A stretch of DNA of 64,000 nucleotides, from contig NZ_FORU01000002.1 of the NCBI RefSeq assembly GCF_900114085.1, positions 1 to 64,000 of the forward strand, read 5' to 3'. The first letter of the stretch is position 1. Each line of letters starts with the position of its first letter. A model generated the notes under the pieces. That model searched no databases, was not told the origin of the DNA, and worked only from the letters and a program-made list of their open reading frames with translations. Below are positions 1 to 64,000 of this stretch, piece by piece. The position numbers and the translations under genes were made by a program. The DNA comes from Myroides guanonis (GTDB lineage Bacteria; Bacteroidota; Bacteroidia; Flavobacteriales; Flavobacteriaceae).

Positions 1-227
1 TTTATTTTTTGTTTCTTTTTTTGTGTTCAGCGTTTTATCAGCGCGTTGTCCGGTTTTTTATGTACAAAGGCACATAGGGCATGGTTTTCCGGTGGTCTTC
101 TTTTTTATGGCTAAGGAAAAAATTGGGTGATTTCGTGTATTAATGAGGTTTTATGTTTGATGAAAAATCATGTTGTAGCTTCAAAAGAACCTTTGAGGTG
201 CTTCTTCGGTAGTAAGTTTAAGAAAAT

Positions 228-325
228 CACTCCCTTATATATAGGTAGAGGTTTTCTGTATGCTTCACAGCTTACGGAAAAACTCTGACTATTAAGCAGA
301 GGGCTAGCTACAAGAGTGTGTTTTT
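228..325 (+). ncRNA. Candidate structured RNA element (unclassified)
   Basis: Several helices can be drawn. An outer CACTC (228-232) pairs with GAGTG (314-318). Inside it, a 13-position stem (248-260 with 273-285) forms 12 pairs around a 12-base loop. An alternative short stem, CTCTG (283-287) with CAGAG (297-301), would compete with that stem. A T-run follows the outer helix (321-325). The mutually exclusive helices before a U-run resemble a switch or a small RNA with a terminator, but I recognise no known riboswitch core and no downstream gene on this strand. It could also be a fortuitous fold in AT-rich DNA. Confidence 0.2.
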
Positions 326-1018
326 GAAGAATTGAAACGTCAGCTTAATAAAACAAGTAATCTCATGATTACAAATTAATAATTTTGAATCTTTCTTTTA
401 ATGCACAGCAACCTGTCTTATCCCCTTTTCATTTTAAACACACTAAACTAAAACTCCAAAATCGACAATACTCCTTCTTTTCGAAGATGGTTTTTATCCA
501 GTTATAACTTTCTAAAGTTTTTGCCTATATACAAAATACTGATTAACAAAAGTCAGTTTCCACATTTATATCACCAACTAATACACTTACATAAACCACA
601 AAATATAGTTTTTCTAGACATTTAAAAGGTTTGAAATTTTTTAATAAACTACTACTACAACATGGAGTAATTTGGATGCAACGTGACTCCTAAAAGAAAT
701 ATAAAATTAGATGTTAAAAAAGCACTATATATACATAACCCAAATAGGAATATCTAGTCCTGCCTTAAAAAAGAATCTTACTTTAGCAATTACATCTCTG
801 CTATCAAAATAAGATTACAACCTCTTTATTAATTCATAAAAATCACTCACTGCTACTATATCACTTTTACATAATACCAAGCTATTTAACACCCCTCCCC
901 TGAAGCACGACCGAATCCACTAAATCAACTCGATAATAATAAAGAGTTTTAAATGTCCAAAATTGCACAGTTAATAATAATGGTGAGTAATTAGGAACAT
1001 AATATCACCAGAACCACC

Positions 1019-1207
1019 TTAAATTGTCGTAGTTACTTGAGCTATTTGCCCTAATAAAATAGTTGTTGCAGAACTTCCTAAATAAACCATATTTTGAAAT
1101 TCAGTCATCAATTTTAAATTCGCTCCTTCTAAACCAAACCTTACCCTAATATTTTCCGCTTCAATAATTCCACGCTTAACTAGTCCGATATAAAAAATGT
1201 CTAAAAT
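1019..1207 (-). pseudogene. Short open remnant, unrecognised
   Basis: An open stretch of about 62 codons bounded by stops reads on the minus strand. Its residue composition is protein-like (for example RGIIEAENIRVRFGLEGAN and later SSATTILLGQIAQ). It lacks an upstream start and promoter; the only internal Met is about halfway along. It looks like the 3' end of a lost gene. I do not recognise the family and assign no function. Confidence 0.2.
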
Positions 1208-1240
1208 CTACTAATTCAATGATTTTACATCCTAATCAAA

Positions 1241-2878
1241 TTATTGCTTAATCAATAAAAGTGTTTCTTCTAAAAGGGTATCTCTTCCTTTAAGGATATC
1301 AGTTTGATTTCTATAAATTTCTATATCAGGTTCCACACCCACTTTTTGAATATTTAATCTATCCGCAGTTGAAACACCTATTCCAGTAAAAAACACTTCA
1401 ACCTTTCCAGGCAACTGTAATTTTGTAATTAATCCAAAAGCTCCTGCTGTGGAGGTTCCTATCAATTTAACCCTGTCGCTACCTTTTAATAATAGCGCCA
1501 AAAACTCACCTTGCCCTCGAGTTTTTTCATTAACTAGAACATAGATATTACCAGTAAAAGAGTTCTTTGCATTCTTATTCTCATGCATCTTCTTTCTTTC
1601 AATAAAACTTCCTACAGCTTTTGAATTAGGCTCTATCATTTGTGCAAAAACCTTATTTTTCAATACTAAATAATCCGCTAAATTATTTCCTGAAGGAACT
1701 TCGTAAGAACGCAAGTCAATTATAAGATTATTTAAATTCTTGAAATCTCTTTGCATAGGTACTTGATCTCTTTTCAAGAAACGTCCAACATCTATATACC
1801 CAACAGAACTATCCAAAATTTTCCAAGGTAAATTCTCATTATAATCACTATCGGGAAAAAACTCAGTAACTAAATATCTAGGTGTCACAAATGATAATGT
1901 ATCAATATTTCTAAGCACTGTTACTTCCATATTACCAGAACTTCCATTTAACAATGTTGTTGCTAAAGAATTGTTTTTAGTTCTTTCATTCGATGATGAA
2001 ATCACCCCTTCTTTATCCTCAACAAGTTCATCTATTTTCTTACCATCAATAGCTAATATTTCATCACCAGATAAAACCCTAGAAACACTAGACAAACTAT
2101 CTATCTCCATTCTATCTACCATCCATTTATCTTCTATTTTAACAATTGAAAAAGAAGGTCTATAATCTCCGATTCTTTTCTTTAGTAGCTCAGAAGCAAC
2201 AAAAGCATTGCTATCTTCTAAAAACCTAGTCATTAAAATAATGGCATATTGATATCCAAAATCTGTTGTAGAAGAAATAAACAAAGGTATCATCTGAGGT
2301 AAAACAACATCCCATTTATCCGTCATCAAACTTTTATAAGGATAAAAATAGTTTATAACGTTCCAAAATCGCGCTAAAGCTAATAATCTTCGCTCTTTAT
2401 TTGGTAATGGATCGAAAGAAACTACACGCTCATTTTTAAATAATGGCAACTGAGTGTCTTTATAAAACTGTACATAGTAATTCTTATCCAAACTTCTATT
2501 GGTTCTAATAAAATCAAGCCTTTTCAAAATTAAAGGACTCAGTTCGGTACCTTTCCATAATTCCTCATAATTAATATTATTAGAGGTTTCTTGCGTTACT
2601 ATAGTTTTACAAGCATCGCACAACTTTACAGTTCCTAAACTATTTAAGAGTTCTAAGTAAGCCTTATTAATTTCTTCTTCTGTTCTTAATCCATCCAGAA
2701 CTTGTAGATGGGAAACAAAAACTCCATCCCAATCTGTTACACCAGCAGCCACACGAGGGTGATTATATTTTAGAAAACCCCATACTTTAACCCATGTCTC
2801 AATCTTCTGTTGTTCAGCAATTTGAGACCATGAAAAATTAGTTATAAATAGAAATATTAATAAAAATTTAGATTTCAT
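1241..2878 (-). CDS. S41-family peptidase homologue, probably inactive
   Basis: This 545-residue exported protein has a signal peptide (residues 1-19, ending SWSQ), a PDZ-like region around 255-325 (GDEILAIDGKKI) and a C-terminal S41/tail-specific-protease fold from about 355. In active S41 enzymes the nucleophile lies three residues before a conserved Glu (for example TQSQSEF or SASASE). Here the segment reads T453-R-G-Q-G-E458, so glycine sits at position 455 where serine is expected. The following TSTAGAFG segment (475-482) is family-like. The fold therefore seems kept but the catalytic serine lost, which suggests a binding or scaffolding role. The gene stands alone on minus, with no partner overlapping it. 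Confidence 0.75.
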   Translation of the reverse strand: MKSKFLLIFLFITNFSWSQIAEQQKIETWVKVWGFLKYNHPRVAAGVTDWDGVFVSHLQVLDGLRTEEEINKAYLELLNSLGTVKLCDACKTIVTQETSNNINYEELWKGTELSPLILKRLDFIRTNRSLDKNYYVQFYKDTQLPLFKNERVVSFDPLPNKERRLLALARFWNVINYFYPYKSLMTDKWDVVLPQMIPLFISSTTDFGYQYAIILMTRFLEDSNAFVASELLKKRIGDYRPSFSIVKIEDKWMVDRMEIDSLSSVSRVLSGDEILAIDGKKIDELVEDKEGVISSSNERTKNNSLATTLLNGSSGNMEVTVLRNIDTLSFVTPRYLVTEFFPDSDYNENLPWKILDSSVGYIDVGRFLKRDQVPMQRDFKNLNNLIIDLRSYEVPSGNNLADYLVLKNKVFAQMIEPNSKAVGSFIERKKMHENKNAKNSFTGNIYVLVNEKTRGQGEFLALLLKGSDRVKLIGTSTAGAFGLITKLQLPGKVEVFFTGIGVSTADRLNIQKVGVEPDIEIYRNQTDILKGRDTLLEETLLLIKQ

Positions 2879-3182
2879 CTGTTTCGATTGTATTTATTAG
2901 AATTTTAGTAAAACTATCTTTAAAAAAAACGACAATTTGAGGAATTTATTTCAATTAGTATTATGATTAATCAATTTTAACCTTAAATCTACTCAAGTAT
3001 CTTGCAGTAGTTTGTTCACTACCGTTATACCTGAATTAAATCATCTTAGCAACCAAACATTAGAAATATTGAATATCAATATTAACGAACATAAAAACAA
3101 ATTCAAGCAAAAAAAGCCTCGGTATATACCGAGGCTTTTATGCATTATAAATCAAACTTGACAATCTCTCTAAAAACTCTAG
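2879..3182. other. Intergenic region between peptidase homologue and HmuY-like operon
   Basis: It holds the upstream region of the S41-like gene (a weak TAGTTTTA, minus strand, just upstream of its ATG) and the terminator of the receptor/lipoprotein operon at 3109-3139. No gene is visible. Confidence 0.5.
3109..3139 (-). terminator. Intrinsic terminator of the HmuY-like operon
   Basis: A perfect 8-bp-plus stem (GCCTCGGTAT/ATACCGAGGC, 3116-3135) is flanked on the minus-strand 3' side by a run of seven Ts. It lies about 45 bases after the lipoprotein stop codon. Confidence 0.85.
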
Positions 3183-4601
3183 CTATTTAATTAATTTATA
3201 TTCGAACTTTGGATATCCACGTTCTCCTTTTTCATTTAAAAATGTCAACATACGCATCTTATAGTAATTCCCTTTAGCGTCTTTAATAACGTAATAAACA
3301 TTATTAAATAATTTTTTACCATCAGCGACCTCTCTCCACGAACTACCAATCGTTCTCAAATCAAATTCAAATAAAGATTCATTTATGTCTTTAATACCAA
3401 ATTGATCATACGACTTATTCTTATTTTGATTACTATCTATCAAATAAGCCTTTACGCCACCATATCTATTATTGCTTATAAAATCAGAATAACCATATGA
3501 TCCTGCATCATTTATATTCGTAAATACCGTAAAATTCAAATCCCATTTACTTTTCGCAGGTTCTATTTTCAATACCTCTTCCGTATTAAAACTGAAAAAC
3601 TGAAAGTTATATGCATTATTCTTAGTAATTAAAACCTCTTTATGAGTACTAGCATTCACATCTGCATATTGAAGTAAATAATCATTATCTCTCTTAAGTA
3701 CTCTGATTTTCTTCCATCCTCTAGATTTCCCAGAAACATTTACACTCCCAACAAACGGTTCTTCCACTGGAATATCAAAACCAAGATTTACTAAATACAC
3801 TTTATTTTCCACATCATTTTCACTAACTTCTGCAATTGCAGTTTGAGCTAATTCTCCAGATGGATGGTCAATATATTTTACATTTATTGGATCAAAGGTT
3901 CCTATTGCAACATCCTTTTCTAAATTCGAAACGTCTGATTTTTCAACCAAATCAATATTCGTAAAATTCAACTCAGCTACCGCCATATATATAGAACCAT
4001 TTAACTTCACTCTATTATCATCTCCAGAATAAAATGCTAAATCCCAATCATCTCTTTGAATTTCAGTAGTGTTTTTTGAACTTAGTTCAACATAAACTTG
4101 ATTTTGTTCTCTTGCTCCACCAATATTAGGAGCTATTACTCCACCTAACGAAGCATCAAAACTAACCATCATGACACTGTATCCTTGTATCGAACTGAAG
4201 TCAAGATAATCAATAGATGTGATTTCAAACTGAACTGTTTTATCGTCTCGGTCAAAAGGGTATATTAAATTTTTAAATAAAATTTCAGTTCCTTTACTAC
4301 CCTTTATAATTGGAAGTTTAATTTCTTGATTAACTATCTCAGGAATAGTTGTATAATCTATACCTTCTTTAGCATTTCTTTCATTAATCTTTACAGTTAG
4401 CGTTCCATCAGCCAAAGCAATTTCAGAATATAATATTTCGATTTTATAATCATCTGATATCTGAGAATAACTAGCTGATTCTTCAGCAAAAGCAGCAACG
4501 AAATATTTTTGATACTCGTTCCCTGACTTTGAATCTTTCTCACAACTTATCCAAAGTATAGACATCAAAATAACAAAACCTATATAATGTACCTTTTTCA
4601 T
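3183..4601 (-). CDS. HmuY-family outer-membrane lipoprotein
   Basis: The 472-residue product starts with a lipoprotein signal ending LWISC, so Cys20 would be the lipidated residue. The middle contains a typical HmuY-type segment (RDDWDLAFYSGDDNRVKLNG), with further repeats of the "WDLNFTVFTNIND" type later. HmuY proteins capture haem or related ligands at the cell surface and hand them to a TonB-dependent receptor. The gene begins four bases after the stop of such a receptor, so the pair is one operon. It is longer than the classical Porphyromonas HmuY (about 216 residues) and carries an extra N-terminal domain of about 140 residues. The ligand cannot be read from the sequence; haem is an inference from the family. 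Confidence 0.8.
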   Translation of the reverse strand: MKKVHYIGFVILMSILWISCEKDSKSGNEYQKYFVAAFAEESASYSQISDDYKIEILYSEIALADGTLTVKINERNAKEGIDYTTIPEIVNQEIKLPIIKGSKGTEILFKNLIYPFDRDDKTVQFEITSIDYLDFSSIQGYSVMMVSFDASLGGVIAPNIGGAREQNQVYVELSSKNTTEIQRDDWDLAFYSGDDNRVKLNGSIYMAVAELNFTNIDLVEKSDVSNLEKDVAIGTFDPINVKYIDHPSGELAQTAIAEVSENDVENKVYLVNLGFDIPVEEPFVGSVNVSGKSRGWKKIRVLKRDNDYLLQYADVNASTHKEVLITKNNAYNFQFFSFNTEEVLKIEPAKSKWDLNFTVFTNINDAGSYGYSDFISNNRYGGVKAYLIDSNQNKNKSYDQFGIKDINESLFEFDLRTIGSSWREVADGKKLFNNVYYVIKDAKGNYYKMRMLTFLNEKGERGYPKFEYKLIK

Positions 4602-4605
4602 CTAA

Positions 4606-6732
4606 CTAAAAATTAAAATTGTATTGTACTTTAAAAAAAGCACTTGTTCCATAGGACAATAGCATTCCACTTGCCCCTCCTGTATCATGAACACCAGGCT
4701 GATCTACTGAAGATTCCAATTCTTTAATATTAAACAAGTTTCTTACCCCAAGTGTTAAGTTAAGCTTATTATCCATAAATGGTTGACGAATTGTAAAATC
4801 AAGCCATGAATAAGCTTCAGATTTTCCTTTTATATAATACTGCCCTTTAATATCATCAATTAATAAATACCTATATTCAGCACCTGTATATTTATAGAAC
4901 AAAGAAAAATTTGTTTTCGCTTTTTTCAATTTATAACTAACACTTGCATTAAATTGAGGAGTAAAGAAAAAAGCATCTGTTTCTTTAGGCGCTTTAAACA
5001 TCTCTGTAGAATAAGCAGCATAAGTAAACCCCAATCCAACATTCAGATTATCCCAAGTTATCTGACTCAAATATGTAAGTCCTAAATTTCTATATCTATC
5101 GACATTCTCATATCCGAATCTCTTTGGAGAACGACTAATCTCTATCAATTCTATTTTATTTGAAACATCCATCCATCTTGCAGTAAAATTATTTTCAATC
5201 TCAAAATCTTCATCAATAGTAAAAATCTTTTTTAAATTGACAAATACTGTTTTCCCTTTCTCAGGTTTTAAATTCGGATTACCTTGTAGGTCATGATTGA
5301 CATCAACAAAATAAGTGTAAAGTTCCTCGTAATTTGGTAGTCGAGGAGCCATACCAAAGGTAGCACGTAATTCATATCCTTTTGGAAATACATACTTCGC
5401 CATAAACGTATAAGCATGATGAGCATTGACAACATTGGATGTCATTATTCTATAACCTGGTCTCAACATTAATCGAGGAGTTAATTTAATTTCTGACGAG
5501 ATATAAGCATCATAACTCCCTAACCTTCTAGAAATAGGTTCACTAGTAACTAAATTTCCCTCCATTGAAGAAAAACCGTTTATATCACTTATTTGATACC
5601 CAACCTGAAAATCAAAAACATCGTTGTTGATAAAATTACTAAAAGTTCCTCGAGAATAAAATCCGTCTTGACTTAGAGTCGTATAATGCTTCTGATTTGT
5701 CTTCTCATCATATTTAATATAATAATTATAGGAATTCACATCACGATCCTGCTTTTGATATGAAAATGTAACATCAAAATCTAATAGCTCCTTTAATCTA
5801 CCAGAAGCGTTTAACATGTGGAAATAACGATTACTCGTAACTATTTTATCATTTGCATATGGGTTACTATCACCGAAAATTGGATTAGAGTTCCTTTCAA
5901 CATCTTTATTATAATCTTTAATACGTTCATTAAAATGCTCGAACTTATAATAAACTCTATAATGATAATTATAATAATTCAATAAGCCTTTAAGACTATT
6001 TTGGTTCTTAGGCAACCAACTATGACCTCTTAAATCTTCTTCACCAAAATAATCTTTCCCTTTTCTGTCATCCCAAAAACCTTTAAAGTCATTGTGCATA
6101 AAGCTTACGCTCGCATAAATATTGTCGTTGAACTTATGACCAACCTTCAACGACTGTATGTGCTTTCCTTTATTACTAAAGTCATACTCACTCCCAACAG
6201 TCTCTTCTTGAATATATGGAGATATCTCCCATTTATAATCACTACTCTTCTTAGTAATTATATTGATAATCCCAGAAACTGCATTAGCACCATAATCAAC
6301 CCCCATGGCTCCTTCAACAATTTCAATTCTAGAAATGTCTTCTAAATTTATTTGAGTTAAATCCGTATTGTTCCCAAACCCTTCATCATTAATTATAGGG
6401 ACATTATCAACTAATACAGTAAAGTATTGAGCATCTAATCCGAATATTTTTGCCCCAGATTTACCTGTTGAGGCATTTGGAGTAATATTGATATTTAAAA
6501 CCTGATTTAAAACATCGGCTAAATTACTACCTCCTTGGCTTTCAATTTGATCCCTATTAATAACTCTAACATTATGGATAGATTTATCGATAGACTGTGG
6601 ATTAAATTGTCCAGAAATTACTATTTCCTCTAACTTATCTGGTGAAGACGCAATTGAATCTTGAACCTGAGCCCGTAATAGACCCGTTATTAAAGTACAA
6701 AAACCAAGAGCAATTGTTGTCTTTCTTCTCAT
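4606..6732 (-). CDS. TonB-dependent outer-membrane receptor (HmuR-like)
   Basis: This 708-residue protein has a signal peptide ending about residue 21 (LLRAQ). A TonB-box-like EEIVISG follows near 35-41, then a plug domain (about 45-165, with VLVDNVPI and IEIVEGAMGVDYGANAVSGIINIIT). A 22-strand beta-barrel follows and closes with an aromatic C-terminus (VQYNFNF). It would import a bulky ligand across the outer membrane using TonB energy. There is no carboxypeptidase-like N-terminal domain and no SusD partner, so it is not a polysaccharide-utilisation SusC. The downstream HmuY-like lipoprotein points to haem or iron-complex uptake. Start choice is supported by a -7 box 39-46 bases upstream. 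The nearby palindrome suggests it is repressed by a dimeric regulator. Confidence 0.88.
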   Translation of the reverse strand: MRRKTTIALGFCTLITGLLRAQVQDSIASSPDKLEEIVISGQFNPQSIDKSIHNVRVINRDQIESQGGSNLADVLNQVLNINITPNASTGKSGAKIFGLDAQYFTVLVDNVPIINDEGFGNNTDLTQINLEDISRIEIVEGAMGVDYGANAVSGIINIITKKSSDYKWEISPYIQEETVGSEYDFSNKGKHIQSLKVGHKFNDNIYASVSFMHNDFKGFWDDRKGKDYFGEEDLRGHSWLPKNQNSLKGLLNYYNYHYRVYYKFEHFNERIKDYNKDVERNSNPIFGDSNPYANDKIVTSNRYFHMLNASGRLKELLDFDVTFSYQKQDRDVNSYNYYIKYDEKTNQKHYTTLSQDGFYSRGTFSNFINNDVFDFQVGYQISDINGFSSMEGNLVTSEPISRRLGSYDAYISSEIKLTPRLMLRPGYRIMTSNVVNAHHAYTFMAKYVFPKGYELRATFGMAPRLPNYEELYTYFVDVNHDLQGNPNLKPEKGKTVFVNLKKIFTIDEDFEIENNFTARWMDVSNKIELIEISRSPKRFGYENVDRYRNLGLTYLSQITWDNLNVGLGFTYAAYSTEMFKAPKETDAFFFTPQFNASVSYKLKKAKTNFSLFYKYTGAEYRYLLIDDIKGQYYIKGKSEAYSWLDFTIRQPFMDNKLNLTLGVRNLFNIKELESSVDQPGVHDTGGASGMLLSYGTSAFFKVQYNFNF

Positions 6733-6770
6733 TATTCGCTTACTAATTTATTTAGACTCATTCTCGATTG

Positions 6771-6778
6771 CAAATATA
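6771..6778 (-). promoter_or_regulatory. -7 box (TATATTTG) of the receptor operon
   Basis: The minus strand reads TATATTTG, an exact match to the Bacteroidota TAnnTTTG element, 39-46 bases upstream of the receptor start codon. No clean TTG is seen at -33; that space is filled by the palindrome at 6781-6819. Confidence 0.65.
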
Positions 6779-6780
6779 TA

Positions 6781-6819
6781 AATTATTGTTATTTAAAATT
6801 GTTTTAAATAACAATAATT
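6781..6819. promoter_or_regulatory. Perfect 39-bp palindrome, candidate operator
   Basis: An 18-base arm (6781-6798) is exactly complementary to a second arm (6802-6819) around a 3-base spacer. The palindrome begins two bases upstream of the -7 box of the receptor operon, so it covers the -33 region and would not be transcribed from that promoter. This favours a DNA operator over an RNA hairpin. A Fur-type or other dimeric metal or haem regulator is plausible given the operon, but the regulator cannot be named from sequence alone. Confidence 0.6.
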
Positions 6820-6827
6820 TTAAATAA

Positions 6828-6858
6828 AAAAGCGAAGTCGGGTTTTAACTTCGCTTTT
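6828..6858 (-). terminator. Intrinsic terminator after ctlX
   Basis: Stem AGCGAAGT/ACTTCGCT (6831-6838 with 6848-6855) has A/T runs on both sides, giving a T-run on the minus strand. It lies 14 bases beyond the ctlX stop. Confidence 0.8.
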
Positions 6859-6868
6859 ATCTTTTTCT

Positions 6869-7813
6869 TTATATTTCTCTTGGTAAAAATACTTCAGCCA
6901 TCATACACCTAGCGCTCCCTCCTCCACATGCTTCTATCGTATCCAAACTACTAAAAAGAATTTTTGAGTGTTTTTCTAATGTGTTTATCTGATCAGCAGT
7001 AAGAGATTTATAGGCTGCAGTACTCATTACTAAATATTTTTCATTGTCTTCACCACGAACTTGAAGCATATTACCAGCAAAATTATTCACTTGTTCTTCA
7101 GTAATTAATACAATCTCTTTACCAGACTCTTTAAGATGTTTCAGTACCAATTTAGCCTCTTGCTTATCATCTATAGAATCAATACAAATAACGGCAAATG
7201 TTTCTCCCAAACACATCATAACATTAGTATGATAGATATGTTTTCTCTCCCCATTAACAGTGTGAAATGCCTCAAATATTATCGGATCCATTTCAAAATC
7301 TTCACAAAACTCAATAACCAACTCCTCTTCAGCCCTTGGAGAAAGAGCGCAATAAGCTTTGCCATTTGCTCTATCTAAAAGCAAATTCCCAGTTCCTTCC
7401 AAAAATATATCATCCTCTTCAGCAGAAGTATAGTCCATTATATCATTAACTACAAACCCTTCATCTTCCAAAATATCTAAAATATCCTCTCTTCGTTCCA
7501 ATCTTCTGTTTTCAGCAAACATCGGATACAAAACTACATCTCCAGATTCATGAAATGAAATCCAATTATTCGGAAAAATACTATCGGGAGTATCTGGTTC
7601 AAGTGTATCTTCTACAACTATAACGTTTACTCCAACACCTCGCAATTTTTCAACGAAAACATCGAACTCGGTTTGCGCTTTCTCATTCACTGTTTCAGGA
7701 GTCGTATTCTCTAAAATCTTCTGGTAATAATTATTCACTGCCGTTTGCTCATTCATTCTAAAAGCTACTGGACGTATCATCAAAATTGTATTCGTAGTCT
7801 GATTCATTTTCAT
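6869..7813 (-). CDS. ctlX: Citrulline hydrolase CtlX-like (amidinotransferase fold)
   Basis: The 314-residue product has the pentein (guanidino-group modifying) fold of the CtlX family. Near the start it shows IRPVAFRMNEQTAVNNYYQ, then the acidic motif SIFPNNWISFHESG. A histidine lies in YHTNVMM, and the catalytic cysteine is probably Cys303 in GGGSARCMMAEV. CtlX enzymes hydrolyse citrulline (to ornithine, CO2 and ammonia) in bacteria such as Francisella. Here the family assignment rests on overall motifs, so substrate preference is less certain than the hydrolase class. The gene starts seven bases after a second pentein enzyme and is closed by a terminator, so the two are cotranscribed. Confidence 0.82.
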   Translation of the reverse strand: MKMNQTTNTILMIRPVAFRMNEQTAVNNYYQKILENTTPETVNEKAQTEFDVFVEKLRGVGVNVIVVEDTLEPDTPDSIFPNNWISFHESGDVVLYPMFAENRRLERREDILDILEDEGFVVNDIMDYTSAEEDDIFLEGTGNLLLDRANGKAYCALSPRAEEELVIEFCEDFEMDPIIFEAFHTVNGERKHIYHTNVMMCLGETFAVICIDSIDDKQEAKLVLKHLKESGKEIVLITEEQVNNFAGNMLQVRGEDNEKYLVMSTAAYKSLTADQINTLEKHSKILFSSLDTIEACGGGSARCMMAEVFLPREI

Positions 7814-7820
7814 CTTTTAT

Positions 7821-8738
7821 TTAATCGCGTATTAATGGTAATGTTGAACAACGTAATAATCCTTCCTGTTTAGCAATTTCTTTATAAGAAATTTCTTCAA
7901 CAACAAAATCATTACTCCTAAGCCAGTTATTAAGTCTCTTGAAACTTCTTTCAGAAACAACTACATTAGTATCTATTGAAAAGATGTTAGAATTCATATT
8001 ATACATCTCCTCACGTTCTATATGAAATAAATTTTCCTTACCAAATAGCTTTACCAAGTACATATAATCTGATTCCTCTCTAAAACCACTTTTATAAATA
8101 ATCCCCTTACTAGATCCTACAGGTTGAAAACAACAATCTAAATGCAAGGCATTATCCCTAGGCTCAATTTTAGATTTAACCAAATCAAATTCTTTTACTA
8201 TTTTATTAGGAAACATTTCTTTAATAAACTCAACCCCCTCCATATTTGTTCTCGCAGTTATATAATCCTTATAATCGCTTCCTTTATATGTTCCTATAAA
8301 AACATGATCATTCCACAACATCACATCACCTCCTTCAATATGAACATTTACAGGAGCTGAAATAATATTGTGAGGATTAATTTGCTGTAAGACATAATCT
8401 ATAGCAGGTAACTCACGATCGCGATCTGGCAGAATATTTGCTTTAACAAATTTGTCATCAATTACAAATCCAATATCTCTCGTGAAAATCTGATTATAAT
8501 CTTTAATTACTTCTGGCCTAAAGACTTCAACATTATATTTCTTAAAAACATTATGAAATCCCTCCATTTCAGCGACCATATCAATTTCTAACGGATAAGT
8601 TCCCGCAATTATATGCTCCAATGATTTAGGATCATAGGCTTCTTCAATTGTAGGTGTCGGTCCGTTACTTTGGGCAGTTCCTAAGACCACAGCCCGCAAC
8701 CGTGAAGTCTCATCGTTTACGTTTAGTTTTAACATCAT
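7821..8738 (-). CDS. Arginine deiminase/DDAH-like guanidino hydrolase
   Basis: A pentein-fold enzyme of about 305 residues. The acidic substrate motif EVFRPEV is near the N-terminus, followed by FTRDIGFVID and the GGDVMLWNDHVFIGT strand. A histidine lies in HLDCCFQPVG, and the terminal catalytic cysteine is in LLRCSTLPLIRD, nine residues from the end. Family members deiminate or hydrolyse arginine, methylated arginines or related guanidines; the exact substrate is not readable. The start is set at the ATG at 8738 (a second ATG follows directly). A longer TTG-started version would begin at 8762, upstream of the transcription start implied by the TATATTTG box at 8751-8758. It pairs with ctlX, so its citrulline product could feed CtlX. 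Confidence 0.8.
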   Translation of the reverse strand: MMLKLNVNDETSRLRAVVLGTAQSNGPTPTIEEAYDPKSLEHIIAGTYPLEIDMVAEMEGFHNVFKKYNVEVFRPEVIKDYNQIFTRDIGFVIDDKFVKANILPDRDRELPAIDYVLQQINPHNIISAPVNVHIEGGDVMLWNDHVFIGTYKGSDYKDYITARTNMEGVEFIKEMFPNKIVKEFDLVKSKIEPRDNALHLDCCFQPVGSSKGIIYKSGFREESDYMYLVKLFGKENLFHIEREEMYNMNSNIFSIDTNVVVSERSFKRLNNWLRSNDFVVEEISYKEIAKQEGLLRCSTLPLIRD

Positions 8739-8750
8739 CTTGAATTTCCA

Positions 8751-8758
8751 CAAATATA
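8751..8758 (-). promoter_or_regulatory. -7 box of the guanidino hydrolase-ctlX operon
   Basis: TATATTTG on the minus strand lies 13-20 bases upstream of the preferred ATG, implying a leader of under ten bases. Confidence 0.6.
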
Positions 8759-8802
8759 GCAAAAACCCTTATTATAACCCAGATACGTAACAGATAAGCA
8801 TA

Positions 8803-8835
8803 AAAAAAGGTCGCTTTACAAGCGACCTTTTTTTA
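8803..8835 (-). terminator. Intrinsic terminator after gltA
   Basis: Stem AGGTCGCTT/AAGCGACCT around a short loop is flanked by an A-run and a T-run, so it could act in both directions. It lies just beyond the gltA stop on minus. Confidence 0.85.
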
Positions 8836-8842
8836 TATTCTA

Positions 8843-10126
8843 TTATCTCTTCTCCATTGGAACAAACTCCCTTAAAGGAGCCCCAACATAAAGTTGACGT
8901 GGTCTTCCAATTGGTTCTTTATTAATTCTCATCTCCTTCCATTGTGCTATCCAACCTGGTAAACGTCCAATAGCAAACATTACTGTAAACATTTCAGTAG
9001 GTATACCTAATGCACGATAAATAATTCCAGAATAGAAATCAACATTCGGGTATAAATGTCTATCAACAAAATATTTATCTTCAAGAGCTTTAGCCTCTAG
9101 TTCTTTTGCTATTGCCAATACTGGGTCATCAACACCTAATTTAGACAATACTTCATTTGCTGCTTTCTTAATAATACGAGCTCGCGGATCAAAGTTTTTA
9201 TAAACTCTGTGTCCGAATCCCATAAGACGGAAGGGATCATTTTTATCTTTAGCTTTCTCAATAAACTTAGTTACATCACCACCATCTTTCTGAATCTCCT
9301 CAAGCATTTCTAATACTGCTTGATTCGCTCCACCATGTAAAGGGCCCCAAAGTGCTGACACTCCAGCAGAAATTGAAGCAAACAACCCAGCATGAGACGA
9401 ACCAACCATTCGAACTGTTGAAGTTGAACAATTTTGTTCATGATCAGCATGTAAAATAAACAACTTATCAATAGCATTACGAACAACCGGATCTAAATCA
9501 TATGGTTCAGTAGGTAAAGTAAACATCATTCTCATGAAGCTATCTACATACGGTTGTGTATTATCATAGTAATTTAAAGGCAATCCTTTTGCTTTTCTGT
9601 AAGTCCACGTTGCTATCACTAAAAATTTAGCCATAGTTTTACATACCGCTTCATACATATCCTTTTCACACTCGGCATCTACGACTTTTGGATTAAAAGC
9701 AGTTAACGCGCTCGTCAAAGAAGACAAAACTCCCATTGGATGGGCCGTTTTAGGAAATCCATCAATGATTCCTTTCATCTCTTCGTTTACAATTGAGTAT
9801 TTTCGAATGTCATTCTCGAATTTTACGATTTGATCATTTGATGGTAATTCTCCAAAAATAATTAGATAAGCGACTTCTAAAAAATTTGAATGCTCAGCCA
9901 ATTGCTCTATCGAATATCCTCTATATCTTAATATTCCTTGCTCACCGTCAAGGAATGTGATAGCACTTTGGCATGAACCCGAATTTTTATAACCTGGATC
10001 TAAGGTTATAGCACCAGTTAAGGCACGTAATTTCAAAATATCAATGGCAACTTCATTTTCTGTCCCAATTAACACTGGAAACTCATGCTTCTGACCATCT
10101 AACTCTATGTAAGCTGTTTTAGACAT
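8843..10126 (-). CDS. gltA: Citrate synthase
   Basis: Citrate synthase condenses acetyl-CoA and oxaloacetate at the entry to the TCA cycle. The 427-residue product matches the type II (hexameric, Gram-negative) enzyme in length and in its N-terminal beta-domain (TLDPGYKNSGSCQSAITFLDG). The three catalytic positions are visible: His in WGPLHGGANQAVLEML, His in MGFGHRVYKNFDPRA and Asp in NVDFYSGIIYRALG. The C-terminus (GRPRQLYVG) is also family-typical. It has its own terminator and upstream gap, so it is probably a single-gene unit. Upstream, TAAATTCG is a near match to the -7 consensus. Confidence 0.97.
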   Translation of the reverse strand: MSKTAYIELDGQKHEFPVLIGTENEVAIDILKLRALTGAITLDPGYKNSGSCQSAITFLDGEQGILRYRGYSIEQLAEHSNFLEVAYLIIFGELPSNDQIVKFENDIRKYSIVNEEMKGIIDGFPKTAHPMGVLSSLTSALTAFNPKVVDAECEKDMYEAVCKTMAKFLVIATWTYRKAKGLPLNYYDNTQPYVDSFMRMMFTLPTEPYDLDPVVRNAIDKLFILHADHEQNCSTSTVRMVGSSHAGLFASISAGVSALWGPLHGGANQAVLEMLEEIQKDGGDVTKFIEKAKDKNDPFRLMGFGHRVYKNFDPRARIIKKAANEVLSKLGVDDPVLAIAKELEAKALEDKYFVDRHLYPNVDFYSGIIYRALGIPTEMFTVMFAIGRLPGWIAQWKEMRINKEPIGRPRQLYVGAPLREFVPMEKR

Positions 10127-10434
10127 ATATATGATGATTTTGTTTTATATAATTTTGTTGTTTGCGAATTTAATAAATCACTTATTATTTATAAAGGAAA
10201 TATAGTAATTATTATAACTGTGTACAAGTTAAAAAACCGTAACCTAAAAGCATATTTTCAGATCATTATATTAATCTAAAAAAACTTTAGTCATTAATAC
10301 TGAACACTACATCTCAGACCTCTATGAAGGGGTTAATTTACGAACTTTAATCGAAATTATTGAAATAAATTACGCTTTTTAACTAAAAAAGCTCAACAGA
10401 ATTGTCGAGCTTTTAACTTATCTATAACTAGGAA
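10127..10434. other. gltA-eno intergenic region
   Basis: It contains the eno terminator (10387-10414) and the upstream region of gltA. A TAAATTCG on minus at 10165-10172 is one base off TAnnTTTG. No gene is seen in the remaining AT-rich sequence. Confidence 0.5.
10387..10414 (-). terminator. Intrinsic terminator after eno
   Basis: Stem AGCTC-ACA with TGT-GAGCT (one mismatch, 10390-10411) lies between an A-run and a T-run, 20 bases past the eno stop. Confidence 0.75.
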
Positions 10435-11772
<1,338 letters not shown>

Positions 11773-11844
11773 CCAAATTTAATAACATTTAAAAATCGCT
11801 TTTAAGGAAATTAAAACATAAAATCACGACAGCCAAATAAATAA

Positions 11845-11878
11845 AAAAGAGACTTAGGTAAAACCTAAATCTCTTTTA
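11845..11878 (-). terminator. Intrinsic terminator after carA
   Basis: A 12-position stem (11848-11859 with 11863-11874, one mismatch) has a three-base loop and flanking A and T runs. It lies about 40 bases after the carA stop. Confidence 0.8.
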
Positions 11879-11914
11879 ACTATATATCAATATGATCTAA
11901 TCAAAACAACCTAA

Positions 11915-13030
11915 TTAGTTCTTAGATTTATATTTTTCCATATTCACCACAAACTCATCGAATAAATACCTAGAATCATGTGGACCAGGACTAGATTCAG
12001 GATGATATTGAACAGAGAAAACATCTTTATCCTTCATACGAATACCAGCAACCGTACCATCATTTAAATGTAAATGTGAAATTTCCAATCTATTATGATT
12101 CTCCACCTCTTCTTTATTCACAGCAAAACCATGATTTTGAGAAGTTATTTCACCTCTATTTGTCGCAACATTCAACACAGGATGATTAGATCCTCTATGA
12201 CCAGTAAACATTTTATATGTTGAAACACCTTGAGACATAGCAATAAGCTGATGCCCCAAACAGATACCAAATACTGGCAATCCAGAATCAACGACTTCAG
12301 AAACCACACCTTTAACCTCTTTCAATGGATCAGGATCCCCAGGACCATTCGACAAGAAGATACCATCAGGCTCAAAAGACATTAAATCTTTAAATGAACT
12401 ATCGTAAGGAAACACTTTTACATAACAATCACGCTCATCAAAACATCTCAAAATATTAGTTTTAATTCCCAAATCTAATGCTGATATTTTATACTTCGCA
12501 TTGGCATTACCAAAGAAATAAGGTTCTTTAGTAGAAACTTTAGAAGCTAATTCCAATCCCTCCATAGAAGGAACATCCTTCAACCGCGCTTTCAATTCAG
12601 CTACAGGAGTACCATCAGTAGAAATAACAGCATTCATAGCTCCATTGTCCCTAATATACCCTGTCAATGCGCGAGTATCAACATCAGAAATAGCAACAAT
12701 GTTGGCTTTCTCAAAATAAGTTAGCAGATTAGAAGTTGAATTTGGTCGAGAATGCGTAAAACTAAAATTACGACAAACCAAACCAGCTATTTTTATTCCA
12801 TCAGAATCAACCTCTTCTTCATTAACACCGTAATTCCCAATATGTGGATTAGTAGCTAACATTATTTGACCAAAATAAGAAGGATCCGTAAAAACTTCTT
12901 GATATCCCGTCATACCAGTATTAAAACAGATTTCACCAAATGTAGTCCCTTTAATACCAATTGACTTTCCATAAAAAACAGCACCATCATTTAGAACTAG
13001 TACCGCCTTATCTCTATTCTTATATTCCAT
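11915..13030 (-). CDS. carA: Carbamoyl-phosphate synthase small subunit
   Basis: CarA is the glutaminase subunit that supplies ammonia to CarB for carbamoyl phosphate, the precursor of arginine and pyrimidines. The class I amidotransferase domain is intact: the nucleophile Cys is in FGICLGHQL, with the His-Glu pair in FSVQYHPESSPGP. The N-terminal CPSase_sm domain starts VLVLNDGAVFYGKSIG. The start is placed at the ATG at 13030 (MEYKNRDK). A longer reading would start at a TTG at 13063, upstream of the TACTTTTG promoter box. carB is not in this window. The arginine link fits the nearby guanidino enzymes. Confidence 0.96.
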   Translation of the reverse strand: MEYKNRDKAVLVLNDGAVFYGKSIGIKGTTFGEICFNTGMTGYQEVFTDPSYFGQIMLATNPHIGNYGVNEEEVDSDGIKIAGLVCRNFSFTHSRPNSTSNLLTYFEKANIVAISDVDTRALTGYIRDNGAMNAVISTDGTPVAELKARLKDVPSMEGLELASKVSTKEPYFFGNANAKYKISALDLGIKTNILRCFDERDCYVKVFPYDSSFKDLMSFEPDGIFLSNGPGDPDPLKEVKGVVSEVVDSGLPVFGICLGHQLIAMSQGVSTYKMFTGHRGSNHPVLNVATNRGEITSQNHGFAVNKEEVENHNRLEISHLHLNDGTVAGIRMKDKDVFSVQYHPESSPGPHDSRYLFDEFVVNMEKYKSKN

Positions 13031-13050
13031 TATATGTAGTATTGTACCTG

Positions 13051-13058
13051 CAAAAGTA
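13051..13058 (-). promoter_or_regulatory. -7 box of carA
   Basis: TACTTTTG on the minus strand fits TAnnTTTG, 21-28 bases upstream of the chosen ATG. This argues against the longer TTG-started reading frame. Confidence 0.6.
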
Positions 13059-13083
13059 AACAAATAAGTAATTAAAAAGCATA

Positions 13084-13117
13084 AAAAAAGGACACTCTTT
13101 AAAGAATGTCCTTTATA
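13084..13117 (-). terminator. Terminator closing the ribosomal protein array
   Basis: Stem AAAGGACA/TGTCCTTT (13087-13094 with 13107-13114), extended by TTCTTT-like pairing inside, has flanking A and T runs. It lies 40 bases after rplQ and ends the long operon. Confidence 0.85.
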
Positions 13118-13153
13118 AAATATTAATGTTTTACAAATTTAAATTTGTAAAAA

Positions 13154-13642
13154 TTAAGCATTGTTCTCAGTTTCAGAAGTTGTTTCAGTAGCTTCTACTT
13201 CCGTAGTAGCCGCATCCGCTTTTTTACTCCTACCTCTACGAGTAGTAGCTTTTTTAACTTCTTTTTGATTAGGGTTGTAAATTTCATTAAAATCTACAAG
13301 CTCAATCATCGCCATATCAGCGTTATCCCCTAAACGGTTTCCTAACTTAATGATACGAGTATATCCTCCTGGACGATCACCAACTTTCTGAGCAACTTCT
13401 CTGAAAAGTTCTGTAACTGCCTCTTTACTTCTCAAATATGAAAAAACAACACGACGATTGTGAGTGTCATCAGTTTTTGATTTAGTAATTAGTGGCTCGA
13501 TATATTGTTTTAAAGCCTTAGCTTTAGCAACTGTAGTATTGATGCGCTTATGCTCGATCAATGAACAAGCCATATTCGACAACATAGAATGTCTATGAGC
13601 CGATTTTCTGCTTAAGTGATTGAATTTTTTTCCGTGTCTCAT
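13154..13642 (-). CDS. rplQ: 50S ribosomal protein L17
   Basis: The L17 core ([17 protein letters not shown] at the start, [10 protein letters not shown] later) spans about residues 1-120 and lies near the peptide exit tunnel. At 162 residues it exceeds the roughly 120-127 of the Escherichia coli and Bacillus proteins. The extra tail is low-complexity: a basic patch (TTRRGRSKK) then a Thr/Glu/Ala-rich end. Such tails are usual in Bacteroidota L17. It is the last gene of the array, 33 bases after rpoA. Confidence 0.97.
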
Positions 13643-13675
13643 TACTTTCTAGAATTTAGACTTTAAAAGCCTAGA

Positions 13676-14668
13676 TTATTCTTTATCTAATTTATATTTT
13701 GAAAGATCCATACCGAAATTTAATCCTTTTCCCGCAACAAGTTCTTCTAATTCAGAAAGCGATTTTTTACCGAAATTTCTAAACTTCATTAAATCATTTT
13801 TGTTGTAAGAAACTAAATCTCCCAATGAATCTACTTCAGCCGCTTTCAAACAATTCAAAGCTCTAACAGAAAGGTCTAAATCAACCAATTTTGTTTTAAG
13901 AAGCTGTCTCATATGTAGAGATTCCTCATCATATGTTTCAGTTTGAGCTATTTCATCGGCCTCTAAAGTAATTCTCTCGTCAGAGAACAGCATAAAATGA
14001 TGTATCAAAGTTTTTGCTGCCTCAGTAAGTGCGTCTTTTGGATGAATTGACCCGTCAGTTACGATATCAAAAACCAACTTCTCGTAGTCAGTTTTCTGCT
14101 CTACACGAAAGTTTTCAATAGCATATTTAACGTTCTTCACAGGAGTATAAATCGAATCTGTAAAGATAGTTCCTATAGGTGCATTAGGTTTTCTATTCTC
14201 CTCTGCTGGTACATATCCTCTTCCTTTTTCAATAGTAATGTCCATATTGATAGTAACTCCACTATCTAAATTACATACAACTAAATCAGGATTAAGAACT
14301 TGGAAACCAGAAATAGATTTTTGAAAATCTCCTGCTGTTAATTGTTCCTTACCAGAAAAATTAATTGAAACAGTTTCATTTTCTAAATCTTCTATTTGGC
14401 GTTTAAAACGAACTTGTTTAAGATTAAGGATAATTTCCGTAACATCCTCAACAACACCAGAAATAGTAGAAAACTCATGATCAACACCTTCGATACGAAC
14501 TGATGTAATTGCAAAACCTTCTAACGAAGACAGAAGTACTCTTCTTAATGCATTACCTATTGTCAATCCATATCCCGGTTCTAAAGGTCTAAATTCGAAT
14601 TTACCCTTAAAATCGGTCGAATCAATCATGATAACTTTATCGGGCTTTTGAAAATTAAATATTGCCAT
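13676..14668 (-). CDS. rpoA: RNA polymerase alpha subunit
   Basis: Alpha dimerises to nucleate RNA polymerase assembly, and its C-terminal domain contacts DNA and activators. The 330-residue product shows the N-terminal dimerisation domain ([26 protein letters not shown]) and, after a linker, an alpha-CTD (about 255-320) with [16 protein letters not shown] and [12 protein letters not shown]. Its place between rpsD and rplQ is the ancestral alpha-operon order. Confidence 0.98.
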
Positions 14669-14693
14669 ATTTGTTTCGACTGAATGTCAATTA

Positions 14694-15299
14694 TTATTTG
14701 TTATACAACTCTACGATTAACTGTTCTTTGATGTTCTCTGGAACTTGAAGTCTTTGTGGAATAGCAACAAAATTACCTTCCATAGTTTCTCCATTCCAAG
14801 TGATCCATTCATAAACAGCACTAGAATTAGATAACGAATTCACAATAACTTCTAGAGATTTTGATTTTTCACGAACAGCAACTTTATCACCTGCTTTTAA
14901 TTGGTATGAAGGTATATTTACTAATTCCCCATTAACAGTAATATGTCTGTGAGAAACTATCTGACGAGCTGCTCTTCTTGATGGAGCAATACCCATTCTG
15001 TACACAACATTATCCAATCTTGCTTCACAAAGTTGAATCAAAACCTCACCTGTAACTCCACGAGCTGCAGCTGCTTTTTTGTATATGTTTCTGAATTGTT
15101 TTTCTAAAATACCGTAAGTATATTTAGCTTTTTGTTTTTCCATCAACTGAATAGCATACTCAGATTTTTTACCTCTTCTTTTTGCTAAACCATGTTGACC
15201 TGGAGGATAATTTCTTTTTTCAAAAGATTTATCTTCTCCGAAAATTGCTTCGCCAAATTTACGAGCAATTTTAGTTTGTGGACCAGTATATCTTGCCAT
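14694..15299 (-). CDS. rpsD: 30S ribosomal protein S4
   Basis: S4 is a primary 16S rRNA binder that starts 30S assembly. The 201-residue product begins [16 protein letters not shown] and carries the S4 RNA-binding domain (about 92-155: [21 protein letters not shown]). The N-terminal zinc-binding cysteine cluster is absent, so this is the zinc-free form. S4 represses its own operon in other bacteria. Here a terminator-like hairpin lies directly upstream (15306-15370), a plausible site for such control. Confidence 0.97.
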
Positions 15300-15305
15300 T
15301 TTCTA

Positions 15306-15370
15306 AAAAAATTAAAAAGGTAGGGATTATGAATTCAGGTCTCTTTCCTCCGATAATCTATTCCTACCTT
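15306..15370 (-). promoter_or_regulatory. Hairpin with U-tract before rpsD, likely attenuator
   Basis: On the minus strand a stem AAGGTAGG...CCTACCTT (15363-15370 with 15317-15324), continued by GATTAT/ATAATC across a 4-base bulge, closes a 22-base loop containing GGAGG. The 3' arm is followed by TTTTTAATTTTTTT, and then rpsD begins within a few bases. This is the layout of an intrinsic terminator inside the operon. It is the only large gap in the alpha segment and suggests attenuation or S4 feedback. Confidence 0.6.
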
Positions 15371-15389
15371 ATGTTATACTATATTATAA

Positions 15390-15773
15390 TTAAACTCTTC
15401 TTCGTTTTGGAGGACGACACCCATTATGCGGCATTGGAGTAATGTCAATAATTTCTGTTACTTCAATCCCTCCGTTATGAAGTGATCTAATAGCAGATTC
15501 TCTACCATTACCAGGTCCTTTAACGTAAACTTTTACTTTTTTAAGACCTGCCTCAATTGCAACTTTACTACAATCTTCAGCAGCCATTTGCGCAGCATAT
15601 GGAGTGTTCTTTTTAGAACCTCTAAAACCCATTTTACCAGCAGATGACCAAGAAATTACTTCACCTTTCTTATTCGTAAGAGAAATAATAATATTGTTAA
15701 ACGTCGCGCTAATATGAGCTTCACCTGTTGATTCAACAAGTACTTTACGTTTTTTTGTATTCGCTTTAGCCAT
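15390..15773 (-). CDS. rpsK: 30S ribosomal protein S11
   Basis: S11 lies on the 30S platform next to the mRNA exit. The 127-residue product has the standard end ([15 protein letters not shown]) and the central block [30 protein letters not shown]. It follows rpsM by 11 bases and precedes the rpsD attenuator-like hairpin. Confidence 0.98.
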
Positions 15774-15784
15774 ATTATAACTAA

Positions 15785-16159
15785 TTATTTAGTTGCTTTT
15801 TTCTTGTTAGCAACAGTTTTTCTTTTACCTTTTCTAGTTCTAGAGTTGTTCTTAGTTCTTTGACCTCTTAATGGAAGACCTGATCTATGACGGATTCCTC
15901 TGTAGCATCCGATATCCATTAAACGTTTAATGTTTAATGAAACTTCAGAACGCAATTCTCCTTCTATCTTATAGAAAGAAACAGCTTCACGAATAGCTCC
16001 AATTTCCTCATCATTCCAGTCTTGAACTTTTTTATCTTCGCTAACATTAGCTTTCTCAAGCACTGCTTTAGCTCTGCTTGCACCTACTCCGAAGATATAA
16101 GTCAAAGCAATAACTCCTCTTTTGTGTTTAGGTATGTCTACCCCTGCGATTCTTGCCAT
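15785..16159 (-). CDS. rpsM: 30S ribosomal protein S13
   Basis: S13 forms part of the 30S head and the intersubunit bridge to L5. The 124-residue protein opens [19 protein letters not shown] and contains the helix-two-turn-helix block [19 protein letters not shown] with the basic tail that contacts P-site tRNA. It starts two bases after rpmJ. Confidence 0.98.
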
Positions 16160-16161
16160 AA

Positions 16162-16278
16162 TTATCCTTGTCTTTGTTTAAATCTAGGATTCTTTTTATT
16201 AACAACGTAAAGTATTCCTTTTCTACGTACTATAATGCACTCGGCACTTCTTTTTTTAACTGATGCTCTTACTTTCAT
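16162..16278 (-). CDS. rpmJ: 50S ribosomal protein L36
   Basis: A 38-residue protein ([21 protein letters not shown]...) lies between infA and rpsM, exactly where L36 is expected. Classical L36 binds zinc through three Cys and one His. Here only Cys14 is left, so this is the zinc-independent type. It starts 10 bases after infA. Confidence 0.95.
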
Positions 16279-16288
16279 TTTAATAGCT

Positions 16289-16504
16289 TTAGTATCTATA
16301 AGTAATTCTTGCTTTGGTCAAATCATAAGGGCTCATTTCCAATTTAACTCGGTCCCCAGGTAACAACTTAATGTAATGCATACGCATTTTACCTGAAATA
16401 TGAGCAATCACGATATGTCCATTTTCTAATTCTACACGAAACATAGCATTTGATAATGCTTCAATAATTGCTCCGTCTTGCTCTATTGCTGATTGTTTTG
16501 CCAT
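16289..16504 (-). CDS. infA: Translation initiation factor IF-1
   Basis: IF-1 occupies the A site during initiation and assists IF-2 and IF-3. The 71-residue product is a single OB fold with the usual motifs ([20 protein letters not shown] and [22 protein letters not shown]). It begins five bases after secY. Neither adk nor map lies between secY and infA, in contrast to many Firmicutes; adk is at 49740. Confidence 0.98.
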
Positions 16505-16509
16505 AAAAA

Positions 16510-17856
16510 CTAAGCTAATGCTTTTCTATTTTTACCACTTGTCATCATACTGTCGTATTGTTTATTCAACAAATATGCATTTACTTGTTGGATTGTATCG
16601 ATTGCAACACTCACCATAATCAATAGGGATGTTCCGCCATAGAACATTGCCCAACCTTGCTGAACGCCTAATAAACTCACAACGATAGCTGGGAACACAG
16701 CAATCAATGCAAGAAACAAAGACCCAGGAAAAGTGATCAATGACATTATCTTATCCAAGTATTCAGAAGTGTCACTTCCAGGACGAATCCCAGGAATAAA
16801 ACCTCCACTACGCTTCAAATCATCTGCCATCTTATTGGTAGGTACTGTAATTGCGGTGTAAAAGTACGTAAAAATTACGATTAACAAAGCAAAAAGTAAA
16901 TTATACTGCCATCCGAATACATTGTGAAATGTTGAACTGATCGATTGAGCAGTATCAGATGTAGATAATCCAGCTACTGCAGCAGGCACAAACATAATCG
17001 CTTGAGCGAAAATAATCGGCATTACTCCAGAAGCATTTAACTTCAATGGAATCCATTGTCGATTTCCACCTAACATGGATTGATCGTAGGTCCCTGAAGC
17101 ACTTCTTCTTGCATATTGAACTGGAATTCTTCGTATTGCTAGTGTTAAAAATATACAAGCAACAATGATTAACAACCAAATAATTACTTCGATAACCATT
17201 AACATTACTCCTCCATTGTTATCAGTTGTTCTAGATTGGAATTCTTGAATGAAAGACATAGGTAGTCTCGCAATAATACCAACCATAATTAACAATGAAA
17301 TTCCGTTTCCAATACCTTTATCAGTGATCTTTTCACCTAACCACATTGCAAAAATTGTTCCGGTAACTAATATAATTACTGAAGAAAACAAGAATGAGAA
17401 AGAACTGAAACCTAACAAAAACGCATCAGGAGGAAGCTGTACATATAAGTTATAAATATAACTTGGCCCCTGTAACAAGGTTATCCCGATAGTTAACCAT
17501 CGAGTAATTTGATTCATTTTCTTTCTACCGCTTTCTCCATCGCTTTGTAGCTTTTGCAAATACGGAACCGCAATTCCCATTAACTGAACTACGATAGAAG
17601 CAGAAATATAAGGCATGATACCTAATGCAAATACAGATGCTTGTGCAAATGCACCACCTGTAAATACGTTAATCAACCAACCAATTCCTTGGTCCGTTTG
17701 ATCTGTTAAAGCTTGTAATTTCGTCGCATCAATACCTGGAAGCGTTACTTGTGTACCGAAACGGTACACAACTAACAACCCTAAAGTAATTAAAACTTTA
17801 TTCTTTAATTCTTCAATTTTCCAAATATTGGCTAGTGTTTCAAAAAACTTTTTCAT
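16510..17856 (-). CDS. secY: Protein translocase subunit SecY
   Basis: SecY forms the protein-conducting channel of the inner membrane. The 448-residue protein has about ten hydrophobic segments. It shows the family blocks [14 protein letters not shown] near residue 35, [14 protein letters not shown], then [15 protein letters not shown] and the cytoplasmic loop [10 protein letters not shown] that contacts SecA or the ribosome. It lies 15 bases after rplO, the normal spc-operon position. Confidence 0.98.
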
Positions 17857-17871
17857 CTTGCTCGTTAAGAT

Positions 17872-18324
17872 TTATAGGATTACAACTTCACCTCCAGCAG
17901 CTTCTATAGCTTCTTTAGCTGATGCTGAAAATTTGTGAGCAGATACTTTTAATTTAGCCTTAATTTCTCCACGACCTAAAACCTTAACCACACTATTCTT
18001 AGAAGCTAATCCTAAATCAACAAACTGAGCAAAGTCAATTGTATCAGTAACAACACCAGTATCTACTAGTATTTGTAACTTCTCCAAGTTGACAACTTCA
18101 TACTCTATTCTGTTAATGTTTTTAAAACCATACTTAGGAACACGTCTTTGAAGAGGCATCTGCCCACCTTCAAACCCTAGTTTCCTAGAATATCCAGATC
18201 TCGATTTAGCTCCCTTGTGTCCTCTTGTAGAAGTTCCTCCTTTTCCAGAACCTTCACCACGACCAACTCTTTTGCTTTGGTGGTGTACTGAACCGCTTGC
18301 TGGTTGTAAATTACTTAAATTCAT
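17872..18324 (-). CDS. rplO: 50S ribosomal protein L15
   Basis: L15 is a late-assembly protein with a long Gly/Lys-rich N-terminal extension that runs into the 23S rRNA core. That extension is visible here ([19 protein letters not shown]), followed by the globular part with [17 protein letters not shown]. The 150-residue length is normal, and it follows rpmD by 11 bases. Confidence 0.98.
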
Positions 18325-18335
18325 ACTTTACAAAA

Positions 18336-18518
18336 TTATTTAATTTCTTCTACAGAAACTAAGTGTTGCACTTTATTTACCATTCCCAAAATAGCTCCTG
18401 TAGCATCATGCTCAACTACCTGACCTAATTTGCGAAGTCCTAAAGCCTCTAACGTTCTCTTCTGTGGAAGAGGACAGTTAATTTGGCTTCTTACTTGTTT
18501 TACTTTAATTTTTGACAT
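18336..18518 (-). CDS. rpmD: 50S ribosomal protein L30
   Basis: L30 is a small protein near the 5S rRNA region. The sequence MSKIKVKQVRSQINCPLPQK with LRKLGQVVEHD is typical, and 60 residues is the usual size. The ATG at 18518 is chosen over a TTG nine bases upstream (18527), because it gives the conserved N-terminus and a normal intergenic gap after rpsE. Confidence 0.96.
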   Translation of the reverse strand: MSKIKVKQVRSQINCPLPQKRTLEALGLRKLGQVVEHDATGAILGMVNKVQHLVSVEEIK

Positions 18519-18529
18519 AATACTCAAAA

Positions 18530-19054
18530 TTAACCTTTAAATACTTTTTCTAAAGAAATCCCTCTTTGTTTTGCAACTGTAGAAGCACTTCTTAAACGTA
18601 ACAAAGCATCGAAAGTAGCTTTAACCACATTGTGAGGGTTCGAAGAACCTTGTGATTTTGACAAAACGTCACTAATTCCAACAGACTCTACTACAGCTCT
18701 CACAGAACCACCAGCAATTACACCGGTACCCAAAGATGCAGGCATTAAAAATACACGTGCACCACTGAATTTTCCTTTTTGTTCATGCGGAATTGTATGC
18801 CCATTCAAAGGAACTCTAATCAAGTTTTTCTTAGCATCCTCTACAGCTTTTGCAATAGATTCAGAAACATCCTTAGATTTACCTAAACCATGACCCACTA
18901 CACCGTTCTCGTCACCTACTACTACTACAGCAGAAAAACCAAATGCTCTTCCTCCTTTAGTAACTTTAGTAACACGATTTACACTAACCAAACGGTCTTT
19001 TAAATCAAGACCACTTGGTTTCACAAATTCTACGTTTTTATAATTTTGATACAT
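18530..19054 (-). CDS. rpsE: 30S ribosomal protein S5
   Basis: S5 sits at the mRNA entry and helps decoding fidelity and helicase activity. The 174-residue product shows the double-stranded RNA-binding fold ([22 protein letters not shown]) and the C-terminal domain ([20 protein letters not shown]). It is preceded by rplR at six bases. Confidence 0.98.
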
Positions 19055-19060
19055 AACTAA

Positions 19061-19411
19061 TTAGAATTTTAATCCAGCTTCTCTAGCACCTTCTGCTAAT
19101 GATTTAACACGTCCGTGATATAAGTAACCATTTCTATCAAAAGATACAGTTTCAATCCCAGCCTTCAAAGCCTTCTCTGCAATTAGTTTTCCAACCGATG
19201 CAGCAGTTTCAATATTGGTACCTCTTGTTATACCAGCTTCTCTTGAAGATGCAGCTGTTAGAGTTACTCCGTTCACATCATCTATGATTTGTGCATAGAT
19301 TTCTTTATTACTTCTGAATACAGAAAGTCTTGGTCTAGCAGCAGTTCCGCTTACAATCTTTCTGACTCTGAACTTTATACGTTGTCTTCTTTCAGATTTT
19401 GTTAATGACAT
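19061..19411 (-). CDS. rplR: 50S ribosomal protein L18
   Basis: L18 binds 5S rRNA and links it to 23S rRNA. The 116-residue sequence has the basic N-terminus ([27 protein letters not shown], read in pieces) and the conserved [24 protein letters not shown] ending, the common bacterial length and layout. It lies 11 bases after rplF. Confidence 0.98.
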
Positions 19412-19422
19412 AGTCTTAAATT

Positions 19423-19965
19423 TTAAGCTGATTTACCTGCTTTTCTTCTCAATTCTTCACCTACAAATTTAATCCCTTTACCTTTGTAAGGTTCTGGCTT
19501 GCGGAATGAACGAATTTTAGCTGCAACTTGTCCTACAAGCTGCTTATCTGCAGAGGTTAATTTTACTAATGGATTCTTACCTTTCTCAGATATGGTTTCA
19601 ACCATTACTTCAGGAGCAACATCAATAAGAATATTATGTGAAAAACCTAAAGCTAAATCTAATTTTTGCCCTTGGTTAGAAGCACGGTAACCCACACCAA
19701 CTAACTCCAAAGTTAAAGTAAACCCTTCTGAAACTCCAACAATCATATTGTTGATTAAGCTTCTGTATAAACCATGCTTACTTCTTAGATCTTTTGCATC
19801 TGACTCACGCTCTACTATTACCTGTCCCTCTTCTACTTTAACAGTAACGTCTTGGACTATTTGAGTAAGCTCGCCTAATTTTCCTTTTACAACAACCACT
19901 CCTTCGTTAACAGTAACTGTTACATCAGCAGGGATTGTTATTGGACTTTTACCTATTCTTGACAT
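19423..19965 (-). CDS. rplF: 50S ribosomal protein L6
   Basis: L6 contacts the sarcin-ricin loop region near the factor-binding site. The 180-residue protein has two related domains and the hallmark C-terminal block [14 protein letters not shown] followed by RRKAGK. The start [15 protein letters not shown] is standard. It follows rpsH by 18 bases. Confidence 0.98.
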
Positions 19966-19983
19966 TTCTAAGTCTCTTTTTAA

Positions 19984-20382
19984 TTAGTATACGTAACAAA
20001 CTACTTCACCACCTATATTCAGTTGTTTCGCTTTTTTTCCAGTCATCAATCCTTGTGATGTTGAAATAATAGCGATCCCTAAACCATTTAAGATCCTAGG
20101 AAGATCTGCCGATGAAGCATATTTACGCAAACCTGGTTTACTAATTCTTTGGATATCTCTGATAACTGACTCCTTTGTGTCTTTATCATATTTCAAAGCT
20201 ATTTTGATGCTACCTTGAACAGTAGAATCATCAAATTTATAACTTAAGATATATCCTTGATCGAATAATATTTTCGTGATTTCTTTTTTAAACTTAGAAG
20301 CAGGGATTTCTACCACTTTGTGGTTAGCACGCACTGCATTTCTAACTCTAGTAAGAAAATCTGCTATTGGATCTGTATACAT
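19984..20382 (-). CDS. rpsH: 30S ribosomal protein S8
   Basis: S8 binds 16S rRNA helix 21 and represses the spc operon in Escherichia coli. The 132-residue product opens MYTDPIADFLTRVRNA and ends with ISTSQGLMTGKKAKQLNIGGEVVCYVY in pieces typical of the family. It sits between rpsN and rplF. Confidence 0.98.
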   Translation of the reverse strand: MYTDPIADFLTRVRNAVRANHKVVEIPASKFKKEITKILFDQGYILSYKFDDSTVQGSIKIALKYDKDTKESVIRDIQRISKPGLRKYASSADLPRILNGLGIAIISTSQGLMTGKKAKQLNIGGEVVCYVY

Positions 20383-20403
20383 TTTTTTTCCCTTTAATCT
20401 TAA

Positions 20404-20673
20404 TTACCAACTTGCCTTTTTAACTCCAGGTATCAATCCTTGGTTAGCCATCTCACGGAAAGTAACACGCGATAGACCGAATTGACGCATATACCCTCTT
20501 GGTCTTCCTGTTAATTTGCATCTGTTGTGCAAACGTACTGGAGAAGCATTTTTAGGTAATTTTTGCAAACCTTCATAATCACCAGCTTCGATTAGAGCTT
20601 TTCTCTTATCAGCATACTTAGCAACTAACGCTTGTCTCTTAACCTCACGGGCTTTCATTGATTCTTTAGCCAT
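20404..20673 (-). CDS. rpsN: 30S ribosomal protein S14
   Basis: S14 is a 30S head protein. The 89-residue length and the lack of the CXXC...CXXC zinc motif place it in the long, zinc-free class. The conserved segment [20 protein letters not shown] and the final KASW are present. It starts two bases after rplE. Confidence 0.98.
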
Positions 20674-20675
20674 AC

Positions 20676-21227
20676 TTAATTCTTTTTAAAAGGTAACCCT
20701 AATTCAGCAAGCAATGACTTAGCCTCTTTATCTGTTTCTGCAGATGTAACGAAGGTAATGTCAAAACCAGCGATTTTGTTTACTTTATCGATGTTGATTT
20801 CAGGGAAAATAATTTGCTCAGTTACTCCTAAGTTATAATTTCCTCTTCCATCGAAACCATCAGATTTGATACCTGAAAAGTCTCTAACTCGTGGCAATGC
20901 TGAAGTAACCAAACGGTCTAAAAATTCATACATTTTTTCACCACGTAACGTTACTTTTGCACCAATTGGCATTCCTTTTCTTAATTTAAAAGAAGCAACG
21001 TCTTTCTTAGATATAGTAGCAACTGCTTTTTGTCCAGTAATTTTTGTTAGTTCTTCTACAGCGTAGTCAACTAATTTTTTATCAGATACAGCAGCTCCAA
21101 CTCCACGGCTTACAACAATCTTTTCAAGTTTAGGAACTTGCATAATATTCTTGTACCCGAATTCTTCTGTAAGAGCAGAGATAACTCTACTTCTATATTC
21201 TTCTTTAAGTCTTGGTAAATAAGCCAT
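20676..21227 (-). CDS. rplE: 50S ribosomal protein L5
   Basis: L5 binds 5S rRNA and forms a bridge to S13. The 183-residue protein contains the family signature region [14 protein letters not shown] (here [14 protein letters not shown]), the block [20 protein letters not shown] and [20 protein letters not shown]. Gaps to its neighbours are two bases on each side, consistent with coupled translation. Confidence 0.98.
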
Positions 21228-21229
21228 AA

Positions 21230-21544
21230 CTATAATACTTGATTTGATTTTTTAGAAACCCTAACCTTTTTCCCGTCCTCAACTTTGTAAGAAACTTTTG
21301 TAGCCTCTTTTGATTTAGGGTCAATCAAAGCAATGTTTGATATATGGATAGGCGCTTCTTTCTTAACAATTCCACCTTGAGGGTTGTTAGCACTAGGCTT
21401 AACGTGTTTTGAAACAATATTCACCCCTTCAACAATAGCTTTGTTTTTCTCACGTAATACACGTAAAACTTTACCATCAACCCCTTTGTGGTCTCCAGCA
21501 ATAACTTTTACTGTATCTCCTGATTTTATCTTTAGCTTTATCAT
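21230..21544 (-). CDS. rplX: 50S ribosomal protein L24
   Basis: L24 is an assembly initiator of the large subunit with a KOW motif at the N-terminus ([20 protein letters not shown]). The 104 residues continue with [12 protein letters not shown] and a basic tail. It follows rplN by 11 bases. Confidence 0.98.
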
Positions 21545-21555
21545 CTTTGAACGAA

Positions 21556-21924
21556 TTACAACACCTCAGGTGCTAATGATACAATTTTCATGAATTGTTT
21601 TTCACGAAGTTCTCTTGCAACTGGACCAAAAACACGAGTACCTCTCATTTCCCCAGCAGCATTCAACAACACACATGCGTTGTCGTCAAATCTGATGTAA
21701 GAACCGTCGGCTCTTCTCACTTCTTTTTTGGTACGTATAACAACTGCAGTTGAAACAGCCCCTTTTTTAACACTTGAGTTAGGAGCTGATTCCTTAATCG
21801 TAACTACAATTTTATCTCCAACTGAGGCATAACGACGTTTCGTTCCCCCAAGTACACGGATAGTCAAAACTTCTTTTGCCCCCGTGTTATCTGCTACTTT
21901 AAGTCTTGATTCTTGTTGTACCAT
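21556..21924 (-). CDS. rplN: 50S ribosomal protein L14
   Basis: L14 interacts with L19 in an intersubunit bridge and is the docking site of the silencing factor RsfS. The 122-residue sequence begins [20 protein letters not shown] and ends with [25 protein letters not shown] in the family pattern. It is two bases after rpsQ. Confidence 0.98.
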
Positions 21925-21926
21925 AA

Positions 21927-22184
21927 TTATTTCGCTCTTTCAATAATTTCAACTAATCTCCAACATTTACTTTTAGATAATGGACGTGTCTCCATAATTC
22001 TAACAGTATCTCCAATGTTACAGTCGTTTGTTTCGTCATGAGCAACATATTTCTTAGTTTGCTTCACGAACTTACCGTATAGTGGGTGTTTTACTCTTTT
22101 TGTTTCAGCAACAACGATGGATTTCTCCATTTTATTACTTGTAACAACACCAACTCTTTCTTTTCTTAAATTTCTTTTTTCCAT
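21927..22184 (-). CDS. rpsQ: 30S ribosomal protein S17
   Basis: S17 is an OB-fold protein binding the 5' domain of 16S rRNA. The 85 residues show [19 protein letters not shown] and the closing [16 protein letters not shown] block. The 17-base gap to rpmC is ordinary. Confidence 0.98.
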
Positions 22185-22201
22185 CTTTCAGCAGAATACA
22201 A

Positions 22202-22393
22202 TTATTGTAACTCTCTTTTACTCAACTCAGTTTTAACTCTTGCAATAGTTCTTCTTGCACCTCTAATTTGAAGTGGATTCTCTATTGGAGAGATTGCATG
22301 AGCTGATGTTAGGTCATTATATGCACTTGTAAGTTGAACAAGTTGCTCTTGTAACTCAGCTACAGATAGTTTTACTATTTCTGTTTGTTTCAT
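22202..22393 (-). CDS. rpmC: 50S ribosomal protein L29
   Basis: L29 is a two-helix protein at the tunnel exit, near the binding site of trigger factor and SRP. The 63-residue product has the LSVAELQEQLVQL helix and the RRTIARVKTELSKRE ending. It lies 12 bases after rplP. Confidence 0.97.
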   Translation of the reverse strand: MKQTEIVKLSVAELQEQLVQLTSAYNDLTSAHAISPIENPLQIRGARRTIARVKTELSKRELQ

Positions 22394-22405
22394 GATAATT
22401 TTTGA

Positions 22406-22825
22406 TTATGCTTCGAAATCTCTAGCAACGATAAACTTAGTTTTAACAGGAAGTTTTTGTGCAGCAAGACGCAAAGCTTCTTTTGCAACAGAAAGTGGAA
22501 CACCACCTACTTCAAACATAATTCTTCCTGGCTTAACAACTGCAACCCAGTATTCAACTGCACCTTTACCCTTACCCATACGCACTTCGAGAGGCTTCTT
22601 TGTAATAGGTTTATCTGGAAATATTTTAATCCATAACTGTCCCTCACGTTTCATAAAACGAGTAGCTGCAATACGTGCAGCTTCAATTTGACGAGAAGTA
22701 ATGAACGACGAATCTAAAGATTTAATTCCAAACATTCCATTAGAAAGTTCATGCCCTCTTTGGGAAATCCCTTTCATTTGACCTTTTTGTACCTTACGGT
22801 ATTTTGTTCTTTTAGGCTGTAACAT
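22406..22825 (-). CDS. rplP: 50S ribosomal protein L16
   Basis: L16 organises the A-site region of the 50S subunit. The 139-residue product opens [19 protein letters not shown] and holds [24 protein letters not shown] in the standard position, with the arginine hydroxylated in some species close by. It follows rpsC by 18 bases. Confidence 0.98.
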
Positions 22826-22843
22826 TTTTCTTTACTTTAAAAA

Positions 22844-23569
22844 TTACTTTCTTTTGCGTTGTTGGTTAGGTCTTGCCGGCTTTCCTGATCCTGATGATTT
22901 GGATTGTTTTTTATCCATACCAGCTAACGGAGAAAGATCTCTCTTACCGTAAACCTCACCCTTCATGATCCACACTTTGATTCCCATTCTACCATAAGTA
23001 GTATGAGCTTCCGCAAGTGCATAATCAATATCCGCTCTAAAAGTAGACAAAGGAATTCTACCATCTTTGAAATTCTCTGAACGAGCCATTTCAGCACCAT
23101 TCAAACGACCAGAAATCATAACTTTGATTCCCTCCGCATTCATTCTCATCGCTGCTCCAATAGCCATACGGATTGCGCGACGGTAAGAAATCCTGTTTTC
23201 GATTTGACGAGCAATACTAGCAGCCACTAGGAAAGCGTCAAGCTCAGGTCTTTTAATTTCAAAAATATTGATTTGAACCTCCTTATCAGTAATCTTTTTC
23301 AATTCCTCTTTCAACTTGTCTACCTCTTGACCACCTTTTCCGATAATAATACCAGGTCTAGCAGTAGTGATAGTAACGGTTACAAGTTTTAAAGTTCTCT
23401 CAATGATTACTTTTGATACACTAGCTTTTGATAAACGAGCATGGATATACTTTCTGATTTTGTGATCTTCAGCGATTTTATCACCGTAATCATTTCCACC
23501 ATACCAGTTTGAGTCCCATCCTCTAATAATACCAAGGCGATTCCCGATTGGATTAGTTTTTTGTCCCAT
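22844..23569 (-). CDS. rpsC: 30S ribosomal protein S3
   Basis: S3 forms the mRNA entry channel and has mRNA helicase function. The KH domain lies around residues 40-110 ([18 protein letters not shown]), followed by the C-terminal domain ([22 protein letters not shown]). The 241-residue form ends in a Lys/Ser/Gly-rich tail after about 215, longer than many relatives. Confidence 0.98.
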
Positions 23570-23577
23570 ACTGTTTA

Positions 23578-23988
23578 TTAATTGCTTTGTGTGTTATTAT
23601 TTGATCCTAACACGACTGTAACGTGATTAGAACGCTTTCTAATTCTGTGTGCTCTTCCTTGTGGAGCTGGACGAAGTCTTTTTAACATCATACCACCATC
23701 CACTCTGATTTCCTTAACAACCAACTCAGCTGCCTCTAAATCGGCTTCACTGTTCTTTGCTTGCCAGTTTGCAATAGCAGACAAAAGTAACTTCTCTAAT
23801 TTACGTGAAGCTTCTTTTGAACTGAATCTTAATATATTTAGAGCTTTTTCTACTTTTTGTCCTCTAACAAGATCAGCAACTAAGCGCATCTTTCTAGGCG
23901 AAGTAGGGCAATTATTCAGCTTAGCAAAAGCAACTTGCTTGTTAGCTTCTTTAATTTGCTCGGCTCTCTCTCTTTTACGAACTCCCAT
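23578..23988 (-). CDS. rplV: 50S ribosomal protein L22
   Basis: L22 lines the peptide exit tunnel with a long beta-hairpin. Here that hairpin corresponds to [20 protein letters not shown]. The N-terminal part ([21 protein letters not shown]) is typical. At 136 residues it has a short N-terminal extension relative to the roughly 110-residue forms. Confidence 0.98.
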
Positions 23989-23997
23989 AGCTTCTTA

Positions 23998-24276
23998 TTA
24001 TTTTTTACCTTTATTCTTTGCACCAGCATGACCTCTAAAAGATCTAGTTGGTGAAAATTCCCCTAATTTATGTCCTACCATATTCTCTGTTACGTAAACA
24101 GGAACAAATTGGCGACCATTATGCACTGCGATAGTTTGCCCAACAAAGTCAGGAGTAATCATAGATGCTCTAGACCAAGTCTTAACCACACCTTTGTTTC
24201 CGCCTTCAATATTTTGTTGAACTTTTTTCTCTAATTTATAGTGAACAAAAGGTCCTTTTTTTAATGAACGTGCCAT
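23998..24276 (-). CDS. rpsS: 30S ribosomal protein S19
   Basis: S19 pairs with S13 in the 30S head. The 92-residue sequence begins [19 protein letters not shown] and includes [20 protein letters not shown] and [16 protein letters not shown], all family hallmarks. It is 10 bases after rplB. Confidence 0.98.
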
Positions 24277-24286
24277 GTCTTACTTT

Positions 24287-25111
24287 TTATTTCTTTCTAC
24301 GTTCTACGATATACTTGTTACTCGACTTAACTTTAGAACGAGTTCTGTATCCTTTTGCAGGTATACCATTTCTTGAGCGTGGGTGTCCTCCAGAAGAACG
24401 ACCTTCACCACCTCCCATTGGATGATCTACCGGGTTCATAGCTACAGCTCTTGTTCTAGGTCTTCTACCTAACCATCTAGATCTACCTGCTTTACCAGAT
24501 ACGATCAACTGATGATCATGATTAGAAACAGCTCCAATAGTTGCCATACACTCCAAAAGAATCAAACGAATCTCTCCAGAAGGCATCTTGATAGTAGCAT
24601 ATTTACCATCTCTAGCAACCAATTGAGCAAAAGTTCCAGCAGAACGAGCAATCACAGCCCCTTGTCCAGGACGTAATTCAATACATGAAATCACAGTTCC
24701 CAAAGGAATTTTACTTAAAGGCATTGCATTACCAACTTCAGGCATTGCATTTGGGCCAGAAACTACTGTTTGCCCAACTTTCATACCGCTTTGAGCAATC
24801 ACATATGTTTTCGCACCATCCACATACGCCAACAAAGCGATGAATGCAGTACGATTTGGATCATACTCAATTGATTTCACTGCAGCAGGAACTCCCACTT
24901 TTGTTCTTTTGAAATCAATGATACGGTATCTTTGTTTATGACCACCACCAGTATAGCGCATGGTCATTTTTCCTTGACTATTTCTACCTCCAGATTTTTT
25001 TTGCGGTGCAAGTAAACTACGCTCCGGCTTATCAGTTGTAATAGCGTCAAAACTATTCACAACTCTAAAACGCTGACCTGGGGTAATAGGTTTTAATTTT
25101 CTAACTGACAT
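24287..25111 (-). CDS. rplB: 50S ribosomal protein L2
   Basis: L2 is a core 23S-binding protein near the peptidyl-transferase centre. The 274-residue product carries the C-terminal signature region [18 protein letters not shown], with the functionally important histidine, and the OB-fold and SH3-like domains before it. It starts six bases after rplW. Confidence 0.98.
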
Positions 25112-25117
25112 TATTTA

Positions 25118-25408
25118 TTAGATATTTGAATAAAAGTCTATTGTCTCTCCTTCTTTTACTTCAACTATTGCTTTCTTATAAGCATTAGTTTTACCGTTTA
25201 TCATTCCACCTTTAGTGAACTTAACCGATCTTTTAGCAGGGTAATTCATAGTACAAACGTTAACAACACTCACTCCATAAGTCGCTTCTACAGCTCCTTT
25301 GATCTGAATTTTGTTCGCTCTTCTATCTACCACGAAACCAAAACGGTTGAAAATTTCTCCGTCTTTAGTTATTTTTTCGGTAATTATAGGCTTAATTATA
25401 ATACTCAT
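25118..25408 (-). CDS. rplW: 50S ribosomal protein L23
   Basis: L23 is the tunnel-exit docking site for trigger factor and SRP. The 96-residue product shows IIKPIITEKITKDGE at the start and FVVDRRANKIQIKGAVEATYGV in the centre. It follows rplD by four bases. Confidence 0.97.
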   Translation of the reverse strand: MSIIIKPIITEKITKDGEIFNRFGFVVDRRANKIQIKGAVEATYGVSVVNVCTMNYPAKRSVKFTKGGMINGKTNAYKKAIVEVKEGETIDFYSNI

Positions 25409-25412
25409 ATTC

Positions 25413-26045
25413 CTATTGTTTACTTAAATTTTCCACAATTCCTTCCAAAGAACCCTCTGTTAAGATCAAGCTAGACGTATTTAAAATAGCGTAAGTGCTT
25501 AATTCTGAGTTAGTTACTACAGAAGTCTTCTCTAAATTGCGTGAGGACAAATATACATTTTTATTTGAATCACCCAATACAAATAAAGATTTTTTATTCT
25601 CTAACCCCAAAGCACCCAAAACGTTAATAAACTTTTTCGTGCTTGGTGTATCAAAATTAAAATCTTCAACCACTATCACATTCGATTCTTGAACCTTTAT
25701 TGAAAACGCTGATTTTCTAGCCAGACGTTTCAAGTTTTTATTCAATTTAAAAGAATGACTTCTAGGTCTAGGTCCAAAAATTGTTCCTCCTCCTCTAAAC
25801 AAAGGATTTTTAATACTTCCTGCACGAGCAGTACCAGTCCCCTTTTGTTTTTTAATCTTACGAGTACTTCCCGCAATCTCAGCTCTTTCTTTCGCTTTAC
25901 TAGTACCTTGTCTTTGATTAGCTAAATACTGCTTAACATCAAGATATACTGCATGCTTGTTTGGCTCTATACCAAATACTGAATCCAAAAGTTCAACTTT
26001 TCTTCCAGTATCTTTACCTGTGATATCTAAAACTTTTACTTCCAT
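25413..26045 (-). CDS. rplD: 50S ribosomal protein L4
   Basis: L4 lines the exit tunnel with an extended loop and in Escherichia coli also represses the S10 operon. The loop region here reads KQKGTGTARAGSIKNPLFRGGG followed by FGPRPRSHSFKLNKNLKRLA. The 210-residue length is normal. Its start overlaps the rplC stop by one base. The terminator-like hairpin upstream of rplC could be its control point, which is an inference. Confidence 0.98.
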   Translation of the reverse strand: MEVKVLDITGKDTGRKVELLDSVFGIEPNKHAVYLDVKQYLANQRQGTSKAKERAEIAGSTRKIKKQKGTGTARAGSIKNPLFRGGGTIFGPRPRSHSFKLNKNLKRLARKSAFSIKVQESNVIVVEDFNFDTPSTKKFINVLGALGLENKKSLFVLGDSNKNVYLSSRNLEKTSVVTNSELSTYAILNTSSLILTEGSLEGIVENLSKQ

Positions 26046-26662
26046 TACTTCTGAATGATTACATAAGAGTTTTTGTGTCCAGGAATCGCTCCTTTAACAA
26101 TAAGTAGATTCTTTTCAGCTACTACTTTTAAAACTCTAAGGTTTTGAACTGTTACATTATCTCCTCCCATTCTTCCTGCCATTCGCATTCCTTTGAATAC
26201 TCTTGAAGGATAAGAAGAAGCTCCAATTGAACCTGGTGCTCTTAAACGATTCTTTTGACCGTGAGTTGTTTGACCAACCCCACCAAATCCGTGACGCTTA
26301 ACAACCCCTTGAAAACCTTTTCCTTTAGAAACACCTTGAACATCTACAAAGTCTCCTTCTTGGAACAAGTCAACAGTGATAACATCACCTAACTTATACT
26401 CCGTTTCAAATTCTTTGATCTCAACGACTTTTCTTTTGGCAGATGTTCCCGCTTTTTTAAAGTGACCTAACTCAGCTTTAATAGCGTGTTTATCCGTCTT
26501 GTCATCGAAACCTAGTTGCAACGCTTCATACCCGTCAACCTCAGTGGTTCTGACTTGGGTAACGACACATGGACCTACTTCAACTACTGTACATGGAATG
26601 TTTTTTCCATTTTCGTCAAAAATACTAGTCATGCCGATTTTTTTTCCAATTAACCCAGACAT
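26045..26662 (-). CDS. rplC: 50S ribosomal protein L3
   Basis: L3 is an early assembly protein reaching the peptidyl-transferase centre. The 205-residue product begins [19 protein letters not shown] and includes the central loop [16 protein letters not shown] followed by [20 protein letters not shown]. Unlike its neighbours it is separated from the upstream gene rpsJ by about 100 bases holding a strong hairpin. Confidence 0.98.
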
Positions 26663-26701
26663 AAATATTAATTATTAATTATTGATTTTATTCATTTTTA
26701 T

Positions 26702-26742
26702 TGAAAAAATCAAAGTATCAGGTCAAACCCTGATACTTGATT
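26702..26742 (-). promoter_or_regulatory. Terminator-like hairpin between rpsJ and rplC
   Basis: The minus strand carries a stem of at least ten perfect pairs (26729-26738 with 26713-26722, AAGTATCAGG/CCTGATACTT), extendable by flanking TCA/TGA. It is followed by GATTTTTTC and then rplC about 40 bases later. This is an intrinsic-terminator shape inside an operon whose other gaps are mostly under 30 bases, so it is best read as an attenuator that sets the ratio of str/rpsJ to downstream genes. Confidence 0.6.
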
Positions 26743-26763
26743 TAAAACTCTAGTATGTATTTA

Positions 26764-27069
26764 TCACACTTTTATCTCAACTTCTACACCACTTGGAAGC
26801 TCTAATTTCATTAAAGCATCAATTGTTTTAGAAGATGAAGAATAGATATCTAGCAATCTTTTGTATGAACTAACTTCAAATTGCTCTCTAGCTTTTTTAT
26901 TCACGTGAGGTGAACGTAAAACCGTGAATATCTTTTTATGTGTAGGTAATGGAATCGGTCCAGTTACCACAGCTCCTGTACTTTTTACAGTCTTAACAAT
27001 CTTCTCTGCTGATTTATCAACCAACATATGATCGTAAGATTTTAATTTTATTCTAATTTTTTGACTCAT
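26764..27069 (-). CDS. rpsJ: 30S ribosomal protein S10
   Basis: S10 belongs to the 30S head and, as NusE, also to transcription antitermination complexes. The 101 residues contain the conserved core [21 protein letters not shown] and [22 protein letters not shown]. It starts 11 bases after fusA, so it is joined to the str part of the array rather than to the S10 part downstream. Confidence 0.98.
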
Positions 27070-27080
27070 TTTCTTAAAGA

Positions 27081-29216
27081 TTAAGCGTTTCCTTTTGCTT
27101 TTGCAATTACTGCTTCAGAGATATTTGAAGGTGTTTCAGCATAGTGAGAGAACTCCATTGTTGAAGTAGCTCTACCTGATGACAACGTTCTCAATGTAGT
27201 AACATATCCGAACATTTCTGATAACGGAACAGAAGCTTTAACCACCTTAGCTCCATTTCTATCATCCATGCTGTTGATTTGTCCACGACGACGATTTAAA
27301 TCCCCAACGATATCTCCCATGTTTTCTTCTGGAGTTAATACCTCCAATTTCATAATTGGCTCAAGGATAACAGCTCCTGCAGCTTTCGCTGAGTCTCTAT
27401 AACCCATTTTAGCAGCCAATTCAAAAGAAAGTGCATCAGAGTCAACCGCGTGGAATGATCCATCTAACAAAGTAACCTTCATTGAATCCATTTCGAACCC
27501 AGCCAAAGGACCTTGTTTCATAGCCTCTTTAAATCCTTTCTCAACAGAAGGAATATATTCTCTAGGAACGTTTCCTCCTTTAACCTCGTTAACAAACTGC
27601 AATCCAACAGCTGCTTTACCATCAATATCATCAGCCGGTCCAATTTTAAACACAATGTCCGCAAATTTACCACGACCTCCAGATTGCTTCTTGTAAACCT
27701 CTCTATGATCAGCAACACGAGTCAACGCTTCTTTATATTCAACTTGTGGCTCACCTTGATTCACCTCTACCTTGAACTCACGTCTCATACGGTCGATAAT
27801 AACATCTAAATGAAGCTCTCCCATTCCTGAGATAACTGTTTGTCCAGAAGCCTTATCTGTCTTAACTGTAAAAGTAGGATCCTCTTCAGATAATTTAGCC
27901 AAAGCCATACCCATTCTATCAACATCCGCTTTTGTTTTTGGCTCAATAGCGATACCAATAACAGGATCTGGGAAGTTCATACTCTCCAAAACAATTGGAT
28001 GTTTTTCATCACAAAGCGTATCCCCTGTTTTGATGTCTTTAAATCCAACAGCAGCTCCAATATCTCCAGCCTCAATATATTCAACTGGATTTTGTTTATT
28101 AGCATGCATTTGATAAATACGCGAAATACGCTCTTTATTTCCAGAACGAGTATTCAACACATAAGAACCAGCATCTAAATGCCCAGAATATGTTCTAAAG
28201 AAAGCTAAACGACCAACATAAGGGTCAGTTGCTATTTTAAACGCCAATGCTGAGAACGGTTCAGTTACTGATGGCTTACGAACAACAGGCTCTTCAGTAT
28301 CAGGATTAATCCCCTCAATACCTTCCTTATCCATTGGAGAAGGTAAGTAACGACATACTGCATCCAACATAAATTGAACACCCTTGTTTTTAAACGAAGA
28401 ACCACAAGACATAGGAATGATACTCATATCTAAAGTAGCAGCACGTAAAGCAACGTGTATCTCCTCTTCAGTTATTGAATTCTCATCCTCCATATATTTC
28501 TCTAGCAAATTCTCATCATAAGCAGCGATCTCTTCAATCAACTGCCCTCTATACTGCTTAACATCATCCAACATATCTACCGGAATCTCAACAATATCAA
28601 AAGTAGACCCATGATTCTCATCATGCCATACGATTGCACGGTTTTTCACCAAGTCAACAATACCTCTAAAGTCAGCCTCATCACCAATTGGCAAAACAAT
28701 CGGCACTGCGTTAGACTTCAACATATCTTTAACCTGCTGACAAACTGCTAAAAAGTTTGCACCTTGACGGTCCATTTTATTTACAAATCCCATACGAGGA
28801 ACTTTGTAATTATCAGCTAATCTCCAGTTAGTTTCAGACTGTGGCTCAACACCATCAACTGCACTAAACAAGAAAACCAACCCATCTAATACACGTAAAG
28901 AACGATTCACTTCAACTGTAAAATCAACGTGTCCCGGGGTATCAATAATATTAAAGTGATACTCCATTGACTCGCTAATCTTCTCTCCTTGTTTAGTAGG
29001 AAAATTCCACTTACAAGTAGTCGCTGCTGATTGAATAGTAATTCCACGCTCAGCTTCTTGCTCCATCCAGTCCATAGTAGAAGAACCCTCATGAGTTTCT
29101 CCCATCTTATGGTTCACACCTGTATAAAACAAAATACGTTCTGTAGTAGTTGTTTTACCAGCATCGATATGAGCAGCAATACCAATATTTCTTGTATATC
29201 TTAAATCTCTAGCCAT
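27081..29216 (-). CDS. fusA: Elongation factor G
   Basis: EF-G catalyses GTP-driven translocation. The 711-residue protein has the full set of G motifs: [19 protein letters not shown] (P-loop), [10 protein letters not shown] (switch), [12 protein letters not shown] and [10 protein letters not shown]. Domains II-V follow, with [14 protein letters not shown] and the domain IV loop near [11 protein letters not shown]. It lies between rpsG and rpsJ. tuf is absent from this str segment, a frequent Bacteroidota arrangement. A single, full-length copy is visible. Confidence 0.98.
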
Positions 29217-29237
29217 GGTAATATATTTCTTTTCGGA

Positions 29238-29714
29238 TTAGAATCTAAAGTGAGAGAATGCTTTATTCGCCTCAGCCATTTTATGAGTATCCATTTTCTT
29301 TTTCACAGCCGCACCCTCTTCTTTAGCTCCAGCCAAAATCTCTGCAGCCAATTTAGCAGGCATAGATTTCTCATTACGTCTTCTAGCATAAAGAATCATC
29401 CATTTCATCGCCATAGAAATTTTTCTATCCGGACGAATCTGCATTGGAATCTGGAATGTTGCACCACCTACACGACGAGAACGAACTTCTACGTGCGGCA
29501 TAACATTAGTTAAAGCATCTTTCCAAATCTCCAAAGAAGTTTTTTCTTCGTCTTGCTTCTTTTCTTCTACAATTTCCAAAGCATCATAGAACACTTTAAA
29601 AGCTGTTGACTTTTTACCATCCCACATTAAATTGTTAACGAAACGCGTCACTAACTGATCATTAAATTTCGGATCCGGTAAAAGAGGTCTCTTTTTAGCC
29701 TGTCTTTTTCTCAT
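29238..29714 (-). CDS. rpsG: 30S ribosomal protein S7
   Basis: S7 binds the 3' major domain of 16S rRNA near the E site. The 158-residue product shows [17 protein letters not shown] at the start and the block [19 protein letters not shown], with an acidic middle insertion (about 45-65) seen in related flavobacterial proteins. It follows rpsL by 25 bases. Confidence 0.98.
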
Positions 29715-29739
29715 GTCTTTTTCTTAAACGTTTAAACGA

Positions 29740-30120
29740 TTACTTTTTGTCTTTAGGGCGTTTCGCTCCGTATTTAGATCTTCTTTGTGATCTACCGTTA
29801 ACTCCGGCAGTATCTAAAGCTCCACGTACGATGTGATATCTAACACCTGGCAAATCTTTTACTCTTCCACCTCTAACTAATACTATCGAGTGCTCTTGCA
29901 GATTGTGTCCTTCTCCTGGGATGTAAGCATTTACCTCATTACCATTTGTTAAACGCACCCTTGCAACTTTACGCATTGCAGAGTTAGGTTTTTTTGGCGT
30001 AGTGGTATAAACACGCGTACAAACCCCTCTTCTTTGAGGACAAGAATCCAAGGCAACCGATTTACTCTTCTTAGTCAATTGGGTTCTCCCTGTTCTTACT
30101 AATTGTTGAATTGTTGGCAT
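29740..30120 (-). CDS. rpsL: 30S ribosomal protein S12
   Basis: S12 sits in the decoding centre. The 126-residue sequence has [20 protein letters not shown] and [18 protein letters not shown], including the lysines at the usual streptomycin-resistance positions, so it looks like the wild-type form. It is the first gene of the long ribosomal array and directly follows a good promoter. Confidence 0.98.
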
Positions 30121-30154
30121 AATGTTTATTAATAAATTCTACTATATATTAATT

Positions 30155-30171
30155 CCCCACTTTATATGGGG
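30155..30171 (-). promoter_or_regulatory. Hairpin at the 5' end of the ribosomal transcript
   Basis: CCCCA and TGGGG pair around a seven-base loop. The implied transcription start (about 30169) places this stem at the very 5' end of the rpsL mRNA, where it could protect against decay or act in feedback. Confidence 0.4.
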
Positions 30172-30174
30172 TTG

Positions 30175-30205
30175 CAAATGTAGAAAGATTATTTTGTTTT
30201 TCCAA
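30175..30205 (-). promoter_or_regulatory. Promoter of the str-S10-spc-alpha array
   Basis: The minus strand reads TTG (30205-30203), a 20-base spacer and TACATTTG (30182-30175). Both elements match the Bacteroidota primary-sigma consensus. It gives a leader of about 50 bases before rpsL and is the only good promoter found for the whole array. Confidence 0.75.
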
Positions 30206-30374
30206 CACCCAATTCATTAATTTTCAATCGCATCTAAAAAAAACATCATACAACTTTCAAACAAAGCCCTAATCATAAAACACACTAAAACACACACTAA
30301 AACATCTGTATTTTCTAATATAAAAGACAGCCTCATTTTTAAAATCAAACAAACAACTACAATATATAAAACTA

Positions 30375-30382
30375 TATATTTG
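30375..30382 (+). promoter_or_regulatory. -7 box of the Omp85-like gene
   Basis: TATATTTG fits TAnnTTTG; no clear TTG lies at -33. The implied start is just before an ATG at 30391, not before the TTG start of the long frame. Confidence 0.5.
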
Positions 30383-30390
30383 TGATTATT

Positions 30391-30435
30391 ATGAAAAAGA
30401 ATCCGACAAAAACACCTAACCGCTTAAAACATTAA
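30391..30435 (+). CDS. 14-codon open frame upstream of the Omp85-like gene
   Basis: ATG at 30391 opens a short frame (MKKNPTKTPNRLKH) that stops with TAA at 30433, in the same frame as the long gene that begins with TTG at 30439. It could be a leader peptide coupled to the main gene, or the original N-terminus separated by a nonsense codon. No similar peptide is known to me. Confidence 0.25.
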   Translation: MKKNPTKTPNRLKH

Positions 30436-30438
30436 GCC

Positions 30439-32094
30439 TTGAAAGCAATCCTCTCAATACTTCTTATAACATTCAACTCCATAATATGTTTAGGCCAAAA
30501 AAATATAGTTTTAAAAATCGAGAGCCAAAATAAAGAAGAAGACAATATCATCCAATCAACAAGCTATCTCTCACTACACACTAACTATAATTCCATAAAC
30601 AATACAATAAATATTTTTGAAGCTAAATTAAATGACTTGGGTTATTTAGCTTATACTAAAGAAAATAATAAAAAAGACAGCATAACAATTTACACATATC
30701 AATTAGGTCCAAAAACCACAACTCTAGTTATAAACACAACCAACCTAGATAGTCTATCTAAAAAAATCACAAATACAGAAACAAACAACCTAACCATTCC
30801 ATTTCAAGAAACTAAATCTAGAATAAACCAATTTTTAGACAAATTAGAACAAAACGGATACGGAACAAGCGTACTACAATTTATCAACCACGAAATACAC
30901 AAAGACACCTTATACTGTGATTTACATATAGAACTAAACAAAAGAAGGACACTTAACAAAATTGAAATAGTAAGTAATGACAAAATCCCAATCGCAATAA
31001 TCCAAACAAGTTTAAAGAAGGAGATTAATCAAACCTACTCAGAAACAACTATAAGTAAAATAAATGACAAAATTTCAAGTTTCAACTTCATTAAAACCAA
31101 CAAACCCACCGAAACATTATTCACTACAGATAGCACCTATGTATATCTCTATCTAAACAAAAAGAACACTAATCAGTTTGATGGATATGTAGGATTTAAT
31201 AACGACGAAGATGGCAAACTAAAACTAAACGGCTACTTAGACCTAAAACTAAACAATATTTTAAATAGAGCAGAACTTTTTGAATTGCTTTGGAAGAACA
31301 ATGGAAAAAAACAATCAGACTTTAACTTTAAAGCAGAAATTCCATATCTCTTCAAAACTTCTATCGCTCTAAAGGGAAGCTTTGAAATCCAAAAACAAGA
31401 CAGCACCTATCAAAACACAGAATTAGAACTCGGCCTAGGTTATTATCTAAATCACCAAAACAAAATCTTTCTTGGTTACCAAACTATAAACTCCGCCACC
31501 AACGAAGAATCACCAATACTCAAAAACTACGACAGTAAATACTTTACCATTAACTATGAGTATAGTCAACTAAACAAACAACGCATACTATTCCCTATAG
31601 ATCATCAAATATATCTAAAACTAGGTACCGGGAAACGAAATTCCGAAACAGATAATAACAACCAATCTTTTATAGAATTCATAGCATCTAAAAACTTCGA
31701 AGTAACACCAACCAATCTATTCTATATAAAATGGAACACCTACTTTCTGTTAAGTGACAATTATTATTTTAACGAACTAAAAAGATTTGGAGGAACCCAA
31801 ACCTTAAGAGGATTCCAAGAAAACAGTCTAACTGCAAAAGCTTTTTCTATTATAAACACAGAATACAGAATACAAATAAGCTCCAACTTGTCTTTTAACT
31901 CTATTCTAGATTATGCCTACACAAAAGACCCTCAATCAGAACAATCCAACCATTTATATTCATTTGGTTTTGGCATGGGAATACTCACCAAAAACAGTCA
32001 TTTTAAGCTAGCTTTTGCAAACGGAAAAACCCCAAAAGAAAAAATGAGTTTCGAAAACACAACAATACATATAAGTATGTCAACTTTTTTTTAA
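30439..32094 (+). CDS. Omp85/TamA-like outer-membrane protein
   Basis: This 551-residue product has a signal peptide (ending near ICLGQ), a POTRA-like region (about 165-225: RTLNKIEIVSN, YSETTISKINDKISSF) and a C-terminal beta-barrel. The barrel carries the diagnostic loop GGTQTLRGFQEN (about 455-466), which corresponds to the conserved L6 RGF motif of Omp85 proteins. Family members insert or export proteins or lipids at the outer membrane. It is shorter than BamA (about 800) and nearer a TamA-like size. The only start in frame after the stop at 30433 is TTG at 30439, and it gives a good signal peptide. The gene is followed closely by rlmB, which has its own promoter box. Confidence 0.75.
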   Translation: MKAILSILLITFNSIICLGQKNIVLKIESQNKEEDNIIQSTSYLSLHTNYNSINNTINIFEAKLNDLGYLAYTKENNKKDSITIYTYQLGPKTTTLVINTTNLDSLSKKITNTETNNLTIPFQETKSRINQFLDKLEQNGYGTSVLQFINHEIHKDTLYCDLHIELNKRRTLNKIEIVSNDKIPIAIIQTSLKKEINQTYSETTISKINDKISSFNFIKTNKPTETLFTTDSTYVYLYLNKKNTNQFDGYVGFNNDEDGKLKLNGYLDLKLNNILNRAELFELLWKNNGKKQSDFNFKAEIPYLFKTSIALKGSFEIQKQDSTYQNTELELGLGYYLNHQNKIFLGYQTINSATNEESPILKNYDSKYFTINYEYSQLNKQRILFPIDHQIYLKLGTGKRNSETDNNNQSFIEFIASKNFEVTPTNLFYIKWNTYFLLSDNYYFNELKRFGGTQTLRGFQENSLTAKAFSIINTEYRIQISSNLSFNSILDYAYTKDPQSEQSNHLYSFGFGMGILTKNSHFKLAFANGKTPKEKMSFENTTIHISMSTFF

Positions 32095-32122
32095 ACAAAT
32101 TCACTTACTCAATCTAAAAATA

Positions 32123-32130
32123 TATCTTTG
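32123..32130 (+). promoter_or_regulatory. -7 box of rlmB
   Basis: TATCTTTG lies five bases before the ATG at 32135, so the transcript would start at or within a base or two of the start codon, that is, leaderless or almost so. Confidence 0.5.
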
Positions 32131-32134
32131 CACC

Positions 32135-32869
32135 ATGGAACAAGACAATCAAATATTTGGTATTCGAGCAATTATCGAAGCCATTGAAGCAGGAAAGGAT
32201 ATCGACAAAGTATTCATTCAGAAAGAAGCTCAAGGCGATTTAATGAGTGATCTACTCAAATCAATGAGAAAAAATAACATTAATTTCTCTTATGTCCCTA
32301 TTGAAAAACTAAACAGACTAACAAGTAAAAACCATCAAGGAGCAGTAGCTTCCATATCCCCTATTTCTTTTGTTAGTTTAGAAGAACTTGTAGAGAAAAC
32401 AATAGAAACCAAAGAAAAACCATTATTCTTAATATTAGATCAAATATCAGATGCTAGAAACTTTGGTGCTATTATAAGAACAGCAGCTTGTTGTGGAGTA
32501 GACGGTATAATAATCTCTAAGAATGGTGCTGCACCAGTAAACGGGGATACGGTAAAAACATCCGCAGGAGCAGTATTCAACATTCCTATCTGTAAAGTTG
32601 ACCACATTAAAGATGCTGTATTCTATTTACAAAGCTCAGGAGTTACTACATTAGGAGCATCTGAGAAAGCTTCGAAAGAAATCTATGATGTAGAATGCAA
32701 CCAACCTTTAGCTATTATTATGGGTAGCGAAGACAGAGGAATAAACCCCTCAGTTTTAAAAATTATAGACGAAACTGCAAAACTACCAATACACAGTTCA
32801 ATAGCCTCATTAAACGTTTCAGTAGCTTGCGGTGCTTTTTTATACGAAACACTAAGACAGAGACGATAA
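32135..32869 (+). CDS. rlmB: 23S rRNA 2'-O-methyltransferase RlmB
   Basis: RlmB (SpoU/TrmH family) methylates the 2'-hydroxyl of G2251 in the 23S P-loop. The 244-residue product has the substrate-binding N-domain (FGIRAIIEAI, RLTSKNHQGAVA) and a SPOUT knot. The knot shows motif 1 (LDQISDARNFGAIIRTA), motif 2 (IIMGSEDRGINP) and motif 3 (LPIHSSIASLNVSVACGAFLYE). Length and motifs match the RlmB/TrmH group; the exact guanosine target is family inference. Confidence 0.9.
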   Translation: MEQDNQIFGIRAIIEAIEAGKDIDKVFIQKEAQGDLMSDLLKSMRKNNINFSYVPIEKLNRLTSKNHQGAVASISPISFVSLEELVEKTIETKEKPLFLILDQISDARNFGAIIRTAACCGVDGIIISKNGAAPVNGDTVKTSAGAVFNIPICKVDHIKDAVFYLQSSGVTTLGASEKASKEIYDVECNQPLAIIMGSEDRGINPSVLKIIDETAKLPIHSSIASLNVSVACGAFLYETLRQRR

Positions 32870-32893
32870 GCTTCTATTACTAAAATTATACTT

Positions 32894-32940
32894 AAAAAAA
32901 CGCCTTACTTTCGATGAAATCACAAGTAAGGCGTCTTTGT
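32894..32940. terminator. Bidirectional terminator between rlmB and the flavin reductase
   Basis: A ten-pair perfect stem (ACGCCTTACT/AGTAAGGCGT, 32900-32909 with 32925-32934) with a 15-base loop has an A-run before and T-rich sequence after. It serves the two convergent genes. Confidence 0.8.
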
Positions 32941-32956
32941 TTTGTGTAGCGATTTG

Positions 32957-33625
32957 TTAAAACTGTTCACGTACAATATATTCTTCTGCAACTCCCATAA
33001 TATGCAAGCTAGCTTCAACCGCATTCATCATAGGGTCAGGACCACATAAATAGAAATACTTCAACCCCGCATCAGCATATTTTCGAATTAAAGCTTCAGT
33101 GACATAACCGTGCTCATACCCTTCAACCTCTTCACTAGATAAAACATTTATAAATTGCCCTCCTAACAACCTTTTAAAATAATCGTTCAAGATAATATCT
33201 GCCTTTGTTTTATTAGCAAATAACAACTTGTTCCCTCCTACTTGCCCAGTGCGCTCTAACTCTTTAAAAATAGCGATAAAAGGGGTTATCCCTGCACCTC
33301 CGGCAATAAACAATCCAGGTCCTTTATATTCAATAGTTCCAAACACATCATGTAAAATAAAACTATCCGCAGTAGTTAGTGCCCTTAATTGTTCTGTTAC
33401 GCCATGGTGGTCTGGATATGTTTTTATACAAAACTCAAGATAATCATCAGTGGTTAAAGAAGTAAAAGTAAATGCTCTTAACTCATTCTCCCAACCTTTC
33501 CGCTTAATAGAAACATCTACAGCCTGACCAGGTTTATACTGGATTGAATCTGGTTTCTCTAATCGAAAGCGAATCACATCTATTGTAATGGCCTCCATAC
33601 TCTTTATTCTCGCTACTCTTTCCAT
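32957..33625 (-). CDS. FAD-dependent flavodoxin/ferredoxin reductase-like protein
   Basis: The 222-residue protein is a minimal FNR-fold oxidoreductase. The FAD domain (about 1-95) has YKPGQAVDVSI and RAFTFTSL, the equivalent of the RxYS motif. The NAD(P) domain (about 100-222) has LFIAGGAGITPFIAIF and FYLCGPDPMMNAVEASL. It has no fused ferredoxin domain, so it probably passes electrons to a separate flavodoxin or ferredoxin. It follows folE by 11 bases in an operon led by an ECF sigma factor. The link to folate or pterin chemistry is unknown. Confidence 0.82.
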   Translation of the reverse strand: MERVARIKSMEAITIDVIRFRLEKPDSIQYKPGQAVDVSIKRKGWENELRAFTFTSLTTDDYLEFCIKTYPDHHGVTEQLRALTTADSFILHDVFGTIEYKGPGLFIAGGAGITPFIAIFKELERTGQVGGNKLLFANKTKADIILNDYFKRLLGGQFINVLSSEEVEGYEHGYVTEALIRKYADAGLKYFYLCGPDPMMNAVEASLHIMGVAEEYIVREQF

Positions 33626-33636
33626 ACCTAAAAATA

Positions 33637-34266
33637 TTATTTAATACTTTCTAAAAACCTCTGTTGCATACGTTCATCTTCAAAAACTCCTGAAAAAAAC
33701 TCGGTGACCGTATAACTATTAGTATCACGAATTCCCCTTGAGGCCACACACAAATGATTTGCCTCTATATAAACCGCAACATCTTGATGCCCTAATGCTT
33801 CTATCAGCCCCTCGCCTATTTGAACACTTAATCGCTCTTGAACCTGCGGTCTTTTTGCAAAATAATCAACCAAACGATTAATCTTAGAAAGACCTATCAC
33901 AGAATCATAAGGAACATAAGCCACATGCACCTTACCTATTATAGGCACAAAATGATGCTCACAATGAGAATACAAAGTAATATCCTTCTCAACCAGCGTC
34001 TGTCGATACCCGTACTTATTATCAAACAAACTAATCGCAGGCTTATTCTTAGGATTAAGACCACTAAAAGCTTCCTTCACATACATCTTAGCTACTCGAT
34101 TCGGAGTATTTTTCAAACTATCATCCGAAAGATCTAATCCTAAAGTCTCCATAATCTCACTAAAAAGCCCAGAAATTCTATTTACTTTTTCCTCATCACT
34201 AAAATCGACCTTCTGCTTCAATTCAGCAACAGTATCAGTCCCTTCGAAATCCATTACTTTTTTCAT
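33637..34266 (-). CDS. folE: GTP cyclohydrolase I
   Basis: FolE converts GTP to 7,8-dihydroneopterin triphosphate, the first step to tetrahydrofolate and other pterins. The 209-residue product has the zinc ligands in LYSHCEHHFVP (about 99-108) and HLCVASRGIR (about 171-180), and the family blocks LKNTPNRVAKMYVKE and SVIGLSKINRLVDYFAKRPQ. Its start overlaps the end of the upstream sigma gene by four bases, so the two are translationally coupled. Confidence 0.97.
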   Translation of the reverse strand: MKKVMDFEGTDTVAELKQKVDFSDEEKVNRISGLFSEIMETLGLDLSDDSLKNTPNRVAKMYVKEAFSGLNPKNKPAISLFDNKYGYRQTLVEKDITLYSHCEHHFVPIIGKVHVAYVPYDSVIGLSKINRLVDYFAKRPQVQERLSVQIGEGLIEALGHQDVAVYIEANHLCVASRGIRDTNSYTVTEFFSGVFEDERMQQRFLESIK

Positions 34267-34916
34267 AATAAACTCTTTAAATTAATCAGACGCATAACAT
34301 TATTCACTATTTCATCACAATAACGCAAATGAAACTCAAACAAAGCTTGTTCATCAAACGATTTCTCAATTTCTTTACGTAACAGCGCTTTTGATCTATT
34401 CAAACGAACTTTTACATTACCAGGAGTAATATCGAGTAATTCTGCTGTCTCATCTGTATTCATACCATTAACTTCCCTAAGAATAAAAACCATTCTATAC
34501 TCAAGTGGAATTCTACTCATCGAATCCTCCAACATATTTGCTAACTCTCTTTGCATAACCCCTTTATCTGCTTCGTTTTCTGAATCCTTACGCATCACTT
34601 CATTATTGTCATTTATAGAAATCATTAGGCCATCAGTTACTCTGTTCTTCTGAAAATGATGGAAACACCTATTAATCATTATTCTACTAATCCAAGTTTT
34701 AAAACTTGATTCATTCCTAAATCCCCCCAGCCCTCTATAAGCATCCACAAAGGATTCCTGCATTACATCCTGAGTATCTTCATGACAAAGATTATAAGCA
34801 CGCCCAATTCGATACAAGACCGGATTAAAACGCCTCACTATTAACTCATAGAACTGCTTTTCACCATTAAGTATTTTTTGGACAATTTCTATATCGTCCA
34901 TTTGTATATCCCCCAT
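34263..34916 (-). CDS. ECF-type sigma-70 factor
   Basis: The 217-residue product has sigma region 2 (about 22-90: FYELIVRRFNPVLYRIGRAY, DVMQESFVDAYRGLGGF) and region 4 with a helix-turn-helix (about 135-195: IPLEYRMVFILREVNGMN, LDITPGNVKVRLNRSKALL). About 30 extra C-terminal residues follow region 4. No anti-sigma gene is adjacent, unlike the many FecI/FecR-type pairs in this phylum. The neighbours folE and a flavin reductase are cotranscribed, so the sigma factor might act on stress or redox genes; this is a guess from context. The start could also be the internal Met6 (MDDIEIVQ). Confidence 0.85.
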   Translation of the reverse strand: MGDIQMDDIEIVQKILNGEKQFYELIVRRFNPVLYRIGRAYNLCHEDTQDVMQESFVDAYRGLGGFRNESSFKTWISRIMINRCFHHFQKNRVTDGLMISINDNNEVMRKDSENEADKGVMQRELANMLEDSMSRIPLEYRMVFILREVNGMNTDETAELLDITPGNVKVRLNRSKALLRKEIEKSFDEQALFEFHLRYCDEIVNNVMRLINLKSLL

Positions 34917-35138
34917 ATTACTATTTACTTTAAACCCAGACTATATATACATAGAGTACAAAAACAATACTGAGGTTACAGAAATTCAAAACTATTTTCT
35001 GAACACTATCTAAAGATACAAAAAGGTAAAGCAATTAAGTAAAAAGTAATATCCACAAAAACACTACAACTGATGACCCGATAAAAAAATAAAAACTTAC
35101 AGCATCGATAGATACCACAAAAAGAAAAACAACCGGCT

Positions 35139-35915
35139 TTACTTAGTAAAACTATTACAAGTATAAGTTGTACTATAAACAACAGGTAAAGTTACCCTAT
35201 ATGGATTCGTACTATTGCTCTTCCAATGCTCATCATCCAACTCCTTAGGAATAATAATAAAATTACCATCTTCGTCAAAGCATTTCATAAAAGGATCCTC
35301 TTCCGAATTATAATCAGGTCGTTGCCATTCAAACTTATAAACTCTTTGAGCATAAGTAGGTGTTTTAAGAAACAACGTTAAAATCAATCCAGTCACAAAA
35401 CCACTCAAATGTCCCTCCCAAGAAATTCCATCTTCGATATCAGGGAACATATACCAAACCATACTCCCATAGAAAACTACGATAAGCAAAGACAAAGAAA
35501 CCAACCTATAATATCTACTGAGTAATCCCTTAAAAAACATAAAACTCACTAAAACATATATAAGACCACTAGCACCAATATGATAACTCTCACGAGCAAT
35601 CAACCAAGTACCTAAACCAGATAATAATATACCCCAACCAAGAACCTTCCATACCAATCCCTTATAAAAATACTGTAACATTAAAAGCAAGGCCAATAAC
35701 GCCACAGAGTTATTATACAAATGACGAAGTCCACCATGTATAAAAGGACTAAAAATAACACCACGTAATCCCTTTAAACTCCTAGGATAAACACCATATT
35801 GATACAATTGTAAATAATCTTTCCAATCCATCCAATACACCAACCATATCACCATTAGAAAAACTATAGGTAATAGAACTATATCAGCTGAAATTGGGGA
35901 AGGTTTAGAATCCAT
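35139..35915 (-). CDS. Rhomboid-family intramembrane serine protease
   Basis: A 258-residue membrane protein with about six hydrophobic helices in the first 190 residues, then a soluble tail of about 60. The rhomboid hallmarks are HGGLRHLYNNS (60-70), GASG with the nucleophile Ser116, and the catalytic His169 in WEGHLSG. Rhomboids cut membrane helices to release proteins or peptides; the substrate is unknown here. The tail (WQRPDYNSEEDPFMKCFDEDG) is acidic and without a recognised domain. A TATCTTTA on minus upstream may be a weak promoter. Confidence 0.88.
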   Translation of the reverse strand: MDSKPSPISADIVLLPIVFLMVIWLVYWMDWKDYLQLYQYGVYPRSLKGLRGVIFSPFIHGGLRHLYNNSVALLALLLMLQYFYKGLVWKVLGWGILLSGLGTWLIARESYHIGASGLIYVLVSFMFFKGLLSRYYRLVSLSLLIVVFYGSMVWYMFPDIEDGISWEGHLSGFVTGLILTLFLKTPTYAQRVYKFEWQRPDYNSEEDPFMKCFDEDGNFIIIPKELDDEHWKSNSTNPYRVTLPVVYSTTYTCNSFTK

Positions 35916-36077
35916 AAAATTTAAAAGTACTCATTCACATGAAAAGCTAAAGATAAAAATTAGAATCTAAAAAACAGAATTACAATGAAATAATCCACAA
36001 ACCAAAACCTACTATCCTAAAACACAAACAAGACAACATATTTTACAAACTAATTTTTAAATACACGCTATAGGTTG

Positions 36078-36085
36078 TATTTTTG
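36078..36085 (+). promoter_or_regulatory. -7 box of rarA
   Basis: TATTTTTG fits TAnnTTTG and lies 19-26 bases before the ATG at 36104. The TTG at 36083, which would open a longer frame, is the last part of this box. Confidence 0.6.
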
Positions 36086-36103
36086 AGACATATAACAAAT
36101 ATA

Positions 36104-37381
36104 ATGGAAGCACCTCTAGCCGAAAGAATTAGACCCAAAACACTATCAGAATATATCAGTCAAGAACACTTAGTTGGTATAAATGGAATATTAACCCGTC
36201 AACTACAAACAGGTTTTATTCCTTCATTAATATTTTGGGGACCTCCAGGAACTGGTAAAACCACCCTAGCAGAAATTATTGCAAAAGAAAGCGAAAGACC
36301 ATTCTATGCTTTAAGCGCCATAAATTCTGGGGTTAAAGACATTAGAGAAATTATAGATAAAGCAAAGACAAATTCAGGACTCTTTACAGCAAGAAACCCT
36401 ATTCTCTTTATAGACGAAATACATCGATTCAGCAAATCACAACAAGATTCTCTATTAGCAGCCGTAGAAAAAGGATGGGTAACACTCATTGGAGCAACAA
36501 CAGAAAATCCTAGCTTTGAAGTAATTCCAGCCTTGCTTTCGCGATGTCAAGTATATACACTCAATCCATTCACAAAAGATGATTTACAAGCACTTCTGGA
36601 GAGAGCTATGAAAAAAGACCTAAGAATTCAAAAAAGAAATATTATTCTAACTGAAACAGAAGCGCTTTTTAGAGTTTCAGGAGGTGATGGAAGAAAATTA
36701 CTCAATACTTTCGAACTCATCATCAATGCAATGCCAGAAGGATTAAGTGAGATTACGAATGACTTGGTAATGAAAACCGTTCAAAAAAACACAGTCTTAT
36801 ACGACAAAACCGGAGAACAACATTACGATATTATTTCTGCATTTATAAAATCCATACGAGGAAGTGACCCAAATGGAGCCGTGTATTGGTTAGCCCGAAT
36901 GATAGAAGGAGGAGAAGATGTAAAGTTTATCGCCAGAAGACTTGTAATATCCGCTTCGGAAGACATAGGAAACGCCAATCCTACAGCACTTATAATGGCG
37001 ACCAATACTTTTCAAGCCGTTTCAGTAATAGGACACCCAGAAAGCCGTATTTTACTTAGTCAATGTGCTGTATACCTAGCAACCTCCCCTAAAAGTAATA
37101 CAAGCTATTTAGCCATAGGAAAAGCACAACAAATAGTCAGACAAACAGGAGACCTTTCAGTACCTATACATCTAAGAAATGCTCCTACAAAATTAATGAA
37201 AGAATTGGGGTACGGAGAAGACTACAAATATTCACACGACTACACAAACAACTTTGTTGAACAAGAATTCCTTCCATATGAAATTAGTGGTACCGTTTTT
37301 TATGAACCTGGTCAAAATCCTCGTGAAAAAGGAATAAGAGATTTCCTGAAAAATAGGTGGAGTTTAAAATACAACTATTAA
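36104..37381 (+). CDS. rarA: Replication-associated recombination protein A (MgsA/RarA)
   Basis: RarA is a clamp-loader-like AAA+ ATPase acting at stalled replication forks. The 425-residue product has Walker A ([14 protein letters not shown]), Walker B ([16 protein letters not shown]), sensor 1 ([13 protein letters not shown]) and the C-terminal MgsA domain ([23 protein letters not shown]). The ATG at 36104 ([11 protein letters not shown]) is chosen because the in-frame TTG upstream lies in the promoter box. Confidence 0.95.
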
Positions 37382-37414
37382 GGAACATTGTTATTTAAAA
37401 AACATTCAAGAAGT

Positions 37415-38116
37415 CTATAGAATATTTTTTATATCTAATAAATGACTCACTCTAAGAGTCGAGGAAGAATCCACTGAACTCATTAAAGGATTAAAATGAA
37501 TAGCATCAATACCAACATCCAAAGCCCCCTTAATATCAGCAATTAAATTATCGCCAATCATAACACTTTGCTCAGGAGTCGCACCAGCTTGTTTCAATGC
37601 ATATTTAAAAATTAGAGGGTCAGGTTTTTTTACCCCTGCCATTTCGGAGTTAGTTATAGTCTGAAAATAAGAATCAATTTTGGAATTTTCAATTTTTTTA
37701 AACTGAACCTCTTGAAAACCATTTGTCAATATATGTAAGGCATATCTATCTTTCAAATAGTCCAACAATTCCAAAGCTCCTTCAAATAAATAGTTGTTTT
37801 TTGGTAATTCCTCAAGATAGCAATTTGAAAACCTTTCTATTAAATCCAAATCAGCTCTAAAATTTAATTTTTTAAAAGTTTCACTTAATCTACCAAGCCT
37901 CAATTCTTCTTGAGTAATTAAATTAAGACTATAACGATACCAATAAGCCTCGTTAATACCAACGTAATAATGCAGAAATTCTTCTAATGAAAATGAAACA
38001 TCATGGTTATTAAAGACACTCTCAAAAGCTTTTGCAGAATTAATTTCAAAATCCCACAAAGTATGATCTAAATCAAAAAAAATATCTGTTTTAACTTCCT
38101 TATTTATTATATACAT
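37415..38116 (-). CDS. YjjG-family HAD nucleotidase
   Basis: A 233-residue haloacid-dehalogenase hydrolase. Motif I is IFFDLDHTLWDFE (nucleophile Asp15), motif II is around ILTNGFQEVQ, motif III is KKPDPLIF and motif IV is MIGDNLIADIKGA. The WDF sequence after motif I is typical of the YjjG group, which hydrolyses non-canonical pyrimidine nucleotides. It faces rarA tail to tail. No intrinsic terminator is obvious between them. Confidence 0.88.
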   Translation of the reverse strand: MYIINKEVKTDIFFDLDHTLWDFEINSAKAFESVFNNHDVSFSLEEFLHYYVGINEAYWYRYSLNLITQEELRLGRLSETFKKLNFRADLDLIERFSNCYLEELPKNNYLFEGALELLDYLKDRYALHILTNGFQEVQFKKIENSKIDSYFQTITNSEMAGVKKPDPLIFKYALKQAGATPEQSVMIGDNLIADIKGALDVGIDAIHFNPLMSSVDSSSTLRVSHLLDIKNIL

Positions 38117-38163
38117 AAAATCATTAATTTGGTAATCTATTCAAAACTCAAGCAACATATCCT

Positions 38164-38856
38164 TTATATTAATTCCTCTTCAGCGAAACTAAGAAAACCC
38201 TGATCTGTAATAATTACATGATCTAGTAAATTAATATCAAGTATTTCAGCAGCACTTTGAACATTTTTTGTAAGTGATTTATCTTCATCACTAGCTTTCA
38301 ATTTTCCAGACGGATGGTTATGACACAATATTATACCAACGGACTCATATTCAAGAGCAATTTTAAAAAGGATACGAATATCAACAATTGTTCCTGTTAT
38401 ACCTCCCATACTAAGTCGTCTTTTATGAACAACTTTATTGGAGTTATTGAGAAATATAACCCAGAATTCCTCATGTCCTAAATCGCCGATATGAGGTTGC
38501 ATTAAATCGAATACATCTTGGCTCGAACGTATTACAGGAAGCAATATAGCTTCTTCCATACGTCTTCTTCTACCCAATTCTAAAGCCGCAACAATTGATA
38601 CAGCTTTCGCTTCTCCAATTCCGTTAAATGTCATTAACTGCTGAAGACTTTGCTTGCTTAAAAGTCCTAAATTATTTTGACATTGTAATAATATTCGCTG
38701 ACTTAAAGATACAGCAGTTTCATTCCTATTTCCAGACCCTATTAATATAGCCAAAAGTTCTGCATCACTAAGTGAAGCTTTTCCCTTTAATATTAACTTC
38801 TCTCTTGGCTTGTCATCATCTGCCCATTGTGTGATAGAGGTTTTCAGTAATCCCAT
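38164..38856 (-). CDS. radC: RadC-family JAB-domain protein
   Basis: The protein has an N-terminal helix-hairpin-helix-like part (ILIGSGNRNETAVSL, MTFNGIGEAKAVSIVAALELGRRRR) and a C-terminal MPN/JAB metalloprotease domain with the zinc motif LCHNHPSGKLKASDED. RadC was named for DNA repair, but its biochemical function is unresolved. The ATG at 38856 is preferred to an in-frame TTG nine bases upstream (38865). It is a single-gene unit between mpl and yjjG. Confidence 0.9.
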   Translation of the reverse strand: MGLLKTSITQWADDDKPREKLILKGKASLSDAELLAILIGSGNRNETAVSLSQRILLQCQNNLGLLSKQSLQQLMTFNGIGEAKAVSIVAALELGRRRRMEEAILLPVIRSSQDVFDLMQPHIGDLGHEEFWVIFLNNSNKVVHKRRLSMGGITGTIVDIRILFKIALEYESVGIILCHNHPSGKLKASDEDKSLTKNVQSAAEILDINLLDHVIITDQGFLSFAEEELI

Positions 38857-38961
38857 AATACTCAATATTTTAATTTAAAATTACTTAAAGTTAAATTTTA
38901 ATATTGGTTTTCAGCAACATACCCTTATCTTTTTTAACTTTCAACACATCACCTAAAGATC

Positions 38962-40320
38962 TTATTCACCTAAATAAGTAAAAAAAGACTCTAAATCTAT
39001 TCCTCCATAATTTCCTGAACTCATAAAAAGTAAAACGCTGTCTTTAATTGTCAAACCATCTAAATACTTTTTAAATTCAGCAGAGTCTGTATAACACTTC
39101 AAATTTGACTTGTCAAACGCATCAATCATTTCTCCCTCACTAATAATCTCTAACCCCTTCAACTCCAATGCTTTTTTAGAATAAAAAACAACGGCTTCAT
39201 CTGCATATTCTAAGGCTCCTTTATACTCTTTTAAAAACGTTGCATTCAAACTACTATAACTATGTAATTCCAAACAAGCAATTAGCTTTTTATCTGGATA
39301 TTGCTTCTTAACAGCTGTTGTAGTAGCGATTACTTTGCTCGGCGAATGTGCAAAGTCTTTAAATATAATAGCTTCTGATTCTTTTGCAATTCGCTCCAAT
39401 CGTTTAGAAGCCCCTTTAAAAGTAGCAATAGCCTCATAGAAATCATCTTCATCTATCCCCATATTCTGACACACCCATTTTGCACCATTAATATTACTTA
39501 AATTATGTTCACCAAACACTTCTAAAGGCATTGGTCCTTCATTAGTTTCAAGTAACGTAATTCCATCTTGAATAGAATACCCAGGCAATCCATAAGCTAT
39601 TTTGCGAATAGGATTAAAAGTATTACTTACAATATCAACAACATGTTCATCTAATTCATTGTAAATTAATATACCACCATTTACAATTTTATCAACAAAA
39701 ATACTGAACTGCTCCTTATAACTTTCAAAAGTCGGAAACACATTTATATGATCCCATGCAATACCACTAATCAGCGCAATATTGGGTTTGTACAAATGAA
39801 ATTTGGGTCTAGGGTCTAGAGCTGATGACAAATACTCATCCCCCTCTATCAACATAAAATCATTTTGTGAAGTTAGATGGACCATACGGTCAAACCCTTC
39901 TAATTGCGCACCTACTAAATAATCTACTTCAACATCATGATAGCTCATAACATGAAGTATCATGGAAGTAATCGTAGTCTTACCGTGCGATCCACCAATA
40001 ACTACTCGAGTTTTATTTTTGGAATGCTCATAAATAAACTCTGGATATGACAATATCTTCAATCCAAGTTCTTTTGCCTTTAGTAGTTCAGGGTTATTAG
40101 CCTTCGCATGCATACCTAAAATGACTACATCAATATCAGAAGTGATTTTCTCTGAAAACCATCCCTCCTCCTCAGGTAACAATCCTTTTTTATTTAATCT
40201 TGACTTCGATGGCTCAAAGATAGCATCATCACTTCCTGTTACTTCCTCTCCCTTATCATATAACGCCAAAGCGAGGTTATGCATGGCGCTTCCACCAATT
40301 GCGATAAAATGTATACGCAT
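38962..40320 (-). CDS. mpl: UDP-MurNAc:murein tripeptide ligase Mpl
   Basis: Mpl attaches recycled L-Ala-D-Glu-mDAP tripeptide to UDP-MurNAc, saving peptidoglycan fragments. The 452-residue product has a Mur-ligase N-domain (HFIAIGGSAMHNLALALYDKG), the ATP loop VVIGGSHGKTTITSMIL and the central domain (LIEGDEYLSSALDPRPKF, GIAWDHINVFPTF). The opening IHFIAIGG and the HAKANNPELLKAKELG segment separate it from MurC. It is a single gene. Confidence 0.92.
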   Translation of the reverse strand: MRIHFIAIGGSAMHNLALALYDKGEEVTGSDDAIFEPSKSRLNKKGLLPEEEGWFSEKITSDIDVVILGMHAKANNPELLKAKELGLKILSYPEFIYEHSKNKTRVVIGGSHGKTTITSMILHVMSYHDVEVDYLVGAQLEGFDRMVHLTSQNDFMLIEGDEYLSSALDPRPKFHLYKPNIALISGIAWDHINVFPTFESYKEQFSIFVDKIVNGGILIYNELDEHVVDIVSNTFNPIRKIAYGLPGYSIQDGITLLETNEGPMPLEVFGEHNLSNINGAKWVCQNMGIDEDDFYEAIATFKGASKRLERIAKESEAIIFKDFAHSPSKVIATTTAVKKQYPDKKLIACLELHSYSSLNATFLKEYKGALEYADEAVVFYSKKALELKGLEIISEGEMIDAFDKSNLKCYTDSAEFKKYLDGLTIKDSVLLFMSSGNYGGIDLESFFTYLGE

Positions 40321-40410
40321 AATAACTTAAAATATTTTAATCTTGATTTTGTAAAAATACAATTTTATTCTATTCCTCTCTACTGTCAATAACCGAAACA
40401 GAATCATATA

Positions 40411-40440
40411 AAAAAAGTCGGCTACTAAAAGCCGACTTTT
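40411..40440 (-). terminator. Intrinsic terminator after the S46 peptidase
   Basis: A ten-pair stem (AAAGTCGGCT/AGCCGACTTT, 40414-40423 with 40430-40439) with a six-base loop and A/T flanks lies 23 bases after the peptidase stop. Confidence 0.85.
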
Positions 40441-40462
40441 CAATATTTAATAAATAAATTTA

Positions 40463-42616
40463 CTACTTAACAATAGTCATTTCATCGATAATGTGTTTTG
40501 CTCCAGCATATTTTTCAATTACGAATAACACATAACGAATATCAACACTGATAGTTCTTTGCAACTTAGCATCGTAAATAACGTCACCAGCCATAGCTTC
40601 AATATTACCGTCAAATGCAATACCAATCAATTCTCCTTTAGCATTCAAAACAGGTGAACCAGAGTTCCCTCCTGTAATATCATGGTCAGTCAAAAAATTA
40701 ACAGGTAAGTGTCCTTTCTTATCTGCATAAACACCATAATCTTTAGCATTATACAAATCAATTAACTTTTGAGGAACTTCAAATTCTTCATCACCAGGAA
40801 TATGTTTTGCAATAGTACCAGCAAGAGTAGTATACCAATTTTCATCAGCGTCGTTCACTTTATTACCTCTAGGTAAATCTATTACTTTACCGTAAGTCAA
40901 GCGCAATGTTGAGTTCGCATCAGGGTAATATTTTTTATCTGGATTCACTTTGCGAAGTCCATCAACCAACAATCTATATCCTTTTTGATACTTATCCTCT
41001 AAAGACTTAATATTTTCAGGAACATCTCTGTATTTATCTAAGATAGATTTAGAAACAGTAACTAATAAATCATTCTCCAAAAGAGATGCATCAGGGTTTT
41101 TCAAGAAAGATTCAACCTTATCTTTATTAGCCATAACACTTGAATCGAAAGCTTTGTTTACAAACGCTTCAAAATTACCATTGTATTCTTTAGCTATTTC
41201 AGCAATATAAGGAGCAATCCCATATCCTTCAGATTTTGAAGCATACAATTCCAATTGCTTAGCCAACATATCACGTTCCAAAGGTTCATAATATTCTCCA
41301 TAAACAGCATCTACAAATTCTTGCAACTGAGGCAATAAACGCGCTCTTTCTTCATCTGAACCAGCTGCATATACTTTCAATCCTTCAACCAAACGCGAAG
41401 GTGCTGCTGCCATAGTAGAAGTGCGTAAAAGAGTCATTAAATAATTATCATGTCTAGCTTTCTCATTAGTAGCCGCATAATAAGCATTGATGTCAGCTAT
41501 TACTGAACCATATTTCTTTTTATTAGCTTTCTTATTAGCCCAAACGTTAAATTCAGCCTCTGACTTACGTTTAGCCGCAGCAGTCTTATGTTCTTTCAAG
41601 GCATCAATCATACCTTGACGATTTTTCCAATAATTAGCTACACCTGCATATTTGGAAGCATAATGAAGTCTCACAGAAACCTCTTGATCCATATACTTCT
41701 TCATTACATCCATACCTAATTTAGACCCCTCAACCCAAGCTGGATATGCAAACATTACATTTTGCTCAATCCCCTCAGCCGGCATCCAACGATTCGTACG
41801 CCCTGGATACCCCAAAATCATAGAGAAATCTCCCTCTTTAATACCCGCAATAGACACTGGCAAATGATGTTTTGGCTTCATTGGAATATTGTCAGCAGAA
41901 TATTCCGCAGGATTTCCTTCTCTATCAGTATAAACTCTAAAAACTGAAAAATCTCCAGTATGTCGTGGCCATTCCCAGTTATCAGTATCTCCTCCGAATT
42001 TACCAATACTATTTGGAGGTGTACCAACTAAGCGTACATCTGTATAATCTTGATAAACAAAATAGTAATATTCATTACCTTGAAAAAATGACTTTACAGA
42101 AACCGTATATTTCCCACCCTCATCGTTCTCTTTTTGAATCTTAGCAATTTCTTGATTAATTGCTTTTTCTCTTTCTAATTCATTCATGGAATCAGTAACA
42201 ACTCCTAAAATACGTTTTGAGACATCATCCATACGAACGAAGAAACGAACTGATAAATCTTTTGGTTTGCGCTCATCAGCCTTAGTAGCCGCCCAAAAAC
42301 CGTTTGTAAGAATATCATCCTCAGGAGTAGATAATTCCGCGATTTTATCATAACCACAGTGGTGATTTGTAAAGACCAACCCTTGTTCTGAAACAATTTC
42401 TGCCGTACACCCACCATTGAACTGAACAATAGCATCCTTCAACGAGCTATTATTAATACTATAGATTTCCTCAGCTGTAAGTTGTAAACCCATTTTCTCC
42501 ATATCGCGTTGATTCAAACGCTCTATGAACATTAAGAACCACATCCCCTCATCTGCCTTTACCTGAACAGGTAAAGCAAAAATGAATGCAGTAATAAATA
42601 AAATAATTTTTTTCAT
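40463..42616 (-). CDS. S46-family dipeptidyl-peptidase (DPP7 type)
   Basis: The 717-residue exported enzyme has a signal peptide (about 1-21) and a chymotrypsin-like fold split by a helical domain. The catalytic His is in VFTNHHCGYD (85/86), the Asp in GGDTDNWEWPRH and the nucleophile Ser652 in TGGNSGSPVLN. The residue 18 positions after the serine sets specificity: Arg in DPP11 (acidic P1) but Gly in DPP7 (hydrophobic P1). Here it is Gly670 (AFDGNIEAM), so DPP7-type cleavage of dipeptides with a hydrophobic second residue is expected. It would act in the periplasm in amino-acid nutrition. Confidence 0.92.
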   Translation of the reverse strand: MKKIILFITAFIFALPVQVKADEGMWFLMFIERLNQRDMEKMGLQLTAEEIYSINNSSLKDAIVQFNGGCTAEIVSEQGLVFTNHHCGYDKIAELSTPEDDILTNGFWAATKADERKPKDLSVRFFVRMDDVSKRILGVVTDSMNELEREKAINQEIAKIQKENDEGGKYTVSVKSFFQGNEYYYFVYQDYTDVRLVGTPPNSIGKFGGDTDNWEWPRHTGDFSVFRVYTDREGNPAEYSADNIPMKPKHHLPVSIAGIKEGDFSMILGYPGRTNRWMPAEGIEQNVMFAYPAWVEGSKLGMDVMKKYMDQEVSVRLHYASKYAGVANYWKNRQGMIDALKEHKTAAAKRKSEAEFNVWANKKANKKKYGSVIADINAYYAATNEKARHDNYLMTLLRTSTMAAAPSRLVEGLKVYAAGSDEERARLLPQLQEFVDAVYGEYYEPLERDMLAKQLELYASKSEGYGIAPYIAEIAKEYNGNFEAFVNKAFDSSVMANKDKVESFLKNPDASLLENDLLVTVSKSILDKYRDVPENIKSLEDKYQKGYRLLVDGLRKVNPDKKYYPDANSTLRLTYGKVIDLPRGNKVNDADENWYTTLAGTIAKHIPGDEEFEVPQKLIDLYNAKDYGVYADKKGHLPVNFLTDHDITGGNSGSPVLNAKGELIGIAFDGNIEAMAGDVIYDAKLQRTISVDIRYVLFVIEKYAGAKHIIDEMTIVK

Positions 42617-42739
42617 AATTGTTTTAAGTATGTTATCAAGTTGCGAATATAAGTTATTTTTATAAAATTGACTTTATGTAGTGATAGTATTCCCCATCTC
42701 TAATATAAAAACTGTTTTAAAATCAACCCTATTTCACAT

Positions 42740-43120
42740 TTACTCAATGTTCTTATTAGAAGAAGTAGTAGATTCTTTCGAACTAACTTTTGGCGTAGAA
42801 TACCTACCCTTTAACTCATCCATTACAGTACCACTCCAAAGCTTAATACCAGTAACATAAGAAGTTCTAGCAATAAGAAATGCAGCTACAGGAGATGTAA
42901 TAAATAAGAAGAAAATTATTGCAAACACTTTAGTAGTAATTGAAAACTCTGAAAAATGAATTGCTGCAGCACCCAAAATACAACCAATACCTAAAGTCCC
43001 AGCCTTAATAGTTATTGAAAGACGTGTGTAGAAATCAGGCATCCTCAGAATACCAATAGAAGCAATAAGTATAAAAACAGCACCTATAGTACTTAAAACC
43101 ATTATAAATGTATCAGTCAT
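42740..43120 (-). CDS. mrpG: Mrp antiporter subunit G
   Basis: The 126-residue product has three membrane segments and the MnhG/PhaG pattern (STIGAVFILIASIGILRMPDFYTRLS), followed by a soluble Ser-rich tail of about 35 residues. It is the last gene of the antiporter operon and overlaps mrpF by eight bases. The tail is longer than in most relatives. Confidence 0.92.
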   Translation of the reverse strand: MTDTFIMVLSTIGAVFILIASIGILRMPDFYTRLSITIKAGTLGIGCILGAAAIHFSEFSITTKVFAIIFFLFITSPVAAFLIARTSYVTGIKLWSGTVMDELKGRYSTPKVSSKESTTSSNKNIE

Positions 43121-43388
43121 CTTTATCTCTTTTATCTAAATAGAATGAAAATGCAACAGTGCTTAAAAAAGCAATCAAAGCCAATATCATAGCGACATCT
43201 AGAAAAATTGCATTATTAGCGATCAAACTAAATAGCCCTATAAACCCAACTCCAACTGTAATTAACAAATCTAGAGCAACAACCCTATCTACTACAGCAG
43301 GACCTTTTAAAAATCGAAGAAATATAAAAATCAACGAAAGGCAGATAATAGGCATAACAAATGTTATCAAATAACTTTCAACTGTCAT
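43113..43388 (-). CDS. mrpF: Mrp antiporter subunit F
   Basis: A 91-residue protein with three hydrophobic segments and the MrpF core GPAVVDRVVALDLLITVGVG. It overlaps mrpE by four bases. Mrp F is required for assembly of the multi-subunit complex. Confidence 0.93.
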   Translation of the reverse strand: MTVESYLITFVMPIICLSLIFIFLRFLKGPAVVDRVVALDLLITVGVGFIGLFSLIANNAIFLDVAMILALIAFLSTVAFSFYLDKRDKDD

Positions 43389-43867
43389 CGTAATAATTCT
43401 AATAGTTTTTTTTCTGTTCGTTCCTTCATACGATTAATAAACTTTTCTTTATCTTTCAAATACATCGTATGTATAAAAATATGACTTTTATCATCTGCAA
43501 TATCAATAACCATAGTCCCTGGTGTCAATGCAATAATATTGGTCAGCATTGTTATTTCAAAATCAGTCTTTGCATCAATATCATATTTTATAATCCCAGG
43601 AGTAGCATGTAAATTAGGAGTTACAACATCAATAGCAACTCTCAAATTCGCTTCTAACATATCATATAAAAAATTCAATATAAACACCAATATTTTGGGA
43701 ACCCTATAAAAATATTCTTTATCCTGAGGTTTAGAATTCCTAGTCAGCATCCACAAAATAAAGAAACCTAAAATTAACCCAAAAGCAAAATTGGTGTAGT
43801 TAAGCTGCCCTGTTAAGGCTACCCAAACAAACGTCAACAATAAATTTAATAAAAAGTACTTTAACAT
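43385..43867 (-). CDS. mrpE: Mrp antiporter subunit E
   Basis: The 160-residue product shows two N-terminal membrane helices and the MrpE cytoplasmic segment (NIIALTPGTMVIDIADDKSHIFIHTMYL). It supports antiport complex assembly. It lies 12 bases after mrpD. Confidence 0.93.
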   Translation of the reverse strand: MLKYFLLNLLLTFVWVALTGQLNYTNFAFGLILGFFILWMLTRNSKPQDKEYFYRVPKILVFILNFLYDMLEANLRVAIDVVTPNLHATPGIIKYDIDAKTDFEITMLTNIIALTPGTMVIDIADDKSHIFIHTMYLKDKEKFINRMKERTEKKLLELLR

Positions 43868-43879
43868 TTCTAACCTCTT

Positions 43880-45388
43880 TTATTGTTTACCTAAAACGGA
43901 TTCTATATACAAATTAGGATTCATCATTTCATGAGCCACACGTTCTGACACTTCCATAATAGCAGGAGCATTCAATCCTATGTATAAAGATACACAAGCC
44001 AAGGCTACTACTGGTAAAATCAAAGCTATTTTTCCAGATCGAGAATACGGTACAAAATGATCAATCTCTTCCGCATTTGGTTTTGGTAAATCCTTCCAGA
44101 ACACTTCCGACCATATTCGTGCAACTACAAATAGTGTAATAAAACTAGCAAAAATTAGACCACCTAACAAAGCATATTCCTTAAGCCTAAATGCTTCCTG
44201 AAACAACATAATTTTTGGCCAAAATCCTGATAGAGGTGGAATCCCCACTAAAGAAAAAAGGATCACAGCAAAAACCAAAGACAACTTTGGATAATCCTTA
44301 TAGAAACCTCCTAAACGATATATATCCTGAGACTCTCGAATTTTCTGAATAAGACCACTCATCATAAATAAATTACTCTTAACAATAACATCGTGAATCA
44401 AATAGAAAATCACCCCAACAAACGCTAACTCCGTATAAAGTCCCATACCTGCAATCAAATATCCTATATGACATACTATTAAATACGATAAAATCCTCCG
44501 TATATTCCTCTTGTTAATAACTCCTAAAGCACCACTGACCATAGTAAATATTGCAATAATTACAAAAACTTGTAACAAAAAATCATCAGGAACAAAAATT
44601 ACCGTAAAAACTCTGAATAAAGAATAAACTCCCATCTTGGTAAGCAACCCCCCAAAAATAGCTCCGATAGCAGAAGGAGGTGTATGATAAGACGCAGGTA
44701 ACCAAAAATAAAGTGGAAATATAGCAGATTTAATACCAAATCCAATGAAAAACATCAAAGCTGTTACAGTCACCAATCCTCTATTCTCAACAATCGCAAC
44801 TTTCTCAGCCAAGTCAGCAATATTCAAACTTCCTGTAATTCCATATAAAATACCGATGGCAGTTAGAAATATTATAGAAGCTAACATATTCACTGTCATA
44901 TACTTTACTGCCCCCTCCATCTGTCGCTTCTTACCACCAAGTGTAAGCAATACAAAAGAAGAAATAATAACAATCTCAAACCAAACGTATAGATTAAAAA
45001 TGTCACCTGTTAAAAAAGCTCCTAACAGTCCCATTATCAAGAAGTGAAATATAAAAAAATAACCATATCTAATTCTATTCCTATTAATAGCAGCAGTTGA
45101 GAAAATACCAACAGCCAAAGAAACCGTAGCAGTCAGCATAACCATCACAGCACTTAACATATCAGAAACAAAAGTAATACCGAACGGTGCTTCCCAGCCT
45201 CCCATCTGCAAAGTGAGCGTACCCTCATTCCAAGTCATAAAAAACAACTTTAGACACGCTATGAATGCAACACTATTACCTACAACACTAATAATCTTTT
45301 TCAGCTCTACATTCTTCCAAAAAAATAATAAGACTACAGCAGTAATCATATGAACAAAAATGGGAGCTAATATGAAATTGGTACTCAT
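43880..45388 (-). CDS. mrpD: Mrp antiporter subunit D
   Basis: A 502-residue polytopic protein of the NuoL/M/N antiporter-like family with about 14 membrane segments. The conserved glutamate is in YVWFEIVIISSFVLLTLGG, and the lysine-containing block GFGIKSAIFPLYFWLPASYHTPPSAIGAIFGGLLTKMGVYSL is present in pieces. It forms one of the two ion-translocating half-channels with MrpA. It overlaps mrpC by four bases. Confidence 0.95.
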   Translation of the reverse strand: MSTNFILAPIFVHMITAVVLLFFWKNVELKKIISVVGNSVAFIACLKLFFMTWNEGTLTLQMGGWEAPFGITFVSDMLSAVMVMLTATVSLAVGIFSTAAINRNRIRYGYFFIFHFLIMGLLGAFLTGDIFNLYVWFEIVIISSFVLLTLGGKKRQMEGAVKYMTVNMLASIIFLTAIGILYGITGSLNIADLAEKVAIVENRGLVTVTALMFFIGFGIKSAIFPLYFWLPASYHTPPSAIGAIFGGLLTKMGVYSLFRVFTVIFVPDDFLLQVFVIIAIFTMVSGALGVINKRNIRRILSYLIVCHIGYLIAGMGLYTELAFVGVIFYLIHDVIVKSNLFMMSGLIQKIRESQDIYRLGGFYKDYPKLSLVFAVILFSLVGIPPLSGFWPKIMLFQEAFRLKEYALLGGLIFASFITLFVVARIWSEVFWKDLPKPNAEEIDHFVPYSRSGKIALILPVVALACVSLYIGLNAPAIMEVSERVAHEMMNPNLYIESVLGKQ

Positions 45389-45738
45389 ATATCTAAATCT
45401 TGAATATTAAGAGAATCTAAATCATCCGTTCCTGTAGTACTATAAACCTTATTCAACAATACAATAGCAAAAGCTGTCAATCCAAAACTTATGACAATAG
45501 CTGTCAAAATAAGTGCCTGAGGAACAGGATCCGCATAAGCATCAATGAAATGTATTTGATCATTATCAATAATAGGAGCTTTACCCTTGGTCAATTCCCC
45601 CATTAAGAAAATTAATAAATTAGCACCATTTCCTAACAGCATAAGACCCAATAAAAGTTTTACCATACTCCTTCTAAACATCATATAAATTCCAGCCGAA
45701 TATAAAATTCCAACCAAAAGCACTAATAATAATTCCAT
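45385..45738 (-). CDS. mrpC: Mrp antiporter subunit C
   Basis: The 117-residue NuoK-like protein has three membrane helices, with MLLGNGANLLIFLMG and the conserved DPVPQALILTAIVISF segment. It follows mrpB by about 19 bases. Confidence 0.95.
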   Translation of the reverse strand: MELLLVLLVGILYSAGIYMMFRRSMVKLLLGLMLLGNGANLLIFLMGELTKGKAPIIDNDQIHFIDAYADPVPQALILTAIVISFGLTAFAIVLLNKVYSTTGTDDLDSLNIQDLDI

Positions 45739-45757
45739 GTTTTAAATCATATTTGAA

Positions 45758-46201
45758 TTAAACATTCTCTGCAATTGTAAAAAGTATCGTCAATACAACA
45801 CCAATCACTACGAAATAGACTCCTATATCAAAAAACAATGCACTACCCACTGAACCAATAACCACTACATCTTCTGCAAACCAAACCCCAGTCATAATAG
45901 GAAGTCCCAAAAGAATAGGTAGTAAAGCACTTAAAATCGAAAGCGACAATCCCGTAGGAATCAAACGTAAAGGCGAAAAACGAAAAAGAGCCAATGTCTC
46001 TTTAGGACTATAAGCATAAGAATGAAGAACAAAAGCTATCGACGCAATTAATCCACCTACAAAACCACCACCAGACAAATAATGTCCACGAAGTAACACG
46101 AAAATCGAAAACATAATAATTAATGGCAACAAATAATTAGTCGCCGTCCTCAATATCGTTGAATCTAAGTGTCTTGTTTCACTATTCTGAACTTTCTTCA
46201 T
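45758..46201 (-). CDS. mrpB: Mrp antiporter subunit B
   Basis: A 147-residue membrane protein with four helices and the MnhB pattern (FSIFVLLRGHYLSGGGFVGGLIASIAF, in pieces). It overlaps the end of mrpA by 20 bases, indicating coupling. The separate B gene beside an A protein with its own C-terminal domain is the classical Bacillus-type group 1 layout. Confidence 0.94.
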   Translation of the reverse strand: MKKVQNSETRHLDSTILRTATNYLLPLIIMFSIFVLLRGHYLSGGGFVGGLIASIAFVLHSYAYSPKETLALFRFSPLRLIPTGLSLSILSALLPILLGLPIMTGVWFAEDVVVIGSVGSALFFDIGVYFVVIGVVLTILFTIAENV

Positions 46202-48500
46202 CTTTTGTATTATATTTTAATAAACTAAAAACACCTAAAGCTGCAATAGACAACACCATAGTTTCAATCAAAGTATCAAACCCTCGAAAATCAACCAAAA
46301 TCACATTAACAACATTCTTTCCCTTCGCAAGTGTATATGCATTCTCAGCATAAAAACGACTAATCTCTTTATCAGCGGGAGACACTAATGCCTGAAGCGT
46401 AATTAAGGAAATCAAAGTTCCAAAAGCTATAGAAACTATAGCGTCCCGAGCTTGAATTCTCCTATTGCTCAATTTCAAAAATGACGGCAACTTAAACAAT
46501 ACCAAAACGAATAGTACTACCGTAAGTGTATCAATAGCAAATTGAGTCATCGCTAAATCAGGAGCTCCATAAAAAACAAAAATCAAACAAATACAATATC
46601 CCACAACTCCAATAGAAGCAATGGCCGTCAACCTAGAAGAAGTAGATATCGTAAATAATATAGCAATAACCGTTATTATAAAAACGATAAGTTCATAACT
46701 TCTAAATGCAGATAAGTCTTCCGTATTCACCTGTAGAGGAACATCTGCAAACAATTTATAACCAACCAAACCAATAAAAAACAATACGATTACGATTAGA
46801 TATATACGCAAATAACTATTCTGAGTAAGTCCTGTATACCTATAAGCAAAAACCCTAATTTTCTCAATAAGCTTTTCAATCATATGCTGCGGAGCAAAAA
46901 CTTCGAATCGCTCAATAAATCGCATACTATTATGAGATTGTCTCACTATAAAATATACTGCAACCCCTAATAATATCGTAAGACCACTTAATAACAAAGC
47001 AGTAGTTACTCCATGCCAAATCTTTAGGTCCAAATTGATAAAATCGCCATAAATAGATCTAGTTACACTATTGATAATACCTTGATTAATCCAATTCGGA
47101 AAAACCCCAAAAACCAAACTCAATACAGCTAAAATAAAAGGAGGCAAAGCAATGCCTAATTCAAGCTTACCAACCTTTGAGAATTTCTTAGGTAATTCTC
47201 CAATAAAAGGTTTAATACCCGCTAACAAACCAGAACATGTTAAAAATATATTTGTAACAACAGCTATAACGGTTAATCCTATAGCTAAATATGTAACGCC
47301 CCCCTCTAAAGTACTCTCATAAATTAATTCCTTACCAATAAAACCAAAAGTCAACGGAATTCCTGCACAAGACAAAGCACTAATAAAGCCGGCAGTAGCA
47401 AGTATTGGCATTTTTTCACCAAAACCCGACAGAATAGTAATATCTCTATTGTGAACAGCATGGTCAATAGCACCAGTAATCAAGAATAAACTTGCTTTAT
47501 ATAAGGCATGTACAACTATAAACACACTTGAGGCATATATGGCAAGTTCTGTTCCAATTCCCAACAAAAAAACTAACATCCCCAATGCAGAAATAGTTGA
47601 GTAAGCTAATATTCCTTTCAAATCTTTTCTAAAAACACAATGAAAAGCACCATAAACCATAGTCACACCTCCTACTAAAAGCAATGACTTACTCCATAAA
47701 TCCCCATCATTGAGAATAGGAGTAAAACGAGCCAACAGATAAATACCTGCTTTTACCATAGTAGCAGAATGCAAATAGGCTGACACAGGAGTTGGAGCCT
47801 TCATAGCTCCGGGAAGCCAAAAATGAAATGGAAACTGTGCTGATTTAGTAAAAGCACCAAGTAAGAAAAAAACAAGTATTAAACCAAAAGCCTCATGCCC
47901 TTGAATACTATTCGAATGCGATAAAATCTCATGAATAGATGTTTCTCCTGTTATGCTACCAATAACAACAAGAGAGGCCAATAAAAAGAACCCTCCCAGC
48001 CCCGTGATAGAAAATGCCCACAAAGCACTCTTTCTAGCAGATTCATCTTCATTATTAAACCCTATTAAAAAATAAGAAGTGACACTCGTTAATTCCCAAA
48101 ATATAAAAAGTGTGATGATATTATCAGAAAGCACCAAGCCTAGCATAGCTCCCATAAAGAGACCTAAATACGTATAAAATCTGTTTAGATATGGATGCCC
48201 TCTAAGATAGGACGACGTGTAAATATAAATAAGCGTTCCAATACCCGTTATCATCAGGCTAAAAAGCAAAGACAAACCATCTAGTTTAAAATCTAAAGAA
48301 ACACCAATAGAAGGCATCCACTCAGTTCGATAAAAAATGTTTTTTGTACCGTCTTTTAGTAAAGGAATAAAGGAAGTAAAAAACAGAAAAAGTAAAAAGG
48401 GGACAATACTAATAAACTTAAAAAACTTGGAATGCACAAACTTGCCCAACAGTAACGTTAAAAAGGCAAAAACAAAAACAAATACAATTAGTAATAGCAT
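46182..48500 (-). CDS. mrpA: Mrp antiporter subunit A
   Basis: The product of about 772 residues combines a NuoL-like antiporter module (IITLFIFWELTSVTSYFLIG, FTKSAQFPFHFWLPGAMKAPTPVSAYLHSATMVKAG in pieces) with a C-terminal MbhD/E-like region (FYGAPDLAMTQFAIDTLTVV). It forms with D the Na+(Li+)/H+ antiport channel of a seven-subunit complex that keeps internal pH and sodium in balance. The ATG at 48500 is chosen over a GTG at 48584. A GGGAGGAG stretch lies upstream of it, and a TATCTTTA on minus may be the -7 box of the operon. Confidence 0.95.
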   Translation of the reverse strand: MLLLIVFVFVFAFLTLLLGKFVHSKFFKFISIVPFLLFLFFTSFIPLLKDGTKNIFYRTEWMPSIGVSLDFKLDGLSLLFSLMITGIGTLIYIYTSSYLRGHPYLNRFYTYLGLFMGAMLGLVLSDNIITLFIFWELTSVTSYFLIGFNNEDESARKSALWAFSITGLGGFFLLASLVVIGSITGETSIHEILSHSNSIQGHEAFGLILVFFLLGAFTKSAQFPFHFWLPGAMKAPTPVSAYLHSATMVKAGIYLLARFTPILNDGDLWSKSLLLVGGVTMVYGAFHCVFRKDLKGILAYSTISALGMLVFLLGIGTELAIYASSVFIVVHALYKASLFLITGAIDHAVHNRDITILSGFGEKMPILATAGFISALSCAGIPLTFGFIGKELIYESTLEGGVTYLAIGLTVIAVVTNIFLTCSGLLAGIKPFIGELPKKFSKVGKLELGIALPPFILAVLSLVFGVFPNWINQGIINSVTRSIYGDFINLDLKIWHGVTTALLLSGLTILLGVAVYFIVRQSHNSMRFIERFEVFAPQHMIEKLIEKIRVFAYRYTGLTQNSYLRIYLIVIVLFFIGLVGYKLFADVPLQVNTEDLSAFRSYELIVFIITVIAILFTISTSSRLTAIASIGVVGYCICLIFVFYGAPDLAMTQFAIDTLTVVLFVLVLFKLPSFLKLSNRRIQARDAIVSIAFGTLISLITLQALVSPADKEISRFYAENAYTLAKGKNVVNVILVDFRGFDTLIETMVLSIAALGVFSLLKYNTKDEESSE

Positions 48501-48607
48501 AAATAAAATATCTTTTCTCCTCCCTTTTCTATTTTTGAACGATGGTAAAGATATAAAAAAAATTGAATAAATTAGACAAACCACCCATTGACAAATACCT
48601 TTTTACA

Positions 48608-48640
48608 AAAAAAGTCTTTCGTTTCCGAAAGACTTTTGTT
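48608..48640 (-). terminator. Intrinsic terminator after obg
   Basis: An 11-pair perfect stem (48611-48621 with 48626-48636) closes a four-base loop, with an A-run and a T-rich tail, immediately after the obg stop. Confidence 0.88.
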
Positions 48641-48641
48641 A

Positions 48642-49652
48642 TTATTTTGAAGAAACGTTTAACATTTCCCAAAGCTTATCTTTTAATTCAACCAAGCCCT
48701 GTTGCGCTACTGCTGATATAAACAAATATGGTATTCCATCGAAGTCTTTATCCAACTGAACCTTCATCTCTCCTTTCAATTCCTCATCCAGCATATCTAC
48801 TTTAGAAATCACAACCAACCTGTCCTTATCTAACATTTCGGGATTATATCTTCTAAGTTCATCAAGAAGAATATCATACTCCTTTTTAATATCATCTGCA
48901 TCTGCAGGAATTAAAAACAACAAAGTAGAATTCCTTTCAATATGCCTTAAAAAATAATGCCCCAAGCCTTTCCCTTCAGCAGCTCCTTCAATAATCCCTG
49001 GAATATCAGCCATAACAAATGACTGAAAATCTCTATAAGCAACAATTCCAAGATTCGGCTTCAATGTCGTAAACGGATAATCACCAATTTTAGGTTTTGC
49101 AGAAGTTAACACAGATAAAAGTGTAGACTTACCAGCATTAGGAAATCCAACCAAACCAACATCGGCTAATACTTTTAATTCAAGAATAATATCTAGTTCT
49201 TGACTAGAAATTCCTGGTTGTGCATAACGAGGTGTTTGATTAGTAGAACTTCTAAAGTGCCAGTTACCTAAACCTCCTTTTCCACCTTCTGCCAAAATCC
49301 GTTTCTCACCATGCTCCGTAATTTCAAAAAGAACCTCACCAGTCTCTTTGTCTTTAACAACAGTACCCAGTGGTACTTCAATCACTTTGTCTTCTCCATC
49401 AGCACCAGTACTTCTAGAACTTGCTCCATCACCTCCATGCCCAGCCTTAATATGGCGTGCAAATTTCAAATGATACAACGTCCACAAACCTTCATTTCCT
49501 ACAACATATACGTGACCTCCTCGGCCACCATCTCCACCATCAGGACCTCCCTTTTCAATAAATTTCTCACGATGTAAATGCGTAGATCCTTTCCCTCCTT
49601 TTCCTGAAGCAACATAGATTTTCACATAATCGACAAAGTTCCCTTCTGTCAT
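48642..49652 (-). CDS. obg: GTPase Obg/CgtA
   Basis: Obg is a ribosome-associated GTPase needed for 50S assembly and stress control. The 336-residue product has the Gly-rich Obg fold ([20 protein letters not shown]) and a G domain with G1 [17 protein letters not shown]3 [17 protein letters not shown] and G4 VISKVDML. It lacks a long C-terminal OCT domain, ending about 12 residues after the G domain. It is the last gene of hpt-adk-obg. Confidence 0.95.
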
Positions 49653-49739
49653 CTCTTTCTATTTTTAGCGTACAATCTCAGATTGCAAAAATTCTTAATG
49701 TGTAAATAAAGCCGTTTACACCACAGCAATTCACAATTA

Positions 49740-50315
49740 CTAAACCAAAGTATCAATAATAGTACTCAAACGAGCAGTAATATCTTGTATAGAACCGATA
49801 CCATTGATAGCGTAATAATTACCTTTATTCTTATAGTAATCAATTAGAGGAGCGGTTTTTTCATTATATTCCTCATAACGATTTCTAATCTTATCTTCAT
49901 CTTGATCATCAGATCTTCCGCTTGTTTTTCCACGCTCTAAAATACGCTTCACCAAAACCTCATCATCAGCCTCTAAAGCAATAGTAGCTGTTAATTTCAA
50001 CCCCTTTGAAGTTAATAAAGTTTCAAGCTCTTCTGCTTGTTTAATAGTTCTAGGGAAACCATCAAATAAAAAGCCCGCAGCATCCATGTTCTTCTCCACC
50101 TCATCTTTCAACATATTGATGGTAATCTCATCTGGAACCAATTCTCCTTTGTCGATATACACTTTTGCTTCTTTTCCTAAGGCAGTATCATTTTGTAAAT
50201 TAAAACGAAAAACATCTCCAGTTGAGATGTGTTTTAGATTATACTTTTCCTTTAAAAAAGCAGCCTGCGTTCCTTTTCCTGCACCCGGTTTTCCAAATAA
50301 AACTATTGAAATCAT
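49740..50315 (-). CDS. adk: Adenylate kinase
   Basis: Adk balances AMP, ADP and ATP. The 191-residue protein is the short form without a LID zinc domain, as in many Bacteroidota. It has the P-loop FGKPGAGKGTQA, the NMP segment HISTGDVFRF and FDGFPRTIKQAEELE, then the LID helix RSDDQDEDKIRNRYEEY. It lies between hpt (23 bases upstream) and obg. Confidence 0.97.
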   Translation of the reverse strand: MISIVLFGKPGAGKGTQAAFLKEKYNLKHISTGDVFRFNLQNDTALGKEAKVYIDKGELVPDEITINMLKDEVEKNMDAAGFLFDGFPRTIKQAEELETLLTSKGLKLTATIALEADDEVLVKRILERGKTSGRSDDQDEDKIRNRYEEYNEKTAPLIDYYKNKGNYYAINGIGSIQDITARLSTIIDTLV

Positions 50316-50338
50316 ATTCTATATTGTATATTTTTTTA

Positions 50339-50869
50339 TTATTTAATTTGATAAATTTCTGATAAATTTCGACCATGCTTATCGTAGTCCATACCATAAC
50401 CAACAATAAATTTATTCTCAATCTCAAAACCTACATAGTCAAGAGGAATATCTTTTGTATAAGCCTCAGGCTTCAAACAAAGTGTAAAAATCTTCACATT
50501 CTTAGGCTTATGCTGATCAAAAATATCTTTTAAAGTCACCAAGGTATTTCCAGTATCTACAATATCCTCAACCAATATAACAACTCGGTCGGTAACATCG
50601 ACATCTAGCCCTAAAAGCTGAGTAACCTTATTAGTAGACTGAGTTCCAATATAAGAGGCCATCTTTACAAAACTCATTTCACAAGCCCCCTTATAATGCT
50701 TTACCAAATCAGATAAAACCATAAATGAACCGTTTAAAACACCTATAAAAACAGGCACCTCTCCATTCATATCCGACTCTATCTGAGCCGCCAAAGCCTT
50801 CAATCTTACATCGATTTTTTCGGCGTCTATAAAAGGGATAAATGTTTTGTCTAAAACCTGTATTTCCAT
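50339..50869 (-). CDS. hpt: Hypoxanthine phosphoribosyltransferase
   Basis: Hpt salvages hypoxanthine (and often guanine) to IMP and GMP using PRPP. The product of about 176 residues has the PRTase motif VVILVEDIVDTGNTLVTL and the hood region (IGVLNGSFMVLSDLVK). The start at the ATG at 50869 (MEIQVLDKTF) is supported by a TATATTTG box at 50890-50897. A longer open frame reaching 51046 is unlikely because it crosses this promoter and the divergent gene. Confidence 0.95.
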   Translation of the reverse strand: MEIQVLDKTFIPFIDAEKIDVRLKALAAQIESDMNGEVPVFIGVLNGSFMVLSDLVKHYKGACEMSFVKMASYIGTQSTNKVTQLLGLDVDVTDRVVILVEDIVDTGNTLVTLKDIFDQHKPKNVKIFTLCLKPEAYTKDIPLDYVGFEIENKFIVGYGMDYDKHGRNLSEIYQIK

Positions 50870-50889
50870 ATCAGAATAATCGTAATTTG

Positions 50890-50897
50890 CAAATATA
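50890..50897 (-). promoter_or_regulatory. -7 box of the hpt-adk-obg operon
   Basis: TATATTTG on minus, 21-28 bases before the hpt ATG. Confidence 0.6.
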
Positions 50898-50929
50898 CAA
50901 AAACTCTGCTTGTTTTTAGTTTCTTTGCT

Positions 50930-50959
50930 TGGAATTAGTATATTATGCTTTTTCTTTGC
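50930..50959 (+). promoter_or_regulatory. Probable promoter of the 179-residue protein gene
   Basis: TTG (50930-50932), a 19-base gap and TTTCTTTG (50952-50959) fit the Bacteroidota pattern with one mismatch (T for A in the second position of the -7 element), 24 bases before the ATG. Confidence 0.4.
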
Positions 50960-50983
50960 TATAAATTCTATTATCCGTAAAAA

Positions 50984-51523
50984 ATGCACACCAAATTCCT
51001 TATTCAACAAATCAATTCTTGTACGGCTCTTCTTAAATCTAGACAAACATTATATACATGGATTCTCAATAATCCTGAATACATTCCTACCTTATTTGAT
51101 ATAGGTCTTAACAATCAACACCCCAATCAACACAAAGCAGCTTGGATAATAGAGTTTCTCTTAGTAGACAACCTTTCAATAATTCTACCGCAATTAGCTC
51201 GCTTCTGCACACAATTTCCTGAGATAAAAAATGAAAGCACCAAACGCTCTTTAGGTAAAATTGCATCGCTATTGACACAATCAAAAATCATTGAATTAAA
51301 CCGAAAACAAAAAGAGACCTTAATGGAAACCGCACTCAGTTGGCTTATTGACAATACCAAAGTAGCTTCCAAATGTCACGCAATAGATATAATCTTAAAC
51401 TTATCATATGACTTTTCGGAACTCACAAAACTAGCAAACGAAACCATAGAACAACAATACGCAAGCAGTAGTCCAGCATTCCAAATCAGAGCACGAAAAT
51501 TCAAACAAAACTTAATCATTTAA
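50984..51523 (+). CDS. Small all-helical protein, HEAT-like, function unknown
   Basis: The 179-residue product has no signal peptide. It consists of amphipathic helices in a repeating pattern (KAAWIIEFLLVDNLSIILPQ, SLGKIASLLTQ, ASKCHAIDIILNLS, AFQIRARKFKQNLI), which suggests HEAT-type alpha-alpha repeats and a binding or scaffold role. It is divergent from hpt. I recognise no named family with certainty, and its biological role is unknown. Confidence 0.6.
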   Translation: MHTKFLIQQINSCTALLKSRQTLYTWILNNPEYIPTLFDIGLNNQHPNQHKAAWIIEFLLVDNLSIILPQLARFCTQFPEIKNESTKRSLGKIASLLTQSKIIELNRKQKETLMETALSWLIDNTKVASKCHAIDIILNLSYDFSELTKLANETIEQQYASSSPAFQIRARKFKQNLII

Positions 51524-51659
51524 ATTAAAAAAGCCCTTATTATATAAGTAAATAAAGTGTTATTACTTTTTTTCAACCAACATTCCACAAAATTATACAC
51601 ATAAATTCTTCAATTGTAACTATAATAAATTTCTCACATTAATAACAAGAAACCAAAAG

Positions 51660-52283
51660 CTAGAACTCTATGATTCTATGTCTTAAAGCATACAATACCA
51701 CACCAACAAAATTTTTTGAATTAGTCTTACAGATTAAATTCCCTCGAAAGGCCTCAACCGTCCTGATACTTATCCCCAACTCTACGGCAATTTCCTTAGC
51801 ACTAAATTCCTGTGCAGACAATCGAATAATCTGAACCTCACGTAAAGTAAAATCTTTCACCAATTCATCATCAGTAAGATTAGCTAAAACATGAGCAACA
51901 TCCTTATCTAAATAAAAGCCATTAACAAATATACTCTCTAAAGCTTTTTTTAATATATGAGGGTCAATTTTTTTTGTCAGGTAACCATCAGCACCTAGGT
52001 GCATAATCTTTTGTATAGAATCCTTATCATTCAACAAAGTCAAAACGACTATTTTTATATCAGGATAAAACTCCCTTAAATACATCCCTGTTTCAAACCC
52101 ATCCATTACAGGCATTTGTAAATCTAGAAGTACTACATCTACATTTAACTTCCCTACTTTTCTCAACAGTTGTAATCCATTCTCAGCTTCCAACACCACT
52201 TCCATATTATCAAAATGGTCAATAAGAAACTTTAAACTTTTTCTAAATAAAGTATGATCATCTGCTAAGGCTATTTGTATCAT
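51660..52283 (-). CDS. NarL/FixJ-type response regulator
   Basis: A response regulator of about 207 residues. The receiver domain (1-120) has the acidic pair in ALADDHTLFRKSL, the phospho-acceptor Asp54 in VVLLDLQMPVMDGFETG and the Thr/Lys positions in VVLTLLND and YLTKKID. A LuxR-type helix-turn-helix (about 145-205: LTLREVQIIRLSAQEFSAKEIAVELGISIRTVEAFR in pieces) follows. The ATG at 52283 overlaps the kinase stop codon by four bases (ATGA), so they are coupled. It would activate or repress genes when phosphorylated by that kinase; its targets are not visible. Confidence 0.92.
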   Translation of the reverse strand: MIQIALADDHTLFRKSLKFLIDHFDNMEVVLEAENGLQLLRKVGKLNVDVVLLDLQMPVMDGFETGMYLREFYPDIKIVVLTLLNDKDSIQKIMHLGADGYLTKKIDPHILKKALESIFVNGFYLDKDVAHVLANLTDDELVKDFTLREVQIIRLSAQEFSAKEIAVELGISIRTVEAFRGNLICKTNSKNFVGVVLYALRHRIIEF

Positions 52284-53047
52284 CCTTTTATCTTTTTTCT
52301 TATAAAAATACAATTACCACTATCACTTGGTAATTGAACTAAAATAGCTTTCAAATTAGATAATCTCGCTTTTATATTCCTAATTCCCATACCTTTTGCT
52401 GTTTTTGATGCTTTAAAAAAATCGTAAGAACACCCATCATCTAAAAAACGAAAAACATATTCTCCTTCAATACAATCAACACTAAACTTTATACTTGAAG
52501 CCTTTCCATGTTTTAAAACATTTTCTGTCAACTCTTGTATACATCTATATAGCTCATAAGATTCTGAAGTTGTTAACAGCAATCCTTCTGAAAAATACCT
52601 AGCTTCTACTCTCACTTTATATGTTTTCTCTACCCTATTAAAAAAATCTTTCAAAACCGCTTGTAAATCTTCAGTTTCCAACAAAGGAGGCATCAAGTTA
52701 TAACTAACCCTTTGAACCTCATCAATTGTAATCCCTAAAGCAGTCTTAATTTCACAAAGTAACTGTACATTCTCTATCTGTCGATTTTTTAATTCTAATA
52801 CCCCAACTAAATTAAGAATAGCACTAATATCTCCACTTATACCATCATGTAAATCAGCAGCCACCCTATTTCTCTCCGTTTTTTCAGCCTCTAAAGTGGC
52901 TTTCAATCCAACTTCTGCTTCATGCTGCTTAACTATATAAAATCTCCGTTGATAAAATACAGCTAACAACACAATAGATAGAGCCATAAAGGCCATAAAT
53001 AAGGTGCCCAACCAAAAAACCCACTTTAAGTCATTTTCATTCTCCAT
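52280..53047 (-). CDS. HisKA_3-type sensor histidine kinase
   Basis: A kinase of about 255 residues, with one membrane helix near the N-terminus (about 9-32) and no periplasmic sensor domain. It has a HisKA_3 dimerisation domain with the phospho-acceptor His67 in VAADLHDGISGDISAIL and a HATPase_c domain (LTENVLKHGKASSI, FLDDGCSY, GMGIRNIKARL). Its own sensor part is missing, so the signal probably comes from the overlapping upstream membrane protein. The start is the ATG at 53047 (MENENDLKW), inside the end of that upstream gene. Confidence 0.92.
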   Translation of the reverse strand: MENENDLKWVFWLGTLFMAFMALSIVLLAVFYQRRFYIVKQHEAEVGLKATLEAEKTERNRVAADLHDGISGDISAILNLVGVLELKNRQIENVQLLCEIKTALGITIDEVQRVSYNLMPPLLETEDLQAVLKDFFNRVEKTYKVRVEARYFSEGLLLTTSESYELYRCIQELTENVLKHGKASSIKFSVDCIEGEYVFRFLDDGCSYDFFKASKTAKGMGIRNIKARLSNLKAILVQLPSDSGNCIFIRKKIKG

Positions 53048-53670
53048 ACTCCAATACTTAACATAATTCTTAAAAACAAAGTAGCTAAAACATTCACCAA
53101 CCAATAATCATAAAAATACAAAGATGTCTCGACAAGAAAACCGCTCAGAGAAAACAGAAAAAAAGTACTTGCACAATAAATCAAGTAACCCGACACAAAA
53201 TAAAAATCAGCATTCTTCCATAAATCTTTTATTTCCTTATTCAAAAACAGTTTTTTAAACCAAGAAAAAGAAGAAACTATAACCAATAAAACTATCGGTA
53301 TCTGACTTATAAACAAGGATAAAAAAATATTTTCAGTTCGAAAAAACATCCAAGAAATCAAATAAAAAAACACAAAAAAAACAGCAAAGAAAATTTCAAA
53401 CTCTTGCTTCTTTTTAATAAAGTTCAATTCTCTATAATAATAAAACAAAGCTGTAAATTCTAATACTGCATAAATTTGAAACCAATAACTAGAACCTATT
53501 ATCGAATAAATCACCCCAATTTGTTCATAAATCGTAGCGATAAAAGTCAAAGTTATAAATGGAAAAACTATCTCTTTCCCTAAATTTAACTTCGTTCCTT
53601 TCCTCAACAAATACAAACAAATTGGGATAATACCAGAATATAATGCAATAAGATACAGAACCTTATACAA
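53026..53670 (-). CDS. Multi-pass membrane protein, probable sensory partner
   Basis: The 214-residue product is almost wholly hydrophobic, with six or seven membrane segments (LYLIALYSGIIPICLYLL, VFPFITLTFIATIYEQIGV, FFAVFFVFFYLISWMFF, LSLFISQIPIVLLVIV, FVSGYLIYCASTFFLFSLSG and others). No catalytic motif is seen. It lies between a small cytosolic protein and a kinase that lacks a sensor. It overlaps the upstream gene by eight bases and the kinase start by 22. The natural reading is a membrane sensor or scaffold for the kinase, which is inference. Confidence 0.7.
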   Translation of the reverse strand: MYKVLYLIALYSGIIPICLYLLRKGTKLNLGKEIVFPFITLTFIATIYEQIGVIYSIIGSSYWFQIYAVLEFTALFYYYRELNFIKKKQEFEIFFAVFFVFFYLISWMFFRTENIFLSLFISQIPIVLLVIVSSFSWFKKLFLNKEIKDLWKNADFYFVSGYLIYCASTFFLFSLSGFLVETSLYFYDYWLVNVLATLFLRIMLSIGVWRMKMT

Positions 53671-53983
53671 TATTGTATGACCTAATTAAAGCACTATTAA
53701 CAGGACAATAAGAAGGACAGACATTTAAACGTTCTAGTATAACACCCTGTGTCATATCCTCTCCATCATCATCGATTCCCACTAACACTAAATTACTATT
53801 GCCGTTTTCAGCGTCAATTCCATTATAAATCCTTACTCCCTCACACCCCACTTGCTGTATAATATCTAATAATTTATCCTTGCTAACAGCATAAGCTATA
53901 TTTCCACTTGGAAAGCTTTCCTGATACTCATGTGTAAATTCAATAGCTTCAGCTAACGTGATAATTTCTCCATTGTTTTTCAT
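53663..53983 (-). CDS. Conserved small protein leading the kinase operon
   Basis: The 106-residue product begins MKNNGEIITLAEAIEFTHEYQ and has a mixed alpha/beta pattern with VGCEGVRIYNGIDAENGNSNLVLVGIDDDG in pieces and a Cys-rich end (NVCPSYCPVNSALI). There is no signal peptide or membrane helix. I believe related small proteins occur beside similar kinase genes in flavobacteria, but I cannot give a family name. The CPxxCP pair could bind metal or respond to redox. The start is the ATG at 53983, placed just after the candidate promoter, rather than an upstream codon at 54148. Confidence 0.65.
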   Translation of the reverse strand: MKNNGEIITLAEAIEFTHEYQESFPSGNIAYAVSKDKLLDIIQQVGCEGVRIYNGIDAENGNSNLVLVGIDDDGEDMTQGVILERLNVCPSYCPVNSALIRSYNIV

Positions 53984-54010
53984 AATATTTTTTTTTAAAA
54001 TTTTGTATCT

Positions 54011-54041
54011 CAAAAATGAGAAATTAAATCCTAATTCGCAA
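54011..54041 (-). promoter_or_regulatory. Probable promoter of the kinase operon
   Basis: On minus, TTG (54041-54039), a 20-base spacer and CATTTTTG (54018-54011) match the Bacteroidota consensus with one mismatch, leaving a leader of about 20 bases before the first ATG. Confidence 0.45.
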
Positions 54042-54203
54042 TACGTAGAAATACTATACAGAGTGTTAAAATTAAAGACTAATAACATATTCTTAGGAAT
54101 CACGCCTATTTCAAGACAATTACCTATTTGAAATTTTAACATAATCAATCTAAAAAAAATAAATTTTTACAAAATGGACCAAACTACCTTCTAAAAACCA
54201 AGG

Positions 54204-54484
54204 ATAATTCAAAAAGAACAACAGCCAATCGATGGAAAATACATCTCAAAAGGTTTCTACCCTAGTGCTTTAACTAAAGACTTCCCTTTAAAAGGAAAAT
54301 CCGTAAAACTACATGTACAATATCGTCGTCGGACAGATAAACAAGATAGATAAAAGTACGTAATTGGAATGTGACTGTTAAAGGGACACTAATGACCACA
54401 GAGCTTTCTGAGTTTAACAAAAAAGTCGATATTATAATTCTTAGCTTTAAAGCTATAAGTATTTTCCTTGCACTCTATCTATAG
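54204..54484 (+). pseudogene. Decayed ISAon1-type transposase N-terminal fragment
   Basis: Two overlapping frames together resemble the N-terminal region of ISAon1-family transposases. The first, 54204-54353, reads IIQKEQQPIDGKYISKGFYP, then TKDFPLKGKSVKLHV, and ends in TAA. The second, from 54356 in another frame, reads RNWNVTVKGTLMTTELSEF and ends in TAG at 54484. The family usually shows a similar "SKGF...DFP..G..V.L...RR" segment, then "W...AKGTRMT.EF". The frameshift, the stop and the missing C-terminal part show it is dead. It is an inference by pattern, and a database comparison would be needed. Confidence 0.5.
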
Positions 54485-54520
54485 TGCATCTATAGTGTAT
54501 CTATACTCCATCTATAGAAT
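54477..54520 (+). repeat. 11-bp tandem repeat array (ATCTATAGTGY type)
   Basis: Four head-to-tail 11-base units begin at 54477, 54488, 54499 and 54510, each ATCTATAnnnn. Part of the array is then mirrored by inverted units further on. Confidence 0.75.
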
Positions 54521-54548
54521 AAGCCTTTTCTATAGATGGAGTATAGAT
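54499..54548. repeat. 21-bp perfect inverted repeat with 8-base loop
   Basis: 54499-54519 is exactly complementary to 54528-54548. The arms include two of the tandem units, so direct and inverted copies are interleaved. The structure could be an element end, a recombination relic or a stable hairpin; it does not look like a terminator because no T-run follows. Confidence 0.8.
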
Positions 54549-54748
54549 GGAATATAGTCAGTATATAGACACACCTAAAACAATTTTCGCTCTCCGAAAC
54601 TCAAAAAATCAAACAAAAAATCACAAAGGTTCCAATTTTTCAACAATCCCTCCAAGCTTTTGAAAACAGAAATTATTTGATACATTTAACTAATTCATTT
54701 TATCTAAACTAGACAAACGATACTTTTCATATATTAAACACCTCAACT
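54549..54748. other. AT-rich intergenic sequence
   Basis: No gene is visible. A TACTTTTC before the next gene (about 54720) resembles a degenerate -7 box. Confidence 0.3.
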
Positions 54749-55174
54749 ATGACAATCATTAAAAAACACTTCTACACTATACTAGCAAGTATAGCTTTAT
54801 CGACTATTATAACAGCTTCTACACAAGCTCAAGAAAGCAACAGTCAGCTTGAAAAAATAGTCACTAAAGTAGATACTAAAGCAAATTACCCAGGTGGTAT
54901 GATGGTCTTTTATAAACAACTCAATAACACATTGGATACAAAAGCTATGAACCTCGATAAAGAGATAAAAACAATTAAAACATTTCTATCTTTTAACGTT
55001 GAAGTAGACGGTAGTTTAACGGATATTAAAATTACAAAAGGAGAATTAGGTGGTATTGCAGATAAAATTCTCATCGAAACCTTAATAAATGCTGGAAAAT
55101 GGCAACCCGCATTACTAGACGAAAAACCCGTTAAAAGCAACTTTATATTACTTATCTCTAAAAGCATAGAGTAA
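54749..55174 (+). CDS. Secreted protein with TonB C-terminal-like domain
   Basis: A 141-residue protein with a signal peptide (cut near TASTQAQ) and a C-terminal part of about 90 residues resembling the TonB C-terminal domain: FNVEVDGSLTDIKITKGELGG followed by INAGKWQPALLDEKPVKSNFILLISKSIE. It lacks the Pro-rich linker and membrane helix of real TonB, so it is not an energy transducer itself. Such isolated domains may bind TonB-dependent receptors or the cell wall. It is a single gene next to the transposase relic. Confidence 0.65.
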   Translation: MTIIKKHFYTILASIALSTIITASTQAQESNSQLEKIVTKVDTKANYPGGMMVFYKQLNNTLDTKAMNLDKEIKTIKTFLSFNVEVDGSLTDIKITKGELGGIADKILIETLINAGKWQPALLDEKPVKSNFILLISKSIE

Positions 55175-55255
55175 GACTTAACATACAGCAAAGACTTTTA
55201 AGGTTTTGAAACCTTGAAGGTTTAAATAAATCGCGCTTCTCTACTATTTTTCAAT

Positions 55256-55263
55256 TATCTTTG
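55256..55263 (+). promoter_or_regulatory. -7 box of purK-purE
   Basis: TATCTTTG fits TAnnTTTG and lies 18-25 bases before the purK ATG. Confidence 0.55.
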
Positions 55264-55280
55264 CACAAATACACAAAATA

Positions 55281-56435
55281 ATGAACTATTTTTCTTCTGA
55301 TTTCCGTTTGGGAATATTAGGTGGTGGACAGCTTGGAAAAATGCTTTTGTCTGACACTAGAAAGTTTGATATCGCAACGCTTATTTTAGACCCTAGTGAG
55401 GAAGCACCCGCACAATATGGTGCTTTTGAGTTTATACAAGGGGATTTAATGGATTTTGATACAGTATATCAATTCGGTAAAAAAACTGATTTACTGACTA
55501 TTGAAATTGAAAACGTAAATCTAGACGCTTTAGAAAAGTTAGAAGAAGAAGGACACAAAGTATATCCTTCTCCAAAAACCCTACGTTTAATTCAACATAA
55601 AGGAAAACAGAAAGATTTTTACAATCAAAATCAAATACCTACCGCTCCTTATCAACGTTTTGAGTCTATAGACGAGTTAAAAAAGCAAGCAGCTGGTACT
55701 GGTTTTACCTTTCCGTTTATATGGAAAGCAGCTCAGTTTGGTTATGATGGAAATGGCGTAAAGGTGGTTCGCAGTTTAAGCGACCTAGACGCATTGCCAA
55801 ACACTCCTTGTATTGCAGAGGAAATGATTCCTTTTAAAAACGAATTAGCTGTTATTGTTGCGCGCAGTGCATCAGGTGAAATAAGAACCTACCCAGTAGT
55901 AGAAATGGAATTTCATCCAGAAGCAAATCAAGTAGAATATGTCATTTGTCCAGCTCGTATTGAAAAAAATGTCGCAGATAAAGCGAGATCCATCGCACTT
56001 AAAGTATCAGAAAAATTCAACCATGTTGGATTGTTAGCTGTTGAAATGTTTCAAACTAAAGATGATGAAATACTTGTTAATGAAGTAGCTCCTCGTCCAC
56101 ATAATTCTGGTCATTATTCTATTGAGGCGAGTTATACCTCTCAATTCGAACAACACATTAGAGCTATTCTAGACTTACCTCTTGGAAATACCGACAGTAA
56201 AGTAGCGGGAATTATGGTAAACCTTGTAGGGGCAGAAGGCTATTCGGGTCAGGTGCACTACGAAAATATGGAACACATTTTAAAAATAGATGGCGTTACA
56301 CCTCATATCTATGGAAAAAGAGAAACACGTCCGTTTCGAAAAATGGGACATGTTACCATCGTAAATCCCGACATGAATGAAGCTCGAAAAATTGCTCAAC
56401 AAGTAAAAGAAACGATTCAAGTAATTAGCAAATAA
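55281..56435 (+). CDS. purK: N5-carboxyaminoimidazole ribonucleotide synthase
   Basis: PurK uses ATP and bicarbonate to carboxylate AIR in purine synthesis. The 384-residue ATP-grasp protein shows RLGILGGGQLGKMLL at the start, the PFIWKAAQFGYDGNGV strand and the metal-binding segment VNEVAPRPHNSGHYSIEAS. The gene is followed after four bases by purE. Together they replace the single-step carboxylase of some other bacteria. Confidence 0.97.
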   Translation: MNYFSSDFRLGILGGGQLGKMLLSDTRKFDIATLILDPSEEAPAQYGAFEFIQGDLMDFDTVYQFGKKTDLLTIEIENVNLDALEKLEEEGHKVYPSPKTLRLIQHKGKQKDFYNQNQIPTAPYQRFESIDELKKQAAGTGFTFPFIWKAAQFGYDGNGVKVVRSLSDLDALPNTPCIAEEMIPFKNELAVIVARSASGEIRTYPVVEMEFHPEANQVEYVICPARIEKNVADKARSIALKVSEKFNHVGLLAVEMFQTKDDEILVNEVAPRPHNSGHYSIEASYTSQFEQHIRAILDLPLGNTDSKVAGIMVNLVGAEGYSGQVHYENMEHILKIDGVTPHIYGKRETRPFRKMGHVTIVNPDMNEARKIAQQVKETIQVISK

Positions 56436-56439
56436 GAAT

Positions 56440-56922
56440 ATGAAAATAGCCGTAGTAATGGGTAGTATCTCAGATATGCCCGTAATGCAAGATGCCATTG
56501 ATATCATTAAAGAATTTGGAATTGAAGTGGAAGTAGATATTGTATCTGCACACAGAACCCCTGAAAAGTTAGTAGATTTTTCTTCTAATGCACATACAAG
56601 AGGAATTCAAGTAATCATAGCAGGTGCAGGTGGAGCTGCGCATTTACCGGGAATGGTTGCCTCTATGTCTCCTCTACCTGTAATTGGAGTTCCTGTAAAG
56701 TCTAGTAACTCTATTGATGGGTGGGATAGCGTATTGTCTATTTTACAAATGCCAGGTGGAGTTCCTGTAGCTACTGTAGCATTAAATGGATCGAAGAACG
56801 CAGGATTACTAGCGATTCAAATATTGGGAAGTCAAAACAAAGACTTGCAACAAAAAATGATTGATTATAAAAATGGATTGAAAGAAGTTGTTTTAAAAGC
56901 AGCAGAGGCTCTGAAAAACTAA
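56440..56922 (+). CDS. purE: N5-CAIR mutase PurE
   Basis: PurE moves the carboxyl group of N5-CAIR to give CAIR. The 160-residue class I product has VVMGSISDMPVMQDA, SAHRTPEKLVDF and GAGGAAHLPGMVASMSPLPVIGVP in pieces, with the active-site His in the AGGAAHLPG loop. Its place after purK is the common arrangement. Confidence 0.97.
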   Translation: MKIAVVMGSISDMPVMQDAIDIIKEFGIEVEVDIVSAHRTPEKLVDFSSNAHTRGIQVIIAGAGGAAHLPGMVASMSPLPVIGVPVKSSNSIDGWDSVLSILQMPGGVPVATVALNGSKNAGLLAIQILGSQNKDLQQKMIDYKNGLKEVVLKAAEALKN

Positions 56923-56939
56923 AACACACACAATACACA

Positions 56940-56970
56940 AAGGGCTGTCACAAAAATGACAGCCTTTTTC
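56940..56970 (+). terminator. Intrinsic terminator after purE
   Basis: An eight-pair stem (GGCTGTCA/TGACAGCC, 56943-56950 with 56957-56964) with a CAAAAA loop is followed by TTTTTC, 20 bases after the purE stop. Confidence 0.9.
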
Positions 56971-57002
56971 ATATCTTTATATTTTTAAAATTACATTACA
57001 AG

Positions 57003-59033
57003 ATGTCTATATTAAATTCAGAATTCAACACCCCACATGGCACTGCGCCTTTTAAACAAATACAACTATCAGAATATAAGCCTGCTTTTGAACAAGCTAT
57101 TATCGATGCAAAAGCAGAAATCAAAACTATCACTAATACGACAGAAGTTCCTACTTTTAAAAACACCTTGGAAGCACTGGCGTATTCCGGAATGGAGCTA
57201 GATCGTATATCTAATATTTTCTTCAACCTCAATTCAGCGGAAACAAGCGACGAAATGCAGAAAATTGCACAAGAAATAGCACCTATGCTTTCTGCTTTTA
57301 GCAACGACATTTCTTTAGACGAAGAGCTATTTCAACGTGTGAAAGCTGTTTATGAACAAATAGACACATTAGATTTAAGCACTGAACAGAAGACACTTCT
57401 TACTAAAAATTATAAAAGCTTTGTTAGAAATGGAGCTTTATTATCACCTGAACAGAAAGAACGACTTAGATCTATTGATACCGAACTAGCCACGACTTCT
57501 TTGAAATTTGGAGAAAATGTATTAGCAGAAACTCATAATTATCAACTGCACCTTACTAATGAATCTGATTTAAAAGGACTACCTGAAGGTGCTATTGAGG
57601 AAGCTAAAACACTTGCTGAAAATGAAAATAAAGAAGGTTGGATATTCACATTAGATTATCCTAGCTATATTCCATTCATGACCTATGCAGAGAACCGCGA
57701 ACTTCGAAAAGAGTTAGCTATTGCAGCAGGAAAGAAAGCGTTTCAAGACAATGAATACAATAACGAGAGTAACGTTTTAAACATCGTAAAACTAAGATAC
57801 GAACGCGCCAACTTATTGGGATATTTAACACATGCTCACTTCGTATTAGAAGAGCGCATGGCACAATCTCCTGAGAAAGTATTTTCATTTTTGGAAGAGC
57901 TATTGGAAAAAGCTAAACCAGCAGCCTTATTAGAATTTGAAGAATTAACTGCTTTTGCAAAAGAGGTAGACAACCTAGACCATTTGGAAAAATGGGATGG
58001 TGCTTATTACTCTGAAAAATTAAAACAACAACGCTTTAACTTAGACGATGAAATCCTAAAACCATATTTTCAATTAGAAAATGTATTAGAAGGTGCTTTT
58101 GAAGTTTCACACCGATTATTTGGTCTAAACTTCACAGAAGTTCAAAACATAGAAAAATACCATGAGGATGTAAAAACGTATGAAGTAACCGATGAAAATG
58201 GTGCTTTTAATTCTATTTTTTACGCAGATTTCTTTCCGAGAAAAGGAAAGCGAAATGGCGCATGGATGACATCTTTCAAATCACAATACAAAAAAGAAGG
58301 TAAAGACGAACGTCCACATATTTCTATTGTCTGCAACTTTACCAAACCAACGGCCTCTAAACCCTCTTTATTAACCTTCAATGAAGTAACCACTTTGTTT
58401 CACGAGTTCGGTCACGCTTTACATGGAATGTTAGCCAACACTCAATATCCTAGTTTATCTGGAACAAATGTTTTCTGGGATTTTGTAGAACTACCAAGTC
58501 AGGTTATGGAAAATTGGTGTTATGAAAAAGAAGCTCTAGAGCTTTTTGCAAAACACTACCAAACAGGAGAAACTATTCCTATGGAATTAGTTGATAAGAT
58601 TAAAGAAAGTGCTAATTTTCAAGAAGGAATGGCCACACTAAGACAATTAAGCTTTGGGATGTTAGACATGGGATGGCACGCTCACGACCCACAAAACATA
58701 AATAACTTAAAAGAGTTTGAATTGAGTCAGTTTGAATCCACCCAATTGTATCCAGATGTAAAAGAAAATGCTATGTCCACTGCTTTCTCACATATATTTC
58801 AAGGTGGATATGCGGCGGGATACTACAGCTATAAATGGGCAGAAGTTTTAGATGCGGACACCTTTGCTTACTTTAAAGAAAATGGAATCTTCAATAAAGA
58901 GATCGCTAACAAATTCAAAGAAAACATATTATCTCAAGGGGGGACAGACCACCCTATGACATTATATAAAAAGTTTAGAGGTCACGAACCTACTCCAGAG
59001 GCTTTGCTTAAAAGAGCAGGACTGTTGAAATAA
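57003..59033 (+). CDS. M3-family metallopeptidase (oligopeptidase)
   Basis: The 676-residue enzyme has the thermolysin-like zinc motif HEFGHALHG (His467, Glu468, His471) and a large helical bundle around it. M3 members are oligopeptidase A or dipeptidyl carboxypeptidase that degrade short peptides. No signal peptide is visible, so the site is cytoplasmic. It probably completes peptide turnover along with the S46 and M28 enzymes of this region. Whether it is Dcp or OpdA is not decided by eye. Confidence 0.9.
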   Translation: MSILNSEFNTPHGTAPFKQIQLSEYKPAFEQAIIDAKAEIKTITNTTEVPTFKNTLEALAYSGMELDRISNIFFNLNSAETSDEMQKIAQEIAPMLSAFSNDISLDEELFQRVKAVYEQIDTLDLSTEQKTLLTKNYKSFVRNGALLSPEQKERLRSIDTELATTSLKFGENVLAETHNYQLHLTNESDLKGLPEGAIEEAKTLAENENKEGWIFTLDYPSYIPFMTYAENRELRKELAIAAGKKAFQDNEYNNESNVLNIVKLRYERANLLGYLTHAHFVLEERMAQSPEKVFSFLEELLEKAKPAALLEFEELTAFAKEVDNLDHLEKWDGAYYSEKLKQQRFNLDDEILKPYFQLENVLEGAFEVSHRLFGLNFTEVQNIEKYHEDVKTYEVTDENGAFNSIFYADFFPRKGKRNGAWMTSFKSQYKKEGKDERPHISIVCNFTKPTASKPSLLTFNEVTTLFHEFGHALHGMLANTQYPSLSGTNVFWDFVELPSQVMENWCYEKEALELFAKHYQTGETIPMELVDKIKESANFQEGMATLRQLSFGMLDMGWHAHDPQNINNLKEFELSQFESTQLYPDVKENAMSTAFSHIFQGGYAAGYYSYKWAEVLDADTFAYFKENGIFNKEIANKFKENILSQGGTDHPMTLYKKFRGHEPTPEALLKRAGLLK

Positions 59034-59039
59034 GACAAG

Positions 59040-59071
59040 AAAGGGATATAGTTAGAACTATATCCCTTTTA
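59040..59071. terminator. Terminator between convergent genes
   Basis: A 13-pair perfect stem (AAGGGATATAGTT/AACTATATCCCTT, 59041-59053 with 59056-59068) around a two-base loop. It is followed by a short T-run on plus and by T-rich sequence on minus, so it may serve the M3 gene and the beta-barrel genes. Confidence 0.8.
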
Positions 59072-59089
59072 CTTTATAACATCTCTGAA

Positions 59090-59746
59090 TTAGAATTTAT
59101 AACCAACAGATAGTTGGAAGACGCTGTTCTCTGACTTAACATCTTCAGAATAATTCCCACTAGTATATTTGTAAAACGCGTCGAAATCTTTATTGAAAAC
59201 ATTTGTTAACCCCATATTATACCTCATATCAAAGAACACCCCTATCGGTAATTCATAACCTACCCCAAAATTCAAACCAAAATCAAAAGAATTAACTAAA
59301 CTCTTTGTATCTAACTCTAACCCTCTTTGTTCCATCTCTGAATTTACCAAAAAACCAAATTGCATACCACCTTGCACATTAAAACCTTTTACAATGTAAT
59401 ACTTCACCATAATTGGCACATTTATATAATCCTGTCTCCAAGTATATTCTGTGTAAACAGGAACATAACTCCCTACATTAAATCCTGAATATTCGAATCC
59501 TTGCTTTGAATATATCAACTCAGGCTGAATAGAGAGTTTTTTATTAATAAAAATTTCTGCAACAGCTCCTACATGGAAACCAGGTTTCATGGAAATATCT
59601 GTGAAATTTGTAAAAGTTGACACATTCAATCCAGCTTTAACTCCAAATCTAACATCTTTAGACTCATTCTTTACATCTGTTGTTTGCGCTTGTGCAGTTA
59701 ACATAAAGGCTCCGAAAGCCAAAACAGATAAAGTAATTTTTTTCAT
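59090..59746 (-). CDS. Outer-membrane beta-barrel protein (PorT-like)
   Basis: The 218-residue protein has a signal peptide (MKKITLSVLAFGAFMLTAQAQ, cut near AQAQ) followed by a small barrel of the OMP_b-brl_2 type. Motifs shared with its neighbour are RFGVKAGLNVSTF, FSIQPELIYSKQG, INVPIMVKYY and VGYELPIGVFFDMRYNMGL. It ends with a barrel-type strand, VFQLSVGYKF. Function is structural or porin-like; no ligand is indicated. It starts 28 bases after its paralogue. Confidence 0.85.
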   Translation of the reverse strand: MKKITLSVLAFGAFMLTAQAQTTDVKNESKDVRFGVKAGLNVSTFTNFTDISMKPGFHVGAVAEIFINKKLSIQPELIYSKQGFEYSGFNVGSYVPVYTEYTWRQDYINVPIMVKYYIVKGFNVQGGMQFGFLVNSEMEQRGLELDTKSLVNSFDFGLNFGVGYELPIGVFFDMRYNMGLTNVFNKDFDAFYKYTSGNYSEDVKSENSVFQLSVGYKF

Positions 59747-59774
59747 ACTTTTATACTACGTAGTTTAGTTATCA

Positions 59775-60443
59775 TTAAAATCGAAGTCCAACAGAGAGTT
59801 GAAAAACGCCATTCTGGACATTGCTTTCTTCTGGCGTAAGTTCCTTATTGACTTTTTTAAGACCTAAATTATAGCGAATATCAAAGAAAACTCCCTCTGA
59901 AAACTCATAACCAACCCCTATATTCATTCCTAAGTCTACAGCCTCAATCTTATCTTTGACATCCTCTGAACTGTCGTACTTCGAGCCAAAAATAGAAGTT
60001 GTTGAATCCCCAACAGCATTCACTAAAAACCCAATTTGGGGACCAAATTGAAGACTTAGTCCTTCAGTAGGATAATACTTAAACATTACAGGGATATTGA
60101 TATAATCTAATTTCAAATCTGCTTCTATTTCCGAATACCCAACTCCCCATACATAATCCTTTAAGTTAGCTTTAGCTCCTTGCCTTGAATAAAGTAATTC
60201 AGGCTGTATAGAGAACTTATCAATAACAAAAAATTCTGCAGACAATCCTGCGTGAAAACTTATCTTTGTTTTCCCATCTTTATCATTAATTAAATTTGAA
60301 AAATTAAGACCACCTTTAACTCCAATCCTAAAATACTCGTCCTTTTCCGAGTTGGTATTATCTAAAGTCGTCGATACTGTTTGTCCTTGTACAGTCAAGA
60401 TAAAGGCTCCAAAAGCCAAAATAGATAGTAAAATTCTCTTCAT
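59775..60443 (-). CDS. Outer-membrane beta-barrel protein, paralogue of the neighbour
   Basis: The 222-residue product is similar throughout to the downstream protein: SILAFGAFILTVQGQ signal, RIGVKGGLNFSNL, SIQPELLYSRQGA, INIPVMFKYYPTEG, VGYEFSEGVFFDIRYNLGL and a VFQLSVGLRF end. The pair therefore arose by tandem duplication and then diverged in the loops. It has its own -7 box (60463-60470). Confidence 0.85.
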   Translation of the reverse strand: MKRILLSILAFGAFILTVQGQTVSTTLDNTNSEKDEYFRIGVKGGLNFSNLINDKDGKTKISFHAGLSAEFFVIDKFSIQPELLYSRQGAKANLKDYVWGVGYSEIEADLKLDYINIPVMFKYYPTEGLSLQFGPQIGFLVNAVGDSTTSIFGSKYDSSEDVKDKIEAVDLGMNIGVGYEFSEGVFFDIRYNLGLKKVNKELTPEESNVQNGVFQLSVGLRF

Positions 60444-60462
60444 GTTTTTATATTAATTTTTG

Positions 60463-60470
60463 CAAATATA
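60463..60470 (-). promoter_or_regulatory. -7 box of the beta-barrel pair
   Basis: TATATTTG on minus, 20-27 bases before the ATG at 60443. Confidence 0.55.
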
Positions 60471-61109
60471 AATCAATTATTTAAAACATCAACTCGTGAC
60501 TATTAAGTATAAATATCTTTCGTTTCATCCCTACTTAATTAATGATACTTCTATCTAAAACAGCAAAAATATTCAAAACACTAAAGAACAGAGATAAATT
60601 ACCTCTATTATTTTTACACTTAATTTGGATATTTAATATTTTAAGATAACTTTGTTAAAATATGTTTTTTTAGAAAATCCACTTACTGAACTCCATACTT
60701 TTCATTAACAATTCTAATTTTTCTTCTACCTCTCTTCCTATGATTCAAAAACATCAGACAAAGTTCTCTTTAAAACAGATACTAAAGCAATTAAATGATC
60801 GAAAAAAACAATAATTAAAAATATAGGTCTAATAAGCCATTACTCTATTGATTTCAACCATAACAAATATTTTTTATTTTATTACCAACAATCAAATTAT
60901 TGAATCTAATATTAGCCATATCTACAAAACTAATTTCAGATACGATAAAACAGGAAATTTCGAAAAATCCAAAATGCCAATTATGATTCCTGAACAAACT
61001 GAAGTAAAGAAAAAACAACCTAATCAGAAAATTACTAGAAGATAGACCTTATAAATATGAAACACATACTTATCTTAAAATCGTTAAAAGTTAATCCAAT
61101 TAATAAATT
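60471..61109. other. Intergenic region without a convincing gene
   Basis: AT-rich sequence. A 65-codon open frame (60848-61045) starts with TTG and has no supporting promoter or family resemblance, so I leave it unannotated. The last bases upstream of 61110 share a short stretch with the upstream region of the next lipoprotein (GAAACACATAC), a trace of tandem duplication. Confidence 0.4.
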
Positions 61110-61928
61110 ATGAGAGAATTTTTCAAACCCATTTTAATTATGGGATTTTTAGCCCTATTTACATCGTGTACAAGTGATGATAATGAAGTCGATAAAAAAG
61201 CCCCAGAGACAACAGAACTAATTGTCCCTAGCTCTATGTCTATTACTTATCCAACCGAACAAAACTCATCAGAGTATTATCAATTTGAATATATTGATAA
61301 TACTAATTACCTCTCTAAGATGACAATAAATTATAGTGACAACTCTATAGAAAGAGGAACACTTATTTATGAGAACAACTTACTTACTAAAATCCAAAGT
61401 TCTATTGATGGCGAATCGAACAGTATGGATTTCAATTATAACACAGATCATAAAGTAACTTCAATTATATCTTCCGGAGAGGATGAAACTTCTTTATATT
61501 TAGAATACAACGAAGATGGTTTAATATCATTTATTAATCCAGAAGAAGAGAATAGCCCTGTTTATTTTTCTTTTATATATAATAGTTCAAAATCGATCGT
61601 TAAAAGTGAAATGCTTTACTTCGGAGAACCTATCGGATATTCTTCATCATTTGAGTATGACGATAAATTCCCTCCTTTCAAAAACACCAACATAAAATTT
61701 GACTTAGGCCAATATGACTTATTGTCTCTAACTATGTTCAACCAAAAAAACTACCACAACATATCAAAAATAACAACATCTCTTAGTGAAGATGAAAAAA
61801 TGATTTACACTTTTGAGTATACTTATAATAATGATGGATATCCTTCTAAAGTTATCAAGACAGAAGTAGGTACAGGTGTTGAGAGTATTATAACCTATGA
61901 ATATAAAACCATTACAATTACTCAATAA
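61110..61928 (+). CDS. Lipoprotein with YD-type repeats, copy 1
   Basis: The 272-residue product has a lipoprotein signal (KPILIMGFLALFTSC, Cys20) and a short Asp/Lys-rich linker. A beta-rich body follows with Tyr/Asp-centred strand pairs (YLEYNEDGLISFINPEEE, FEYTYNNDGYPSKVIK) like the YD repeats of cell-surface proteins. It ends GTGVESIITYEYKTITITQ. It is closely similar to the next gene, so it belongs to a tandem duplication. No function is known. Confidence 0.75.
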   Translation: MREFFKPILIMGFLALFTSCTSDDNEVDKKAPETTELIVPSSMSITYPTEQNSSEYYQFEYIDNTNYLSKMTINYSDNSIERGTLIYENNLLTKIQSSIDGESNSMDFNYNTDHKVTSIISSGEDETSLYLEYNEDGLISFINPEEENSPVYFSFIYNSSKSIVKSEMLYFGEPIGYSSSFEYDDKFPPFKNTNIKFDLGQYDLLSLTMFNQKNYHNISKITTSLSEDEKMIYTFEYTYNNDGYPSKVIKTEVGTGVESIITYEYKTITITQ

Positions 61929-62087
61929 TGGAATTAAGAAGTAAAATTCTAAAACTCAGAAGTACAACATTTCCATAATTACAACAAATCCAAAAAACAA
62001 ACATTTGAAGAGAAATCACGTGATTACGAAACACATACAATCGGATATTATTTATTTTTAAATCGCAATAAATTAATTCTATAAATC

Positions 62088-62900
62088 ATGATAAAATTTA
62101 TAAAACCCATTTTAATTATGGGGTTCTTAACATTATTTACATCCTGCACAAGTGATGACAATAAAGACAGCAAAAAAGATCCAAAGAATACAGAACTAAT
62201 TGTTCCCACTTCTATGTCTATACTATATCCTAAGAATGGAGACGTAGCAAATCATTATACATTTGAATACACTGATGAGAATAGCACTATTATCTCAAAA
62301 GTAAACATAACCTTCTTTAATTCGAAAACTGAATCAATAACTCATATTTATGATGAAGGAAAACTAGTTGAATTTCAAAGTCTTTATGAAGGAAAATCTA
62401 GCACTACGAATATTAAATACGACAATGATAATAGAATAACTTCTATAAAAGGTAATTCCCCTTATTTTCTTAAATATAATAAAGTTGGTTTAATTACATC
62501 CATAATACCATATCAAGAAAACAATGATACTTACTACTCGTTTAGTTACAATAATGCCAAATCTATTACTAAAAGCGAAATATTAGACAGAGGTAAATCT
62601 ACTGGTACTTTTACAACATTTGAGTATGACAACAAAAACACTCCATTTAAAAACGCAAATGTAAAAATGGATTTGATGAATCAATATGACATATTGTCTA
62701 CAACCATGTTCAATCAAGAGAACAATCATAATATCAATAAAATAACACACAACTACTCTCAAGGTGATATTACTTCTTTTACCTACGATTATACCTATAA
62801 TACTAATGAGTATCCCACGAGAGTTATCAAAACACTTGTAGGTACAGGTGTCGAGAGTATTATAACCTATGAATATAAGACAATCACCATTACCGAATAA
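62088..62900 (+). CDS. Lipoprotein with YD-type repeats, copy 2
   Basis: The 270-residue paralogue of the preceding gene has the same signal (KPILIMGFLTLFTSC, Cys20), the same TELIVP element after the linker and the same ending (GTGVESIITYEYKTITIT). It differs mainly in the middle (about residues 50-170), so the exposed body has diverged while ends and anchor are kept. A strong terminator follows it. Confidence 0.75.
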   Translation: MIKFIKPILIMGFLTLFTSCTSDDNKDSKKDPKNTELIVPTSMSILYPKNGDVANHYTFEYTDENSTIISKVNITFFNSKTESITHIYDEGKLVEFQSLYEGKSSTTNIKYDNDNRITSIKGNSPYFLKYNKVGLITSIIPYQENNDTYYSFSYNNAKSITKSEILDRGKSTGTFTTFEYDNKNTPFKNANVKMDLMNQYDILSTTMFNQENNHNINKITHNYSQGDITSFTYDYTYNTNEYPTRVIKTLVGTGVESIITYEYKTITITE

Positions 62901-62903
62901 CAC

Positions 62904-62935
62904 ACAAAAGCTTCCTTCCGGAAGCTTTTGTCTTT
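62904..62935. terminator. Bidirectional terminator between lipoprotein and M28 peptidase
   Basis: An 11-pair perfect stem (CAAAAGCTTCC/GGAAGCTTTTG, 62905-62915 with 62920-62930) with a four-base loop and a following TCTTTT on plus. It separates convergent genes. Confidence 0.85.
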
Positions 62936-62948
62936 TCACACCCTATCT

Positions 62949-64000
62949 CTACTTAGGCGCTATTCTTTGTGGCTGCTTCACTTCTGGCCAAGATTCTCTA
63001 TCCCCATTTTTCTGCAAAGGAAGTTCTATTTTTTCTCGCGATACCATTTCATCCGCTTCACTAGCTTTGTAGGCTAGAATAGCTATCAATATTGCATTAC
63101 TTCGAATATCATCAAATACTATTTTATCATAAGTATCTCTATTAGTATGCCAAGTATATCCTCCATATCCCCAATTCAATGACCCAAGCATAAATGCTGG
63201 AATTCCAACACTCACAAACGACGAATGGTCAGACCCTGAAGAAGAAGGACTACCTAGAAAAGTTGTTTTTAAATCACTCTTATAAGCTTCAGGAACAGCT
63301 TGTAGCCAATCCCCTAGAAAAGCGTATGAATTTAAAAAACCTTGACCCGATAAATTCACTATTCTCCCTGTCCCACTATCTTGGTTCAAAACTACTTGTA
63401 TTTTATCGTGTAATTCTGGATGATCTGCTACAAACGCTCTAGAGCCGTTCAAACCTTGCTCCTCACTCCCCCAATTTCCAATTAAAATAGTTCTTTTGGG
63501 ATTAGGTAATACCTTTTTCAAAATGCGTGCTGCTTCCATTATGGTTATAATTCCAGTCCCATTATCAGTAGCTCCAGTAGCTCCATCCCAACTATCCAAA
63601 TGTGCAGACAAAACCACATATTCATCTGCTTTCTCCGATCCTTTCAATTCAGCTATTGTATTATAAGTCTCTGTAGTTCCCAAATCTTTAGAATCGGCTT
63701 GTACGTGTATTCTTGGTTTTTGTCCCTTTTCTGCCAATCGATACAACAATCCGTAATCTTCTACTGATAAGTCAACGGTAGGTATTCTAGTAGTTTCAGC
63801 CCCAAACACACGATTTGCTCCCATAATACCTGTCCAATACGACATTAATACTCCTACAGCACCTGCACTCTCCAACACCTTCGGGAGTTCTTTTAAACTA
63901 TGCCCCGTATTAGAGATTCGTTTTGCCCAAGCTCCATCAACCTCAGCTTGTTCCTTTTTGTACTTCTCATAAGACTCTGGAGTTGCATATTCTTTCCACT
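62949..64000 (-). CDS. M28-family metallopeptidase, 5' end outside the window
   Basis: The open frame runs to the window edge. The sequence upstream of the last internal start candidate (63878) is open and protein-like (for example WKEYATPESYEKYKKEQAEVDG), so the true start is outside. Zinc ligands of the M28 aminopeptidase fold are visible: LSAHLDSWDGATGATDNGTG (His, Asp), GSEEQGLNGSRAF (Glu), QDSGTG (Asp) and YTWHTNRDTYD (His). A PA-like domain is likely upstream (SAGAVGVLMSY). It would be a secreted or periplasmic aminopeptidase or carboxypeptidase; it is 3'-complete but truncated here. Confidence 0.9.
   Translation of the reverse strand, partial: WKEYATPESYEKYKKEQAEVDGAWAKRISNTGHSLKELPKVLESAGAVGVLMSYWTGIMGANRVFGAETTRIPTVDLSVEDYGLLYRLAEKGQKPRIHVQADSKDLGTTETYNTIAELKGSEKADEYVVLSAHLDSWDGATGATDNGTGIITIMEAARILKKVLPNPKRTILIGNWGSEEQGLNGSRAFVADHPELHDKIQVVLNQDSGTGRIVNLSGQGFLNSYAFLGDWLQAVPEAYKSDLKTTFLGSPSSSGSDHSSFVSVGIPAFMLGSLNWGYGGYTWHTNRDTYDKIVFDDIRSNAILIAILAYKASEADEMVSREKIELPLQKNGDRESWPEVKQPQRIAPK

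Follow-up and report, generated by a model that had tools for sequence, protein, structure and literature searches.

We describe four overlapping genes of Myroides guanonis, encoding a small protein (SP), a membrane protein (MP), a HisKA_3 histidine kinase (HK) and a NarL-type response regulator (RR), which recur together across Bacteroidota. On balance we favour the reading that SP-MP-HK-RR form one conserved four-component unit, in which SP and MP would be the input of a kinase that has no sensor domain and RR would bind palindromes with the core GTA-N4-TAC. The analysis yields two nameless protein families kept with the kinase from Flavobacterium to distant Bacteroidota, together with a candidate operator and a first candidate target cluster; a kinase type that looks blind to signals thereby gains a unit and testable partners. 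If the reading is right, this is a widespread Bacteroidota sensory system, whose genes are at present annotated as hypothetical proteins (SP and MP) and as a generic two-component pair (HK and RR). We found no published description of the set in the open-access literature, which does not establish its absence from print.

Organization of the operon

The window, the whole stretch of 64,000 nucleotides analysed (contig NZ_FORU01000002.1, positions 1 to 64,000), is part of a 3.14 Mb genome. Four minus-strand open reading frames were called in it, spanning 51660-53983:

53663-53983, minus strand: SP, 106 aa, ATG start, the operon's first gene; soluble; no family above cut-off
53026-53670, minus strand: MP, 214 aa, TTG start within SP; polytopic membrane protein
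52280-53047, minus strand: HK, 255 aa from ATG; HisKA_3 histidine kinase
51660-52283, minus strand: RR, 207 aa from ATG; NarL/LuxR-type response regulator

SP and MP overlap by 8 bases, MP and HK by 22, and HK and RR by 4; the HK frame reaches further upstream, to a TTG at 53104. All the frames of the overlapping four-gene operon proposed in the original prediction, with its overlaps of 4-22 bases, are therefore present, and the arrangement is far from chance, because it is repeated in 76 of 84 further SP loci. The single candidate promoter of that prediction found no statistical support (22 sigma-70-like sites versus 18.6 ± 4.6 in shuffled sequences), and no exact Bacteroidetes-type site (TTTG/TANNTTTG) lies before the operon. 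Hydropathy, motif and gene calls were made with simple purpose-written scripts.

HK scores above the Pfam cut-off for HisKA_3 and below it for HATPase_c, and RR has Response_reg and GerE domains. The hallmarks of a HisKA_3/NarL two-component pair are in place, with a conserved His and an N box in HK and a phospho-acceptor Asp in RR. Hydrophobicity and Pfam both bore out the predicted single N-terminal membrane helix and the lack of a sensor domain. The genome has five HisKA_3 kinases, among which HK is the only small one and the only one with an MP; the remaining four occupy frames of 655-776 residues. The window's HK has a G1 box that reads DDGCSY, where DDGxGF is usual, and DDGIPF, DDGCSY or similar boxes occur in HKs of the window's clade (the window, L053-L057, L059, L074, L109, L110).

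SP and MP are conserved proteins without a named family

Neither SP nor MP belongs to a Pfam or NCBIfam family above cut-off, and profile searches gave no convincing PDB relative of either. The system was predicted to be poorly described, and this description stands; nor did a Pfam or NCBIfam match above cut-off place the two proteins in an unrelated pathway. An alignment of 28 SPs revealed the conserved pattern ITLxxA...GVRxYxGxD...LVxVGVD...CPxxC. A simple pattern recognized the CPxxC tail in 68 of 88 SPs, one Cys in 10 and neither in 10 (the L141 tail, CPGSPGC, was scored as lacking the Cys motif); as the tail is not universal, Cys chemistry is not essential everywhere. The window's SP had been said to end in CPSYCP: the motif is indeed near the C-terminus, but it is not the very end, which is CPSYCPVNSALIRSYNIV. 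A membrane anchor or lipoprotein signal was found in 14 of the 88 sequences, a count that leaves out L048 (an over-long frame), and the window's SP has neither an export signal nor an anchor. In the window's clade, clade A, SP is the best conserved component (median identity 0.42 versus 0.39, 0.36 and 0.27) and MP, at 0.27, the least.

MP has five membrane segments at a strict hydropathy threshold and seven helices in a low-confidence model (mean pLDDT 50), compatible with the 6-7 segments originally predicted. The model of SP was also poor (mean pLDDT 48); both were built on four-sequence alignments, confined to window proteins and fetched related loci. Profile comparison related two divergent groups of MPs (probability 95%, E 2.7e-8). 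The window's genome has a single MP copy, in this operon.

A likeness of SP to HisK_sensor (PF18698) was considered and rejected as chance: 6 of 28 SPs matched weakly (best E 0.001, 19.9 bits versus a cut-off of 27.3), and in genomes matches were scattered, with 0 of 60 above cut-off.

SP and MP travel with the kinase

A single-sequence search found SP relatives in 27 of 150 related genomes, its own included, and a profile found them in 55 of the 150; of 395 genomes drawn across Bacteroidota, 48 have SP and 80 have MP, the wider of the two. Gene context was counted at 84 SP loci, comprising the single-sequence matches in the 150 related genomes and the matches in the 395 phylum genomes, with the window excluded and the loci found solely by profile in the 150 genomes left out. 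A HisKA_3-type kinase lies downstream on the same strand at 77 of these loci, at 76 with RR as well. MP was recognized by profile at 73 and a membrane frame takes its place at 5 more; L127, L135 and L154 have an MP or MP-like frame on inspection.

Seven SP loci have no HisKA_3-type kinase (L118, L140, L123, L116, L145, L070 and L071). By eye, three of them have in its place, behind MP, a longer frame that resembles another kinase class but starts with a membrane helix like that of HK: an apparent PAS-containing kinase in L118 and L140, and a 684-residue frame in L123. L116 is at a contig edge and L145 has SP-MP without a kinase. In L070 and L071 the SP homologue is an orphan: it has a membrane segment at its N-terminus, and its neighbourhood contains no kinase.

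The same association was seen from the side of MP. At 20 MP loci unmarked by the first SP profile (higher-scoring MP matches without SP nearby, hence not a random sample), a match to the HK profile lies on the same strand in 19, weak in L184, and is lacking in L191. When the SP profile was improved and its threshold loosened, the gene immediately preceding MP was marked at 11 of the 20 loci, with scores of only ~10 bits in L188 and L196, and an unmarked small frame precedes MP in L178, L189, L193, L194 and L195, two of these frames ending in a CPP motif. In two loci fetched via MP the profile marks no SP: L074 is MP-HK-RR without SP, and in L075 a lipoprotein encoded upstream shows an SP-like motif. 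SP and MP are thus not mostly found without the kinase, which is present at 77 of 84 SP loci and, by profile match, at 19 of the 20 sampled MP loci. The predicted entry of the signal through MP, SP or both survived the tests.

SP and MP are also linked to each other. In L114 and L127 the order is SP-MP-SP-MP-kinase, SP and MP having been duplicated as pairs; L118 and L126 have one SP and three MPs. Across 71 complete sets, SP and MP distances showed a partial correlation, with RR removed, of 0.34, a value that none of 300 permutations reached, versus 0.20 for SP and HK given RR; between SP and RR after removal of HK it was 0.09.

These observations bear on two other readings of the input proteins. 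MP could be a LiaF/VraT-like modulator that restrains HK, with SP an effector or target, not a sensor, and envelope stress acting on MP or HK as the stimulus. LiaFSR and VraTSR have the same layout (accessory membrane protein, HisKA_3 kinase, NarL regulator), and SP is the best conserved of the four in clade A, as an effector could be. However, SP is duplicated together with MP and co-varies more strongly with it than with HK, and no family match ties MP to the LiaF or VraT models; we consider this reading unlikely. We give even less credit to a quorum-sensing reading modelled on agr or ComQXPA, which we regard as very improbable: SP would be the precursor from which a secreted signal is made, and MP would process or receive that signal. 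An operon that combines a small protein and a membrane protein with a kinase and a NarL-type regulator would suit such a quorum system, as would the C-terminal tail CPxxC(D)xxSPL conserved in many SPs. Yet SP is conserved over its full length and is the slowest-evolving part in clade A, anchors or lipoprotein signals occur in 14 of the 88 SPs, L131 has a two-domain SP, and the Cys motif is missing in 10 of 88 by the simple pattern.

A candidate operator upstream of SP

A candidate operator upstream of SP is the palindrome GTA-N4-TAC, extended as AATACGTA-N4-TACGTATT, which is shared by intergenic sequences that separate SP from divergently oriented tail-collar genes. Of the 84 upstream regions of SP, each 200 nt long (a set that includes the window and omits one locus), 32 contain the core and 52 do not, versus 4.6 on average and 11 at most in shuffled sequences; other spacings from 0 to 12 were found in 1-6 of the 84. 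Upstream of other genes of the same loci the core is present in 55 of 500 regions, of which the gene of an exported ~420-residue protein contributes 16 of 26, other next genes 4 of 27 and the rest 35 of 447. The rate before SP is nearly five-fold that of the rest (Fisher p 1.9e-11), and the exported gene is similarly enriched (Fisher p 7.7e-11), both p-values being too small because the loci are related. Among the rest, spacing 4 (35 of 447) exceeds the other spacings (12-22), so other regulators may use GTA-N4-TAC. At the 20 more distant MP loci the core was not enriched (3 of 20).

Two candidate sites lie in the intergenic region before the window's SP:

54040-54059, core 54045-54054, no strand: candidate operator 1, core 71 to 62 nt upstream of the ATG of SP
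54298-54317, core 54303-54312, no strand: candidate operator 2, same intergenic region before SP

Among the 22 cores of the 64 kb window, candidate operator 2 has the best extended score (12/16) and candidate operator 1 ties for second (11/16). Site 54298 was outside the stretch used for motif discovery, and site 54040 was among the 39 sites used. If RR binds this pair of sites, the operon would be autoregulated. Allowing as many as 3 mismatches, the long palindrome matches 40 places in the whole genome and its reversed control 28, so most of these matches are noise.

Several other repeats were seen. Perfect long palindromes precede a membrane-protein-like gene just upstream of SP in L056 and L109, and a DUF1761-type gene in L056, L109 and L110. 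Near-identical palindromes with a different core, AATACCTA-N4-TAGGTATT, occur at C18:21490 and C31:65987 of G000 (L219 and L220), near a gene resembling an exported protein and another that we take to resemble a catalase gene. A hairpin of 11-base units (TATAGATGGAG) lies at window positions 54484-54574 (folding z-score -7.6), with nine further intergenic copies in the genome and 55 pattern matches versus 9 in a reversed control. These eleven-base upstream repeats were rejected as an operator, since a dispersed element of ten copies is not specific.

Candidate target genes

The exported ~420-residue protein whose gene carries the core in 16 of 26 copies is encoded next to RR in Flavobacterium and has no Pfam family. 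The best palindrome of the window's genome, with one mismatch of 16, is at C24:53567-53586, ~80-90 nt before a MauE gene. On contig C24 this gene is followed by two DUF6520-like genes, one of which was tested by Pfam (24.4 bits versus a cut-off of 25.4); genes for SusC, SusD and an S9 peptidase are neighbours of this set. In L048 and L050 a homologous MauE set lies directly behind RR, with a core 66 nt before MauE; the MauE proteins of these loci and of the window's genome are 36% identical over 478 residues. MauE and DUF6520 are also near RR in L135, as are MauE, an AhpC/TSA-type protein and a SusD relative in L137; no palindrome scoring at least 10 was found in these MauE regions (L233 and L234).

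Phage tail-collar genes were rejected as a general target. They adjoin the operon at 9 of the 84 SP loci and 1 of the 20 MP loci. The window's genome contains no tail-collar gene, which rules them out as its target. PF07484-like tail-collar genes beside the operon, mostly divergent from SP, were noted in L061, L072, L116, L117 and L122, and further ones in L134, L144, L153, L154 and L190 (the last by eye). In several Flavobacterium loci the tail-collar gene is followed by a periplasmic-binding-like protein, a formyltransferase, and an SprB-repeat or other secreted protein.

GTA-N4-TAC might instead belong to a more general Bacteroidota regulator, with this operon one of many targets and the link to MauE a coincidence. 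We take this seriously, though it is not the outcome we expect. The excess of spacing 4 in unrelated upstream regions would fit it, as would the lack of enrichment in the distant loci and the weak genome-wide excess, but the nearly five-fold rate before SP argues for a link to the operon. So does the position of the genome's best site, which precedes a homologue of the gene adjoining RR in L048 and L050, itself with a site.

Proposed mechanism

Returning to the four-component unit, we infer from the sequences a signal path that starts at SP. SP would bind or report the stimulus and act on MP, and MP would relay the signal, inside the membrane, to HK by way of the latter's one N-terminal helix. 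HK would then phosphorylate RR, and RR would bind palindromes with the core GTA-N4-TAC. The MauE and DUF6520 genes of contig C24, by the cluster of SusC, SusD and S9 peptidase, would be a target of RR. A bolder proposal, which we regard as a long shot, names the stimulus: SP, through its CPxxC, and MP might sense the thiol state or supply of small exported Cys proteins, and RR might drive the redox membrane protein MauE, the exported DUF6520 proteins, the SusC/SusD importer and the S9 peptidase, forming a phylum-wide secretion-and-recapture loop.

Comparison with known systems

As an anti-phage defence system the operon was rejected, PADLOC giving no match for SP, MP or HK and one for RR only at E above 0.005. 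The agr and ComQXPA systems have a four-gene layout with a small protein, a membrane protein, a kinase and a regulator, and the ComA box has N4 spacing. SP-MP-HK-RR resembles them in this layout, and the GTA-N4-TAC palindrome resembles the ComA box in its spacing. In contrast to a fast-evolving secreted peptide precursor, SP is a conserved domain, the most conserved in clade A, and is sometimes membrane-anchored.

The 7TM receptors of the 7TMR-DISM and LytS type also have a 7TM-like module feeding a histidine kinase, but there the module is fused to signalling domains, whereas MP is a separate protein. Matches to 7TMR-DISM (PF07695) were weak and limited to 3 of 12 clade B MPs, the best reaching 24.3 bits (E 3.4e-5) versus a cut-off of 29; none of 16 clade A MPs, the window's included, matched at E 0.1.

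LiaFSR and VraTSR of Firmicutes are three-component systems of an accessory membrane protein, a HisKA_3 kinase and a NarL regulator. They are the nearest functional likeness of SP-MP-HK-RR, in which these three kinds of component are likewise encoded together. MP, with no Pfam or NCBIfam family and a profile that has no PDB relative, was not placed in the LiaF or VraT family. The known systems belong to another phylum, and here SP is an additional, fourth conserved protein, soluble or anchored.
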